A stretch of DNA of 64,000 nt from Amphiura filiformis. Lineage: Eukaryota; Echinodermata; Ophiuroidea; Amphilepidida; Amphiuridae. Location: NCBI RefSeq assembly GCF_039555335.1, contig NC_092640.1, forward strand, positions 39,104,295 through 39,168,294, written 5' to 3'. Position numbers and translations under genes: made by a program. This document shows positions 1-64,000 of this stretch, piece after piece. The notes beneath the pieces are model-generated. The model was not told the DNA's origin. It searched no databases and saw only the letters and a program-made list of their open reading frames with translations. Positions within the stretch are counted from its first letter, which is position 1. Each line of letters starts with the position of its first letter.

Positions 1-2
1 AT

Positions 3-450
3 CATTATGACACCACATTGAATCCAATGTGACCTCAAGAAGTAAAGTTACAAGCAATTGAATAGACGAAGATCTAGTTTTAAAAGTGACAGACTGGTCT
101 ATACACAGATACAAGGCGCAAAACAAACCCAACAAGCGCAACAAAGAGACAACACAGTTTCTTCTCTGAAGCGTTATTTAAAGCAGTTTTTATTTCAGTT
201 TTACTTCTCTATACTTTTCATAACTTCATCATTTTATTTGTCGGTTCTTTTGTTTCAGTTTCTTTTGTTCCTTTTGTTTTAAATTACAGGCACGCATAAA
301 TTAGCCATTCACCACTCTGAAACCAGATGTCTAATCCGTGGAGTTTTTGAATAGACCAGTTTGTCACTTTTAAAACTGGACCTTCGTCTAATCAAATGTT
401 TGTAACTTTGCTTCTTGAAGTCACATTGAATTCAACGGGGTGTCATAATG
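3..450. repeat. Foldback / MITE-like element with ~100-bp inverted arms
   Basis: Positions 3-103 and 350-450 are near-identical reverse complements (a few mismatches), enclosing a ~245-bp T-rich spacer. The ends read CATTATGACA and TGTCATAATG. No transposase is visible, so this is a non-autonomous foldback element. The short reading frame over the left arm is low-complexity and not convincing as a gene. Confidence 0.8.
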
Positions 451-453
451 TGC

Positions 454-837
454 CGGATTAGATTTTTGTAATTTTAAGGATATTTTTTTGGCGCAGTACA
501 CATGCGACTTTCAGTGACTTTGGCCTGTGACTTAGGCAAAATCAGAGCAAAATCTTAAGACAAACAGCGGAGTTATGCATGAACTCTGGTGTTAAAATGA
601 CTAACTCACCATTTATCACCTGTCACAAAACTCACCACAAAATCTACTTTATGATTGGTCAATGTCAATGTCATTAACACTGAAGGTGCACATGCTAATA
701 GAGACATGAATAAGAAACAAGCTCAATTCAGTTGAAAAGTAAGTCCGCGGCAATGATCATAGCAGGGTGAAGATACGTGCACATATTTATGAGTCCAACT
801 TCATTTCTCCGCCGATTCCCCACTTTTCGATTTTATG
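454..837. other. Intergenic, nothing recognised
   Basis: AT-rich sequence between the foldback and the most decayed GPCR 3' copy. I see no coding, RNA or repeat signature. Confidence 0.5.
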
Positions 838-1262
838 TTATACACAGTTGCCTTTTTGTCGTCCGCAAAATGCTTGGTGAAATCCATTCCTATAATGAGA
901 GCTAGTAGTATAATAGATAATTGGGTTACACAAAGAGTTGAGGAGGACCAAGCATCTCGCTATGACAGAAAGTCTTCCATACTGGACATCAGATAGAAAC
1001 TCCTGCCCTGTCGCATCTTTCCACACGGCTTGAAATGGGAGCGAGCAGACGGTAAGGTGTTTGACAACAGAAAAAGACGATGCCATTCACTGTAAGTAAA
1101 CGAGCGACTTGGTTGCGAACCCTCTGAGCTTGCGGTGTCTGGGTCAGTTTGTCGTTTTGAGCGGTATCCATCGACCGGTTGCTTTTAAAAGGTTTTTATT
1201 ATGCTGAAGTAAATGAAGATGTTGAGAGTAACCTCGAAAGATTGACAAAATACATAATACAT
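838..1262 (-). pseudogene. Partial 3' copy B of the GPCR (TM5-C-terminus), decayed
   Basis: On the minus strand this repeats the GPCR 3' half (end of TM5, ICL3, TM6, TM7, C-tail with NPIIYY and the tail ending KGNC). It carries an extra GCTC at the TM6/ECL3 junction, which shifts the frame after APISS, and a ~25-bp deletion in the TM5 stretch. It has no start and no N-terminal half. It lies ~440 bp beyond copy A, as the third unit of a tandem 3' duplication. Confidence 0.85.
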
Positions 1263-1276
1263 TGTGAGTTGGGAAC

Positions 1277-1773
1277 TTAACGGTTGCCTTTTTTCCGTCC
1301 ACAAAATGCTTGGCGAAACCCATTCCTATAATGAGAGCTAGTAGTATAATAGATAAATGGGTTACACAAAGAGTTGAGGAGGACCAAGCATCTCGCTATG
1401 ACTGAAAGTCGTCCATACTGGACATCAGATAGAAACTCCTTCCCTGTCGCATCTTTCCACACGGCTTGAATTGGGAGCGAGCAGACGGTAAGGTGTTTGA
1501 CAACAGAAAAAGACGATACCATTCACTACAAGTAAACGAGCGACCTGGTTGTGAACCCTTTGAGCTTGCGGTGTCTGGGTCAGTTTTTCGTTTTGACCGG
1601 TATCCATCGGCCGGTTGCTTAAGGTTTTTATTATGCTGAAGTACATGAAGATGTTGAGAGTCAACACAGTAATGAATGAAATAACCTCGAAAGATTGACA
1701 AAATACATAAACCGTAGTGAAACCGTAAGTCAAACGCAGTCTTGAAGTCATGCGCACATTGTGATTTGGGAAC
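1277..1773 (-). pseudogene. Partial 3' copy A of the GPCR (TM5-C-terminus), frameshifted
   Basis: Starts directly after the stop of the intact GPCR and repeats TM5 (VFCQSFEVISFITVLTLNIF), ICL3, TM6 (VVNGIVFFCCQTPYRLL) and TM7 (NPFIYY). The same extra GCTC as in copy B shifts the frame between TM6 and the ECL3 segment, so TM6 and TM7 are in different frames. Sharing this 4-bp insertion means A and B derive from one already broken 3' copy. No initiation region is present. Confidence 0.88.
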
Positions 1774-2844
1774 TTAACGGTTGCCTTTTTTCCGTCCACA
1801 AAATGCTTGGCGAAACCCATTCCTATAATGAGAGCTAGTAGTATAATAGATAAATGGGTTACACAAAGAGTTGAGGAGGACCAAGCATCTCGCTATGACA
1901 GAAAGTCGTCCATATTGGACATCAGATAGAAACTCCCTCCCTGTCGCATCTTTCCACACGGCTTGAATTGGGAGCAGACGGTAAGGTGCTTGACAACAGA
2001 AAAACACGATACCATTCACTACAAGTAAACGAGCGACTTGGTTGCGAACCCTCTGAGCTTGCGGTATCTGGGTCAGTTTGTCGTTTTGTTCCGTATGCAT
2101 TGGTCGGTTGCTTAGAGCTTTTATTATGCTCACATACATGAAGATGTTGAGAGGCAACACAATAATGAATGAAATAAACTCGAAAGATTGACAGAATATA
2201 GACACCGCAGTCCCGACTGCAGTCTCACGGTAAGGAACTTGACAATATCGGACACTAGTTGGTAGAGCTTCACCGAATCTTTCGCGATCTTTTTCAGGCC
2301 ATATGATACAATATGTTTCGATGTCAGAATATCTTAATGTTGGTATAACACCGAGTACGATTCCGGTGATCCAACAATACAGGATTATTTTCATTGCGCG
2401 CCCCTTTCCCGCTTTCATTCTGTGCTTTAATGGGCAACAAATGGCGTAATATTTATCTGCTGTTACTAGCGTTATCAGCAATAGGGATGTAAAATACAGC
2501 GTATGGATTCCGAGCCATACCCCAAAGCATCCAAACCACGTTTTAAACATAACAGCGTTTCGAACCAGGGACTGCGTGTAATTAATGATGTAAGTGCACG
2601 AAAGAAATACAAAAAGCAGATCGGCAACAGCAACGTTAGTTAAGTAGCCATTGATGATTGTTTGCATATCTTTAACACGGACGACTACAAAGATGAATGC
2701 AGAGTTGATGGAGATGGCACTGAATGCAACGCATGGCAGTATCACCAGGAAAAACAAACCTTCTGTTGAGGAGTACAGCAAGTCTTCTGCAACGGAAGGG
2801 AACGACCGATCGATGTGAATTACGCAATTGTTTGATGAATTCAT
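1774..2844 (-). CDS. Class A (rhodopsin-type) GPCR, peptide-receptor-like, copy 1
   Basis: Intact single-exon 356-residue seven-helix receptor. Visible landmarks: N-glycosylation site N2-S-S; TM1 ~30-56; TM2 with the conserved Asp (D75 in NVAVADLL); C106 at the start of TM3, which would pair with an ECL2 Cys (C179 or C201); D130-K-Y in place of DRY; TM4 ~152-172; TM5 ~213-239; a basic ICL3; TM6 ~270-292 with CCQAPY (P287) in place of CWxP; NPxxY as N329-P-F-I-Y. The start is the first Met after an AT-rich leader. The family cannot be fixed beyond peptide-type class A (neuromedin/TRH/secretin-independent group); the ligand is unknown. A diverged head-to-head copy lies at 7353-9593 and shares ~680 bp of 5' flank, so the two may share regulatory sequence. 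Two broken 3' copies follow downstream. Confidence 0.9.
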   Translation of the reverse strand: MNSSNNCVIHIDRSFPSVAEDLLYSSTEGLFFLVILPCVAFSAISINSAFIFVVVRVKDMQTIINGYLTNVAVADLLFVFLSCTYIINYTQSLVRNAVMFKTWFGCFGVWLGIHTLYFTSLLLITLVTADKYYAICCPLKHRMKAGKGRAMKIILYCWITGIVLGVIPTLRYSDIETYCIIWPEKDRERFGEALPTSVRYCQVPYRETAVGTAVSIFCQSFEFISFIIVLPLNIFMYVSIIKALSNRPMHTEQNDKLTQIPQAQRVRNQVARLLVVNGIVFFCCQAPYRLLPIQAVWKDATGREFLSDVQYGRLSVIARCLVLLNSLCNPFIYYTTSSHYRNGFRQAFCGRKKGNR

Positions 2845-3525
2845 TGTTTTTTACACCACCTTACACAATAGCAAATGAGCTCAAGCAAATACACCGGCCT
2901 GCGGAGGGACTGCTAAACCATCGTTGAATAAAAATAACCACGTTTAGTCTTTCCTCCGTACGGATTATCTGCTCCTTGAATACAAGCCCTGAATGGCATT
3001 TATCTCTGTCACTTGCCCTTCTTCAGACATTGGCCTGACAACGTTCCTTGATCAATTAATACGCTGTTACAAATATTGTAACCATTAGAATCTTTGGATC
3101 TCATCTGTAAACTGCTGCATGGAGATATGACAATGAATATATATACTCAGGTTGGAAAGCAACAGCCTTAGGGTACAGTTTAGGTCAGCGTGAGCCATAT
3201 ATAATTATAATTATCTCGGTTAAAAACTAGGTTTGATTTATATTTGATTTAATTATTCTAGACTTTTGTCTGATCTCATTTCCTTTGACTTAAACTCTAT
3301 TTCTAGATTTTATAGGGCAAAAACAAATTACACAATGGTGAATAAAGACCTGATTAAATTACAATATGATGTTTTCAGACTCAATCAAATTTCCTCATCT
3401 CAAAAATAATTGTGTGTGTGCAGATTCAGAATTCGCCCGTTAGCAAAACGCTTCTCTTTATATCCTAATTAATGGAGGCTTTAGGCTCGATTCATGCTTT
3501 TTATTCCACGTCGAATATCAGACCT
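2845..3525. promoter_or_regulatory. 5' flank of GPCR copy 1, duplicated upstream of copy 2
   Basis: This flank matches the reverse complement of roughly 6690-7352 upstream of GPCR copy 2, with substitutions and small indels. It probably includes the shared promoter, since duplication carried it with the gene. I cannot point to a TATA box or initiator with confidence. Confidence 0.5.
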
Positions 3526-3526
3526 A

Positions 3527-4509
3527 CAATCCTTCACCTTGCCTTATTTGATCTCAATACAGCACAGTGCAACCGCCGTGCGTGAGTGTTCGAGGACTGG
3601 ACAATCTAGTCTAATGAATCAGGCCGAAAATGAATCAAACATTCATTACCACTAACATTATATAATTGATATGATTCATAGACAAATTTACATATCATAT
3701 TCTTGAACAAGCTGAATCGTCGTTTATTTTTTTGACAAATTAAACAAAGTTTTTTCCGATATTTTAAACACACGTGTAAAATAAAATATAAACTGGCTTC
3801 AAAAGAATTTTTCACAAGGTCATATCTTAAAATCCTCTCCATAAAATGAACAAAAATTGCACACAGGAATACTTCAATACTCTACTCTAAACACTGGTCA
3901 GTAACCAAGCAGTTGTCCAACTGACACAACAGCAAAATGCACTGACATGGAACACCTTCCTGGACCACATTCACAGCCCAACAGATTTCTTTTGCTGGAT
4001 TCCAATTATTCGCCTGTGAATGTGGTCCCGGAAGCTGTTCCGTGTCAGGGCAGTTTACTGTTGTGTCAGTTGGACAACTGCTTGGTTACTGACGAATGTT
4101 TATAGTAGAATATTGAAGTAATCCTGTGTGCAATTTTTGTTCATTTTTATGGAGAGGATTTTAAGATATGAGCTTGTGAAAAATTCTTTTTAAGGCCAGT
4201 TTATATTTTATTTTACACGTGTGTTAAAATATCGGAAAAAATTTTGTTTAATTTGTCAAAAAACTTGCGAATTTAACCTGCTCCACTGGCAACACTACTT
4301 AGCTTTGGAGCTACTAAACGACGATTCAGCTTGTTCAAGAATATGATATGTGAATTTGTCTATGAATCATATCAATTATATAATGTTAGTGGTAATGAAT
4401 GTTTGATTCATTTTCGGCCTGATTCATTAGACTAGATTCTCCAGTCCTCGAACACTCACGCACGGCGGTTGCACTGTGATGTATTGAGCTCAAATAAGGT
4501 GAAGGATTG
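3527..4509. repeat. ~1-kb foldback (long inverted repeat) between head-to-head GPCRs
   Basis: The arms run from CAATCCTTCACCTT at the left end to AAGGTGAAGGATTG at the right end. They pair almost throughout and meet around 3960-4050, where CACATTCACAG and CTGTGAATGTG face each other. The right arm carries a ~55-bp insertion near 4265-4318 that the left arm lacks. It sits just outside the end of the duplicated GPCR flanks, and its transcript would form a long hairpin. Short reading frames in it are mirror translations of the arms. Confidence 0.85.
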
Positions 4510-6690
4510 TGGGTCAAAAATGCGCTGCCATTAGAGCCCATAAGGATACAGGCTACTGATTCATACCTTTTTTAGGGGCGGGTAATATAATAATTATGAG
4601 CCCTGGGGGAGGTTGGCGAGCCGAAAGGGGGGGCAAACAATTTTTGGCACACATTCATGGGACACATTTTAAATAAAACGCTCTAAAAAGGCTTAAGAAA
4701 ACAGTACGGAAACGCTTTAATATGCAAATTTTTCTGCTCGCTGCGTTCGCAACATATATCTAGACCATTTGAGGGTTGCAAATTGGGATCCCAAAAATTT
4801 GGCATATTTCATTTCATTTCATTTCATTTTATTCGCCAGAAAAACATATAAAATACATGTATTGCACATTTATACTACATCAAAAAACAATTAGATATTT
4901 AAAAACCTTGAATAAGTTCATCAAGACTGTTAGATATACCATTGGTAAACCCTGCTTCACGAGTCCAGCAATTCACTCCCTCTCCAGACGTCCCACCCCC
5001 GACCGGAAGACCCCATCAGCAACAAGACAAACCAGCAACACCCCCACTCCCACCTCCAGAGAACACAGCTCCCCGCAGCAGCCAGCCACATACATGACTT
5101 TAATAGTGATCATGTCCCCTCATAAACAAGTTCGCCATCACAGACCACGCGTCACATCAAAACCAAGACACCGATTGGAAGAGAGCTGGGCCAACGCCAA
5201 CAACGGTGATGAAGGGACACACTCACCAAATCATGCATATGACCAACCACCGCAAAGTCCGCACACTCCGGAACGAGAGTAGGAGTGCCGGCAGCCCACA
5301 CCGCATCACCAATGACGTCCCCGATCGGAAGATGAGACATCAAAACGCGAGCAAACTATCGGACCCAGTGGCGTGCGCAGCACATTGAAAGTGGGTGGGG
5401 GCCAGGTTGTTCACGTTCCCCCGAATGGAGTCTGATTAGGGGCAAATTTGGACGTTTTGACGTTTATTCCCCGAATCCCCGAATGACCAACAAAAGTGGG
5501 GCGGGGGCATGGCCCATGCCTCCCGGACCGGACCCTAAAAAAATTTCACCAATTTTATTACATGTATATAAGCACTACATATGTGTACATCCACATCAAA
5601 ACGATGCACCTGTCGGCCGCCACACGCGTCTCATTCCACATAAACAGCCAGGAACGAATACCAGACTCATCCCAAGCGGTAGCCACACCAAACCATACCG
5701 AAGTCACCTGATTTAGGAATACAAAAACATATTCCGAAACCATGCGACCCGGGGACGACCCGAAGTGACCCCCACCCGAGACAAACCCGGCTCCCACCCC
5801 AGCTATCATGCGAAACGAGACACATGCAGAAACCGACAAGCGCACCGCACCGATATGGATGTACACATAATGGAGTTGAGCAACATGACCTGTTGGGCAG
5901 TTAGCACCATCCCCCGGGAGGGTGGATCGGAGCAACAAATTGACAGAACTGGACGGAAAACAAGAGAACCCTGGCAGGGAAAGCCAAACAGTGACAAGAA
6001 GTCAACTTTCAAAGTGGCTAACCGTATGGGTCTCTACAAACACAAAACAACAAAAAGGGCTAAGCAAAACTCCCACCAGCCCAGGCAGCTCATATGAACA
6101 TCTAAAATTTAAATAAAAAATTATGTAAATTATAAAAAGAACAAAAATACAAAAGTATAGAAAGGAAATACAGTTATTGCACCCAAAACGGTAAAAAAGA
6201 AACCAGGATTAGTTCTGGACCTGCCAGCTGATTTCATTTAAGTAATTTTTTGTACCTTGTAAAAAACTAGGAAGACTCATCAAGAGTTGGTCCTTGACAT
6301 GAGAGGGTAAATTGTCAAAATAAACAGAAAATCTATTAAAAACTGTGCATTTAAAACTGTCAGTTCTGGCATATGAATGATGAAACTTAAGAGTAAAGGG
6401 GGTGGGTAAAGCAAAGGGGGTGGGTAAAGATTTTTTGCAGGCCGGGGGGGGGGGCAAGCGATTTTTGCAGGCCGGGGGAGGGCAAGCGAGTTTTGGCAGG
6501 CCGTTTGGAAATTACTTACTTGTCGTCAAATATTCGGTATAAAATCAGTTTTATTCATTTTATTTTAACGAATGTTTGTTGACTAAAAATCAATTATAAT
6601 CGAATATCTGGTGCAAATATAATTCTCGATTTTATGTCAGGAAACATTCGTTAGATGGTAAACATGACTGGCAATATATTGAATAACGAA
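4510..6690. repeat. Repeat-rich spacer between GPCR copies
   Basis: No credible gene. G-rich stretches of the type GGGGGGGCAA..TTTTTGGCA occur at ~4620-4655 and 6400-6500. An (ATTTC)n-like run lies at 4808-4830. An imperfect inverted repeat pairs ~5570-5710 with ~5750-5885 (facing copies of TGTGTACATCCA). Proline- and threonine-rich frames at 4776-5282 and 5483-5716 look like translated repeat and have no family features. Confidence 0.55.
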
Positions 6691-7352
6691 TACTTGTTGC
6701 ACCGGATATCTGGCGACGAATAAAAAGCATGAATCGAGCCTAAAGCCTCCATTGATTAGGATATACAGAGAAGCGTCTCGCTAACAGGCGAATTCTTGAT
6801 TACAAAAGAATAACATAATTCTGCACGCACGCAATTATTTTTAGATGAGGAAATTTGATTGAAACAATCAAATGGTCCTGAGTCTGTGTACATCTATTGT
6901 AATTTAATCAGGTCCTTATTCACCATTGTGTAATTTGTTTTTGCCCTATAAAAAACTAGGAATAGAGTTTTAAGACAAAGGAAATGAGATCAGACAAAAG
7001 TATCGATTGATTAAATTAAACCTAGTTTTGAAGACGGAATAGATAATTAACCTGAATATATCTATTCACTGTCATATCTCCATGCAGCAATTTACAGATG
7101 AGACCCAAAGATTTTGATGGTTAAAATGTTTGTAACAGCGTATCTTTTCCCGTTGCGTATTTGATCAAGGAACGTTGTCTGGGAACTAACAGGCCAATGT
7201 CTTGAGAAGGGCAAGTGACAGAGATAAATGCCATTCAGGGCTTGCGTGTAAGGAGCAGACAATCCGTACGGAGGAAAGACGAAACGTGGTTATTTTTATT
7301 CAACGCTGGTTTAGCAGTCCCTCTGAAGGACGGTCTATTTGCTTGAGCTCAT

Positions 7353-9593
7353 TTGATAAGGTCGTGCAAAAACAATGAATTCATCAAACAATTGCGTATT
7401 GGACGCGATCGGTCGTTCCCTTTGGTTGCAGAAGACATGATGTACTCCTCAACGGAAGATTTGTTTTTCCTGGTGATACTGCCATGCGTTGCATTCATTG
7501 CCATTTCCATCAACTCTGCATTCATCTTTGTAGTCGTCCGTGTTAAAGATATGCAAACAATCATCAATGGCTACTTAACTAACGTTGCTGTTGCCGATCT
7601 GCTTTTTGTATTTCTTTCGTGCACTTACATCATTAATTACACGCAGTCCCTGGTTCGAAACGCTGTTATGTTTAAAACGTGGCTAGGATGCTTTGGAGTA
7701 TGGCTCGGAATCCATGCGCTGTATTTTGCATCCTTATTGCTGATAACGCTAGTAACAGCAGATAAATATTACGCCATATGTTACCCATTAAAGCACAGAA
7801 TGAAAGCGGGAAAGGAGCGCGCAATGAAAATAATCCTGTATTGTTGGATCACAGGAATCCTACTCGGTGTTATACCAACATTAAGATATTCTGACATCGA
7901 AACATATTGTATCATATGGCCTGAAAAAGATCGCGAAAGATTCGGTGAAGCTCTACCAACTAGTGTCCGATATTGTCAAGCTCCTTACCGTCTTACTGCA
8001 GTCGGGACTGCGGTGTCTGTATTCTGTCAATCTTTTGAGGTTATTTCATTCATTATTGTGTTGATTCTCAACATCTTCATTAGGGTGATTCAGAAATACA
8101 AAAGTTTTTATTTTTTTTTGGGCCAACATCTAATTTTGTTCATTTTGGTGTAAAAATGCATCATGCAAAATTTCATAAAATTTAGATCAACTTTGGAGGG
8201 TGCGCCCGGGCTTTGAAGTTTTGTACGCAAAGTCAATAGGGTTTTGGTGCAAAATTTTTTCTCCAACAGGTTTTTCACACAAAGACTCATCTTATGTGGG
8301 TGAATTTCTCAGGTGTGTTAGATACACATGTTTCCTATGTCAACCCATCGGAAATTTAAATCACCAAGTTCAAGATTGTCTATAATAATGAAAAAAGTAC
8401 ATTCAACGAAGAGGGAGTGAATCCTCTCAGTAGCACTGCTGATAGTTCAACTTCTTGTAACAGGCAAATGAATAAACTCCTGAATATTAACAAAGGCATA
8501 TGCACTATCTATTACAGGTTGTAACTGATTGTTACATAATTATCTAGCAGTATGAAAGAAGAAGACCTCCCACCATCAGACATCAAGTTGATATTGCAGG
8601 CTCCCATAATGCTTCCTGCATAATGCTAGGATTTCTAGCCATTATGAGTTATGAATAGAGCCATTTGATCATTAAACTCAATAGATACAATGCACCATGG
8701 GAAGAGGAGATGGACATTTTGTATTCTCTACAGTATTTCCAAGTGGATGACAGGTCATTGAAGCTGAAAATACAATAGAGAATATTTATACCATTCATTC
8801 ATTCTATTATAGGCTATCCTAATTATAATATTTTCCTTTGGTCAGAGGACTGGCCAAATGTTTAGCTGTTCTGTCTTCTGCTTTCCCACCATTGAAACAA
8901 TTGAGTTAATTTTTGAATTTTCTCCGCTTGTCAATATTTTCATTTAATTTTTCTTACATATTTGTTTCATGAATACCTAAGACTACATACTAACAGTTTT
9001 ATAGCATAGTTGGATAAGTTAATTATTACTTTCTGGTGGTTGAGTGAAAATCACCAAAAATCCTCATAGACTTCACACACAAAACTTCAAAGCCCGGGCG
9101 CACCCTCTAAAAATTATGTGAATTTCGTGAAATTGTGCATGATGTATTTTACACCAAAATGAACAATATTAGGGGTTGGCCCGTTGAAAAATCAAAACTT
9201 TTGTATTTTTGAATCACCCTAATCTTTATGTATGTCAACATAATAAAAGCTCTAAGCAACCGACCAATGCACACCGAACAAGACAACAAACTGACCCAGA
9301 TACCACAAGCTCAGAGGGTTCGCAACCAGGTCGCTCGTTTACTTGTTGTGAATGGTATAGTCTTTTTCTGTTGTCAAGCACCTTACCGTCTGCTCCCAAT
9401 TGAAGCCGTGTGGAAAGATGCGACAGGGCAGGAGTTTCTATCGGATGTCCAATATGGACGACTTTCTGTCATAGCGAGATGTTTGGTCCTCCTCAACTCT
9501 TTGTGTAACCCATTTATCTATTATACTACTAGCTCTCATTATAGGAATGGGTTTCGCCAAGCATTTTGTGGATGGAAAAAAGGCAACTGTTAA
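7353..9593 (+). pseudogene. GPCR copy 2, interrupted in TM5 by a hAT-like element
   Basis: Head-to-head paralogue of the 1774-2844 receptor. Coding parts are 7353-8080 (N-terminus to TM5, with TADKYYAIC and both ECL2 cysteines) and 9228-9593 (ICL3, TM6 with CCQAPY, TM7 with NPFIYY). A 1141-bp element at 8081-9221 splits codons of the TM5 segment NIFMYV. Both halves are in register if the element and one 8-bp target copy are ignored. Near the N-terminus it lacks one base relative to copy 1 (around 7399-7405), so the ATG at 7375 that matches copy 1 is out of frame; the upstream ATG at 7353 restores the frame with a different leader. As it stands, reading runs into the element and stops at 8151. 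Called a pseudogene unless the element is spliced out. Confidence 0.85.
8081..9221. mobile_element. Non-autonomous hAT-like DNA transposon with long TIRs
   Basis: 1141 bp bounded by TAGGGTGATTC and GAATCACCCTA, with inverted similarity over ~145 bp at each end (subterminal part includes GCGCCCGGGCTTTGAAG and its complement). It is flanked by 8-bp target duplications ATCTTCAT (8073-8080) and ATCTTTAT (9222-9229), with one mismatch. TAGGG-type ends with 8-bp duplications fit the hAT superfamily. No transposase frame is present inside. The insertion is in the TM5 codons of GPCR copy 2, and comparison with copy 1 shows the empty site. Confidence 0.88.
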
Positions 9594-9743
9594 GTTCCTA
9601 ACTCACAATGTGCGCGTGACTTCTAGACTATGCGTGACTTACGGTCTGACTACGGTTTATGTATTTTGTCAATATTGCTAGGTTATTTGATCATTACTGT
9701 GTTGACTCTCATCTTCATGTACTTCAGCATAATAAAAACTTAA
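9594..9743 (+). pseudogene. Truncated TM5 fragment after GPCR copy 2
   Basis: Matches the beginning of partial copy A (CACAATGTGCGC, then TTTATGTATTTTGTCAAT, then CTTCATGTACTTCAGC) in the same position relative to the stop. The tandem 3' duplication therefore already existed when the gene was duplicated in inverted orientation. Homology ends at ~9743, which marks the outer breakpoint. Confidence 0.75.
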
Positions 9744-12600
9744 GCAAAGATTGTGGAGCGGAAGCTATCAAATTGGTAGCTGCATGACCTTTGACATCTA
9801 TTTTCACAATCAACATGCCTTTTATTTGCGTTTATATAGTGTCCATGTACCGATACCTTGCTTCGGTGGTCTTGAAAACACTTAAAAGGTCACCTCTGTC
9901 TCACTTATCCGCTCTTTTGTCAGCAAATTGCAAAATAATTAAAACTCAGTCTGGAGATAATAGTCAAATAACGATCAATAAATGAATGACTATCACTGAA
10001 GAAGAAGTTCGCAGTCTTATTTTACAGCGTTTGTCAACAAAATTAATCTGCTTGCATTGTGTATAAAGATTGCACCAATCGACATCCACAGCATATTTAT
10101 TTTCAGCGTGTAGCTTTCAAGTGTTGTCATTTAAATATTACTTACCAATAGCTTTCTTCAGGTTTTGTTCATATTTTTCAGCGTGCACCTTTAAGTGGTG
10201 TCAATTAAACTCTGCTTTTAACCAATTGAAACTGCTTGCATTGTGAATAAAGATTATACCGATCAACATCCACTTCATATTTATTTTCAGCATGTGCCTT
10301 TCCACGCAGAACGCTAGTCAGTCGATGGCTATTGTTAAACAAGACCCACTCAGTCACTTAGTTTAGTTATACCTTTTCACTTCGTAATTAATTTTCTTGG
10401 TCAAATGATTTCTTCGGTAAATGTTAGAAGAAAACTATAATAATGCTTGGTATATTTTTCAAACCCCGGTGTTAAATTTAGGTGTGAAATTTAGGCTTCT
10501 TGTGCAAGATTTTCGATTTTCACAGGCTTCAACTTTACCATGTGAGCTTTTTTTTTTTTTTTTTGGGGGTCAACGTTTTTCCTTTTCAAAGTAACTTAAT
10601 TCGCTAACGAAAGATATTTCCCAACTTTCTAAAGCACATCATATAGGGCTATATTATCATAGTTTTGTCAGTATTCCGGTTTTGATTGCACCATTTTTCA
10701 ATTCCGACCACCAATTTTGTTAAAATCAACTCGTGAATGTACCCATGGATGGATGATTTTGCAAGCCACAATAGAAATATTGATTGTTTCTGCTGGTTAT
10801 ATTAGAAATGAAGTACTGGTTGGACATTTTGGCAGTCGTAAGTGAAAAAGGTGAAATCAAAATGGATATTCTGACAAAACTATAATATATAGACCAGCAC
10901 GATGTGCCTTACAGAGGTGGGAAATATCTTTCTTTAGTGAACTATATTAATTTGAAACGCAAAAAATGAATTCCGAAAAAAGCTCACGGGCGAAGTTGAG
11001 GCCTGTAAAAATCAAAAATCATACACTGAAAGACACAATTTCATGCCTAATTTTAATGCCACGATTTTTTTAAAAGGTATATCCACGCACTATGTTTTTA
11101 ACTGACAATACTGAAAAAAAAAACATTATTGCTTTATATTTGACAGAGAAAATGAATTTCATAGCAAAACGGTGTATCTCTGAATTGTGCTGATTTCAAC
11201 ATGTATCGACTATGCATAACAATAGAAGCTGGTCAGTGGCGTACTGAGTGTTTCAAGTGGCGACCAATAGATATATGACTATAATTGAAGACGAAGTTTC
11301 GCAGTCTTAATTTACAGCGTTTTCAACCTATTGAAGCTCATTGCATTGTGTAATAAAGATAGCACCGATCGACATCCACTTCATATTTATTTTCAGCGTG
11401 TGCTTTTCAAGTGGTGTCAATTAAACATGGCTTTCTAATAGCTTTCTAATAGCTATAATTTCAAGTGGCGTCAGTTAAACTATGCTTTCAACCAATTGAA
11501 ACTGCTTGGATTGTGCAATAAAGATTGTACCGATCAACATCCACTTCATATATTTATTTTCAGCGTGTGCCTTTTAAGTGGCGTCAATTAATTAAGCATT
11601 GCTTTCCAATCACTCATTTCAAATTATAAGTTTTGGTTTCTCTTTTGTTCAGAAACCAAAAATCAAGGGATTAAAAAGTGGACCAGATCTGGTCTGCAAT
11701 CATAACACTATTGTGCTGGGATGACACAGTATATACCCCATTGTGCTAACATAATCATTATCGGATATCTATAAACGCGGGCGACAGTTGATGCTCACTG
11801 TCGTAGGTGGCATACTTTCACTTCATCGTGTAATTACACCCCGAGTTCTACGAGGAGGACTAGAAATCATGCGCGTATATGGGGGGGGGCGCTTTGTTTA
11901 TTTGTATGAAATAAAAACGATGCATGATGATGGAGATGATATGATTATGATTATTCTCTGCTCGTAATATTGCACTGCAAAATTTAAAAACTTATTTTGT
12001 AGAATTTGATCAATGTAACTTCAAACTTGATTTCATGTGGTCGCATAGTTATTATAACTCAAACTCAAATGAAAACTGAAACGGCTTGCTACAAATTATA
12101 AGTTTCTAACAAAGGGTACAAGGTTTCGTTTATATTTTTCAGCGTGCACCTTTCAAGTGGCGTCTATTAAACTATGCTTTCAACCAATTGAAACTGCTTG
12201 CATTGTGTATAAAGATTTTGAAATTTATATTTTGGAATGTTGAGTTGAACGCTCATCAATACGGAATAAATCCTCATCTCATCTTAACATCATACAAGCG
12301 TCACAGTTCATTTCTTATAGAAAAGTGTGTTACAACGATTGTATTATACAAGTTTTACATTTTATTTATACAGCATGCAGACATTTACATTACATTTACA
12401 GATTTATGGCGCCATTCACCAAGATACCATGGAGCTTAAACTATACTACAACCAATTAATGCAACTTACATTGTGTTTAAAGATGTTCAAATTAATATTA
12501 AACAGCAGAAAGTCTTTCTGGTCTATTTAAACTACAAGAACTACGGATTATCAAAATGAAATAAAACTTCCAAGAGTACAATTGCGATTTGTACATGTGT
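9744..12600. repeat. Dispersed copies of a ~120-bp repeat plus a foldback
   Basis: Copies of one unit recur at ~10030-10135, 10180-10300, 11300-11420, 11460-11600, 12130-12220 and 12440-12490. Its hallmarks are CAATTGAAACTGCTTGCATT, TAAAGATTG..CCGATC, CATCCACTTCATATTTATTT and TTTTCAGCGTG. Copies are in the same orientation but irregularly spaced. No gene was recognised between them. Confidence 0.65.
10467..11060. repeat. Imperfect foldback element, ~595 bp
   Basis: The left arm (10467-10720: TTTTCACAGGCTTCAACTTT, GAAAGATATTTCCCA, TAGTTTTGTCAGTAT) pairs with the right arm (10830-11060) at roughly 80 percent by eye. A poly-T run at 10551-10564 in the left arm has no full counterpart. No open frame inside. 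Confidence 0.7.
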
Positions 12601-12890
12601 ACTTTATTGGGTTACCAATTTGTATAAGTTACGATAAGGCGACAAAAAAATCCCTGTTCTACCCGCCCGACAGGCCCAGAAGACCGTCCCAGAATTTGTG
12701 TTTTGGAGATTTTTTTTAAAACTTTGCTAAAATCATGCAAAATCAGCGGGTTTTTTTTATAAACTCTATTTGCAGATTTTAGCTTCCAGAAAAAATCCCC
12801 TCGACTGACCGACCGAACGACCCTTCTTAAAAGGTCCGTCCGCTTGTAGAACATGTTTTTGTCACCAATATATAAATATATTGTATATTA

Positions 12891-13193
12891 TTGGAGGATT
12901 TCGTGATCCTAGCATCATCTTTTTATGACATTTTTCAGTTGATTCCGATTTTGCGTTTGCGAGTTATGCATGATTATGTTTATTACACTGCTCCATAGGC
13001 CACTGTTGTAATTTTATGTTGTATACTAGAACGAAGTTCAAATTTGACGATATTTTTGCTAAACGGATTAATCTGCAAGAAATTTTTGGTACATAAACAT
13101 GTAGCCAGAGGTTTCCAGTGGTACAAAAATCTCAACATTTTTTGTTGAGAAAAGTGGGGGGATGAGGCTGTGGATCACGAAATGCCCTTTTAA
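12891..13193. repeat. MITE copy 1 (GGATTTCGTGATCC family)
   Basis: A ~300-bp element that recurs in the same orientation at 37808-38151. The ends are inverted: GGAGGATTTCGTGATCC at the left, and GGATCACGAAATGCCC..TTTTAA at the right. The internal sequence (TTGCGTTTGCGAGTTATGCA and TTGCTAAACG) is shared between copies. Confidence 0.8.
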
Positions 13194-13581
13194 TCGACAC
13201 CACATTATTACATAAAGGCTTACATCGATTAAATTTACAATACACAAGAAGTATATACGGTAGTTACAATAGTATTACGTTACCTGATTTAAAAGATAAC
13301 AGCTGATTACATTTGTTTCATTTGGCCCCGGCATTTGGAAGTTAAATTGGCTGTCTCAAATAGTGTATTTATGCTCAGCCTTATCACTTGATCATTCGGT
13401 AAACAATTCCTCACCAATCAGTAAAGTCTGTTATATTTTTGACATTTAACAGTCGTCGAAGTAAGCTTAAAGTGTATGTAGTTTGGGTAAAATGCCGATC
13501 ATCATATGAAAATTTGATCTTTCGTATTGAAGATATACATGAAATGACCGAACCCTTAAAATAGAAACTTTCATGAACCAT
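13194..13581. other. 3' flank of the LRR receptor gene
   Basis: AT-rich, without recognised coding or repeat signature. It would contain the 3' UTR of the minus-strand receptor. A specific poly(A) signal was not assigned. Confidence 0.4.
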
Positions 13582-14816
13582 TCATATGATATTGTTTTTG
13601 CTCTCTGTTTTAAAGGTATGTATGTAATTACTGATCTCAATAGACAGTGTATAAAGGAATGGATTAATTGAAGAATTTATAGGTAAAATAAAAGCCACTG
13701 TCCACGCGTACACTTCTGGTGACACGGTAACAACACCCAACTGTGCTAACAGACATACAAAGCCTAGGGGTATCCAGCACAAGAAATCCGTTAGAACAAC
13801 AAGGGATATCTTGAAAGCCATTCTTAAATCTTTTTCGCGTTGTTCTTGATTACTTGTGAACTTTGTAGATGACTTTCTTGCATCTCTAAAAACATTAATA
13901 TAACATGCAAGAATGAATAAAAAGCAAATTTGATTCACACCGATAAAAACAATGATTGAAAAGCCAATGTATGACTACTTACGAACGAATGGATGTATGG
14001 GATTGCTACTGTGGCCGTTTCATTATGAATACCAAATCTAAAATTAAATTTGACTCCTTTATTAAAAAAAATACTATCATACGCAAACTTATCTTGTGTG
14101 CCCCTCAAAAACCAGTGTGTGCTATAAGTGTAATCGTAGACTGTGTATAAAAAAGTCTGAACATTTAGAGAATGGGTACTTGATGAGATTTTTGTCCGTT
14201 GAACCATAGGTATTCCTATGCACACCTCAGCAATGTCTACGAAATTTGGATCAACATAATACGTTAAGAGCACTGGTATGGCGCTCATTAAGCATGCCAG
14301 AAGCCATACTATACCAATTGCTACTTTCTTGGTCCCGTGTCCGAATCCGATTCTCTCAAGTGGATATTTTACATTCAAACAACGATCTATGCTTATCAAC
14401 ACCAGCAAGAATACAGATGCTTCACTGGAAATGATAGACAAGATACTGATCATTTTACAAACAATCCCGTTTCGCCAAACTTGAGAGTAAGAAGGAAAAT
14501 AATCTGAATAGTAAAGATCCGCACATGCTAGAACAAGCATGTCTACCCCCATTATAAGGTCTGCTACGGCTAAATGAATTATGAATAGCTTTTTGTGTAT
14601 AGCTGCTTTATCTTTGAATAATCTCACATAAATGGTAATGAAATTCGTTACAATCGCCATCATGCCAAGTACCCATATTGAAAGACGAAGAAAAATTGAA
14701 GAAAACATTCTTTGGCAAGTCAAATACGCCGATTTTGAACGCGCAGGTATGCAATTTGTGTCGTTATGGATAAAACAGCATGAAGCATAATCACTCACCA
14801 ACACGATAGAATTTCT
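13582..14816 (-). CDS. 7TM domain of an LRR-containing GPCR (GRL101/relaxin-receptor-like), 3' part
   Basis: Reading begins in the extracellular hinge (VSDYASCCFIHND, two Cys pairs, TCQRMFSSIFLRLSIWVLG) typical of LRR-type receptors (LGR, GRL101), and continues through TM1 (MMAIVTNFITIYV), TM2 (LFIIHLAVADLIMGVD, with the conserved Asp), TM3 ending ISIDRCLNV in place of DRY, and TM4 (IGIVWLLACLMSAIPVLL). Around 13960-14190 the frame changes before TM5 (FSIIVFIGVNQICFLFILACYINVF), TM6 (LTDFLCWIPLGFVCLL) and TM7 (INSSINPFLYTLS, NPxxY kept). The change could be a short intron, though no strong junction pair was found, or a frameshift. The stop is at 13582. The upstream end joins the ectodomain frame exactly once the hAT-like element at 14817-15902 and one target copy are disregarded. 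Confidence 0.85.
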
Positions 14817-15902
14817 CAGGGGCGGCGCCAGGGTATTTTGATAGGGGGGGCAAAACAATTTTGTAAATTTTGTATGCAGCGCGGCAGCGGTCGTCGTCAC
14901 TTGCGCGACGCAGAAGTGTCTGAGGGGGATGTGCCCCCCTCAGAATTTAAAAAATTTCCAAAATGAAAGCACAAATGAAGCCATTTGATGCACCATTTTC
15001 ACCTTTTTAGGCTTATTTATTTATTTTCCAACCTCATATTTTTATGGATTTCATTCACGGGCCCGACTTTTAGCCCGCTGGTTTTAGGCATGGACCTACT
15101 CAATTAGTTAATCCAGCACCTTTTGGCAACAAAATAAGTTCATGGTACAAATGTGCACAAAGTGAAATATGGTGGAAACGTTAAATAAAGTCGCGCGAAG
15201 CGCGAAAAATTTGGCACTTTTTAGGTTAAAATGGCCAAATATGAGGTTACTTTGGTCAGAAACCCACATACAGGCGTCAACATTGGGGAATGATTGTATG
15301 GACAATCTACCCTATCAAAATATGGGGGATTTATACCCCAACGCACAGTCGCAACGCTCAGTTGCATTGTACTATATGATATGCCGGGCTTTTATTTAAA
15401 TATAAATTGGCACGATAAAATGATATGAATGGGGGTGTCTTGAGGTTGGAAATAATTGAAAGCCGCAATCAAGAGCATAGGCGGGAGGTAGTCGCCCCAC
15501 CCCCCCCCATGATCACTAAACGCCGCAAATGTCCACTTTGCGAGTCAGAAAAGGACAAAATTTGCCATTCGCGAGTGTAGCGAGCGAAAGAAGTTGGGAG
15601 AAGGCAAGAGAGGCCATGTGACATTTATGGGGAAAAATTTGCCGAAAATGGGCCCAAAATATAAAAACCAACAACTTTAAAACCTCGTAGGTCAGCATTC
15701 CACAAGGGCAAGATGTCCGAAGGGGAGTTTCCTCCTTCTAACCATGGCCAGGGAGGGAATGCTCCTTTTCTTCTTCTCTCTCTCTTTTTCTCCCCTCCTT
15801 TTCTCTCTCCTTCTTCTCTTTCTCTTTTCCTTCCTTTTACCTCTTTTTGAAAATCATAGGGGGCAATTGCCCCCTTGCCCCCCCCTAATGGCGCCGCCCC
15901 TG
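14817..15902. mobile_element. Non-autonomous hAT-like element inside the LRR-7TM receptor gene
   Basis: 1086 bp with perfect 14-bp TIRs CAGGGGCGGCGCCA and TGGCGCCGCCCCTG. Perfect 8-bp target duplications GAATTTCT lie at 14809-14816 and 15903-15910. CAGGG ends with an 8-bp duplication are characteristic of hAT. Subterminal G/C runs (GGGGGGGCAAAAC; TTGCCCCCCCC) and a pyrimidine tract at 15765-15845 are present, with no transposase. It sits exactly between the LRR ectodomain and the 7TM hinge of one receptor frame. Confidence 0.92.
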
Positions 15903-18900
15903 GAATTTCTTACAGGTATAAATGAATATTCCGAAACAAGTTTGAGAGGGTTATTTCTGAAATCAACGACCTGAATTCCCGTGAGCTCACAAAATTCATC
16001 ACACATGTTATTTAAGAAATTATCCGAAACATTCCACATTTTAAGAGTGCTGGACAGATTACTACCTGTGAAGTTGAGGGAAGTCAACTTGTTTTGCTGC
16101 ATTTCAAGGTATTCAAGGGATGGTAAACTCGTAAATTCATTTACACTTATCTCAGACAATTGATTGCCAGCCAATTTCATGTAAACAAGTTTGACAAGAG
16201 TTTTAATTACTAGTGCAGAAATGACACTAATACGATTGAATCCAAGATCTAAAATTCGTAGATTCTTCATATTATTGAATAATTTTGATGGTAAATGTTG
16301 TATTTCGTTTCTTGTTATGTTCAAATATTTTAGGCGATTAAAAGTGCTCTTCATCAATGCAGTCAAGTTTTCCAAATTATTATATTCAAGTTCAAGTGCT
16401 GTAATAGTAGTTGGATCGCTAAATGACGGTAAAACTACAATGTTATTACTCTGTAAACTCACAAATTCAAGTTTCATTAAAAATTTGAAAATGTTTTTGG
16501 GTAACTCAGTCAAAATATTATTACTTAAATCGAGTGTAACTAAATTTCTTGAATCATTGAACAAAAAAGACGGTATTCTGGATATGTTGTTATTAGCAAT
16601 ATCAATTGCAAGTACATTTTTCATATTATCAAACGCACCAGGAGATATATATGCAATTTGGTTATTTTCTAATTTCATGATCTTTAAACCGGGTAATGTA
16701 TTGAAAACATCCTTTGTCAGCGATGTTAGAAAATTGTTACTGAGATCTATAAATTGTAGATTTGTTGTTGTTTCAAATACCTGTGACGGGAGATCTTTCA
16801 GAAGGTTAAATTGAAGTGTCAGAGTATCTAGAGAGGCTAAAGTATCGAACAGACCGTTTGGTATTTGTGATATATGGTTATGATCTAAGCGTAGAAATTT
16901 GAGTTTAAATAGATTTGTAAATACATTGTCTATCATTATAAGCTTATTAAAGCTCAAATATAGTGAGCGCAAAACTTTACAATCTTCAAAGATACCATTC
17001 GGTAGAGACGTCAAATTGTTTTGGTCTAGACGCAAAACAGTTAAATATTTGAAACGTTGGAATATTGTTTCGTTTAGGTTCGATAAGTAATTGTTCTGCA
17101 AGGAAAGGCGTTTCATGTATACAGTACTCATATATCCAAAATATTCTAATATGCGATTGGAAGAAAGGTCCAACGTTTTAAGACGACAAAAACGATTAGC
17201 AATAAATATATTATTAGGCAAGAAAGAAATTAGATTTGCTTTTAGATTCAAATAATATAAATACCGATATTCTCTGAGCCAATCAATGGTACCTATTTGA
17301 TTGTTTGCAAGGTTTAGATATCCCAAATCTTGTACAATATCTTTACTTGTAACATCTAACATGGTTTTCAAGTGATTATTTCCCAACTGTAGCCGTATAA
17401 TATTGGCTAGAATATCAAACATGCCACTGGGTAGTTCGCTTAAAAAATTGTGTTGAAGATATAGAAATGTTACATTCATGATACCCTCAAAATGAAATAA
17501 AGACAAGCTAGTTAAACGATTGCTATTTAAACGTAATTCAGTCAAGGAAATTAAGGAATGGAAGATAGTCTTTGGTAATGAATTGATGCTGTTAAAATCC
17601 AAACGAAGACATGTCAGAAAAGTTAGGTTTGCAAACAAATTACTTGGTAATTGTTTTATGCGATTAGATGATAAATACAATTTATCTAACAATGGAAATC
17701 GATCACTGTGAAAAGCATCAGGATGTATATCAGTTATTGAATTATTTGATAAAACCAATTGCTGTAAATTACTTAAAACGCCAAATGAAGTGTTCGTTAT
17801 TTCAGTCAAAAGATTATTATCGCAAAACAGAGCTTCTAAGGCATGGAGATGAGTGAAATATACTTCTGACAAAACTTGCATTTTGTTATGACTAAGATGT
17901 AGCCACGTACAATCGTGAAGCCTTTCAAATGCGTCAGGGGCAATGTATCTCAAATTATTATAAGACATATCTAATGACATCACAGTCATATCTGGTACTG
18001 AGTTAAAATGAAGATATTGATCAAGTTGGTTAAATGATAAATCGAGTTCAAATGTTTCGATACCATCGAAGAAGCTTAGGTCATTAATAGAGTTTGCGCT
18101 CAGATTGACATAGACTAAGGTGAACTGTTTGACAAAATTGAACAAATCGGCATGAAATCTTAAAAGCCTATTATTATCCAACTTGATGGTTCGCACCCTA
18201 TCCAGATCATCAAATGCCGAGAATTGAATATTTGCTATTCTGTTATAAGACAATATAAGCTTGCCTAAATCATACAAGCCAGCAAATGACCTATTTGAAA
18301 TATGACCAATGATATTATGATCTAACATAAGAATCTTCAATTTTGTAAGTGTAATAAAAGTATCGTCCTTAACATCTTGCATATCATTATATTGCAATTC
18401 AAGTTCATTTAATCTGGTGACTGAAGTGAACACATAATACATATTTATTGAAAGTAATTGATTTCCAAGTGCATACAGATATTCTAACTCCTGTAATGAT
18501 TCAAAAGCATCAACATTAACATATCGTATCTTATTAAAGGCAAGAGATAGGTATTTTAACTTTGACAAATCGCGAAATAGATCATTTGATACGTTACTGA
18601 ATGAGTTGTAAGCTAAATCAAGAGCGTATAAACTGCTAAGATGCTGAAACACATGTGAAGGAAGATGGGTTAAAGAATTATTATTAAGATACAATACTTC
18701 TACCTTAAGTTTGGCAAATATCTCTTCTGGTAGAACAGAAATATGATTGTGGCGCAACTCAAGTTTAGATAACCAGTAAAGTGGATCAAATACGTGACCT
18801 GGCAATGACGATAAAGCATTGTTGTTTAAAAATAGTTCTTCTACGTAAAAGTGTCCCTGCTGTCCGACGAATGCATCTTCCGCAATACTCCCAAATCCAG

Positions 18901-19762
18901 AATGGCCAAAATCAAGTGAATACATCCGCTTCTCATAGACCAACAGAGTAGAATGTTTGGTTCCGTTTTTGTAGATAGTCCAAATATTTCTGTAGCCTAA
19001 ATTGCAACTACTAAGAGCCGGGCATCGAAACTGTACTCTATACCTCAGTTTATCTACATATGGAAAATTTGAGTTTATTTTCTTTACTTTTTGTATGTCA
19101 TGGTGCATAGTAACATTGCAGGGTTCCTTTTCTTGGGACAAAAATTTATCGTACGCATATCCGTTTGTTACTCGAAGTTGAACATAGTGGAGATGGAAAT
19201 CAACCGAGAAATTTGATGATATTTTCAAATTACATTGTAAGTTATTACTATTTTCGTTTTGGTTTATTTCAATCGACGAGTATTTTAAAGGACAATCAAT
19301 GCATTCTATATGCTCAAACCACATGTAGCTGAATGTATCGTACTCTTTCAAATTCGTAATTCGTATTGAATAGGACGTGTTGATATCACATTGAAGAAAT
19401 GTACCTTTGCATTTAGAAGTCGCCGTACTTTCGTATAATACAGAACAATTCGCGGAACGTCCAGCTGCGTTGCAAGCGATTTCATCTTCCATATTATCTC
19501 TTTCACCGTGAAAACTTGACCACATCCAGTATTGTGGGTTAGCATACAAAAAATAACTGTCATTTGTAATAACATATGAATATGATACGAAGTCATATGA
19601 TGCCTCGCGTTCAGTATACTCGATAGCATCTTGAAATGCTTCATATAGGCATCCCTCAGTGTACTTATCGTTGTATACCATGTATACAAGCAACAACAAG
19701 AAGTTCCTTAAAAATAAAAATGACGACATGATTGCCAGAAATACTGAGCCACCAAATCGCAA
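15854..19762 (-). CDS. Giant LRR ectodomain of an LRR-containing GPCR (5' part)
   Basis: 1302-codon frame. The N-terminus has a hydrophobic stretch (FLFLRNFLLLLVYMVY) that could be a signal peptide, or start at Met12. Residues ~30-285 are a Cys-containing region I do not recognise. From ~290 to ~1255 there is a continuous array of ~24-residue LRRs of the xLxxLxLxxNxL type (LPSHVFQHLSSLYALDLAYN is one), roughly 35-40 by length, with no intron. A C-terminal Cys cap (MCDEFCEL) follows. Native sequence ends near residue 1287 (VRNS); the last ~16 residues are read from the hAT-like end. The next native codons are at 14808 and below, in the same phase, leading to the 7TM domain. This is an LGR-type receptor of the LRR-rich GRL101-like group; the ligand is unknown. 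With the element present the ORF would give a truncated ectodomain only. Confidence 0.9.
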   Translation of the reverse strand: MRFGGSVFLAIMSSFLFLRNFLLLLVYMVYNDKYTEGCLYEAFQDAIEYTEREASYDFVSYSYVITNDSYFLYANPQYWMWSSFHGERDNMEDEIACNAAGRSANCSVLYESTATSKCKGTFLQCDINTSYSIRITNLKEYDTFSYMWFEHIECIDCPLKYSSIEINQNENSNNLQCNLKISSNFSVDFHLHYVQLRVTNGYAYDKFLSQEKEPCNVTMHHDIQKVKKINSNFPYVDKLRYRVQFRCPALSSCNLGYRNIWTIYKNGTKHSTLLVYEKRMYSLDFGHSGFGSIAEDAFVGQQGHFYVEELFLNNNALSSLPGHVFDPLYWLSKLELRHNHISVLPEEIFAKLKVEVLYLNNNSLTHLPSHVFQHLSSLYALDLAYNSFSNVSNDLFRDLSKLKYLSLAFNKIRYVNVDAFESLQELEYLYALGNQLLSINMYYVFTSVTRLNELELQYNDMQDVKDDTFITLTKLKILMLDHNIIGHISNRSFAGLYDLGKLILSYNRIANIQFSAFDDLDRVRTIKLDNNRLLRFHADLFNFVKQFTLVYVNLSANSINDLSFFDGIETFELDLSFNQLDQYLHFNSVPDMTVMSLDMSYNNLRYIAPDAFERLHDCTWLHLSHNKMQVLSEVYFTHLHALEALFCDNNLLTEITNTSFGVLSNLQQLVLSNNSITDIHPDAFHSDRFPLLDKLYLSSNRIKQLPSNLFANLTFLTCLRLDFNSINSLPKTIFHSLISLTELRLNSNRLTSLSLFHFEGIMNVTFLYLQHNFLSELPSGMFDILANIIRLQLGNNHLKTMLDVTSKDIVQDLGYLNLANNQIGTIDWLREYRYLYYLNLKANLISFLPNNIFIANRFCRLKTLDLSSNRILEYFGYMSTVYMKRLSLQNNYLSNLNETIFQRFKYLTVLRLDQNNLTSLPNGIFEDCKVLRSLYLSFNKLIMIDNVFTNLFKLKFLRLDHNHISQIPNGLFDTLASLDTLTLQFNLLKDLPSQVFETTTNLQFIDLSNNFLTSLTKDVFNTLPGLKIMKLENNQIAYISPGAFDNMKNVLAIDIANNNISRIPSFLFNDSRNLVTLDLSNNILTELPKNIFKFLMKLEFVSLQSNNIVVLPSFSDPTTITALELEYNNLENLTALMKSTFNRLKYLNITRNEIQHLPSKLFNNMKNLRILDLGFNRISVISALVIKTLVKLVYMKLAGNQLSEISVNEFTSLPSLEYLEMQQNKLTSLNFTGSNLSSTLKMWNVSDNFLNNMCDEFCELTGIQVVDFRNNPLKLVSEYSFIPVRNSRGGAIRGGQGGNCPL

Positions 19763-21645
19763 ATTGTTTTACTCCGATCAAATAGGCCTAGTACAGTTGT
19801 ACAGTACAGTTCAATAATCTCGAACCGGCGATTTGAACTTCTTCGACGTATTATACGGCATACCGCTCTGCTTAGGTAAATTGGAAGCAGCTCAATAATC
19901 TCGAAATTCCGATTCGAACTTCTTCATCTTGCCCGTATTGCGGCAGACCGCTCTATACCGCGATAAATTGGAAGAATTAGCTCTAAACTTCATAGCCGTA
20001 TTATCGGTAGTAATGCCATAACAGCATGATTCGTAAAATAACGAAACACGCCAATCCAGAATACTTAGGCGTAGCTTGAATCGTACGCAAATGTAGCAGA
20101 TATGATTATCTCCCCTATAATAACAATCACCAAATGAATGATCACAGCAATATTGCCGCGAGATTGTGAGAAGTATCAGACCCTTGCAACTCCTATACAT
20201 GCGCAATACAAACAATCTGTGGACAGCGCAATGCATATAATTTGTGTAATAACCAGGCTAGTAATAACGCGGGGCTAGTAGCGCATTTGAAGCAGAAACT
20301 TGCTGCTGCCACACAGGAGGCTACATACGGGGCTTCGTAAAAGACTTTAAAAAACATTTGGTCACTTGACAATATGGCGGATCTCATGAAAAATTAATCG
20401 CGTACACTTGCTGCTGCCACCAGCATAGGCTACATAAAATGAAACTAATATCAATACTTATGGTCAAAGTATGACGTCACTGTCCTCTGATTGAGTTGTG
20501 TAGTGGCGACTCCTATTAGACTAGTTCAATGTCGTGATTTCTTCATGGAAGTAGGCGTATGGTAATATAAAAGGTGCATGGCATGCACAAATGGAACAGC
20601 TACAGTAGAGTCTAAATCTTATTCCTTTATACTACACGCTCAATTCACAGTAAATAATTATATAATATTGATTGGCATTGAGGGTTGTATGAGAATATAC
20701 TGCACGCGCCATGAAAGATATTCAACGAGCCGGTACGAGTACCTAATTTACTTATTTGGATCTGTTTTGAGAACATTTGCTTACCAGACATATTGTAACA
20801 TTTGCTGAGGAGAACACAATCAATATTTTTAAGTATTCTGTTTTTTTACACGATTGTGATGTACTTTATTAGTCTACATGTAACATACCCTACAAAAATG
20901 AAGACTTTAGGTGCTGTATTTTTTTTTCAAAATCAGAGATTTTGAATAAAGCGCAGGAAGTGACCTTCGTTTAATTATTACGATGGAAAGTCGAGCGCGT
21001 ATGCGATGTTCATAACACAATACGTACATGGCGTGCGGGACGATCATACACACATCAAAGGACCGTGCCGTAGCACGACCGACGATGGAGTGAAATGCAT
21101 TGGCGAGATTCGCGCTGGTAGGAAATTTCAATTTTCTTTGCTTTACCTCAATTGTTTAGCTCAAAATTAAAAGAGGTAGACACTTGTATATTAATGCCAT
21201 TAAAACATTAGGAAAAACGAGTTACAAACACCAAGGAAGTTTTCTGAAATTTGTTTATCATAAAATGAAAGGAATAACTGATTACTATTTGGCGAAATAA
21301 AAGTTAAAATATAATATATGTAAATAGCGCCCTCAATTTTCACACAAATATACAATTTATAGAATAGAAATTATCACAAAAAGGCAGAAAAAGATGGAAA
21401 ATTTGATAAAGAAAAAAACAGCCATGTTACAAATATCTATCAAATATATGTGTACTGTATATTAGTGTGATAGCTGTTGGTATTGTCCAGGTCTAGAATT
21501 GGAAATTATAGAATGTTTTGTTAGAAAAGTTAATAAATGGTAACAACAAACAATATCTGCAATATGGCTATGACTTTAGCTAATGTGGGTTGACCTCTTC
21601 CTGGAATACCGCATACATTACGAATACTTACGGAAAATATTAAAA
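19763..21645. other. Upstream region of the LRR receptor; tandem and small repeats
   Basis: Two or three diverged ~80-bp direct units lie at 19805-19975 (CAATAATCTCGAA, TCGAACTTCTTC, GACCGCTCT, TAAATTGGAAG). A short duplicated motif CTTGCTGCTGCCAC is at ~20308 and ~20408. A plus-strand TATAAAAGG at ~20568 has no convincing downstream gene. 21165-21497 is an inverted, diverged copy of 33408-33725. No other gene seen. Confidence 0.55.
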
Positions 21646-21700
21646 GTTATTAATTATTATTATTATTATTATATTATTATTATATTATTATTATTAATAC

Positions 21701-21773
<73 letters not shown>

Positions 21774-21783
21774 GTTGTTGTTT
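21646..21783. repeat. (ATT)n microsatellite
   Basis: About 135 bp of nearly pure ATT/TTA trinucleotide with a few A-only slips, ending in GTTGTTG. The leucine-rich frame over it is an artefact of the repeat. Confidence 0.95.
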
Positions 21784-22049
21784 ATATTCAATTCTATTAC
21801 CCCCACGCCCCATTATTCAAAATCGCGCACTGTGATTTGTTGAAACGCGTCACGTGAGAGCCCATTATTCTGCAATAATGGGTCGAGCGCCGTAACACAT
21901 TCTACGCATAGCATCACGCTTGGTTACGCGTGAAATATTTCCGCGATACGCGCTGTCACTTTCGCGTACGCGATCCACCTTGAAGTAAACAATATTTGTG
22001 TCAAAAATGATATTTTCTCTTTAAATCGCACTATTTTATGGTAATAGAA

Positions 22050-22213
22050 TAGAAATAAAGGGTGCAGCATTATCCTTTACACGCAAATAATGTGTCCTCG
22101 GCAGTAAAAACGTTTAAATAATGGGTTCGGCTGCGCCTCACCCATTATTTACGGTTTTACTGCCTCGGACACATTATTTGGGTGTAAAGGATAAAGCATT
22201 ACCCTTTATTTCT
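22050..22213. repeat. Hairpin element, ~75-bp arms
   Basis: AAATAAAGGGTGCAGCATTA at the left and its counterpart TAAAGCATTACCCTTTATTT at the right. Arms 22050-22126 and 22137-22213 pair almost fully around a loop near CGGCTGCGCC. Smaller AATAATGGG palindromes lie just upstream (21860-21890). Confidence 0.8.
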
Positions 22214-22875
22214 TAAGTCATACATCAATTCAAACACCATAGCTACAAATAATATTCCAAACTGTGTGTAGAACAGTTACCTTTTCCGATAAAACATGTA
22301 AAAGAATTCTTTGCAACTTTGAAAACTAAAATACCGAAATCTCAACAGAAAGAAAGAGCTCAAATTTATGCATTTTTGTGATAACTGGAATATAACTAAA
22401 GCACAATTATTGGCCAGTTTTTGCAAGACCAAATATATAGAAAATGAAAGACGCGATGTCCAGATTTGTGTTGTAGCCAGAACAGATCCATGATCTCACA
22501 CCCACTAAGAATATAATGTTGACATCTACTAATATAATGTTGACATCTATTTTCATCTATATTTGCAGAAATCTGCCTCATTCTGTCGCGTTGTGCCACA
22601 TGTCTAGTCTCTTTTACATCCTAATATTTCGAATCTCAGTGTGTAAGCGTCTACAGATATTGTCAGACAGTTGATACGTACAATACGGGCGTATACTGAA
22701 ACAGAGAAAGTTGTGGTCACCTCAGCGGAGGAGTCAACGTTGCCCGGGAATATCTGTAGAAGAGAGAATGTTATTTCAGTAACAAAAAATATACCACAAC
22801 GATTGGCTGGTGTGCATGTTTATGAGCATATATTAGACAATTATGGACTTTATTCATTTCTAACATACAATGCAA
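22214..22875. other. Intergenic, nothing recognised
   Basis: Contains a two-copy direct repeat of AATATAATGTTGACATCTA at ~22510-22555 and no gene that I can support. Confidence 0.4.
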
Positions 22876-23283
22876 AATAATGATGTTGTACTCACATTTT
22901 AGTGACGTTTTTACCACAATGACTTCAGCGTTCCTACATGGTGAAACTGGTCGTCCCTTTGGTATCCGATTTAGAGAACACCAGAAAGAGGCGGATAAAT
23001 TTGAATTCAGACAATTTATAATTCTATAATAGTCATTGATCGTGAAGCCGATATGACTACCAGGTGGCTAAAAGAAGCCATCTGGATCCGCAGAAAAGGA
23101 CATGACACTCTAAACTAGGAGGCTACGCACTCTACAACATCTTTGACCAACTCATCACGCCCTCAACGGTGCTTCCTGTTGTCCATAAAAGAAAACAGTC
23201 AGATGTGATGAGTTGCCAGTCTGATGTAACCACTAGCGTAGTGGTGAAACGTCACTAAAATGTGAGTACAACATCATCATTTT
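22876..23283 (+). mobile_element. Penelope-like element 3' fragment with inverted flanks
   Basis: The translation around 23060-23260, broken by stops, reads like the end of a Penelope-like element (TRWLKEAIWIRRK-type, then a degenerate GG-Y-L-YNIFDQL segment, then SCCP and a Cys/His-poor tail). The fragment is bounded by ~36-bp inverted repeats, ATGATGTTGTACTCACATTT at 22883 and its complement at ~23250-23283, as with Penelope pseudo-LTRs. Assignment rests on pattern only. Confidence 0.5.
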
Positions 23284-23379
23284 ACAAAGGAATGTAAAAG
23301 TCCACAGTTGAAATCAACATTCCTATTATAATGAACTTATTCAAAGAAAAAAGGAAATTAATCTAAAGTCATTACATAC

Positions 23380-23528
23380 AATCACGTTTCCATCTTGATC
23401 TTTGACAAACACTTCGTTGGCATTAGTATTCAAGAAAGTGGACACCGTGAACGACGTCACAGAGTCAGCGTTACTGCCAATGCCACCATCACCCTGCGTT
23501 ATAACACCAGATACATAGGTCTGGTAAC
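23380..23528 (-). CDS. Exon: F5/8C domain middle segment
   Basis: 149 bp, acceptor TTTATAG, donor GTATGT. Encodes GYQTYVSGVITQGDGG followed by VTSFTVST and DQDGNVI, the typical discoidin core (GVITQGD, WVTSFTVS). Enters at phase 1, matching the preceding exon's ADI-G junction, and exits at phase 0. The Trp usual before VTSF is Ser here. Confidence 0.85.
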
Positions 23529-26500
23529 CTATAAATGATACATACTGCAGTTACTGTCCGTTTTCCTATACACAATACACAGTGCTCTTTCCCATTGACG
23601 CGTGACCTTTACAAATAGCCCTACGTTAACAGTATGGGGATATGACTAGTTAACGTCGCTGTGTGAAAAATAACCGGCCAATATTAAAAGTACTCTTCTA
23701 AAGTTCTAGAAAATATAGTTTTTAACATGTCCTAAATTTTAGCTAATTTAGATGTTTGGAAATATTCGTACTTTGGTGTTTTAGTTAATGTTATAGGTAA
23801 TAGTACATTGCCTAGTTAACGTCGCTGTGTGAAAAATAACCGGCCAATATTAAAAGTACTCTTCTAAAATTCTAGACAATATAGTTTTGTAACATGTCCT
23901 AAATTTTTAGCAAATTTAGATGTTTGGAAATACTCGTACTTTGGTGTTTTAGGAAGGATATGTAAACGACAGATAACACCAAAAATATGAAGAAATTATT
24001 TCTAAACCGTGTTAAGTCAAAAATCATTATGTTGCTCATTTTCAAGAATGCTGGTTTACAAAAAGCACGACATTGTCTGATTTCGTGAACAAAGCCACAC
24101 ATAACATTGTTTCCTTTCGTTTCCTTTATAATCGGTTACCCAACTGAAGCTATGAATACCAGCTTTATTGCGATATCGCACATGAAAACAGTCACTTGTG
24201 CACAACCAGAGAAGATCCGATTTAATCAGTTGAGCTGTTTCAATGAGTGTTATCTTGGTTTAATAGCTTTTAATGGGGTTAAGTCCTGCAAAGGTCGAGA
24301 TGAATTCTACTGTAGACATGACTGCATCATGAAGAGAAATTGAAACATAAAAGCTATTGCCCTATGGTTTCTTTCTCTTGTTCGCTTTTAACTTAATAGC
24401 AGTTAATCGTAGCTATTTCAAACTATAATCATGTACCTTAATTCTTAAGACAAGAGATGAACCTTAGAGCATTATTACAATTTTATGTAACCTTTGAGTG
24501 AACCCTTACGGCAAATATATTGTTTCTTTTGGGGAAACAGGGTAAACACACTGAATGCGTTTTGAGAAAGGTTGGTTTGCTCAAGTACTTGGGGGTGCAA
24601 AAGTGAAGGGCTCTAGCTAGCTCCCCGATGGTCCTAAATAAACTAACGTTTGGTGTTTGAGACAGTTGGTTCATGATTAGTAGGCCTGATGATTTGAATT
24701 ATTTATACTTATTCTCATTCTCTATCACTAATTTTCTTTGGTTAGAAAATGGTATCAATTCTATATGGTACAATGTGATTACCTATATCAGCTTGTATCC
24801 AAATTATTCCTGTCTGAGAGCTAGCTGCATGCCAATAACTGGGACCATTCAGCCTTCCCTTTCTGGCTCCGTAGCTAGCTCCTAACTCTGATGATGCTTG
24901 AATATTGTCATCTGGTATGTCACCATTTTGCATTCCCAGATAATCGATACAAACTGGAATATTGAAATAGAAACATTTGGTACAATAATAAACTATAAAC
25001 TTGGGTGAATATTCTAACAGACCTGGAGTCCAACTGATATACATGTAATGGATATAATCTGCAGAGGCAAGGTGTCTACCAGACGAATGCCCAGAGTAAA
25101 AAGACACAGCGTCTGTCATAACATTATGCATTATACAACACTCAACAATGAAAGCAATATGTCAATCCAACAATATTTCCATTTCATATAAACACGTCCA
25201 TTATATTCTAATTATTACACGTTTTGAACTTAAACTTGACAAGGAAATATTACGTTTCGATATTACAACAATAATAGTTTTCTAACATAATGATAAATCT
25301 CATGCACTGAAACATGACTCCACCTACTAGCTACCGGAAGCTATTTCATCGTTTCCTCTTTCCAGACAGGGGTTATGAATTTGGCACTGAGTGCAACTGA
25401 AATAGGCACACAAAAAACAACCAACCCCGAAAACGTGGGTCTGCAACAGACTACAATGATGAAACGGACACTACCAAATTAGGGGTTGTCATTTTCTTCG
25501 TAATGGAAAAGTCACGAATATACTGGGGGGATAACATTTTTATACCTAAAATGGGGGAGGGGGGGGGTCATATTTGTTTTACACTGAAAATAGGGGGGTT
25601 CTGAAATTATTAAGGGCTTTTGACTATTCAAAGTTTTGGGCGCGCTACGCGCTTATTATTTTCACTTTCAATCATAATTTTTGCACACTCTTTACTTACA
25701 ATCAAAATCGCTTTCTTTCCGTCAAGCGCACAGCAGCACACATTTCTTTATATTTTCGGAATATTTTGTTTCGGGTATGTGTGCGAAAGTGGTCCATACA
25801 AATAAATGTTCAGCACGAGATAGGGGGATCATGAATAATTCCAATCCGCGATAGGGTGACATAAAAATGACTACAGTCATCGACATAAATATAACCCCCT
25901 TCCGAGTAAATGACAGCCCTTAAAAAGTGCTCTATATTGCCTATATGTATGGGCATTTCATAATACACTGTTAGAACATCTGTTACAATGTTTAACCAAC
26001 ACTGATTACCAGGTGAACCACACAATACTGTTTGTTTACCATTTTAATCAACAAGTTTAACGTTTTAAGCACATTATTAATGTACTTAAAACATTAATAA
26101 CGTCATTATCAGAAGTTTGTTAAACAATTTTAACCAAATTTATTGCATGGTTCACCTGGTAATTCTATGTTGGTTAAAATTTTGACATGTGTTCTAACAG
26201 TGAGGAGAAACAAAATCCGTTTATCGAGGAAAAACGTTTCAAATAATGGAGACAATTATGACATGAGAATTAAATGACTACGAATCACGCCGATATTTTA
26301 TGTTTGAAATAACCAACTCCCGGGAAATCTACACATGCCCAGCATATTCCAAACAATATACCAAATATACCAATCACATTGGGTAACGTGAAAGTTTGCC
26401 ACTCTGAAGATATTGTCACTGGGTAAAGTGGAAGCTAAAATTGAAGTAGACATTAGAGGAGCCACATGGAACAATGAGGGTCATTCGGTAGCTGATTCGA

Positions 26501-29500
26501 AGACAAAAAAAATGAGGGACCTATTGGTTAGCAGGAAATACAAAAGGGGTTCATTAGCTTTCATTGAGTAATAGGATCAGAGACAGGGGTAATTGGGTAG
26601 AAGCTGATCTAAATGGAGGGGGGGGGTCTATTGACTGGTACATGGCGCGTGCTGGTATATGGAAGTACCTCCCGGGTCCACAACAACTTCAGCTGCTAAT
26701 TTTATACAGTCAAAGCATAAGCTAATACCTTTTGTGTTTGCACATGAAAGTCATTTATAACAACACATATTGCAAGTACTTCTCTAGATAAACAAGCATC
26801 CATGATTCCATAATGATAGTGTGACTCATCCACATGGATTGTATTGCACTGTTATTGGAGGGTGAGATGTCAGTAGCAAATGGCGAAACTAGAGGTCACA
26901 AAGGTCACGAAGAGAGGAAACAAGGTGACCAAAGCTTCGTGCTAACGTATATTACATTTTGATTTTGAAAAATGAAACGCTTAGAAAAACGTCGATACTA
27001 TCAGGACAATGACCAAACGGAACGCCTTCATTACATCGCGCTTAAAGCAACTATTTTAAACAGCATCTTGCGAATAATAGTGAGCTTTGGAAAAAAAATT
27101 GCATTTATCATTTCATAGCGAGTGTGTAGAAGAATTCAAATATCACAGTAATACTTTTGTAGGTCCTCTGGTTCTTGAGTTATGTTGTAAAGAGGGCTGA
27201 AACAACAACACTTTTGTAAAACGTACATAATTTTAATATTAACAACAATAAATCAAACAAGTTTTCAAAGTATATGATTTGTAGAATGAACTTTTGCAAA
27301 ACATCTAAGTGTTATTTTTCAATAATATATTGATTAAGAAAATGAAAATTAGCGCTCAACTTATCACCGCTTACACGCGAAATCTTTGCGGTTTTTTTTG
27401 AGTTCGCTAAAGCACCCCTTACTTTCCCACTTCAAACTAGATTGCATTCCTCCCAACCGTTTCCATTCCACCACAAGGTTTGCAATGCAAAACGTAAAAG
27501 AGAACTGTTAGACAATAACATATAAATGGTCACTGTACTCTAAAGCTTGATTCAATTAAAGTTCAGTAAAGCTTGTATAATTGCCTAATTGCATAATTTT
27601 TATTGATCAAATCAAAACTTTTGGTACTAAAACGAATTTGCTTAACTTAAATCAATCATACCAGAACATTTCGACAAGAATGCACCATTTCCAAAAAGCA
27701 GTTTCACTCACAGTTTCAGGTGATGTTTGTAATAAATAGAATGGTGATATGGCACAAAAATAGACTAACCTGTGCAGGTTACTCCATCCCCACCGTAACC
27801 GGCATTACATGTACATGTGAATGAACCAACGGTATTAACGCAAACAGCATTTTTTGCGTCGCAGTTATCAGTACTGGAAGAACATTCATTAATATCTGTA
27901 CAAAAATGTATAGAATAAGTCACGTGTAATAGGTTAAACTCAGATGTTGAGTTATGATCAAAAGAAAAGTTTAAATATTTCATGTACTCTGAAACATGAT
28001 ATAATGAAAACTCAATAACAATTGAATAAATTTAAATTGGCTTTCCTTGGCAACATAATGAATCATTTTTGATTGATCAAAGCACAAATATTGTTACTAA
28101 AACGAACTTGTTTTAAAAGTCTACTGATATCAATCATACAAGAAAATTTCGACAGGAATGCACAATTTCCAAAAAGTAGTTGGACTGGCGTATAGGTGAC
28201 AATTATTTGAAATAAATAGAATGGTAATATGGCACAAATTAGACTAACCTGTGCATGTTATTCCATCGCCACTGTAACCATCATTACATGCACATGTGAA
28301 GGAACCAATGGTATTAGTGCAAGCAGCATTTGTGTTACAGTTATCGGTACTCGAAGTACATTCATTAATATCTGTACAAAATGTATGAAATAAGTAAATG
28401 TATTACGTAAAACATCGATGTTGATGTATGATCAAAAGAAAAGTTTAAATATTTCATGTACTCTAAAACATGATATAATGAAAACTCAATAACGCTTGAA
28501 TGAATTTAAATTGGCTTTCCTGCAACATAATGTACTAAAACGAACTTGCTTTGAAAGTCAACTTATATCAATCATACTAAAAAATTTCGACAGGAATGTA
28601 CCATTTCCAAAAAGTAGTTTGACTCGCGTATAGGTGACAATTATTTAAAATAAATAGAATGGTAATATGGCACAAAATAGACTAACCTGTGCATGTTATT
28701 CCATCTCCACTGTAACCGGCATTACATGCACATGTGAAGGAACCAATGGTATTGGTGCAAGCAGCATTTGCATCACAGTTATCGGTTCTCGAAGTACATT
28801 CATTAATATCTGTACACAAACGTATAAATAAGTTATATGTATTACGTAAAACTCAGATTATGAGGTACGATCAAAAGAAAGTTAAAATATTTCATGTAAT
28901 TAAAACTCAATAACGCTTGAATAAATTTAAATTGGCTTTCCTTGGCAACATAATGTTTCCTTTTTATTGATCAAATCACAACTATTGGTACTAAAACGAA
29001 TTTGCTTTTGAAAAATTCGACATAAATGCACCGTTTTCAAAAAGTAGTTTGATCAGCATGTAGGTGACAATTATTTGAAATAAATAGAATGGTAATATGG
29101 CACATATTAGACTAACCTGTGCATGTTATTCCATCGCCACTGTAACCGGCATTACATGCACATGTGAAGGAACCAATGGTATTAGTGCAAGCAGCATTTG
29201 CGTCACAGTTATCGGTACTCGAAGTACATTCATTAATATCTGTACAAAATGTATGAAATAAGTAAACGTATTACGTAAAACATAGATGTTGATGTATGAT
29301 CAAAAGAAAGTTAAAATATTTCATGTACTCAGAAATATATAATTAAAACTCAATAACGTTTGAATAAATTTAAATTGGCTTTCCGTGGCAACATAATGTA
29401 TCATTTTTATTGATCAAATCACAACTATTGGTACTAAAACGAATTTGCTTTTGAAAAGTTCGACATAAATGCACCGTTTTCAAAAAGTAGTTTGATTAGC

Positions 29501-32500
29501 ATATAGGTGACAATTATTTGAAATAAATAGAATGGTAATATGGCACAAATTAGACTAACCTGTGCATGTTATTCCATCGTATTACGTAAAACATAGATGT
29601 TGATGTATAATCAAAAGAAAATATCTCATGTACTCTGAAGCATGATATAATGAAAACCTCAATAACGCTTGAATAAATTTAAATTGGCTTCCATTGGGAA
29701 CATAATGTATCATTTTTGACTGATCAAAGCACAACTATTGTTACTAAAACGAATTTGCTTTGAAAGTCAACTTATATCAATCATACTAAAAAATTTCGAC
29801 AATGCACCATTTCCAAAAGGCGTATAGGTGACAATTATTCAAAATAAATAGAATGGTATTATGGCACACACAAAATAGACTAACCTGTGCATGTTATTCC
29901 ATCGCCACTGTAACCAGCATTACATGCACATGTGAAGGAACCAGTGGTATTAGTGCAAGCAGCATTTGCGTCACAGTTATCGGTACTCGAAGTACATTCA
30001 TTAATATCTGTACAATATGTATGAAATAAGTCACATGTATTAGGTACAACACAGGCTTTGAAGGTACTAGGGTCATTCAAAAAGTTCTGCTTCCACCCTC
30101 TTATCTCAGCTTCTGCAAGTAGTAACGCTTTCATATTTTCTATGACTACAACTTTGTTATAATATCTTTTTCCATTTGTTGTAGGCGAAGTAAAAATGAA
30201 ATCAGGATTCAGTGCCGCGGAAAAGGAGAAAATCTGTACATATGTCTACAAATACAAGCAATTGTATGCTTGAACGCGCAGCTCGTATGCAATAAAGCAG
30301 GTTGAAACCGCGGTAGTGTTCCAGGATACGCAATGACAGAGTAATGGCGGCTTACATATTTGTAGATATTATTTGCCAGCTGTCATATCCCAATTGAAAT
30401 AATCCCTGGTTAAGATGCATTTTATTACTTGTCATCTTGCTGTTTAGTTACACATTTGATGTCGTTTCAGTTATAATCTGTTAGCATAATCATAGCACTT
30501 ACACCAAAAATATGGGGGATATAAAATTATTAAGGGCTTGTGACTATTACAATTTTCGGGTCTACGATAAACTTGATGTTTGGGTCAACGCTGTTGATAT
30601 GCTCCGTGAACTCTTGTATTTTTTTAGTCTTAATAACCATTAACCACGAAGGTATCGTCCACATAACGATGCCAAACCGTGGGTGGAGAGGGAGCAGAAT
30701 CTAAAGCTCCCTTCTCAAATCACTCCATAAATAGGTGGGAATCACAAGCGAGCAAGCCGAACCCACAGCCGCGCCATGACATTACTTGGAGAACGGTCCA
30801 TCAAACACACAATAGGTGGTAGAAAGTGAAAATTTAAGCAATCTGAGCACTATGTCTTGGTCAAAGTTTAAGTATGTCCGCTTCTTCCACGAGTCGTGCT
30901 CCTCCAAAGTGAGCTTGATGGCGTCGATCGCACTCTCTGCTGGGATGCTGGTTAATAAGGCCAACACATCGTAGGACACTAAGAATTCATCACTTTCAAT
31001 GTGCAAATCCTTGATCAATTCTTGAGCAAGTCATAATGGGTAAAACGTGGATTTTAAGTTATGATTAATTGAAAAGTTAATATTATTCTTGTACTCTGAA
31101 ACGCTTGAATACATTGGCTTTCCTTGGCAACACAATATATCATGTTTAATTGATCACATCGCAAATATTGGTACTGAAATGAAGTTCAGTCCAACGTCTT
31201 TGCGGGCTATTTCACGTTCTCAGTTAGGCAATAGAAACAAATTAGTTCGATCTTTCGATCGACCATCGATGCTTGGTCGATCCTTAGTATTTATAAAATT
31301 AATTAATTAACCATTATTAAGTGTGTTAACATAAAAATCTTTTCCTGTATTGATATTGAAAAATATAAATTTAGCATTAATTCTAATTAATTAATCATTA
31401 GTTCATTAATAACAAGCATCGAATCAGCATCGACGGTCGATCCAAAGATCGAACAAATTTGTTTCTGGTGCCTTATCCACAGCGACTTCCGGTGTTTAGC
31501 CTTGATTTCCAGCTCAAGTGATTAGCTCTACTTAGTGATTTGTTCTCTTTCTCGACGTTTTCTGCAGCGCAAGACGCGGAAGTAAATTATAGCCGCTGCA
31601 AAAGACGCTGGCGGAAGTTTAGCCGCTGCGTCTGTCGCAATGGAACATCACCCGCAACACGTCGCAGTATAACCTGACCTATTAACGCGTATAATGTTTC
31701 CTTTGCTGTTGCTTTTTTATTCCATTATAATTACCTTTTTGTTCTGGATATTGTCGTCGGTGACACACGTTAACGTACACTCCAATGCCAGTCAGAATAT
31801 TGCTAATAACAATAATCATGAGAACAGCACTACCCCAACGCAGTTTCTTGGACGTGCAAATGACGCCATGCGAATTAGTTGTACGAGCATCTGCCACTGT
31901 AATATGCAGAAAACCAGTAAAACAGTTGACATTACGTATTCATTATGCTATCCATTCACTGTTCAGAAAATGCGCCCAAGCCCAGTGATTGTCAAGTACA
32001 GTAAATGAGCAACAGGAAGGGCACAGGTTTATTATGATTATTTGGATGCCAGTTTTAATTGTGAAACTTAATACCCTTAGGGACTAAATTTGTATCATTC
32101 TTGTGTATTGAATCGATTAATAAAAGTAGCCATTGCACGATAGCCAGAGTTCTGGAACCACAAAATTATAATAAGCTGGGTTTAATTCCACGGAACGGAC
32201 GTACAAACTTAACACAATATCAGGATTTTTACGTGAAATACACGCAAAAATAAGTGCGTTCAGCACGTATGAACGCGCGGACAACTTATGCAGAAAATAA
32301 CAAAATGTGTACGTTTTATAAACATACGCAGAAAAGTTTAACTATTAATGTGATCCATTTTGTTTAGAAATCATTATAATATTAGCAAAAGTGAGGTGTA
32401 AAAAATCGACTTCATTCATAAGTGCGGTTCATACGCGCAGATCTGCCGTATAAAAAGGAGGTTAAGATTTGCATATTTGATACAGACGTCCACTTTTAAC

Positions 32501-34491
32501 GCCCAAAAGAGTACTAATTTTCCCAACAAAGAAGTATCATTTTGAAAATCAAGTTATGACATTATGCCTATTTGTCTTTTGCTATTTTTGAAATGCAATG
32601 AAATTTAAGCGGCATACTAGCCCTCGTTTATACTCAAAATCAAAGGCATGTAGAACCAGGCATAAAGCCATAGACCGTGAAATATATAGCCGACGTGTCT
32701 ATGTCTCTGTTATATGACGTCACTCTGTAATTCCCCGGATGTGTTTTGACCTCCCCTGGATATTCGATTGTGGACGTGTCTCTGTCTTTGCACCGTCCAT
32801 TGTATTCTTTAACATCATAATACTAATCATGGCGTGTCCGTCCGTACGTCAGTCCGTCCGTCCGTCCGTCCCTCTGTCCGCGCGCTATCGCGTGCGCGTG
32901 GCTCGCTAACGCGTGCTCGCGGTGCGTATATAACGCGTGCTCGCCGTGCGTATCGTGTGCGAGCGGTGCGCTATCGCGTTGTGCGCGGAGTACCGACGGG
33001 CGCAGTGCGAGCATCGGAAAGCATTACAGTGACTAACAGGTGCATCTCATCGGACCAATAGGCCAATTTTTAAGACATGATTAACATCATTGCATGAGAG
33101 ACGTATATCGTAGTAGTTTGAAAGGTCAGGACAAGTATTATGGGTAACGGGTGTTGGGTAATTAGAGATAGGCCTATCACGAGAACCGCCCAACCCGAGA
33201 ACCGCGAAATCTAGTGTTTAATAATATGCTATGTTATAGCCATCGTTCCATTTTATTAATCACTTATAATTTCGTTATGGAAAAATAAGAACGGAAACTG
33301 AAACTGATCAAATCTTGTGCAGAAAGTAGCCAGGGACGTTATTTCCCACGGTTGATTGATATGATAATTTATTAATTTTTCTAACAAAACATCATATTAT
33401 CTTCAATTCTAGACCTGGATAATACCAACAGCTATCACACTAATATTCACACATGTTTTTTTAGTTATATTAAACATAGGATTTCGTATCTGTATCAAAT
33501 TATTCATCTTTTTCTGCTCCTTAGTGGTTATTTTTATTCTATAAACTGTACATTTGTGTGCAAATTGAGGGCACTATTTACATATATTTTTAATTTAAAT
33601 TAGCCAAATAACATGAGTTGATCCTTATCTCTTTCATTATGAAAGTTTTTGAAAATTTGCTTTCCATTTATTAATCTTTTTTCTGATGTTCTAATACCAT
33701 TATACAAATGTCTACCCCTTGTAAAGACGCAAGTAAGATATACTATATAAATAGCGCCATCATTGTTCAACTTTACTTTAAAAATGTGACAGTTTTACAT
33801 GCCACACAAGCGTGAGAAATTCAGGCAAGTCACGGAAAATACATCGAAAAATTATTTTGAAAGCGAAATTAGAATTGAAGAAGAGCTCCTATTTTAATTA
33901 TCAGCAAATAGTTTACATAAAATGCATGAAAGAGACGGTTCTCTTGTGCTGAGGTTAAGTTATCCCCTGACGAACTGCTTAAAAACAAAACAAAATTTAC
34001 ATGAGCGGATCCAGGATTTATTTGAAACATGGTCAAATTACTTGGGCGTGGTGGGGTTGGGGAGGTGGGCTGGCTGAGAGGCAAAAATTTGTATCGGCTG
34101 TGTGTGCATGCATTTGAACATCTGCCTGGGGGATGCCGTCCTGTATAGCCTTTCCTTTAATCGGCCACTGTTTTACATGTTTGTTTTTGATGGTTCGTGT
34201 ACGGTACCTTGCAATTTCTACCAAATCTAACTACGAGTAAATTTACATATAGGTACTGTTAGGCCTACCTGTATTTTTGCTCTGTGCTCTGGTTGAGGCG
34301 AACTGTACCGGCTTGCTATCTATGGCATCAACAGAAATATCGGGAATATCGTAGATATCATCATCTCCTCCTTGTTGCTCATCATTCTGAAGTTTTTGTC
34401 TCAAGTATAAATAACCCTCCCCATCTCTGCTGAAATCACGTGCCTCCATCTCCATCTCATTCATGTATATATTATTATCATCGCAGGCCAT
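23380..34491 (-). CDS. Type II membrane protein with cbEGF repeats and F5/8C (discoidin) domain, multi-exon
   Basis: Exons joined by GT/AG junctions with matching phase: 34269-34491 (start ATG in a good context, AAAATGG; acidic cytosolic segment), 31735-31896 (one membrane helix), 29885-30007, 29117-29239, 28687-28809, 28249-28371 and 27770-27895 (one cbEGF each), 24783-24953 and 23380-23528 (F5/8C). All junctions up to the last are phase 1 and the last exon leaves at phase 0, expecting one more exon that completes the discoidin domain; I did not find it before the neighbouring receptor. No signal peptide; KKLRW before the helix predicts cytosolic N-terminus and extracellular EGF/discoidin. 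Family knowledge: cbEGF modules are Ca-dependent rods, and discoidin binds lipid, sugar or collagen. Function here is unknown, probably adhesion or recognition. Confidence 0.82.
23645..23952. repeat. Tandem duplication, period ~168 bp
   Basis: Units 23645-23785 and 23813-23952 are about 95 percent identical (TAGTTAACGTCGCTGTGTGA, CGGCCAATATTAAAAGTACT, TTTGGTGTTTTAG). Intronic to the discoidin gene. Confidence 0.9.
23953..24782. other. Intron of the EGF-discoidin gene
   Basis: No exon, RNA or clear repeat recognised. The 78-codon plus-strand frame at 24107 lacks family features. Confidence 0.4.
24783..24953 (-). CDS. Exon: F5/8C domain N-terminal segment
   Basis: 171 bp, acceptor ATTCCAG, donor GGTAATCA after GCTGATATAG. 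Encodes CIDYLGMQNGDIPDDNIQAS, then RLNGPSYWHA and WIQADIG: the Cys, LGM..G.I.D..I.ASS and W.Q.D.G marks of F5/8 type C domains. Phase 1 on both sides. Confidence 0.9.
24954..27769. repeat. Large intron with repeats
   Basis: Holds a G-rich repeat at ~25500-25850 (GGGGGGTCATA type, partly repeated at 30510-30560 as TTATTAAGGGCTT..TGACTATT), a foldback at 25966-26202, and 27080-27320, which is an inverted diverged copy of 61450-61670 (AGAAGAATTCAAATATCAC, ACAACAATAAATCAA). No exon recognised. Confidence 0.55.
25966..26202. repeat. Foldback MITE, CACTGTTAGAACA ends
   Basis: Ends are CACTGTTAGAACA and TGTTCTAACAGTG. Arms (TTACCAGGTGAACCA versus TGGTTCACCTGGTAA) pair around a centre at ~26088. A related fragment with GTGGTTCACCTGGTAA and TGTTCTATCAGTG brackets ~34779-35298. 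Confidence 0.8.
27770..27895 (-). CDS. Exon: cbEGF module 5 (most C-terminal)
   Basis: 126 bp, phase 1-1. DINEC start, six Cys, hydroxylation-type motif C-V-N-T-V-G-S-F-T-C-T-C, ending TCTG. One residue longer than its sisters (NAVC with AKN) and the most diverged of the array. Confidence 0.92.
28249..28371 (-). CDS. Exon: cbEGF module 4
   Basis: 123 bp, phase 1-1. DINECTSSTDNCNTNAAC opening, CNDGYSGDG ending. Calcium-binding DxNEC and the Asn/Asp hydroxylation consensus are present. GT/AG junctions are the same as in the sister modules. Confidence 0.92.
28687..28809 (-). CDS. Exon: cbEGF module 3
   Basis: 123 bp, phase 1-1. DINECTSRTDNCDANAAC opening, CNAGYSGDG ending. Differs from module 2 by very few residues (R for S), and the flanking introns are also similar. 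Confidence 0.92.
29117..29239 (-). CDS. Exon: cbEGF module 2
   Basis: 123 bp, phase 1-1. DINECTSSTDNCDANAAC opening, TNTIGSFTCAC middle, CNAGYSGDG ending. Flanking intron sequence is shared with the neighbouring units. Confidence 0.92.
29570..29600 (-). pseudogene. Gutted cbEGF exon remnant
   Basis: The donor side of a module (TAACCTGTGCATGTTATTCC on the plus strand) is followed directly by intron sequence (ATTACGTAAAACATAGATG) that in sister units lies past the acceptor. About 150 bp, including nearly the whole exon and its acceptor, is deleted, so this unit cannot be spliced in. Confidence 0.85.
29885..30007 (-). CDS. Exon: cbEGF module 1 (most N-terminal)
   Basis: 123 bp, phase 1-1. DINECTSSTDNCDANAAC opening, TNTTGSFTCAC middle. 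Enters from the transmembrane exon (…EQK-G) at matching phase. Confidence 0.92.
30580..31025 (-). mobile_element. Penelope-like reverse transcriptase fragment (dead)
   Basis: The minus-strand reading contains LVSYDVLALLTSIP (the first catalytic Asp block), KRTYLNFDQDIVLRLLKFSL, TTYCVFDG, then in other frames a FEKGALDSAP piece and VWHRYVDDTFVVNGY, the YVDD catalytic block. Order and motifs fit Penelope-like elements. Frame changes and a stop inside show it is inactive. It lies in the intron between the membrane and EGF exons. Confidence 0.82.
31231..31470. repeat. Foldback MITE with GATCGA-rich arms
   Basis: AAACAAATTAGTTCGATCTT at the left pairs with AAGATCGAACAAATTTGTTT at the right. ~55-bp arms surround an AT-rich core with TTAATTAATTA. 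Intronic. Confidence 0.8.
31735..31896 (-). CDS. Exon: transmembrane segment of the EGF-discoidin protein
   Basis: 162 bp, acceptor ATTACAG, donor GTAATTAT, phase 1-1. Encodes a short polar start, CTSKKLRW, a ~21-residue helix (GSAVLMIIVISNILTGIGVY) and a polar stalk (CHRRQYPEQK). Basic residues flank both sides, and the KK-R pair before the helix suggests type II topology. Confidence 0.85.
32000..34268. other. First intron of the EGF-discoidin gene
   Basis: Contains a (TCCG)n tract at 32837-32875 followed by a GC-rich block with recurring GCGTGCTCGC and GTGCGTAT to ~32980, and 33408-33725, an inverted copy of 21165-21497 (CAATTCTAGACCTGGATAAT). No exon recognised. Confidence 0.5.
32837..32985. 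repeat. (TCCG)n microsatellite and GC-rich tandem block
   Basis: A run of CCGT tetramers, then CG-rich sequence repeating TAACGCGTGCTCGC and CGGTGCG motifs two to four times. Base composition differs sharply from the AT-rich surroundings. Confidence 0.85.
34269..34491 (-). CDS. Exon 1: acidic cytosolic N-terminus of the EGF-discoidin protein
   Basis: Starts MACDDNNIYMNEMEMEARDF in a favourable context (CCAAAATGGCC) and ends at a GTAGGCCT donor after phase 1. 74 residues, strongly acidic (GGDDDIYDIPD), several Tyr in acidic context (IYDIP, GYLYL), no signal peptide. This is consistent with a cytosolic tail of a type II protein; the Tyr motifs could be phosphorylation or sorting sites (inference). 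Confidence 0.75.
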
Positions 34492-35446
34492 TTTGGAAGA
34501 AAATCTGCAGAGCTAAAATTTGAGTCAAGACATTATTTTGGTTGAACTTCAAATACACACAATAAAATAGTGGTCACTGTAAATCCCTAGCCGTAACAGT
34601 TTTTAAACACGCTAGGCGTTCAGGCAACATTTTATTATTATCTACATGTAATTTTCAGAAAAGGTTTTTATATTTTGAAACCTATTCTCCTACACATCAC
34701 AAATCCAAAATAAAATCAACACTGTCCCTTTGGTTTACAAATGATCACACTTTGAATTTGTATCTAAACGCATCATGTGTGGTTCACCTGGTAACCCTTG
34801 TTCACGGTTATTTGATGTATATAGAATTGGCTTCATTATTAACTAAATGCAAACTATAGATATGGCGCCATTTATCCCAAATTATATTTCTTTATTTGCA
34901 AGGGGTAGGTGATTAATACTGCCATTAAGATAACTGGAATAGGTGAAACAAGCAACAAGGAAATTTTATAAACATGTTTTATCAACAAAAAAAAGAATTA
35001 TTTGTAATAAAAGCGTAATTTCCAGTTACTAAATAGCGCCACCAATTTTGTCATTAATAGATACATTTTTTATTTGAAAAAGCTTTAAAAAATGCTATAA
35101 AAGTGAATAATTTTGTAAAAGAGGGGAAATTAAAGTTGAGAATGACTCAAAAGCATCTGTGAACATTAGCATGATATTACATTTAGCTGTTTAAGCCTAA
35201 AATGTGGTTGTACATGATGTTTTGTTTGAAACACTAATAAATGATCCCATCAAACAACCGTGTGTAGTTAATATTTAAAATGTGTTCTATCAGTGCAGTG
35301 CATTTAGCACGATGCTATTGTTAAGAATTCACTTCTGGGGTTGATATAATGAAATGTGCTATTCCATTAAAAATCCACACTCCCTCTATGGAGTGGAAGA
35401 TTTACTGAAGTCTTCCACAGTATAGATTTCAAAAAGAATAGACACA

Positions 35447-35722
35447 CTAGAGGAAGTTTTGAATGAGAAAACGGACCTTTTGGTGAGAAACGGTCAAAAT
35501 GGAAAGAATTTTAATTTTCTCATTCTTTTAGATGAGAAACTTCATGGTGTGTGTGTCAATCATTATTGTCTTATTAAAACTGGTGAGAAGTGGTAATCCC
35601 CGCTGAGCTCAAAACAAACATTATTATTTTCTCATCCAAAAGAATGAGAAAATTTAAATTCTTTCCATTTTGGCCGTTTCTCACCAAAATGTCCGTTTTC
35701 TCATCCAAAATTTCGTCTAGTG
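35447..35722. repeat. Foldback MITE nested in another element
   Basis: AATGAGAAAACGGAC, GGTGAGAAACGG and AAAATGGAAAGAATTT in the left arm face their complements in the right arm. Ends are CTAGAGGAAGTTTTG and AATTTCGTCTAG. It is flanked by short repeats of CTTCCAC/GGAAGACTTTACT that suggest a host element at ~35360-35880. Confidence 0.75.
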
Positions 35723-36213
35723 ACAAGGCTTCCATTTGAAATATATATTAAGTAAAGACATATATACAGGGGGAGTATGAGCTTCAAAACAATTATCCCT
35801 AGCAAATTCCATTTTGGACAACTTACCTCTTTGTGGAAGACTTTACTTATATCTTCTACAGAGGTATGGTAGATTCAAATTGAATAGTCTAATAATTGAT
35901 GTGTCAAACCTGTAAAGTATAAGCAAATATTAAGCACGGCGAGTGGCATTGGTTTTGGTCGAGAAGTCTAGCCAAGAATTTGCTCACCGATAGCTTCACA
36001 TTATAGGCTAGAGACCATTGCATTCAAAATCTAGTCGGATTCGCTGAAGCATGACAACGTGTAAAGCAATGGAAGTTCAGAAGTAAACACAGACGATCAC
36101 GACAGGCGATTGCATCAAAAATGTTGCTAAAATTACACTTCAGCTAAATTTGAGACTGTCCAAAATAGGCAAATCTTGCTCAAAAGATACTGTTGACTCA
36201 TCGAAATAACTTT

Positions 36214-36248
36214 CATTCTGTTAATGTTAATTTTAACATTAACAGAAT
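36214..36248. repeat. Perfect 34-bp palindrome
   Basis: Arms ATTCTGTTAATGTTAA and TTAACATTAACAGAAT meet with only TT between them. It lies within a looser hairpin (35949-36378) in which GAATTTGCTCACCGATAG faces CTATCGTGTGCAAATTC. Confidence 0.85.
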
Positions 36249-37322
36249 AAATAACCACCGGTGCCAAAAAATGCACCGCTGTCCGACCGAAAAACGATAG
36301 CAAAGCACTCTAGCATCGAATGCGTAACTATCGTGTGCAAATTCGAAGCTAGAGTTCTCGAGTAACATTGGTTGAACGAATTTTCAGAGACAGTTTACAA
36401 TGCCATATAAACCACTTCATAAAATTGAATAACTGCATCTATAATAATTGCCCTTAATAAAACTTACACACACTTATCCCTAATACCAGATAACATCTTT
36501 TGAGCGATTTCATAATTTTAACTGAAGAAACAATACTTACCGTTCAGCACTGTAAAACGTGGAAATTTCAGCATATTTTAAAGGCCCGTCTAAAAGAAAG
36601 GGGCTAAAGGAAATGAAACTACTTTGTGCGAGCAAAACTGGAGAAAAAACAAAACGGTTCACGTGATCACAAAAAGTTTCTTATACTTTCTAAAGACCTG
36701 CATTGTTGCAACAGAAATGTCATTGCCTTGCCAATATAAATTAGGGTGGCAAACACGCATGCGTCCCTCAACGGTTTCCTGTCCATAGTCCGAAGGGTCA
36801 TTAGTCCTAAAAATAAAAATAAATACAAGTTTTATAAACCATAATCCTTACCATAAACTTCAATAAACCATAATCCTTACCCTAAACTTCACCCATACCC
36901 TATAACCTCTAACCTCCAATTTTGACTGTTTAATCTTGTAAACACCACAGTTTCTACGAGGATGAGTTTTCGGTGTTTACTGGAAGGTCCATATTCTAGT
37001 AGTTTAGTATTGTAGGAATATCTAACTCGCTGCAAACCAAGTTGATATATAAAATTAATATTAGGATATTATGCGAATTCATGAGTAGAAGAACTTCGTG
37101 AATTTACTTTTATTAAAAACATTTCGAAAGTTTGTACTGGAAAGAAATCAGTGCGTATTTGTTTAACTGATATTGTGCTCGGTATTAGGCTAGTAATAAT
37201 TTACGGAACTTCATATATATAAAAATATGAACTTATAATGACTTCAATTATTAATGTATCGTGCTCTGTGCTCACGAATCATGGGTCATGTTTAACGATT
37301 GAGGGATAATTCCTTCAGTGTA

Positions 37323-37637
37323 ATCCGGGGGGAGGGGTGTTCCATAGGGGGCACTCGAATATAAAAAGTGCTTCGCATGCTCGATATAATCAAAGCCGTA
37401 GCCAGGAGGTGCGGCCAACAAAAACTGCCAATCCACTTTTTTTTCTGTAAAAACGTTAACAATCAGCCCCTTTTAAAGGAATAATTCACAAAAGGTCCAC
37501 TTTTGGGTACTCAATGTCGACAGTAACGCCATTTAGGGTGTCAAATTTGCTACCATCATTTACGGTATTTAGGGTATGTTTCGGAGGTTGATTAACGTGC
37601 ACGGGTACCACTTTTATATTTGAGTGACCCCGGGAAT
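37323..37637. repeat. TIR element, CCGGGG ends
   Basis: CCGGGGGGAGGGG..GGCACTCGAATATAAAAAGTG at the left and CACTTTTATATTTGAGTGACCCCGGG at the right pair as ~40-bp imperfect TIRs. The ends resemble those of the element at 51913-53167. Confidence 0.6.
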
Positions 37638-37807
37638 GTAATGCTTCATAAATGTCTTAGTTTTCTTTTGCAACTTCCTCTTTTAATGTAAGGGGAAGAA
37701 TCCATTCTTTCCCAGCTACAAGATCTGTTTGGCGGATACATATGTATTATCATAATTCGCCATATTATCAGTGAAGCGATACTGAAAGTAATAACAGAAT
37801 AGTTACT

Positions 37808-38151
37808 TTAAAGGAGGATTTCGTGATCCTAGCATCCTCTTTTTATGACATTTTTCAGTAGATATCCACGAAAAAAGCTTATTTCCAAAATGTCAGTTGA
37901 TTCCGATTTTGCGTTTGCGAGTTATGCATGATTATGTGTATTACATTGCTCCATATACAATGTGTTGTAATTTCGTTCTGGTGCACCAGAACGAAATTCA
38001 AATTTAACGATATTTTTGCTAAACGAATTAATCTGCAAGAAATATTTGGTACATAAACATTATGTAGCCAGAGGTATCCAGTGGTGTAAAAATCTCAACT
38101 TTTTTGGGAAAAGTGGGGGATGAGGCTGTGGATTACGAAATGCCCCTTTAA
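37808..38151. repeat. MITE copy 2 (GGATTTCGTGATCC family)
   Basis: TTAAAGGAGGATTTCGTGAT at the left, ATTACGAAATGCCCCTTTAA at the right. The internal sequence matches the 12891-13193 copy but has ~35 bp more near 37858-37895. TTAA at both ends may be TIR or target site. Confidence 0.85.
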
Positions 38152-38630
38152 GGACAAATTCGTAAAACAGTGAATAGCCTGTTATTTACTTCCCCAGTTG
38201 TTGACGGACGTGATTTGCTCTAGACCAGCGTATACAGGTTGTAACAAAAAAATATTATACAATTTAGAAAATAGTATTAGGCAAACATGTCATGTCTAAT
38301 TGATTGTATTGAGGTTTACTTGTTCGTCAAGGTAATTTTCTAAGCTACTACATAAGCTTTGTTTCAATAAAATCGGTGGTCTACAAGCGAACATATGGCA
38401 AATTGTGTAAAGTAGTCTTAAAACAGCTTTCGTGTCTTTGTGTAGCAAGTTTTGAGTTGACATGAACCACCTGGTCGGTACTCTTAAGATGGGTAATTTT
38501 AAACAATGGGGCATTTGAAGTGGTATTTATTTATTTAATTATCCCAAATAAGTGAAAGAAAAACATAAAAACTTTGCTTTTGTTTTGAAATCTTTGACGA
38601 TAAGCATGAAAGTCTGTTATAAGTAAAATG

Positions 38631-38880
38631 TGATGCGATCAAGCAAAACCAGTCGGAACTCGGAAATATTGATTTTGAGATATAGCCAAACAACGGCAAT
38701 ATTTGCTTTTGTTTCTTTTTGTTTTATATACTCTTAAATTGCTCATATCGTTGGAACTGGTTGCTCAATTTCAATGGGGTTTTCTGCAAAATACAACTTT
38801 GCAAATGCTTTTTACTATCCTGTAAGAAACTGAAAATTTAATATTTCCGAGTTCCGACTGAGTTTGCTTGATCGCATCAC
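38631..38880. repeat. MITE, 40-bp TIRs
   Basis: GTGATGCGATCAAGCAAAAC..TCGGAACTCGGAAATATT inverted as AATATTTCCGAGTTCCGACT..TTGCTTGATCGCATCAC. Flanked by AAAT on both sides. Confidence 0.85.
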
Positions 38881-38886
38881 AAATCG

Positions 38887-39215
38887 GAAAGAAACCACGA
38901 AAAGCGTTTCTGTTAATCAAGATACTACTGATTCTACTGTATATCACATTTACGCCATCACCCCTTTTAATTTTTAAAGTAAAAAGGAATTTACTAATCA
39001 TAAAAGTCAATTTTACGTGATGCAAGTTTTGATATGCGCGAAAATGTCAAAAGTTGCCCAACTTATCTTCTGGACAATTTATTTAATTGAGTATAGCGTT
39101 TGAGCCCGAACTAGTAAAGAAACCACGTAAAGTTTTTCTGTTAGCCAAGATGTTACTGATTCCACTGCATATAAAATTGTTGCCAAGATCTTTTTTATCA
39201 TTTTTTTCTAAAAAG
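38887..39215. repeat. Direct duplication of a ~100-bp segment
   Basis: 38887-38990 and 39112-39215 share AAAGAAACCACG(A/T)AAAG, TTTTTCTGTTA..CAAGAT, TACTGATTC and similar text in the same orientation. Confidence 0.7.
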
Positions 39216-39224
39216 CGAAGTTGC

Positions 39225-41500
39225 AGTTGTATAACTTTATAAACAGCCTGTTTCAAAAAAAAAAAAATTGTGCAAATAAAAAGCGCTCTCTTTGGCAATT
39301 AGAAAATACCTTTGTGGCAGAGTGCTTACATCATCGTCAAGGGCGTAGTCTTAGCTCTCAAATGCCGGTTGTTCTGTTCAATTTGCTTGTTTTAATCTCG
39401 AGATATGCTTACTTAACAACAAAAGGGTGAAATCACAATTGTGCCACTTTTACTAGGGAAGAGGGCTGTACATGTAAATCAATGATAGCATCAAGTTTAT
39501 CAAGAGTTCCTTCGTGAAATCAAAAGAATGCATCAACTACACAACAATACACAATTATTTTTACTGTTTTATCATGATACAGGTATAATGATCCTCTTTT
39601 TCCACTTACGACAAATTAAAAGATAAATATTTCACATTCTGCTTTAAAATTAAATACATGTGCATGTCAATGATTTTATTATGGTAAATGTTCTCTTTGT
39701 CACTCAAGACATGTTAAAAGTAGGCATATCACCTCAAAAATAAGCGCAGCAAAAACACGTTATTTAATGTTTCTATATGAATAAGCTTTATTAAAGCATA
39801 AAAAACGGAATTGAAATCGGTCAATGCATTGTGATGTAGTATCAAATTTAGGATGCTCACAAATGGAATGCAAATCTGCCACAAATGGCTATAATCACAA
39901 AATTGGCACATTTCGAGATTTTGAAGGTTTATTTGGACGCTTGCTTGAAAAAGCAGCGTTAATTTAAGTATCACAGATTAAATACCTATCTTTTCTGACT
40001 TCGTCAAATAAAATAAAATTTAAAAATCTATCATTAAATAATTATGATAAATTAACCAAATATACTATTTTAGCAATTTCGGCCAATCTGCAGACAAATT
40101 AAAGCTGAAAAAATGACTGAGTTCAGCTAATTAATATGCAAAATTGATGTCAATAGAAAACCGTGCATGATATCAGGTTACGGTTTTTTTGCACACATAT
40201 GTATACAAAGTTCTTCCAATTGATAACAAAAAATACACAAAAAGTAATTAATTATGCAAATTAGCTAATTACAGCTAATTATGTATTCATGATATTATTA
40301 TGTAAATTAGGCATGAGTAATTTTGGGTTATTTCAATATTTAATGAAAGTCTTTTCATTCATCATAGATTTGTCAAGTATGGACCTTTTATGATGTTGAA
40401 TAAAGAAACTGCAGTTAATTACTTTAATATAATACAAAAAATGCAAAGTTTGACATTTTGACGGTGTCTGGAATAGAATTTTCATTTTTTCTGTAAACAT
40501 GGTATGTGTCACCATTGCTCAAAGCCAAATCCGAAAAGTAAATATAAAAATTCATTTGCAATGAGACTTTAAATTAACATTTTGTTATCTGGATTAACAT
40601 GGGAGGGCAAATGGTAAAAGGAACCGCCATTCCACTATACCGTGTATACAAAAATGGTGTGGCCTTGGACACACACAATGGCTTGGAGCTATTGTGGTTT
40701 GTAATATTACTCCCTCTAAATTCACTTTTATAATATTATGTTTCAACTCGTTTTCCTCAAGTGTGCCATTCGTTGTCGACGGAAATAATTTACATACTAA
40801 GAAAGATTAGTATTTCAGTTAAATGGTGGTAGGTTTTTTTTTATATCAAAAGGTCTATATTTATTGATTTATGAGGGATCTTCAACAATCCATAAAACAG
40901 GTAGTAGCTCTTAAACGAAGCAAAATTTATTTTTAAAAGACCCAATGGTAGTCAAAGAAAGGTTTCACACACCATAATATTAAAAATTCAAACAATTTGG
41001 ATAAATAGCACATGAGGAAATCAATTTTTCGACATGGATGTGTGCCAAAATTGAACAACTTTGATGCGCGCGCTTTTCAATTTACTGTTATGTTATCCCT
41101 ATTAAAAGACAAACAAATATTGCACACTTATAGGTCAATGAACTTAGTTCATGAAATTAGACAAAATAATGCACGCGCGCTGATGTTGATGCGTCTAATG
41201 CACGAGCCCCGAAGAGGGGAGTGCATTAGACGCATCAACATCAGCTATCATTGGTTTACATTTACAGCCCTATTCCCTAGTCAAAGTGGCACAATTGTGA
41301 TTTTACCCTTTCGTTGTTAACTGAACATATCTCGAGATTTAAGAAAGCAAATTGAACAGAACAAACGGTATTTGAGAGCTAAGGCTATACCCTTGACGTT
41401 GATGTAAGCACTATGTCACAACGGTATTTTCTAATTGCCACAGAGGGCGCTTTTCACTTCCACAATTTTTTTGAGACAGGTTGTAGAGTGCCCACTAAAT
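39225..41500. mobile_element. 2.3-kb element with ~250-bp inverted arms
   Basis: 39230-39487 pairs in inverse with 41243-41500 (TGCCACTTT..ACTAGGGAA, ATCTCGAGATAT, AAAATACC, CAATTAGAAAATACC). The ~1.75-kb interior is AT-rich with no transposase, only short frames. A perfect 25-bp stem hairpin (41179-41245) abuts the right arm. Confidence 0.7.
41179..41245. repeat. Perfect 25-bp stem hairpin
   Basis: GCTGATGTTGATGCGTCTAA.. at 41179-41203 is the exact complement of 41221-41245, with a 17-nt GC-rich loop (GAGCCCCGAAGAGGGGA). Confidence 0.9.
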
Positions 41501-42086
41501 GTCTAGACGGAAATAATGTACAAAAGGAAGCTGTTCGATTAAGTTCTACATGACTTTGTAGTTATTTATATATAAAATATTAAGCTATATATTAGGAGCT
41601 GTAGAGAGACTTTTGGAAGCTTTTAAAACTGTAACTCAAAGCAAGCAAATTTGAATTTTCGCTGTGTGCGTATTCATATGGCCCTCTGACAGTCTACTCT
41701 AACCATTGCTATTTATAAATAGTGAATACAGGACTGCTAACCATTAAATGTACCGTCAGCCGTATCACATAGTGATGTATTCGACATTTTTAACATTTTT
41801 TTTCCGTAAATTTTATTCCCTGTACTTGGAGCTGGTAGTTGGAAAGAAAAACATACAATATGGATCCACCAGCTCCCACATCACATCTTACATTACCATG
41901 TTATATAAGTATAAAATTTACAGGATTTTAGATTAAAATTAATATTTAATGGTATACAATGAAAAAAATATTCCTTTAAGGTATAAAAATAATTACAGAC
42001 AGGTCGGGAAGGGTTATATAATAGGATTACGTGACAATATTTACACATCCTTCCCAATATTTATTGAAAATCTCAAGAAGCCAAAT

Positions 42087-42929
42087 CGTCGGCAGAGTGC
42101 TACACTATCGTAAGTGCAGTTTGGACAGTTTTACAGGAGGAGCATATTTGTGTTTTGCGTAGCCGTTTGTTTCCAAGTAGCCATAAAATGACATGGGAAT
42201 GTAAAGCAATTTGATTTTAATAATATAAACTATATAAATGGTGTTAAAGTTAATAATTCGATGAATAATTTACTGATTTAGATGTCGTAAGTGCCACATA
42301 CGATAGTGTTGCACTCAAATAGAAGCAAGTGTAGAGTGCAACACTATCGTATGTGCTACATACGATAGTGTAGCATTCATTGCTAAATTAGGATATGCGT
42401 AATATCGGCTGAAATGTCCAATATTTTGTCATTTTATGTTTCTTAACAAGTGTTAATTTATTTTGGCACATAATATTTACAATAGCAAAGACACCTTTCG
42501 TCGTAATGTTATCTCTCAAGATTTATTACTGAATCTAAAAATAAAAACACCGGATTTAGCCAGCATGACGACAACGCATACAGCCGTCAGCGTCACAGCC
42601 AGTGATGTGTTAGAGACTGTTTTGCACTTACGATGATGTAGCATTCCGTGATTTTGTTGTTTAGGCACAATAATGTACGATGGTCTTGCAGCAAATCAAA
42701 AACAAAACTAGCGTGCAAGAGTATCGTAAGTGGCACATACGATAGTCTTGCATGCATTAATTAAAATGGCATTGCACTTACGATATTTTATTTTATTAAT
42801 TAAAAATAATTAAGCAATTTTGAAACTTAAAACCTGGTTTAAAACGTGCTTTTATATGGCCTTCCTTAATTCGTCAAAATCTCATTTTGGCTAAAATGAC
42901 ACTTACGATAGTGTAGCACTCTGCCGACG
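42087..42929. mobile_element. 843-bp TIR element with internal copies of the TIR motif
   Basis: Perfect 30-bp TIRs (starting CGTCGGCAGAGTGCTACACT, inner part ATCGTAAGTG) flanked by AAAT on both sides (42083-42086, 42930-42933), a probable 4-bp target duplication. The inner half of the TIR recurs inside, often as facing pairs: ~42284-42316, 42334-42376, 42625-42650, 42722-42755, 42768-42782. No coding frame. Confidence 0.88.
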
Positions 42930-42949
42930 AAATACTTTGGCGTATTATA

Positions 42950-43720
42950 ATAAAACTTCAATTCTTGTTTAAAAATGATCGAATCTGGTTCCCTGTCGTT
43001 TATTTTTGATTTGTATAATAATATATGTGAAATTGTCCTAAAAGAATGATTAAATTCCTCAGATAATTACCATCTTTGTCAAACATACTATCTAGTGGGG
43101 TCCCTGTAACAAGTAGACTATGGGAGGTATTTTCTGTTACATATTGTTGTACTTTGATCCAAAAATATGACAAAATAGGACATTTGATAAAAAGGTTGGA
43201 TAACGTCTCCTTCTCTTCATTACAAAATGCTCATAGATCGTTTTGACGTTTATTCATTCTGAACAACATTGCATTTGTTCCGAGAATTTTGTGTATTATT
43301 CTGTACTGAAACCATCTTAATTTTACATCATTTGTAAATTTGAAATTGAGACTGCAAATATCTTTCCAATCTGTTTCTGTAAAATTGCACATTAACTCAC
43401 TTTGCCATTAACACTTTTCTGTAGATCTACATTGAACTTTCAACAAAATATCATAAAATAATCTGCATCCCCATCTTGCTTCCTTAGTTCTTTCTTGAAT
43501 TTAAAACCCCCTTCAATTGCATGAATGATACTATAATATTCTATGAAATGGGTATGAATATTATAGGTTTGCAAAAAAAGAATCAAATCAAAAGCAACCA
43601 TTGTAATCAAGAAGAGCTTTTATCACTATAATTCTTTTTAAACTCAGTCCAATGATTGAGAAATTGGTATGTTAATTCATTATGTTCTACTCTATATATT
43701 CACCAAAAAACCATGCCTCA
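42950..43720 (-). mobile_element. LINE (L1/Tx1-type) ORF2 C-terminal remnant
   Basis: Minus-strand reading gives ETDWKDICSLNFKFTNDVKL, RWFQYRIIHKILGTN, LFRMNK, a CNEEKETLSNLFIKCPIL block (Cys/His-type RVT zinc region) and FWIKVQQYV, in the order seen in L1-clade ORF2 C-termini. Broken by stops and frame changes. Confidence 0.75.
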
Positions 43721-44155
43721 AAGTAGCTTAATTAGTAAGATATTAATTTAATTATGTCATATCACATAACGACGTATTTGCTAATCACCTATACTGCGCA
43801 AGCCGAGTATGTTGTATCTGCAATTTAAAGATTTCGCCGTTTCACGTCGCGACTTTGTCATTGCAGGGTAAAATTGCTGTTTTGTCCTTTTTTGCGCAAC
43901 TGTTTCATATGACATGTTTGCACTTGATTTGCATATTGATTTTATGCTCTGATAGTGACATTGTTAAATTTGCATACTTTCAACCAGGTTTTAATAGACA
44001 ATAATGTTTTAATTAAGATTATGCTTTAAATGAAAATCGCTAAATTTTCAAATTCGATTTTCTCGAAATGCGTATTTTGCAAATACGTCAGTATGTAATA
44101 CGGCCGACGATACATTTATTTAATGCCATAAAACTCCTGCTTTCCAATATGGTCA
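43721..44155. other. Intergenic, 3' flank of the SBP-like gene
   Basis: AT-rich with no recognised feature. It would include the 3' UTR of the minus-strand gene ending at 44156. Confidence 0.4.
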
Positions 44156-44202
44156 TTAATAATCAAAGCAGTGCTCTTCTGGGCTTGGTCCAGGGAAATG
44201 TC
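44156..44202 (-). CDS. Terminal exon of the SBP-like gene
   Basis: Acceptor TTTTTTTCTGCAG, 47 bp, completing the split Gly and reading HFPGPSPEEHCFDY then TAA. Phase matches the exon at 44408-44618. Confidence 0.8.
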
Positions 44203-47200
44203 CTGCAGAAAAAAAAAGGAATTTAATAATTATTAGCGTTTTGACACCTGTTTTTTTAAACATTAGGTATTGCCCAGGTGTGCGTTTTTTCATGCATTAT
44301 TGTATACTATAGTTTAGGTGGGGAACGTTGGTTTGTTTTTAATGATACTGGAGACAGTTTATCTTGCTCATGTAGTAAAATATAGCCCTCTCCGGACTGA
44401 AACCTACCGTGTTGCTCCAGTAAATCTCTGCAAATACGTTTGTACTCGGTAGAGGCTCGTAGCTTAGCAAAAGCTGGGTTCCACCATTCCCACATAGTAT
44501 TGTCTTTTCGCATCATCATAGACTGGCCAGCAATAGCGCATTGAGCTGTGAAGCCCGGAATAACTTCCACCATATCGGAATCTTTCAAGTAAACAACTGG
44601 ATCAAAGCCGGCATCTACCTGTTGTTGAAGACGATGAAATGGAAGAGCGACCCATAAGTTATTTAAAAAAAATACTTCTTAAGGTACACCCTAATCGGTA
44701 AATCAATGTTTCAAAGGTAAGGTCTTGAGACTCTCTGAGATTCAAATTCACCAACATGTCCTGAACAGTCTGTATTCATGGTGGTTTACATTGTAATTAT
44801 ACTTTTTATTGCGACTTAGCTATAGACCGTAAAAGAATGAAGGTAACAGTTATGTTCACCACTGTATACAAAACAGTTATGTTCACCACTGTATACAAAA
44901 TTAAAACACGCAGCCAGTACCTGAACACATTAGCTCTGATTTAAGACTTCCGTTTTTGAAATTGGTTGAGAATTAAAGAAACGGTGATCTAAAACCCAAG
45001 GAAGTAACGAAATCAAACATTGCATTATGTTAATCAATGTAAAGCACGGCGCTAGTTTTAATGTGCAAATCAATGGAAGCACGGCGCTAGTTTTCTTGTT
45101 CGAGAAAGTTTTGTGTACAAATCAATAGGGCATGCAATGGAGCAAGCTGCAACTTTTGAATTGCATCTTATTTGGGTTTTGGATCATCGTGTCTTTATTT
45201 CTAGAACGATTTAAACGAATGAGGTCTTAAATTCGAGATCTTTGTTTTTGTTTTGCAGTCTGTATAGCTGAGACAGAATAAGCTTGCAACAACATGGCAT
45301 ATAAAGTAGCCCAAACCCCATCATCTACAGGTTTGAGTGGTGATTTTATCTCGTAACTTCGTTCGAGATTCCGTGAGATCCCGTTTGCGCACGCGTGGTC
45401 AGAACGTTCGTGCAACGTGTGTGTGTGAAGCACATTTTGTTGTCGATAAGATAATTTCTTGCAAGAAATTACCTAATTTCATAATAATCTTCGAATAAGC
45501 TTGGGGATTATTATTCTTATATATATTTGGAATAAGATATATAAGTGTCTGAGATTGTCATTCTCTAAAATGGAGAAAACTCGGGTTGAAGATTCCACGC
45601 CGAGCGCTGGAAACGGCCAAAAGGACTTACTGCCGAATTCGGCAGCCAAGAAGCCGAATACCGCAGCCAAGGCAAAGGCGAACAGAGCTGATAAAACTCC
45701 GACCAAGGCTGTAAGCAGCTCCGGAACGGACATTACTAATATGCAGAATGAAATTGGGAAGTTAGCCCAAACAATGAACATTCAACATAAGCAGCAAACA
45801 GCTTTCCAGAACATGATAATACAACTGTTGACTCCTCCTTTTGGGGATATGGACGATAACAGTTCAGTTAACAGTGATGGCATGCCTGGTGATACACTCC
45901 CCGATAAATCGGGGATGTATAGATTCATTGACCTTAATGATCATGCTATTTCGGACAGTGAATATAATGATGAAGACGAACCAAGTGGAAGCATTGTTGG
46001 GATAGCCGTAGAATCAAAAAAGGGCGATGTGAATGACATTGATAAGTCAAATACCACTGCCAGTGGCTCTCAGGTGGATACTGAGGGGATGGACATTGGG
46101 TTTGCCCAGCGTTTTGCTATTCCTTTGGAGGAAGGTGAACCTATCAGACAAAAACAGCCCCTACCATGTGGCTGGATGGCAATCCGGCAAGAGAGGTGGC
46201 AAATCGGCTGCAAGCACATTTGCCAACCCCTTTTTAGGGAAGAATGTCTATCAGCAGTTACTGAAAGCAGCTCAAATGACTCAAGACCAATAACAGTATC
46301 AACAGAGACCCAAGTTCCAGAACCAAGCCAGGTTCTCACCGAATCAGGCGACACAGTCACAGCCCAAGAAACAGTAAAGACTGCAGACAAAGCAAAGCAG
46401 GTAAGATTGCCTGAAATAAAACAACTTTCTGTAGGTCAGTTGAGGCTAAACAAATGGAGAGAAATTACAAATGATAACTCCATTTTGGAAGCTGTTTCGG
46501 GGTATAAATTAGAATTTGAAGGCTCACCACCTTTTCAGTTCTGCATCAGGGGCGTAGCCAGCTTTTTTTGGTGGGGGGGGGCAAAATAAAAATTTGGGGG
46601 CACAGACGAAAAAAATTGCAGTTGCATCATACAATACATAGAGACTGTATGTCTTCGAGCTTCCCGAAAAGGGCCTTATTGGGATGATGTGCGCGCGTAG
46701 CGAGAACAAAAATGGTATTTTACACTATTTTCGCCCATTATCCGGCTAAAATAGGGCTTTATTGTTACAATGTGCGCGCGTAGCGTGTAAAATGTTTGTA
46801 TTTTACACTATTTTGGCCCTGAATTTTGCTAGAAAAGGGGCTCCTTGCCCTTTTTCTTTTCCTTTGCCCTCCTGATTTTCTCTTTCATTTTTTGTCAGAG
46901 GGGCACTTTTTCTTTCATTTTTTTGTCAGGGGGGGCACTCTGCAAATGGACTCTCTTCGGGCCCTAGAATATTTACCAAAGTGCTAAAGCCTCCTTTTGC
47001 CAAGTTACGTGAACTTGGACATAGTATTATGGGCTATATAGATGATACTCTTATAGTTTCAAGTTCCAGTGAAGATACAGAACAGACAATTAACAGTACC
47101 TCACAGCTGTTGACAGAGCTGGGGTTCTCAATACATCCTGATAAATCAATATTTACTCCGGTTCAGAGGATCGAGTTTTTAGGATTTATTATTGACTCAA

Positions 47201-50200
47201 CCAAAATGAGAGTATAATTACCTCAAGCCAAAAAAGAGGAAATAAATCTGGTTTGTAAACAGTTACTTGACACATTGTTCCCAAGTGTAAGACTAGTGGC
47301 TATGGTAATAGGGGAACTTGTAGCGGCATTACCAGCTGTTCAATATGGCGCCCTCTATTATAGGGAACTGGAAAAGGAAAAGACCAAAGCATTGAAGAAA
47401 AATTTTGGTCATTTTGATAGATCAATGAAATTGTCAGAGGCAGCTCATGCCGAGCTGCATTGGTGGAATTACAATGTAGACGTTATGTTTCGTGACCTGG
47501 ATAAAGGAAAGCCCACATTAACTTTAGAAAGTGATGCATCAGGGGCCGGATGGGGGCAACAGATGGTAATGTTGCTATTGATGGTAGATGGAACCCACAA
47601 GAGGCATGTGTAGCCCAAAACAATGAAATAAACTATCCAGAGCTTCTGGCTGCATTTTTGGCGCTCAAATCTTTTTGCAGCAACATGCACAGTACACATG
47701 TGCGACTAAAGGTAGACAATACCACTGCTGTAGCGTATTTTCGCAATATGGGTGCTACCAAATCGGTAACATGTAATGAACTAGCAAAAGAAATATGGGA
47801 ATGGTGTATTTCCAGAAACATATGGATATCAGCTGATCTGAGCATTTACCAGGTGTACAGAATGTAGTTGCTGACCAAAAATCAAGAAAATTCAGTGACC
47901 AAACCGAGTGGATGTTACATCCAACAATTTTCTCCAAGATTTGTCAGGAGTTTGGCACCCCAGACATAGATCTCTTTGTATCCAGATTAAATAAGCAAAT
48001 ATCACGATATATATCGTGGAAGCCAGACCCAGGGGCGGAGAAGATTGATACATTTTTGAGTGATTGGTCAAATTGGTATGGCTATGCATTTCCACCGTTT
48101 GTTTGATTGGGAAATGTTTCCAAAAAATAGAGAATGATACAGCAGAAGTACTCATGGTTCTAAATGGCCAACACAAGCATGGTTTTCAAAGATGTTGAGG
48201 TTGTAAATAGCTGATCCTATCATATTACCACAAATACCAAATTTATTGATACAACCAAGCTCGGAGGTGCAACACCCACTTAACAAAAAATTGTTTCTTT
48301 TGCTTTGCAGATTGTCCGGGAATCCTACTCAAGCATAGGAATATCGGAGAGGACTATCCCAATTCTACTCGCATCATGGAGAAAGTCAACTCAGAGACAG
48401 TATATTGTCTACATTCAAAAGTGGTTGGATTTTTGCCATCGACAGCAAACAAATCCAGTGTTGACTTTCTTAACTGAACTACATTTGGACAATAAATTAG
48501 GATATGCTGCGCTTAACACTGCCCGTTCAGCATTGTCAACTTTTGTTATTATACCAGGAGGTGCACCAGTAGGTCAGCACCCTCTTATTTGTAGATTTAT
48601 GAAAGGCATATATAACTTGCACCCACCGAAACCCAGATATTCAGAAATGTGGGACGCCTCTATAGTTTTAAATTATTTGAGAAAAATATCACCAGCAGAA
48701 AAAATCTTACTTTTCTTACGCTGAAACTGTGTATGCTTTTAGCTCTAGTTTCGGCACAAAGACAGCAAACTATCCACCTTTTGAGGGTTGACAAAATGAA
48801 ACAAAAATCAACCTCAATTATATTTTATGTACATGACATACTTAAGCAGTCTTAACCAGGAAAAAACGGAATCAAGCTGGACTTAACAGCTTATGTAGTT
48901 GACCGCAGACTATGTGTGGTCAAGTATCTCAAGGTGTATCTAAAAAGGACAAATGTGTTTCGAAAAGGAGAGAAACAACTTTTCTTAAGTTTCAAAAACC
49001 ACATAATAAAGTATCAAAGGACACAATTGGAAGGTGGTTAAAGCTAGTAATGGCTGCAGCAGGAGTGGATACGGATAGATGTAAGCCACACTCAACTCGT
49101 GCGGCAGCAGTGTCGAAAGCGGATAAAGCAGATGTGCCCATCACTGAAATTATGGCCAAAGCAGGGTGGGCCAATGAACGCACTTTTCAGAAGTACTACA
49201 ATAAGCCACTGATTTTTGGGATCAGAAAGTCAGAAATATGATCAAGCAGTTTTGGGATCCCAATACTTTGCAAACCTTAATGGGATCCCAAATAGCAAAC
49301 TTTAACTGATCTAGATATATTGTCAGCAGTCACAGCGAGCAGGAAAGGTGTCAAGTGTTTACGTATTGTTTTCCAAAGGGTTTTAAGTCTAAGGTGTTCT
49401 GGTTCGAAATATTGAGCCTTACTAAGTGATAGAGAAAAAAGGTTATCAAGTTGATAATGTTGCTATATAAAGTGTTCTGAACTATATATGACAGTTGTCT
49501 TCTCTGATTTCTTGGTATGTTTGTTGGTACCCCTTTTTGCTTTTCTTTCTTTTATGAGACCAGATAGCGTTAAAGTCTCACGGAATCTCGAACGAAGTTA
49601 CGAGATAAAATAGACAGATTAAACGAGAACTTACCTTGTTTGAAGTTTAATCTTGATTTTATGAAGTAAAGGTGAGTGAGAGATTACGTGCCCATCCTCG
49701 CCCACCCTCTTGCTTCATATGGTAAGGCATATAGTTCTGTTTATTCTTTCTAGTTTTTTACGCACTGGGTAAAAACTCTGGTCTCAGTTTTTTCAAGACT
49801 GACCACGCGTGCGCAAACGGGATCTCACGTAATCTCTCACTCACCTTTACTTCATAAAATCAAGATTAAGGTAAGTTCTCGTTTAATCTTTCTATTTTAC
49901 GAAGTGATAACAAATATCAGATCCTATATATAATTTCACCAAACGTACTGTTTTGTTCAAATACACATGTTGTTAGCACTTGCAGTTGATACTTCCTGTT
50001 AAATTATGAATGTTCCACATTATGAAGCCAAAATAAAGACATTCTAAAACTTGCGTCGACCATCTCCATAAAATCTATGATGCCTTTCATGGATTCTAAT
50101 TTGGGTTTGAAGGTATACATATTACAATGTAATCCCCGTAATCGTTGCGGGGGTGATACTGACGAGCTCTAGATAACCCGTCTTACTTTATATACCACAA

Positions 50201-53200
50201 TCGTACTGTTGAGAATATATCACAATTTAGAATAATGCCCTCTATTGAATGGTGTCAATGCTGTTACAGTAAAGGCCCATTCAGTGATTTGCTCATCAGG
50301 ACGATCGTAAAAATCATTAAAATTCAGATTTTGGTACCTTTGTCATTGTCATAGATGTGCTAACATTGCCTGCGAGTGGTTCAACCGAAAGCCGTGTATT
50401 TAAGACAAAATAAGACACTGTAATTTAGATACTGTATTACTATAATGTATTTGAATGGGGCTTCAGCTTCGTCAGTATTGCTGTTTTCTCCGTTTTTTGC
50501 CAAATTTGTCATTTCAAAAATACCAAATGACAATTTGACTTATCCTTCACTTTTAAGCAATTTATAAACAATTTTAATTTTTTTACACTTGCGCTGGGAT
50601 CACTGAATGATTCTTTAAGGTTACATTCTGTTACATGAATGTTAGTTGTAAGCCATTGCTATTTCCAGTCAGTGGTTAGGGTTAGGGAATAGGGTTAAGG
50701 TTATTGAGTAGGGCTAGGGTTAGGGATTAGGGTTATTGTTCGAGTTAGGGATTGGATTGGGATTAAGGTTAGGGTTAAGTTAGGGATTAGTGTAAGGGTT
50801 GGGGATTTGGATTAGGGTTAGGGATTAGGGTTATGGTTAGATTTCCATAGTATTGACTAAACTTAATGTAACAGCATGAAAGCATGGTGAATGTAACCTT
50901 AATGGGCTATTTCCATTTCCCCTAACCTTAATATTTACCCCGTAATTTCCCTCATTCTTTTAGGAACTGCTCTCGATCGGGGACAAATAAGCTTGTTAGA
51001 TATCAATAATTTGCGGTTAGTGCTTTTTTGTATCCCTAGTTAAATACGGTTCAGCTTGGTTAGTGGTTCTTGTTTTAACGATTGGTCAATTGTGATATAT
51101 TCACAAAGTAAGGAGACTGGGTTGGTAGACTCGGTAGAGATTTATTCACTTTAGTCTAATCTATAAACTACAAACTGTTCCTGGGAGAAACTGTTCAAAA
51201 CATATGAGGCCCCATGTCACAGGGGAAGTTGCCCAACATTGTCCAAAATTGTTAAAAGAGACCAAAGTTACACAAAGTTGCATTAAGTTGCCTAAACATT
51301 TTGCAAAGTTGCGCAAACTTGCCAAAAGTTGTCTAAACATTTTGCAACGTTGCCCAAGACTTTTTATAAAGTTGCATAAAATTGCGTCAAGTTACTCGGG
51401 ATAAATGCAAAGTTGCACAAAATTGCAAACATTTTTTTGTCAATTATGACAATTTTGGACAACTTTGAGCAACTTCCCCTGTGACATGGGACCTCATATG
51501 GCATTTGATTCATAAAGGAAATGTCACAGTGCTTCAAGCTGTGACCATATGGGAAATTACCAATTGTGAGCAATAATTTGTAGCTACCGTTTTGGCATAC
51601 TTCTGTTTAGTTCAAGTGAACAGGGTACATACAAAATGATGAAACTCACTTCTTCGTTTTGTATACCAGCCACAAGTTGTTCACGATCCAAATAGTGTAT
51701 CACGTTCTCTGGTGGTATCGGTACACCCTAAAAATACAGAAAAAAGATGTGCGTTGTGTAAAATCCTTGTTACATGTTTTTCGTTGAAGTATACATGAAC
51801 TTCTTATCGTGCTAAAAACGCAGTGATTTACAGTGCGCTACGCAAATGCACAACGCCAAGACGTCGATCCACAAGCCTCAGCACACTTTACAGGTTGTCG
51901 CTGACCACTATGCCCGGGGGGCCACTGTAATGGTGAAGGGGGGTATCAGGCGCGTCCGTAAATTCACGTAAAAAGGGTATTTTTTCAGACTAGGGTACGT
52001 TACGTGAATAGGGTATCAAATTCATGTAAAATTGGTGTAAAAGGGTATGTTTTTGGAGCTCTTACGTACGTAGAGTAGTTTTGCCAAGTTTGGGATTTTG
52101 TGCTTTCTCCTTCATTCATGAAAAGTAAAAGGAAAGTGTCTTCTTCCTACACCCCAAAAGCAGTTAAAAGCCATCTTTTAGCTGTCAGAGATGACAGATC
52201 CCTATACTGGCCCAGCTAGCATCCTAAACACGAGGTCCCCGGACAAGGCAAGAATATACAACCAATCAGCATGCTTTTCCTTAACTGTGGAGTCAATAAA
52301 TTATGACGAGAAATATAAGAGGATTTCCGATTGGCCGAACCTCTTTAAACTCATTAATATTCATAGTCTTGGTGGCTTCCAGCCCAGAAAATTTGGTTGA
52401 TCGGAACATGGTCTAAAGGAGCAACAAAGCAACCACGAACTTCTAGGTTTGTAAACAAGCTGTGTCAATGAACTTTTGACATGTGTGAAATTTTACCGGG
52501 GTATTTACAAACACAACGATTGAATAATTTGGAACTATTTTGGCTTTCTTAAAATATAAATCAATGAGTTTCAGGATTTTGGTTGGGTTTACCACTAAAT
52601 CCAGTATGATAATTAATGCTCTAGGATGTTTTAAATCGAGACGAAATTAGGAAATAAACCAAGCTAAACTGGCCGTGTTTGCCGTCTTCTTCCAACTTCA
52701 ATGTGTGGTTTGCAATCGCCATGGTCGTAATTTGCGTTGGACTTGCAGTTCAAAATTCTCTTGGATATATGTGGAGAAATGGGTACATCCCAATCCCAAA
52801 GAATAAATTCTACAATATTTCAATAAAAAGGGTTGGACCTGTGATCCAAAAAGGGAAATTATTGGCCCAAAAATCTTGAAAATATTGGACATACTGCATG
52901 AACTTTGAGGTAAGCTTTAGCACCAGGTAAACTTGTATGGCTCAAAATTCAGACGGCTTGCCACAAATTGCTAGCCCTATCATGCCACTCGCCGCCTGGG
53001 TTCTGTGTGTTTACTTGTTGCATCAATTACTTGTTTAGGGTTGGGGAAAAGCAACTTATACTTGTTTAGGGGGGAAATTTCAGTCTCGGAAATACTTGTT
53101 TAGGGTGCTTTTTGAGAGTCCTCGGACGCGCCTGATACCCCCTCTTGACACTATAGTGCCCCCCGGGCCACTATGGTCCCACATCAATCCACAAACCATT

Positions 53201-53928
53201 TAACAACAATTCAGGGACTTTGCTGCTACAAGAGCGCACACCCTTGACATTCCACAAATAACCATCGCAACCAGGATCAGCTCCCCGAGTTTTGTACGGG
53301 TTACAACGAGACAATTAGCAGTAAGTTCCTTGTCCAGGGGAATTTCAAGCTAACTCAATTTTTCCACGAGAGCGTACTAGGCACCGCCAGGGTTCGAACA
53401 CGCAACTTCTCGCACCATAGTCGAACGCCTTATCGATTGAGCTAACTTAACTGACAGTGTGTAGATCTGATTGATTGAATCCAGTATTGCGGACAGAATA
53501 AGGAGAGACACATTCATCCACACTCAAATATGAGATTTCTTGAGACCTGTGTAATAATAATAAAAAAAAGATTTGCAGTAGAAATGCCACTCAGATTTTA
53601 AAATTATTTTGCTTCTCGGTGCACTAAAAGTAGACATTTTCGATTCATTAGTGAATGCAAATTAAGACCATGCACCAGATACAGCTTTTGCAAACGTGAG
53701 AGTCGTATTACTTATGTCTTTTCCTTACTTGTATATCTTGGCGGGCAACGCAAGATTCATCAGAGCTATATCCGTCAAGGAATCCTATCTTCTTGCCGCT
53801 TATATCTTGATAAGTAAAATTCCGAGGGTTGCCAGGTTTGACAAAAAATCCAACTTTTTCTCCTTCGATAGTGGAGAATGGATCACTGAATTGGAATGTC
53901 CGATCCCGAAGATAGGTATGAAACCAAC
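44156..53928 (-). CDS. Type 2 periplasmic-binding-protein-like (SBP family 3 fold) gene, last four exons
   Basis: Exons 53729-53928, 51650-51727, 44408-44618 and 44156-44202 have clean GT/AG junctions and phases 1-0, 0-0, 0-1, 1-stop that join without a break, ~178 residues to the stop TAA. The reading shows the order of a solute-binding family 3 domain: RTFQFSDPF, GEKVGFFVKPGNP, YQDISGKKIGFLDGYS (lobe 2 entry), HYLDREQLVAGIQNEEVDAG, MMMRKDN, NPAFAKLRASTEYKRICRDL, then a Cys-containing tail GHFPGPSPEEHCFDY. In bacteria this fold binds amino acids for ABC uptake; ionotropic glutamate receptors use a related fold with inserted channel helices, which are not seen here. N-terminal exons (signal peptide, lobe 1) must lie upstream and were not identified. 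Introns carry a DIRS element and a nested SINE/hAT. Ligand unknown. Confidence 0.8.
44408..44618 (-). CDS. Exon of the SBP-like gene (C-terminal lobe)
   Basis: 211 bp, acceptor CTTCAACAACAG, donor GTAGGT. Reads VDAGFDPVVYLKDSDMVEVI, then CAIAGQSMMMRKDNTMWEW and WNPAFAKLRASTEYKRI. The VDA, (M)RK and N-AL-L--S-EY marks are those of SBP family 3. Confidence 0.87.
44619..45339. repeat. Intron stretch with two short tandem repeats
   Basis: ACAGTTATGTTCACCACTGT occurs twice in tandem (~44848-44902, period 29). AAGCACGGCGCTAGTTTT occurs twice (~45041-45095). Otherwise plain AT-rich sequence. Confidence 0.7.
45501..46545 (+). CDS. DIRS gag-like frame and RT start
   Basis: Probably starts at the Met of MEKTRVEDSTPSAGNGQKDL (~45570). 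Lys/Ala/Thr-rich N-terminus, acidic middle, FAQRFAIPLEEGEPI segment, then the RT entry VGQLRLNKWREITNDNSILE and GYKLEFEGSPP, the usual DIRS RT N-terminus. Native sequence is lost after PPFQFC, where a G-rich foreign segment begins (CAGGGGCGTAGCCAGC). Confidence 0.75.
46546..46938. mobile_element. Foreign insert replacing part of the DIRS RT
   Basis: Begins CAGGGGCGTAGCCAGC, a hAT-type end, and runs through GGGGGGGGCAAAA and two GCGCGCGTAGCG blocks to GTCAGGGGGGGCA. No matching right TIR is seen, so it is truncated. The RT segment between GSPPFQF and NGLSSGPRIF (about 100 or more residues expected) is missing. Confidence 0.65.
46939..47870 (+). pseudogene. DIRS RT C-half and RNase H, frameshifted
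   Basis: Reads NGLSSGPRIFTKVLKPPF, MGYIDDTLIV (catalytic YxDD), LGFSIHPDKS, FLGFIID (stop just after), then RNase H marks LESDASGAGWG, a frame change near 47555, NNEINYPELLAAFLALKSF and VDNTTAVAYFRNMG. Two or more inactivating changes. Confidence 0.85.
48305..49241 (+). pseudogene. DIRS tyrosine recombinase, broken
   Basis: N-terminal core-binding region (SWRKSTQRQYIVYIQKWLDF), stop near 48722, then LALVSAQRQQTIHLL carrying the first catalytic Arg, a stop near 48853, and the C-terminal block with HSTRAAAVSKA (His-x-x-Arg) and AGWANERTFQKYYNKP (catalytic Tyr). The catalytic set is visible but split over three frames. Confidence 0.85.
49911..50269. other. Intron stretch, nothing recognised
   Basis: AT-rich intron sequence of the SBP-like gene between the DIRS element and a MITE. 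Confidence 0.4.
50270..50616. repeat. MITE, CCCATTCAGTGAT ends
   Basis: TAAAGGCCCATTCAGTGATT at the left, GGGATCACTGAATGATTCTT at the right, imperfect ~25-bp TIRs. No coding content. Confidence 0.75.
50617..50903. repeat. TIR-bounded block of degenerate TTAGGG repeats
   Basis: AAGGTTACATTCTG at the left and CATGGTGAATGTAACCTT at the right enclose ~170 bp (50676-50842) of imperfect GGTTAGGG/GGATTAGGG units, similar to the animal telomere repeat but interrupted. Confidence 0.75.
51202..51499. repeat. MITE with ~50-bp TIRs and AAAGTTGC tandem core
   Basis: CATATGAGGCCCCATGTCAC at the left inverts as GTGACATGGGACCTCATATG at the right, followed inward by AGGGGAAGTTGC and its complement. The core repeats AAAGTTGC, AAATTGC and AAACATTTTGC many times. 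Confidence 0.88.
51650..51727 (-). CDS. Exon of the SBP-like gene (hinge segment)
   Basis: 78 bp, acceptor TGTATTTTTAG, donor GTGAGTTTC, phase 0-0. Reads GVPIPPENVIHYLDREQLVA then GIQNEE, joining directly to VDAG of the next exon, which gives the family's L--G-VDA motif. Confidence 0.85.
51840..53450 (-). repeat. tRNA-derived SINE split by a hAT-like element
   Basis: On the minus strand the head has an A-box-like TTAGCTCAATCGATAAGG (53428-53446) and B box GTTCGAACC (~53391-53399); the body runs down to 53168 and continues at 51912-51840. The halves are separated by the 51913-53167 element. Not called a tRNA because the acceptor stem does not pair. Confidence 0.7.
51913..53167. mobile_element. 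hAT-like non-autonomous element, CCCGGGGGG ends
   Basis: 1255 bp. TIRs of ~45 bp (CCCGGGGGGCCACTGTAATG; inner GGGGGTATCAGGCGCGTCCG) and perfect 8-bp target duplications CCACTATG (51905-51912, 53168-53175). Only short frames inside. Confidence 0.85.
53729..53928 (-). CDS. Exon of the SBP-like gene (end of lobe 1 / lobe 2 entry)
   Basis: 200 bp, strong acceptor TTTCTCTTTACTTCAG, donor GTAAGG, phase 1-0. Reads GWFHTYLRDRTFQFSDPFST, GEKVGFFVKPGNPRNFTYQD, ISGKKIGFLDGYSS and CVARQDIQ. Confidence 0.87.
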
Positions 53929-54307
53929 CTGAAGTAAAGAGAAAAATGTGAAATTGATTTTCCGAGGGGTTGTTTCTCCAAATTGATATCGTTACCGCGA
54001 GCTGATCGTTATAAAGATCGTTATGAAGATCGTTATAAAGGCATTTTATTCCCAATCAAATTGGTTGGTTTACCATTAAAATAGTAACGATTCATAGTGG
54101 CATAAGAAACGTATTCTATGAAACACATTGCACAGTTTTCCAGTTCAGTGGTTTAGAGAAAGTAGTCAAATGACCATTCACACACAGAGTCCACACCAGG
54201 TAAATAATTATTTTGTACAGGCTGAAAACGAATCATTAGAAATACCCCTGCAGTGAATCACGTGGATTTCAAGATGCACCGCCAGGCGCTGCTGTTATAC
54301 AAAATAA

Positions 54308-54442
54308 GCTGAATTTATGCTCCATCACTGAGCGATTGGTATTTGACCAATAAGGTAGCTCGCTTTTCTGAACGCAACAAACGGAGTTCCATCTCATTGG
54401 CCGACCAATCGCTATCGCTCAGCGATGTAGTATAAATTCAGC
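54308..54442. repeat. 135-bp MITE, PIF/Harbinger-like
   Basis: TIRs GCTGAATTTATGCTCCATC and GATGTAGTATAAATTCAGC with inner AGCGATTGGT/ACCAATCGCT, flanked by TAA on both sides (54305-54307, 54443-54445). TAA duplications suit the PIF/Harbinger group. Confidence 0.8.
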
Positions 54443-54809
54443 TAACATCTGGGAGTCAAATCAGTATATATAATTTTTGCAGCAAGCTATATGTTCACTA
54501 CAAGTTTTACTATGTTCTAGACTCATGTTATCCTGGTTATATGTTTCTGTTGTGATGTGCCCTGAGTAATTTAATTTGATGATTTATCTCTGTGTGCAAT
54601 TAAAATCTATTTTATGAGACATTTTTGGGATTCCCCTTTCTTGCATCAACTTGATCAAAAACAAATTGAATCATTTCTAATTTTGGATCATATGGGAATA
54701 CCCCTAGAGATTGTAAAATAAAGATGATGTCACGGGATTCCCCTCAGGAAGTGATGTCAGGGGATTCCCCTCAGGAAATGATGAAATGTGAAAGGTTAAT
54801 GTTATAATT

Positions 54810-55974
54810 AAGGCTTGGGAATTTTCCAGACTGGTGTGAAGGTAGTAATAGCCTACTGATAGATTGGGGGTTTTCCCATTGCTTGATATATAAGAAAATG
54901 TAAACACAGTTATTGTCACAGTTTATAGTGTTGATCTGGGCTAGCTAGCTAATATGCTTACAGTCCAATTCCTTCAAAGAAAGGAAATTGCAAACCAGAA
55001 ATATTTTATGTAGTCAAAGTACTACTATTTGCCAGTGTTGTCGGAGAAGATCTAGAATACGTCAAAGAACGTACTTCTTCCAAGAAAGGAATATATATTC
55101 TTCTGTCGACTTGCTGAAGTCTGGTGTTTTGATTCAACGCAACTGTCAAAATAAGTGGGGACAACTGCATCGCAGTCCTGCTTCCTGAAGATATTGTGTG
55201 AAAGGTGGAAACAGCACCAAGTTTGGAGAAAGCGGCGCAATGAGTTTAGTATTGGAGAACGGCGCAAGGAGTTTAATATTTGAAGAACTGCACAAGGAGT
55301 TATAAATGTGTTTGGAGAACGACGCAAGGAGTTTAGTACTTGGGAGAAAGTAACACCATTTTCGTATGAGGATTTTATACGCAAGGATTCATAAAGGCAA
55401 GTGTACAATGGACTTAGCTGATTTTCGCAGGACAAGTGAATTAAGACTTGGTTATTTCACAGACTGCAGAATAGTGTGAAGGTAGTAATAGCCAATATAG
55501 TGTTGATCTGGGCTAGCTAGCTAATAATTATGCTTACAGTCCAATTCCTTCAAAGAAAGGAAATTGCAAACCAGAAATATTTTAAGTAGTCAAAGTACTA
55601 CTATTTGCCTGTGTTGTTGGAGAAGATCTAGAATACGTCAAAGAACGTACTTCTTCCAAGAAAGGAATATATATTCTTCTGTCGACTTGCTGAAGTCTGG
55701 TGTTTTGATTCAACGCAACTGTCAAAATTAGTGGGGACAACTGCATCGCAGTCCTGCTTCCTGAAGATATTGTGTGAAAGGTGGAAATAGCACCAACTTT
55801 GGAGAAAGCAGCGCAAGGAGTTTTGTATTGGAGAACGGCGCAAGGAGTTATTAATGTGTTTCGGAGAACGACGCAAGGAGTTTAGTACTTGGGAGAAAGT
55901 AACACCATTTTCGTATGAGGATTTTATACGCAAGGATTTATAAAGGCAAGTGTACATGTACAATGGACTTAGGA
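54810..55974. repeat. ~600-bp tandem duplication with internal ~28-bp repeats
   Basis: Unit 1 (~54810-55440) and unit 2 (55441-55974) share GTGTGAAGGTAGTAATAGCC, GTTGATCTGGGCTAGCTAGC, GAAGATCTAGAATACGTCAA and GATTCAACGCAACTGTCAAA. Inside each, GGAGAACGGCGCAAGGAGTT-like units repeat three to four times. Unit 2 is cut by the mariner-type element at 55975. TGTTGATC starts and a CGTAACA end past the element (58476) could mean an LTR; this is unproven. Confidence 0.85.
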
Positions 55975-56169
55975 ATACCGTAAACGTTCGCCTAATGGCG
56001 CGATGGAGTTCATGGAAATGAGAGAGCGCCATCACTGTAAAAGCCGAATATTATCACTGATCATTAAGGGTACGTGTAGTTAAAGATTGAAACCTATCGA
56101 CACATACAATTATTATGAACAAGATCGAACAAACTTGCTCATGCTAATGAGGTTATTATTCACCTGATA

Positions 56170-56265
56170 CGTTTTGGCCCAGTGAGCAGAGCATTAGACT
56201 ATAGTGCGAGGATCAAGAGAACTGGTGGAGAGGATTGATGGTTCGAATCTCATGCAGTAATTTCT
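56170..56265 (+). repeat. tRNA-derived SINE head
   Basis: A-box-like CAGTGAGCAGAGCATTAGAC and B box GGTTCGAATCTC. The stems do not fold as a functional tRNA. Confidence 0.5.
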
Positions 56266-56474
56266 GACAGATTATGATGTCTGTCAATGTTTGTTTTTCT
56301 GATTTGAGGAAATTTTATTCTCTATTTTCTTGATTTTATCTTTAACATTGTTTATATAATTTTATTATTTTATCTTGTATGTGTCTTTTTTCATGATTCT
56401 TTGTTTTTATCGTTTCATTTTAGAGTAATTCAATCCATTCAATCAAATGTTGTAATGAACATCAGTGGTCATAA

Positions 56475-56712
56475 GAGGTATATCATTTTTAATTCGAAAG
56501 AGGGGTCCCAAATATACGGGGTCATAAAGTCTTGGAAAGAATAATAGGAGGGGGTCATAAAATGTTTTATGACCAAAATGTAGGGAGTCACACGATGACC
56601 ACAGAAAGTGTGTTATTTTATTTAAAAAGACTGATTTCAATACAATTTTGGGGTTTGGGATCATAACATTTTTGTAAATTTGGGACCCCCTTCCGAAAAA
56701 AATGATAGCCCT
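56475..56712. repeat. MITE with GGGACCCC-containing arms
   Basis: TATCATTTTTAATTCGAAAG and GAGGGGTCCCAAATATAC at the left face AAATTTGGGACCCCCTTCCG and AAAAAAATGATAG at the right. Confidence 0.65.
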
Positions 56713-57774
56713 CTAAGAGGATTCAAAAGATAACCTCTGCCCAATAATTCCTAGCTATATTTGTTTAAAACTGTTCCAGATAGGCCCAGTCTTCAAATGA
56801 TATAAATAAAATTTGAATGAGTGAACGAACAAAATCATACAACGACCAACTGAATAGAGGCTGTGCATATGACGTATCATCCCGTAAATATGGCGGACTA
56901 CTCAAATGCATTGAACAAAAGCATGATTGCATCTACCGCGACAGTTCGTCTCACACACATAACAAAATGCACTACGATCAAATAGGTTGATGACAACATT
57001 TGATTGAATGGACTGCATTGCGCCATGATTACGGGGAAGAAATCGGTTCAAATCCTTTGTTTGGAGCCAATCGATAAACGCAAGGCCTCTATAGCTATCA
57101 TTGAATACTGGCTAGGATTCCACAACACAATGAGAACATGTTATAAGGCGCTTTGGAAGGCACACAATACCCCAATGGCTTTCCATATTATGTGCACTCA
57201 ACTATTCAGTATCGAAGCCCAGTATCGAAGTTACGTAATGTTACTATGTCAACGGGATCTCGCGCTTAAGTAATGAACCACGATCGAAACAATCAGTACA
57301 CAAAAAAGGCATACCAAAATAGCGTGATCGTAATGATCGCCATACAAACAGTGCTTGCAATTTGGTTCCGATACCATCACGGAGTTACGTAACTACTTCG
57401 TGGTCTGATAGTTATATGATCAATGGTCTGATCTACTTGGGTTCGATCCTTTTAAGAAAAGAAAAAATAGCTGATCATTTATAATGCATAAATGAATAAA
57501 GTAATGTAGTTACACAATTTGAAATATTGAGGCCGTTCTATTTTTCAAAGGTCATTTAACTGTTAAATGTAGTGGAATATATCACGCATTGATAGGTAGC
57601 AGGTGGAGCAAATTTTGTCAGCGTTTTTTGTTGCCGTTTGTTCGCAGTGCCTATTTATCTAAAAAAAATAAGAAAATTAAGATTAAATTAAAAGAATTCG
57701 CAATATTCGTTCGTAAAATGGGGACAAAATCCAAAAACATTTCTTGACCCTTCTTCACATAAAAGTGGGGGCCG

Positions 57775-57847
57775 AAATCAAGATTCGAACAAGTTCCATT
57801 TGCCATTCAAGGCGCACCCTCTACCGACTGAGCTAACGGGTCAGACA
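57775..57847 (-). repeat. tRNA-derived SINE head
   Basis: On the minus strand TAGCTCAGTCGGTAGAG (A box) and GTTCGAATC (B box) at tRNA spacing. The acceptor arms do not pair and no clean anticodon arm is seen, so it is a tRNA-derived repeat rather than a tRNA gene. Confidence 0.6.
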
Positions 57848-58476
57848 ATAGAAGGGTGTAATTTTGAACTGGAGAATATTAAAAAAATATGAAGAAATTA
57901 CAATGTTATAAAAAGATTTACCAAAATGAGTTAGGTATAACGTATGAATCGATTTACAAATTAAGTCCAATGGCACTTTGAGAAAGAATACCTGAAGAAA
58001 CCCCAAAACATTTGCTACTCTAGCAACTAACCTAGTGACCTCAAATATTGGGTCATGTCACGATATTTTTTTCTGAGGCATTATGTCCAGGTTGCTCAAT
58101 TTAACATACACGTATCCTTAATACTGTTGAGATTTTACAAGGATGGCGCTCGCACATTTCTAAAATCCAAAAGCGCCATTAGGCGAACGTTTACGGTATA
58201 GTGAATAAGGATATATTACAGCAGTGTCGTCCAGAACATTGCAAGAACTTTATGATCACCAAGAAGAATGCTGGCTAAGTACTAAATAGATAAAGAGTGA
58301 TTATATTTGATTATTGTGTATGTGCATTTGTTTTCATATATTGTACCAATAATAACGTGCTTTCAATTAAAGACTTAGATTTTGTTAGCATAATCAAATA
58401 GTGTATTTGTGTTGTGCATTCGTGTGAGTTCGGGTAAAAGGTGAGTTTGGCCTTGAGTCAAGTACGACTCGTAACA

Positions 58477-59395
58477 CTGTTGGTATTTTAAATTATTTCT
58501 TTACAAAATTATTAAAACAACAGCCTAAATTAGTTTCATATAATCACATGAGAAAAATGTATGAAGTGAAAAGAAGTAAAAATAAAATAGGATACAAATA
58601 TCAGTACTTGGTGCCTGACGATAGTCAGACAGACACTCAATGCCCCGGGCAGTCTATTAACTCATTGCATGCTCTAATGCTCAAGAATTCATCAAGATTC
58701 AACATTAACCAAGGTAAAATTGTTTAACTACTGCATAAAGACTAAAGGCTTAGAAAATATGTGACCATCCAGCACAACTGAGCCATAAAGTCGCCAATCA
58801 TCATTTTTGAGATATTCAACCAAAATATTCTGCTTGAAATTAGCTTTAAAATGATGTATATCATGTCTATAGTACTTGACATTTAAGTAGTGAAAAATCA
58901 ATAAAGCTGTCAATAAATCCTTTGTTTCCTATTGTTTATTTTTAAGTTCAATGGAGCATATCTCAATAGTGGCACTGGCGACATCCGGGCTCAGTTGTGG
59001 AGGATGGTCACATATCATTAAAGAAAAAGAATAACTATCTTAAAAAGAAATTGACCCCTGCATGTTGATTGTTGAATGCCAATGTTGAATTTTAGCACAT
59101 ATATGCCTACTATTACTAATGTATACCCAGAGATCCTGGTATACCAGTTGCACAGAGGTACAAGGTCCCGGGAAGACGGGAAAGGGTTACTAGTATTATT
59201 CATGGTTTTGGTTGTAGTTGGAGCCCTCATGCTGAGAGTGGTATGTGCAAATAAGACCAGTGAAACAAAATTTATTACCCTCGCTTTTCTGTAATTGAGG
59301 GTAACTTTGCTGAAGTTCTTTAAGGATCCGTCGACGAAATGATGATATATAGTCCCTTGAGACCCGTCCGCGTTGAGAAAGTCCCATTATTGGCA
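58477..59395. other. Intergenic, nothing recognised
   Basis: AT-rich. Short frames on both strands (58728, 59018, 59076) show no family feature or splice support. Confidence 0.4.
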
Positions 59396-60240
59396 TGTTT
59401 CAAGTTTCAAGTTTTTATTTGGAATTCACTTTTACATCAGCGGCACTCATCTATCTGATGATGCATCCAAGACATTAAATATACAAACAAAACTTAATAA
59501 TTATAAACAATTATATAACAAAGTAAAAAAACCCTCAAGTAACAAGCAAAAGATACATATAAATAATCTAAAGTGAGGAAGAAAGAAAAAGAGCGGATAA
59601 AAGAAAGAAAGAAAGAACTTAATCAATGGTTACAAAAAGACACTTACAATGTCACACAGATATACGTACTTATATAAGGGCCTACATGTTTGTATGAGCT
59701 TCAAAAATCTATACGTTAACATGGTTAATATGGGTTATAATAATTATGAGATCATAAGTCTTTCAATATATTACTCCTTTCTTTCCACGCATCAGTGAGA
59801 AACGTTTTACTACATTTGTCAAGTATAGACCCTAGATCATAGCTATCTTCGAAGATGTTATCTAAGAGGAGATGGTGTCTAATATTCGCATCCCCAAGCG
59901 AGAACATATACCAAATTACTTCCCACCCTTTAGAACATAATTCTCTTTCAAGTCTCTTGAAGTGGTCATTCCTTATGTAGTCCAAACTTGTACAATTGAA
60001 TAGAAAGTGATCAACTGATACCTCCTGGTTTAAATTGCATAACTAAACTTACAAAGACCCGTGTTTATATCTGGCCCATGACATTTTCCTTCCTTCCAAA
60101 TCTAAAGAGTTAGAGCGGGCTTTGAATTTTAAGTTTGACCCATAAAAAATCAGTTTATCAAGTAGGTATGGTTCTAGTAATGGCCGCTCTTTGTAACATG
60201 GTCGTCAAGAGACGATTTATTTAAGGATGTATTGTTGGTC
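59396..60240 (-). mobile_element. LINE 3' end (RT C-terminal zinc region and 3' UTR)
   Basis: Minus-strand reading: RPLLEPYLLDKLIFYGSNLK, RSNSLDLEGRKMSWA, VDHFLFNCTSLDYIRNDHF, RHHLLLDNIFEDSYDLG and CSKTFLTDAWKERS, in the order of LINE ORF2 C-termini (EsvdHFLf-C---R). The 3' end is a short repeat (CAAGTTTCAAGTTTTTATTT on the plus strand). Stops and frame changes occur upstream; it is a 5'-truncated dead copy. Confidence 0.72.
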
Positions 60241-60347
60241 GATGCAGCAAAAAAAAAAGGAGTTGCATCTTGGGAATGGTAGTGACCTTTAGCAAAAATT
60301 GCATTGCTCAATTCATAGCGAGCGTGTAGAAGAATTCAAACTTGCTT

Positions 60348-60653
60348 AATAACGGGATATATTTATAGTTTTCTACCCATATCCAGACATTATTCGGATA
60401 AATGAATCGTATACCCTTAAGGCTTTGATTCTCCAATTGTCATAATCAAGCTCTTTGTTTAAGGTGTTTGACCAATCTGTACTGCTTGGTTGATCGGTGG
60501 ACCCATAATTGTAAAACATACTCATATGATATCACATTACTGTTGTTGTGCTATCTAGTGGGTGCGTACGGCGGTGTTATATTCTATTGATATTTACATA
60601 CTGCCTATATCTGGATATGGGTAGAAAACTATAAATATATCCCGTTATTATTG
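60348..60653. repeat. Foldback with ~50-bp arms
   Basis: AATAACGGGATATATTTATA and GTTTTCTACCCATATCCAGA at the left face exact or near-exact complements at 60603-60653. Confidence 0.88.
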
Positions 60654-60717
60654 ATCTCTATAAAAACCTATTGTCAGGATTGCATATGAATATATGTGTT
60701 GAATGAATATGGTAAGC

Positions 60718-60776
60718 TTCAGTCGGGGCCTTTGAACGTCCAGCCGGGGCCTTTGAACGCCCAGCCGGGGCCTTGA
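60718..60776. repeat. Short tandem repeat, 22-bp unit x3
   Basis: GCCGGGGCCTTTGAACGC-type units three times, the last one shorter. GC-rich against the AT-rich background. Confidence 0.85.
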
Positions 60777-60779
60777 AAA

Positions 60780-62843
60780 CAAATTTGAATTGAAATTTCT
60801 TGACTTGGTAACGTTAACTATGTGTAATTAGCCTGCGCAAGTCGAAAAAACGAGTCCTTTCAGCTAATGAGTGGCAGCGCCGCATGCGTTGTGGGAAAGA
60901 AACGTATCTATCTATCGTACTTGTTTTATACTTAGTCTATTAAACTATTAAACACGGCGGAACAAAATCGCCATGCGTGGCTGTTAAAGAACTAGTGAAT
61001 TCGACCTACTCTAATGGTAATTTCTAACACAAAGATCATGAAGATATCGGCTTGATGACGCTGTGCTTTGATAGAATCTGGTACGAATCCTAACACAGTT
61101 ACACCACGGAGTGTGGCTTGTGTCGAACGATGCGAAAGGAGCCTACATGTTTGCCTATGTTGAAAGCATTCTACATTTCCAAAACAAACAGTTTATATTA
61201 TTGTCCAAAATCCTGTGTAAATGGTTCTCAACGCTACACAGATATTATCCTCGAAAAAAAACTGGACAAAAAGTTGTGCCCCCCCCCCACCCGTTCCGAA
61301 AACCTGGCTATGCCACTGACAACTGCTTATACAGTGTAACGTTATCTAGCAATATACACTCTGTATATGCCCCATATAGTTCACCGTTTTACGTTCATTT
61401 TATAATTTAACGCATGAAGGCCATACATAGCCGCACTTAAACCAAAAACTTTGATGTTTTGCAAAACTTCATTCTACAAATCATATACTTCGAAAACTTG
61501 CTTGATTTATTGTTGTTAATGAGTTATGTACGTTTTATAAAAGTGATGTTGTTTCAGCCCTATTTACAACATAACTCAAGAAAAACAGGACCTATAAAAA
61601 TATATCAGTGATATTTGAATTCTTCTACACGCTCGCGATAAAATGATCAATGCAATTTTTGCCAAAGCTTACTACCATTCGCAAAACTAGCAAACCGCAT
61701 TAACAGTTTGAAATAGTTGCTAACCTTTACAACTGGAGAAATTTAACTCAATCTTTGAGTCATTGTTTTGGCAATAGACCTCCATATTGTAAAGGTTGAA
61801 AACACTATGTGAAAAAACCGAACCAACTAGAACTTATTTAACACCCAATTTAACACCAAATGCCCATAAACAATAATTTTAATCACCTCTTTAATAACTT
61901 TATTTTGCTTCTCTTGAATACACACTGTTTGATGCCAATATTTAGCCATGCAGACAGCGACCTCCCAAGAAATGATACACTAAAGTGACTAAATTTACTT
62001 TACCTTGATAATTGTCAAATTAGCATGATTAGGTACAGATAGTACAAAATTGTTCGTTTCGCTCAACAGATTTTAGACTTTTTAGTCATGCGAAGTTAAG
62101 TAATTCAACAGAGCGGAATGACTATTTCTACAAAATTTTGAATAATTGATAAATATCCTGTTTGATTAATTAGTAACAATATATTTGCACGATATTGTTA
62201 TTTTCCAGTACTAGCATAATAATTGTCCGTCAGATTGCACTTTACCAATTAACTTAGTCGTAATTTTATAAAGTGCCAAAACAAAAGTAAAAAAAACCCC
62301 AAACAAACCAAAAACAAACAAACCGTGACTACCTTTGTGAAAGACGTTCACAGGCCTGTTGGTAAGTACAAACAAATTATTTGATCGCTGATTATGTCAC
62401 TGTTTAGGTATATCTCAGTACCAACAAACGTTACAAACGTAAAATAAACCCCAAAGCTAAAAGTATTCCTCGTGTCTTCATCATTTTTCAAACCTGCATC
62501 TTTTTTTAGTCTTTTGTCATTTATGGATTTTTCCAGTAAAATTATATATTTTGTATAAACATTTATTTACTGACAAATAGGAAAACAGTGCCAGACAGTT
62601 TGCTCTTTAACACTTCTTCGTGTACAATTATTGTATGGACCATTTTCGTAATACTGTGTTTTGACCGGAAGCGTATTATTGTTTTGGAACCATACATGTA
62701 AACAGCGCCTTTCACATATCAATGCATTTCGCATTTATTCCGCTGTCGTTAAAAAATGTCAGCTGCCATACAATGCCCAAGGCATGCTCATACCTATGGG
62801 CAGCGCTCAATGAACAATATTCCTAACAGCTCCCCATTTCACC
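60780..62843. other. Intergenic with a dispersed repeat
   Basis: 61450-61670 is an inverted copy of 27080-27320 (TTGATTTATTGTTGTTAA, GTGATATTTGAATTCTTCTA). A C-run and CCTGGCTATGCCACTG at 61270-61315 resemble a truncated hAT-type end. No gene recognised. Confidence 0.5.
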
Positions 62844-63000
62844 CAGGGCCTCAGATTCGACGAGAATCACTGAATCGATTCTCGTAATGATTCTCGTAAC
62901 ATTTGTTGCAAGAATCAATTTCTTTCATTGAATCATGCAGTAAGTGAAGCGACTTGGATGGTTTTTGATTCTCACAAACTGGCGCGAAATCTAGGCCCTG
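62844..63000. repeat. 157-bp hAT-like MITE in a SINE
   Basis: CAGGGCCTCAGATT and AATCTAGGCCCTG ends with 7-bp duplications TTTCACC (62837-62843, 63001-63007). The host sequence on both sides is SINE (CTCCCCATTTCACC | TTTCACCTCTGGGTAGAG). Confidence 0.8.
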
Positions 63001-63007
63001 TTTCACC

Positions 63008-63130
63008 TCTGGGTAGAGAGAGGCAAGTAAGGTAAAGCGCCTTGCCCAAGTGCACAACACAATGGCACCGCCGGGGCTCGAACTCGCAACCCTCTGATTG
63101 CGAGGTAGAGCGCGCACTGCCTCAAACTGG
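63008..63130 (-). repeat. tRNA-derived SINE
   Basis: Minus strand: a B box in GCGAGTTCGAGCCCCGGCGG and the tail CTTGGGCAAGGCGCTTTACC, a combination common in marine animal SINEs. Confidence 0.65.
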
Positions 63131-63349
63131 CGTAGCCAGTGTGGACCGGGGGCCACGATGTTATGCAGGTGTAGTAAAATCATATCATATCATAATGTAG
63201 TCAACGTCTTACACTTAGGTATTGAGGTTGAAACTATTCATATCAATCCTTATTAAAATATTAATAGTACATTGTGCATTCAGCTGAATTTACATTCAGT
63301 CACTGCATGGAAGGACGCAAGGAGAGACTGATTCTTCAATGGCATTGTG

Positions 63350-63500
63350 CATATTCGCCTAATGGTGCGGTTCGACTCATGACCGCAAGTGTCGAGTCCG
63401 AATCCAGCCAGGGCCAACTATAAATACGCGGTGTCCTTGGGCAAAAGACTTTATCTTGCTCGTCCCACTCCACCCAGGTATACAATGAGGAGCTATCTTA
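63350..63500 (+). repeat. tRNA-derived SINE
   Basis: ATTCGCCTAATGGTGCGGTT with B-box-like GAGTCCGAATCC, then CCTTGGGCAAAAGACTTTAT and CCACTCCACCCAGGTATACA, the same tail class as the SINE at 63008-63130. Confidence 0.6.
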
Positions 63501-63735
63501 AAACTCCTAAAAGGGATAGTAAAACTGGCGCCGTTATTGTTGACTGCCACAAGTGGGCTATATCCCAATGATAGCGGAATAAATGTATAGCGTTTTGATA
63601 TAAGGTGCTATAGCTTTGGACACTGATTGAGATGACATTCAGTGAAGATAGGCTCCATCTGTCTACAGACGTTTCGTCAGACCCTTCAGAGACAGGCAGA
63701 TTTAAGTTCCTCTGATAGCTGAGTACAATACTCAC

Positions 63736-63849
63736 CAGTGCATGCATCATAAAATCCCGAATAAAGTCCCACGCCTCCTCGTTGTGCTTCACCAACCTGG
63801 GAATCCCAGCACCGCGTGTAAACATCGGCAGAAAAGCGGCAGTTCTTGC
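63736..63849 (-). CDS. Isolated exon, 38 residues, unassigned
   Basis: Acceptor CAGAATAGCAG, donor GTGAGTATT, phase 0-0. Reads ARTAAFLPMFTRGAGIPRLV and KHNEEAWDFIRDFMMHAL. The junctions are strong and the frame clean, so it is likely a real exon of a minus-strand gene extending beyond the window. Faint resemblance to the GG-GIP-x-x-KN-EAAW-FI stretch of bacterial family 1 solute-binding proteins; too short to assign. Whether it belongs with the SBP-like exons downstream is unknown. Confidence 0.55.
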
Positions 63850-64000
63850 CTGCTATTCTGCATACTGTGATGAAAAAAAAAATACAAATTAAATAAACAG
63901 GCCTATGTTTTCACCATACACTCTGTATTATTTTGTAATTGCTTTAATCTACCCCTGGTATCTAAGCCCCATTGGCGACAACAGAACTATCGTAATCGAA

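Follow-up and report, generated by a model that had tools for sequence, protein, structure and literature searches.

In the sections cited here, hAT elements are described with CAG-type ends and 8-bp target duplications (PMC4298943, PMC3517528), with limits of 5-27 bp for their short terminal inverted repeats (TIRs) and of less than 4 kb for their length (PMC3517528). Buster2_NA, Mar and similar non-autonomous hATs are non-coding and combine CAG-type TIRs (CAGGGGTGGCCAACCT, CAG(G/A)GGTAGGC) with 8-bp duplications (PMC4298943, PMC3517528), and the target consensus given for Buster is nnnTAnnn (PMC3517528). The LGRs, in which an LRR ectodomain is joined to a rhodopsin-type 7TM domain, have been divided into types A, B and C, with 7-9, 16-18 or ~10 LRRs, respectively, and the LDLa module marks type C (PMC4561518). 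In the ambulacrarian LGRs the LRR repeats usually lie on single exons each (PMC8286064), and the echinoderm GRL101-type LGRs carry several LDLa modules (PMC8286064, PMC6267866). Introners, i.e. introns derived from transposable elements, with target-site duplications and TIRs and adding a few residues to a protein have also been described (PMC9860276).

We analysed a 64-kb window (the whole stretch of DNA under study) in which the coding frame of an LRR receptor is interrupted between its ectodomain and its 7TM half. Judging by its genes, the DNA would be that of an invertebrate animal. Our best explanation overall, to which we assign a probability of roughly 0.85, is that a non-autonomous hAT-like DNA transposon struck and split a single-exon LGR-like receptor gene (minus strand, 19729-13582), which is now disabled. 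Transposase supplied from elsewhere would have put the element in, and 8 bp of the target would have been duplicated in the process. The features of the locus are collected in Table 1.

Table 1. Features of the split receptor gene and of the element within it (positions in the window)
Feature	Position	Strand	Basis or remark
Non-autonomous hAT-like element	14817..15902	.	1,086 bp; TIR and target-site duplication anatomy, six-frame scan
Terminal inverted repeat CAGGGGCGGCGCCA	14817..14830	+	14/14 complementary to opposite end
Terminal inverted repeat CAGGGGCGGCGCCA	15889..15902	-	14/14
Target-site duplication, copy 1, 8 bp, GAATTTCT	14809..14816	.	Exact direct repeat flanking the TIRs
Target-site duplication, copy 2, 8 bp, GAATTTCT	15903..15910	.	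Exact direct repeat, immediately outside the TIRs
LRR ectodomain half	15903..19729	-	From first Met, then hydrophobic leader (by eye); no stop
Read-in from receptor to element	15854..15902	-	End of hybrid Ser codon, 15 foreign residues, TGA
Hinge, TM1-TM4 and long second extracellular loop	13982..14808	-	In the ectodomain frame once flanks are joined
Apparent frameshift just upstream of TM5	13975..13985 (about)	-	Frame change between two 7tm_1 matches at adjoining profile positions
TM5-TM7 and C-terminal tail, in another frame	13582..13974	-	Pfam 7tm_1 profile positions 153-260; RXFP1 alignment

The anatomy of the insertion was as the original prediction had it: the perfect 14-bp TIRs, the perfect 8-bp duplication and the length of 1,086 bp were all borne out to the base. 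A search of the window for TIRs of at least 8 bp with an exact 8-bp duplication and ends no more than ~3 kb apart returned six places, four of which had palindromic octamers and were simply longer inverted repeats; the remaining two were the present element and a pair at 51913-53167. The same search applied to 200 first-order Markov shuffles of the window yielded 44 pairs of TIR and duplication in total (43 with non-palindromic octamers), and the longest TIR among them was 12 bp, a length of 14 bp being reached in none of the 200 shuffles. The six-frame scan of the element found no frame of transposase size, the longest stop-free stretch being 91 codons.

The earlier assignment of the insertion as hAT-like is supported by the CAGGG-type ends and the 8-bp duplication. 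The ends, which start with CAGGGG, and the duplication agree with the published descriptions of hATs, and the 14-bp TIRs, the total length and the exact 8-bp GAATTTCT copies all fall within the ranges given above. Ac-type elements have the target consensus nTnnnnAn. The octamer of the present locus (GAATTTCT / AGAAATTC) matches neither this nor nnnTAnnn, a single site being unable to decide a consensus. The element thus shares with Buster2_NA and Mar the CAG-type TIRs, the 8-bp duplication and the lack of coding content, but it differs from them in its 14-bp ends CAGGGGCGGCGCCA, its length, the single copy seen and an octamer off both consensuses. We would describe it as non-autonomous and hAT-like, a label that is taken only from the ends and the duplication length and goes no further.

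No further full copy of the element was found within the 64-kb window. A similar tip is located at 46547 (79% identity over 43 bp), with no convincing second end in the window; the nearest opposite-strand candidate, at 61305-61318, has 2 mismatches and lies nearly 15 kb off. Exact searches with the element tips and one internal pattern gave no matches in viral contigs, and one tip pattern gave none in genome contigs, where absence says little because these are virus and prokaryote collections. Among the papers listed by a literature search for the TIR string, none was on point.

The original prediction had also claimed that the codon phase is identical at both target copies and that a single exon was cut. 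Both claims held: the gene strand reads AGA-AAT at each copy, and once the flanks are joined without the element a single continuous frame leads from the LRR domain as far as the stretch ahead of TM5 without a stop. The ectodomain frame comprises 1,275 codons from the first Met (19729) to the insertion and is free of stops and frameshifts over ~3.8 kb. It matches LRR families, with 20 LRR_8 stretches (Pfam); the repeats number ~40 by a loose pattern and 10 by a strict one, and the higher number accords better with how long the LRR region is. Four NCBIfam families, all LRR proteins, were matched by the ectodomain far under their cut-offs, and for the N-terminal 311 residues AlphaFold gave a model that could not be used (mean pLDDT 32.8). 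The downstream half matches 7tm_1 (Pfam), and the insertion point is situated between the LRR C-terminal cap and the hinge and 7TM region.

To compare the joined protein with known receptors, we searched PDB sequences with its 479 C-terminal residues, read through with an X placed at the frameshift. This query matched 18 distinct PDB sequences at E-values of 1e-10 or lower, with RXFP1 as the best (8.4e-31); matches to FSHR, LHR, TSHR and LGR4 were obtained as well. When the query was the TM1-TM4 half by itself, LGR4 ranked first (56.3 bits) and RXFP1 scored 53.0 bits. In the joined protein, query residues 24-254 aligned with RXFP1 320-550. This stretch spans the junction, where a single residue is gapped, and contains two more short gaps; such an alignment across the insertion point fits one continuous exon, the upstream part adding little to the score (55.2 bits for the junction-spanning stretch). 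Taken together, the insertion almost certainly hit a once continuous coding exon.

Both parts that define an LGR, the LRR ectodomain (LRR_8) and the rhodopsin-type 7TM domain (7tm_1), are present, although the element has to be omitted to join them; the receptor is LGR-like and nearest to RXFP1 over the whole 7TM region. In common with RXFP1 and the GRL101-type LGRs it has an LRR ectodomain, a short Cys-containing hinge and a rhodopsin-type 7TM domain; it differs from them in its ~40 LRRs (loose pattern) and its long second extracellular loop, and in the LDLa module, which neither a Pfam scan (E up to 0.01) nor a pattern search revealed, although an upstream exon outside our view could still carry one. 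The LRRs of the receptor appear far more numerous than those of the LGR types A, B and C as published. Unlike the ambulacrarian LGRs in the cited part of PMC8286064, the whole frame here is in one exon, and the gene is broken twice. No relatives of the 7TM half were matched in viral contigs, and 11 pattern stretches in genome contigs gave no confirmed relative (virus and prokaryote collections, so that absence says little); of the papers listed by the literature search on intronless or expanded LGRs, none was on point.

A frame change in the 7TM half, which was absent from the earlier account of the locus, lies just before TM5. The first 7tm_1 match ends at profile position 156 and the second begins at position 153, and ~200 nt extra are placed between them in the second extracellular loop, a surplus of ~72 residues relative to RXFP1. 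In the first frame the surplus stretch runs for 62 codons without a stop, for which the chance on the local background is ~0.02, and its codon usage resembles that of the flanks, a weak test that scores near zero for all GPCR segments. Since the stretch is open in frame and flank-like in codon usage, we interpret it as a long second extracellular loop with a frameshift after it, and prefer this reading to an intron. As an intron, the surplus and frame change would fall within 14225-13975, where the sole fitting acceptor is TAG/TCA by eye (the slash marks the splice point) and the best-scoring phase-0 donor, 14225, would delete the loop VC; this candidate was set aside as less likely. The frame change seems to be a true second lesion, the alternative being a sequencing error. 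Excision of the element alone would not restore a full receptor from this copy, unless the frameshift is such an error.

The original prediction left the choice between a secreted LRR-only protein and a dead receptor, a choice made without the frameshift, which makes a dead copy more likely. Its in-frame stop after 16 foreign residues was located (TGA, minus strand, 15856-15854); the count should read 15 wholly foreign residues plus a hybrid Ser. Unspliced transcripts through the element would yield at most an LRR ectodomain without membrane anchor, with a leader-like start (by eye), the LRRs and no 7TM. The copy is very probably non-functional as a receptor, and the gene in this sequence is most likely a pseudogene or pseudogene allele. 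The intact ectodomain over ~3.8 kb counts against this; perhaps the gene was lost only recently, or selection may still act on the ectodomain.

If the ectodomain is still in use, for example as a secreted ligand decoy, its transcripts would end at polyadenylation signals within the element while the 7TM half decays. AATAAA motifs are indeed present on the gene strand inside the element (15396, 15025 and 15021), the 1,275 codons of the ectodomain are undamaged while the 7TM half bears the one frameshift, and a soluble RXFP1 splice product, consisting of the LDLa module and linker and not of the LRR domain, has been reported to antagonise relaxin (PMC4561518, in the part cited). However, a single lesion would land in the 7TM half with a probability of 0.24 by length alone, so the asymmetry is not significant, and under neutral drift the youth of the insertion would explain an intact ectodomain equally well. 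We consider a functional secreted protein unlikely, and it is quite unlikely that the locus has caught such a conversion in the act, with a stop and polyadenylation signals given by the transposon, a ~40-LRR ectodomain selected as a soluble binder and an orphaned 7TM half decaying. Of the papers listed by the literature search on receptor truncation by transposons, none was on point. An unlikely alternative is that the element is spliced out like an introner, so that the gene still yields a receptor, lengthened by a short stretch. A normal intron at exactly the boundaries of the element, which the original prediction had named as evidence against it, was looked for and found little support, there being no good GT-AG intron at that place. 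We scanned for donors at 16300-15857 and for acceptors as far as 14500, requiring a stop-free frame into the 7TM half; splice scores were taken from a frequency matrix, and only the frame arithmetic is firm. The scan gave 212 frame-keeping, stop-free pairs (123 GT-AG and 89 GC-AG). GT donors lying at most 60 nt upstream of the target copy (15970-15913) form four such pairs, all with one acceptor, at 14588, which is poor by that matrix (-5.5) and whose use loses the hinge and TM1; the other 119 GT pairs, whose donors lie upstream of 15970, cost the protein LRR or cap residues, and inside the element the scan found no frame-keeping GT donor. A donor-like CCT/GTAAGA is found 3 bp upstream of the octamer, and on paper frame-keeping GC-AG pairs are available: 50 of the 89 have their donors inside the element, and in 12 of these the exon starts at 14709 or above, with the hinge kept in 11 and lost in the one starting at 14709. 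GC donor 15878 (GGG/GCAAGG) with an exon from 14814 removes 1,064 nt and adds exactly ten residues, while another GC pair, with CACATCCCCCTCAG (exon from 14919), retains the 7TM as well. Against this, GC splice donors are rare, the acceptor of the ten-residue pair, formed by the element end and the target copy, is poor by the same matrix (-4.5), and the frameshift before TM5 would persist in every splice variant. The locus thus resembles introners in having an element with TIRs and target-site duplication in a coding exon, and in its frame-keeping GC-AG pairs, one of them adding ten residues. It is unlike them in that no near-boundary frame-keeping GT-AG pair retains the whole 7TM, and in being a single copy.

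Compatible with the disabling insertion, which remains our preferred reading, is the possibility that this copy represents a single allele, or one gene copy among several, and that an intact, unshifted and insertion-free copy exists elsewhere in the genome or the population; we regard this as a real possibility, somewhat short of an even chance. The perfect duplication and TIRs and the undamaged ectodomain fit a young insertion, and a neighbouring GPCR family in the window has both intact and broken copies; against it, tblastn with either half found no other copy of the receptor within the 64-kb window. The recent date that the original prediction had in mind leans on the perfect 8- and 14-bp repeats, which bound the age of the insertion only weakly. 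The lesion-free ectodomain puts the divergence since loss under about 0.5-0.9% if the whole gene drifts neutrally, with indel-to-substitution ratios of 0.05-0.15 assumed; selection on the ectodomain would void this bound.

In the neighbouring family, a rhodopsin-type GPCR paralogue at 7407-9587 is also cut by an element. Its pieces, 7407-8087 and 9222-9587, show 92% and 95% protein identity, respectively, to the intact copy at 1777-2850, which by eye shows the empty site. The inverted ends of this element are ~170 bp long and 84% alike, and the octamers, ATCTTCAT and ATCTTTAT, are one base apart, an imperfect 8-bp duplication that was read by eye; the automatic repeat search at this gene found nothing but an unrelated 7-mer. 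That two receptor genes within 64 kb are cut, each by a different element, points to a region rich in transposons in which many copies are broken, and with a second GPCR gene likewise cut, the present split receptor looks less surprising and such events look ordinary here.

Overall, the locus looks like an ordinary case of gene disablement. It illustrates cleanly how a non-autonomous DNA transposon can split a coding exon, and its value lies mainly in insertion dating and in annotation, since gene finders may call two genes here, one for a secreted LRR protein and one for an orphan GPCR. Should the ectodomain prove to be expressed and under selection, the locus would show how a single step can give rise to a soluble decoy receptor.

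Most of the 1,086-bp non-autonomous hAT-like insertion that splits the frame of the LGR-like receptor (the 14817 element) would, on paper, be excised by a GC-AG splice pair, with a gain of exactly ten residues in frame. The ectodomain half of the receptor is a single uninterrupted exon, and its number of LRRs (a loose pattern counts about 40, a strict pattern 10) seems far greater than in the LGR types described in PMC4561518. The LRRs are preceded by an N-terminal region, for which no Pfam match was found and whose AlphaFold model, obtained from single-sequence input, was unusable; 11 Cys lie within the first 300 residues of the receptor. The second extracellular loop is about 72 residues longer than in the relaxin receptor RXFP1, and the frameshift upstream of TM5, either a second lesion or a sequence error, follows directly after this surplus.

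Coordinates of the features within the window
Feature	Position	Size
GC-AG splice pair	15878 to 14814	
Receptor ectodomain half	15903-19729	
Receptor N-terminal region	18797-19729	about 290 residues
Surplus in the receptor second extracellular loop, with the frameshift	13975-14204	about 72 residues more than RXFP1
Second interrupted GPCR gene	7407-9587	
Insert in this gene	about 8080-9222	
Intact GPCR paralogue	1777-2850	
Partial GPCR copies	844-1718	
Another element-like stretch	51913-53167	1,255 bp
Tip resembling that of the 14817 element	46547-46589	43 bp
Tandem array	27590-30067	unit about 440 bp

We also noticed another element-like stretch, which has inverted ends CCCGGGGGGC, an exact 8-bp duplication (CCACTATG) and no long frame. 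Elsewhere, a tip resembling that of the 14817 element (CAGGGGCGTAGCCA, 79% over its length) lies where a 370-codon frame that has no Pfam match ends, and no convincing second end for it was found within the window, which also holds a tandem array.

A second GPCR gene is interrupted by an element as well, with the break, as judged by eye, near the end of TM5. The inverted ends of this insert extend over about 170 bp, starting TAGGGTGATTC, and the flanking 8-bp duplication, read by eye, is imperfect (ATCTTCAT versus ATCTTTAT). Other GPCR copies, only partial and spread over several frames, are relatives of the intact rhodopsin-type paralogue. The empty site for the insert is visible in the intact paralogue.
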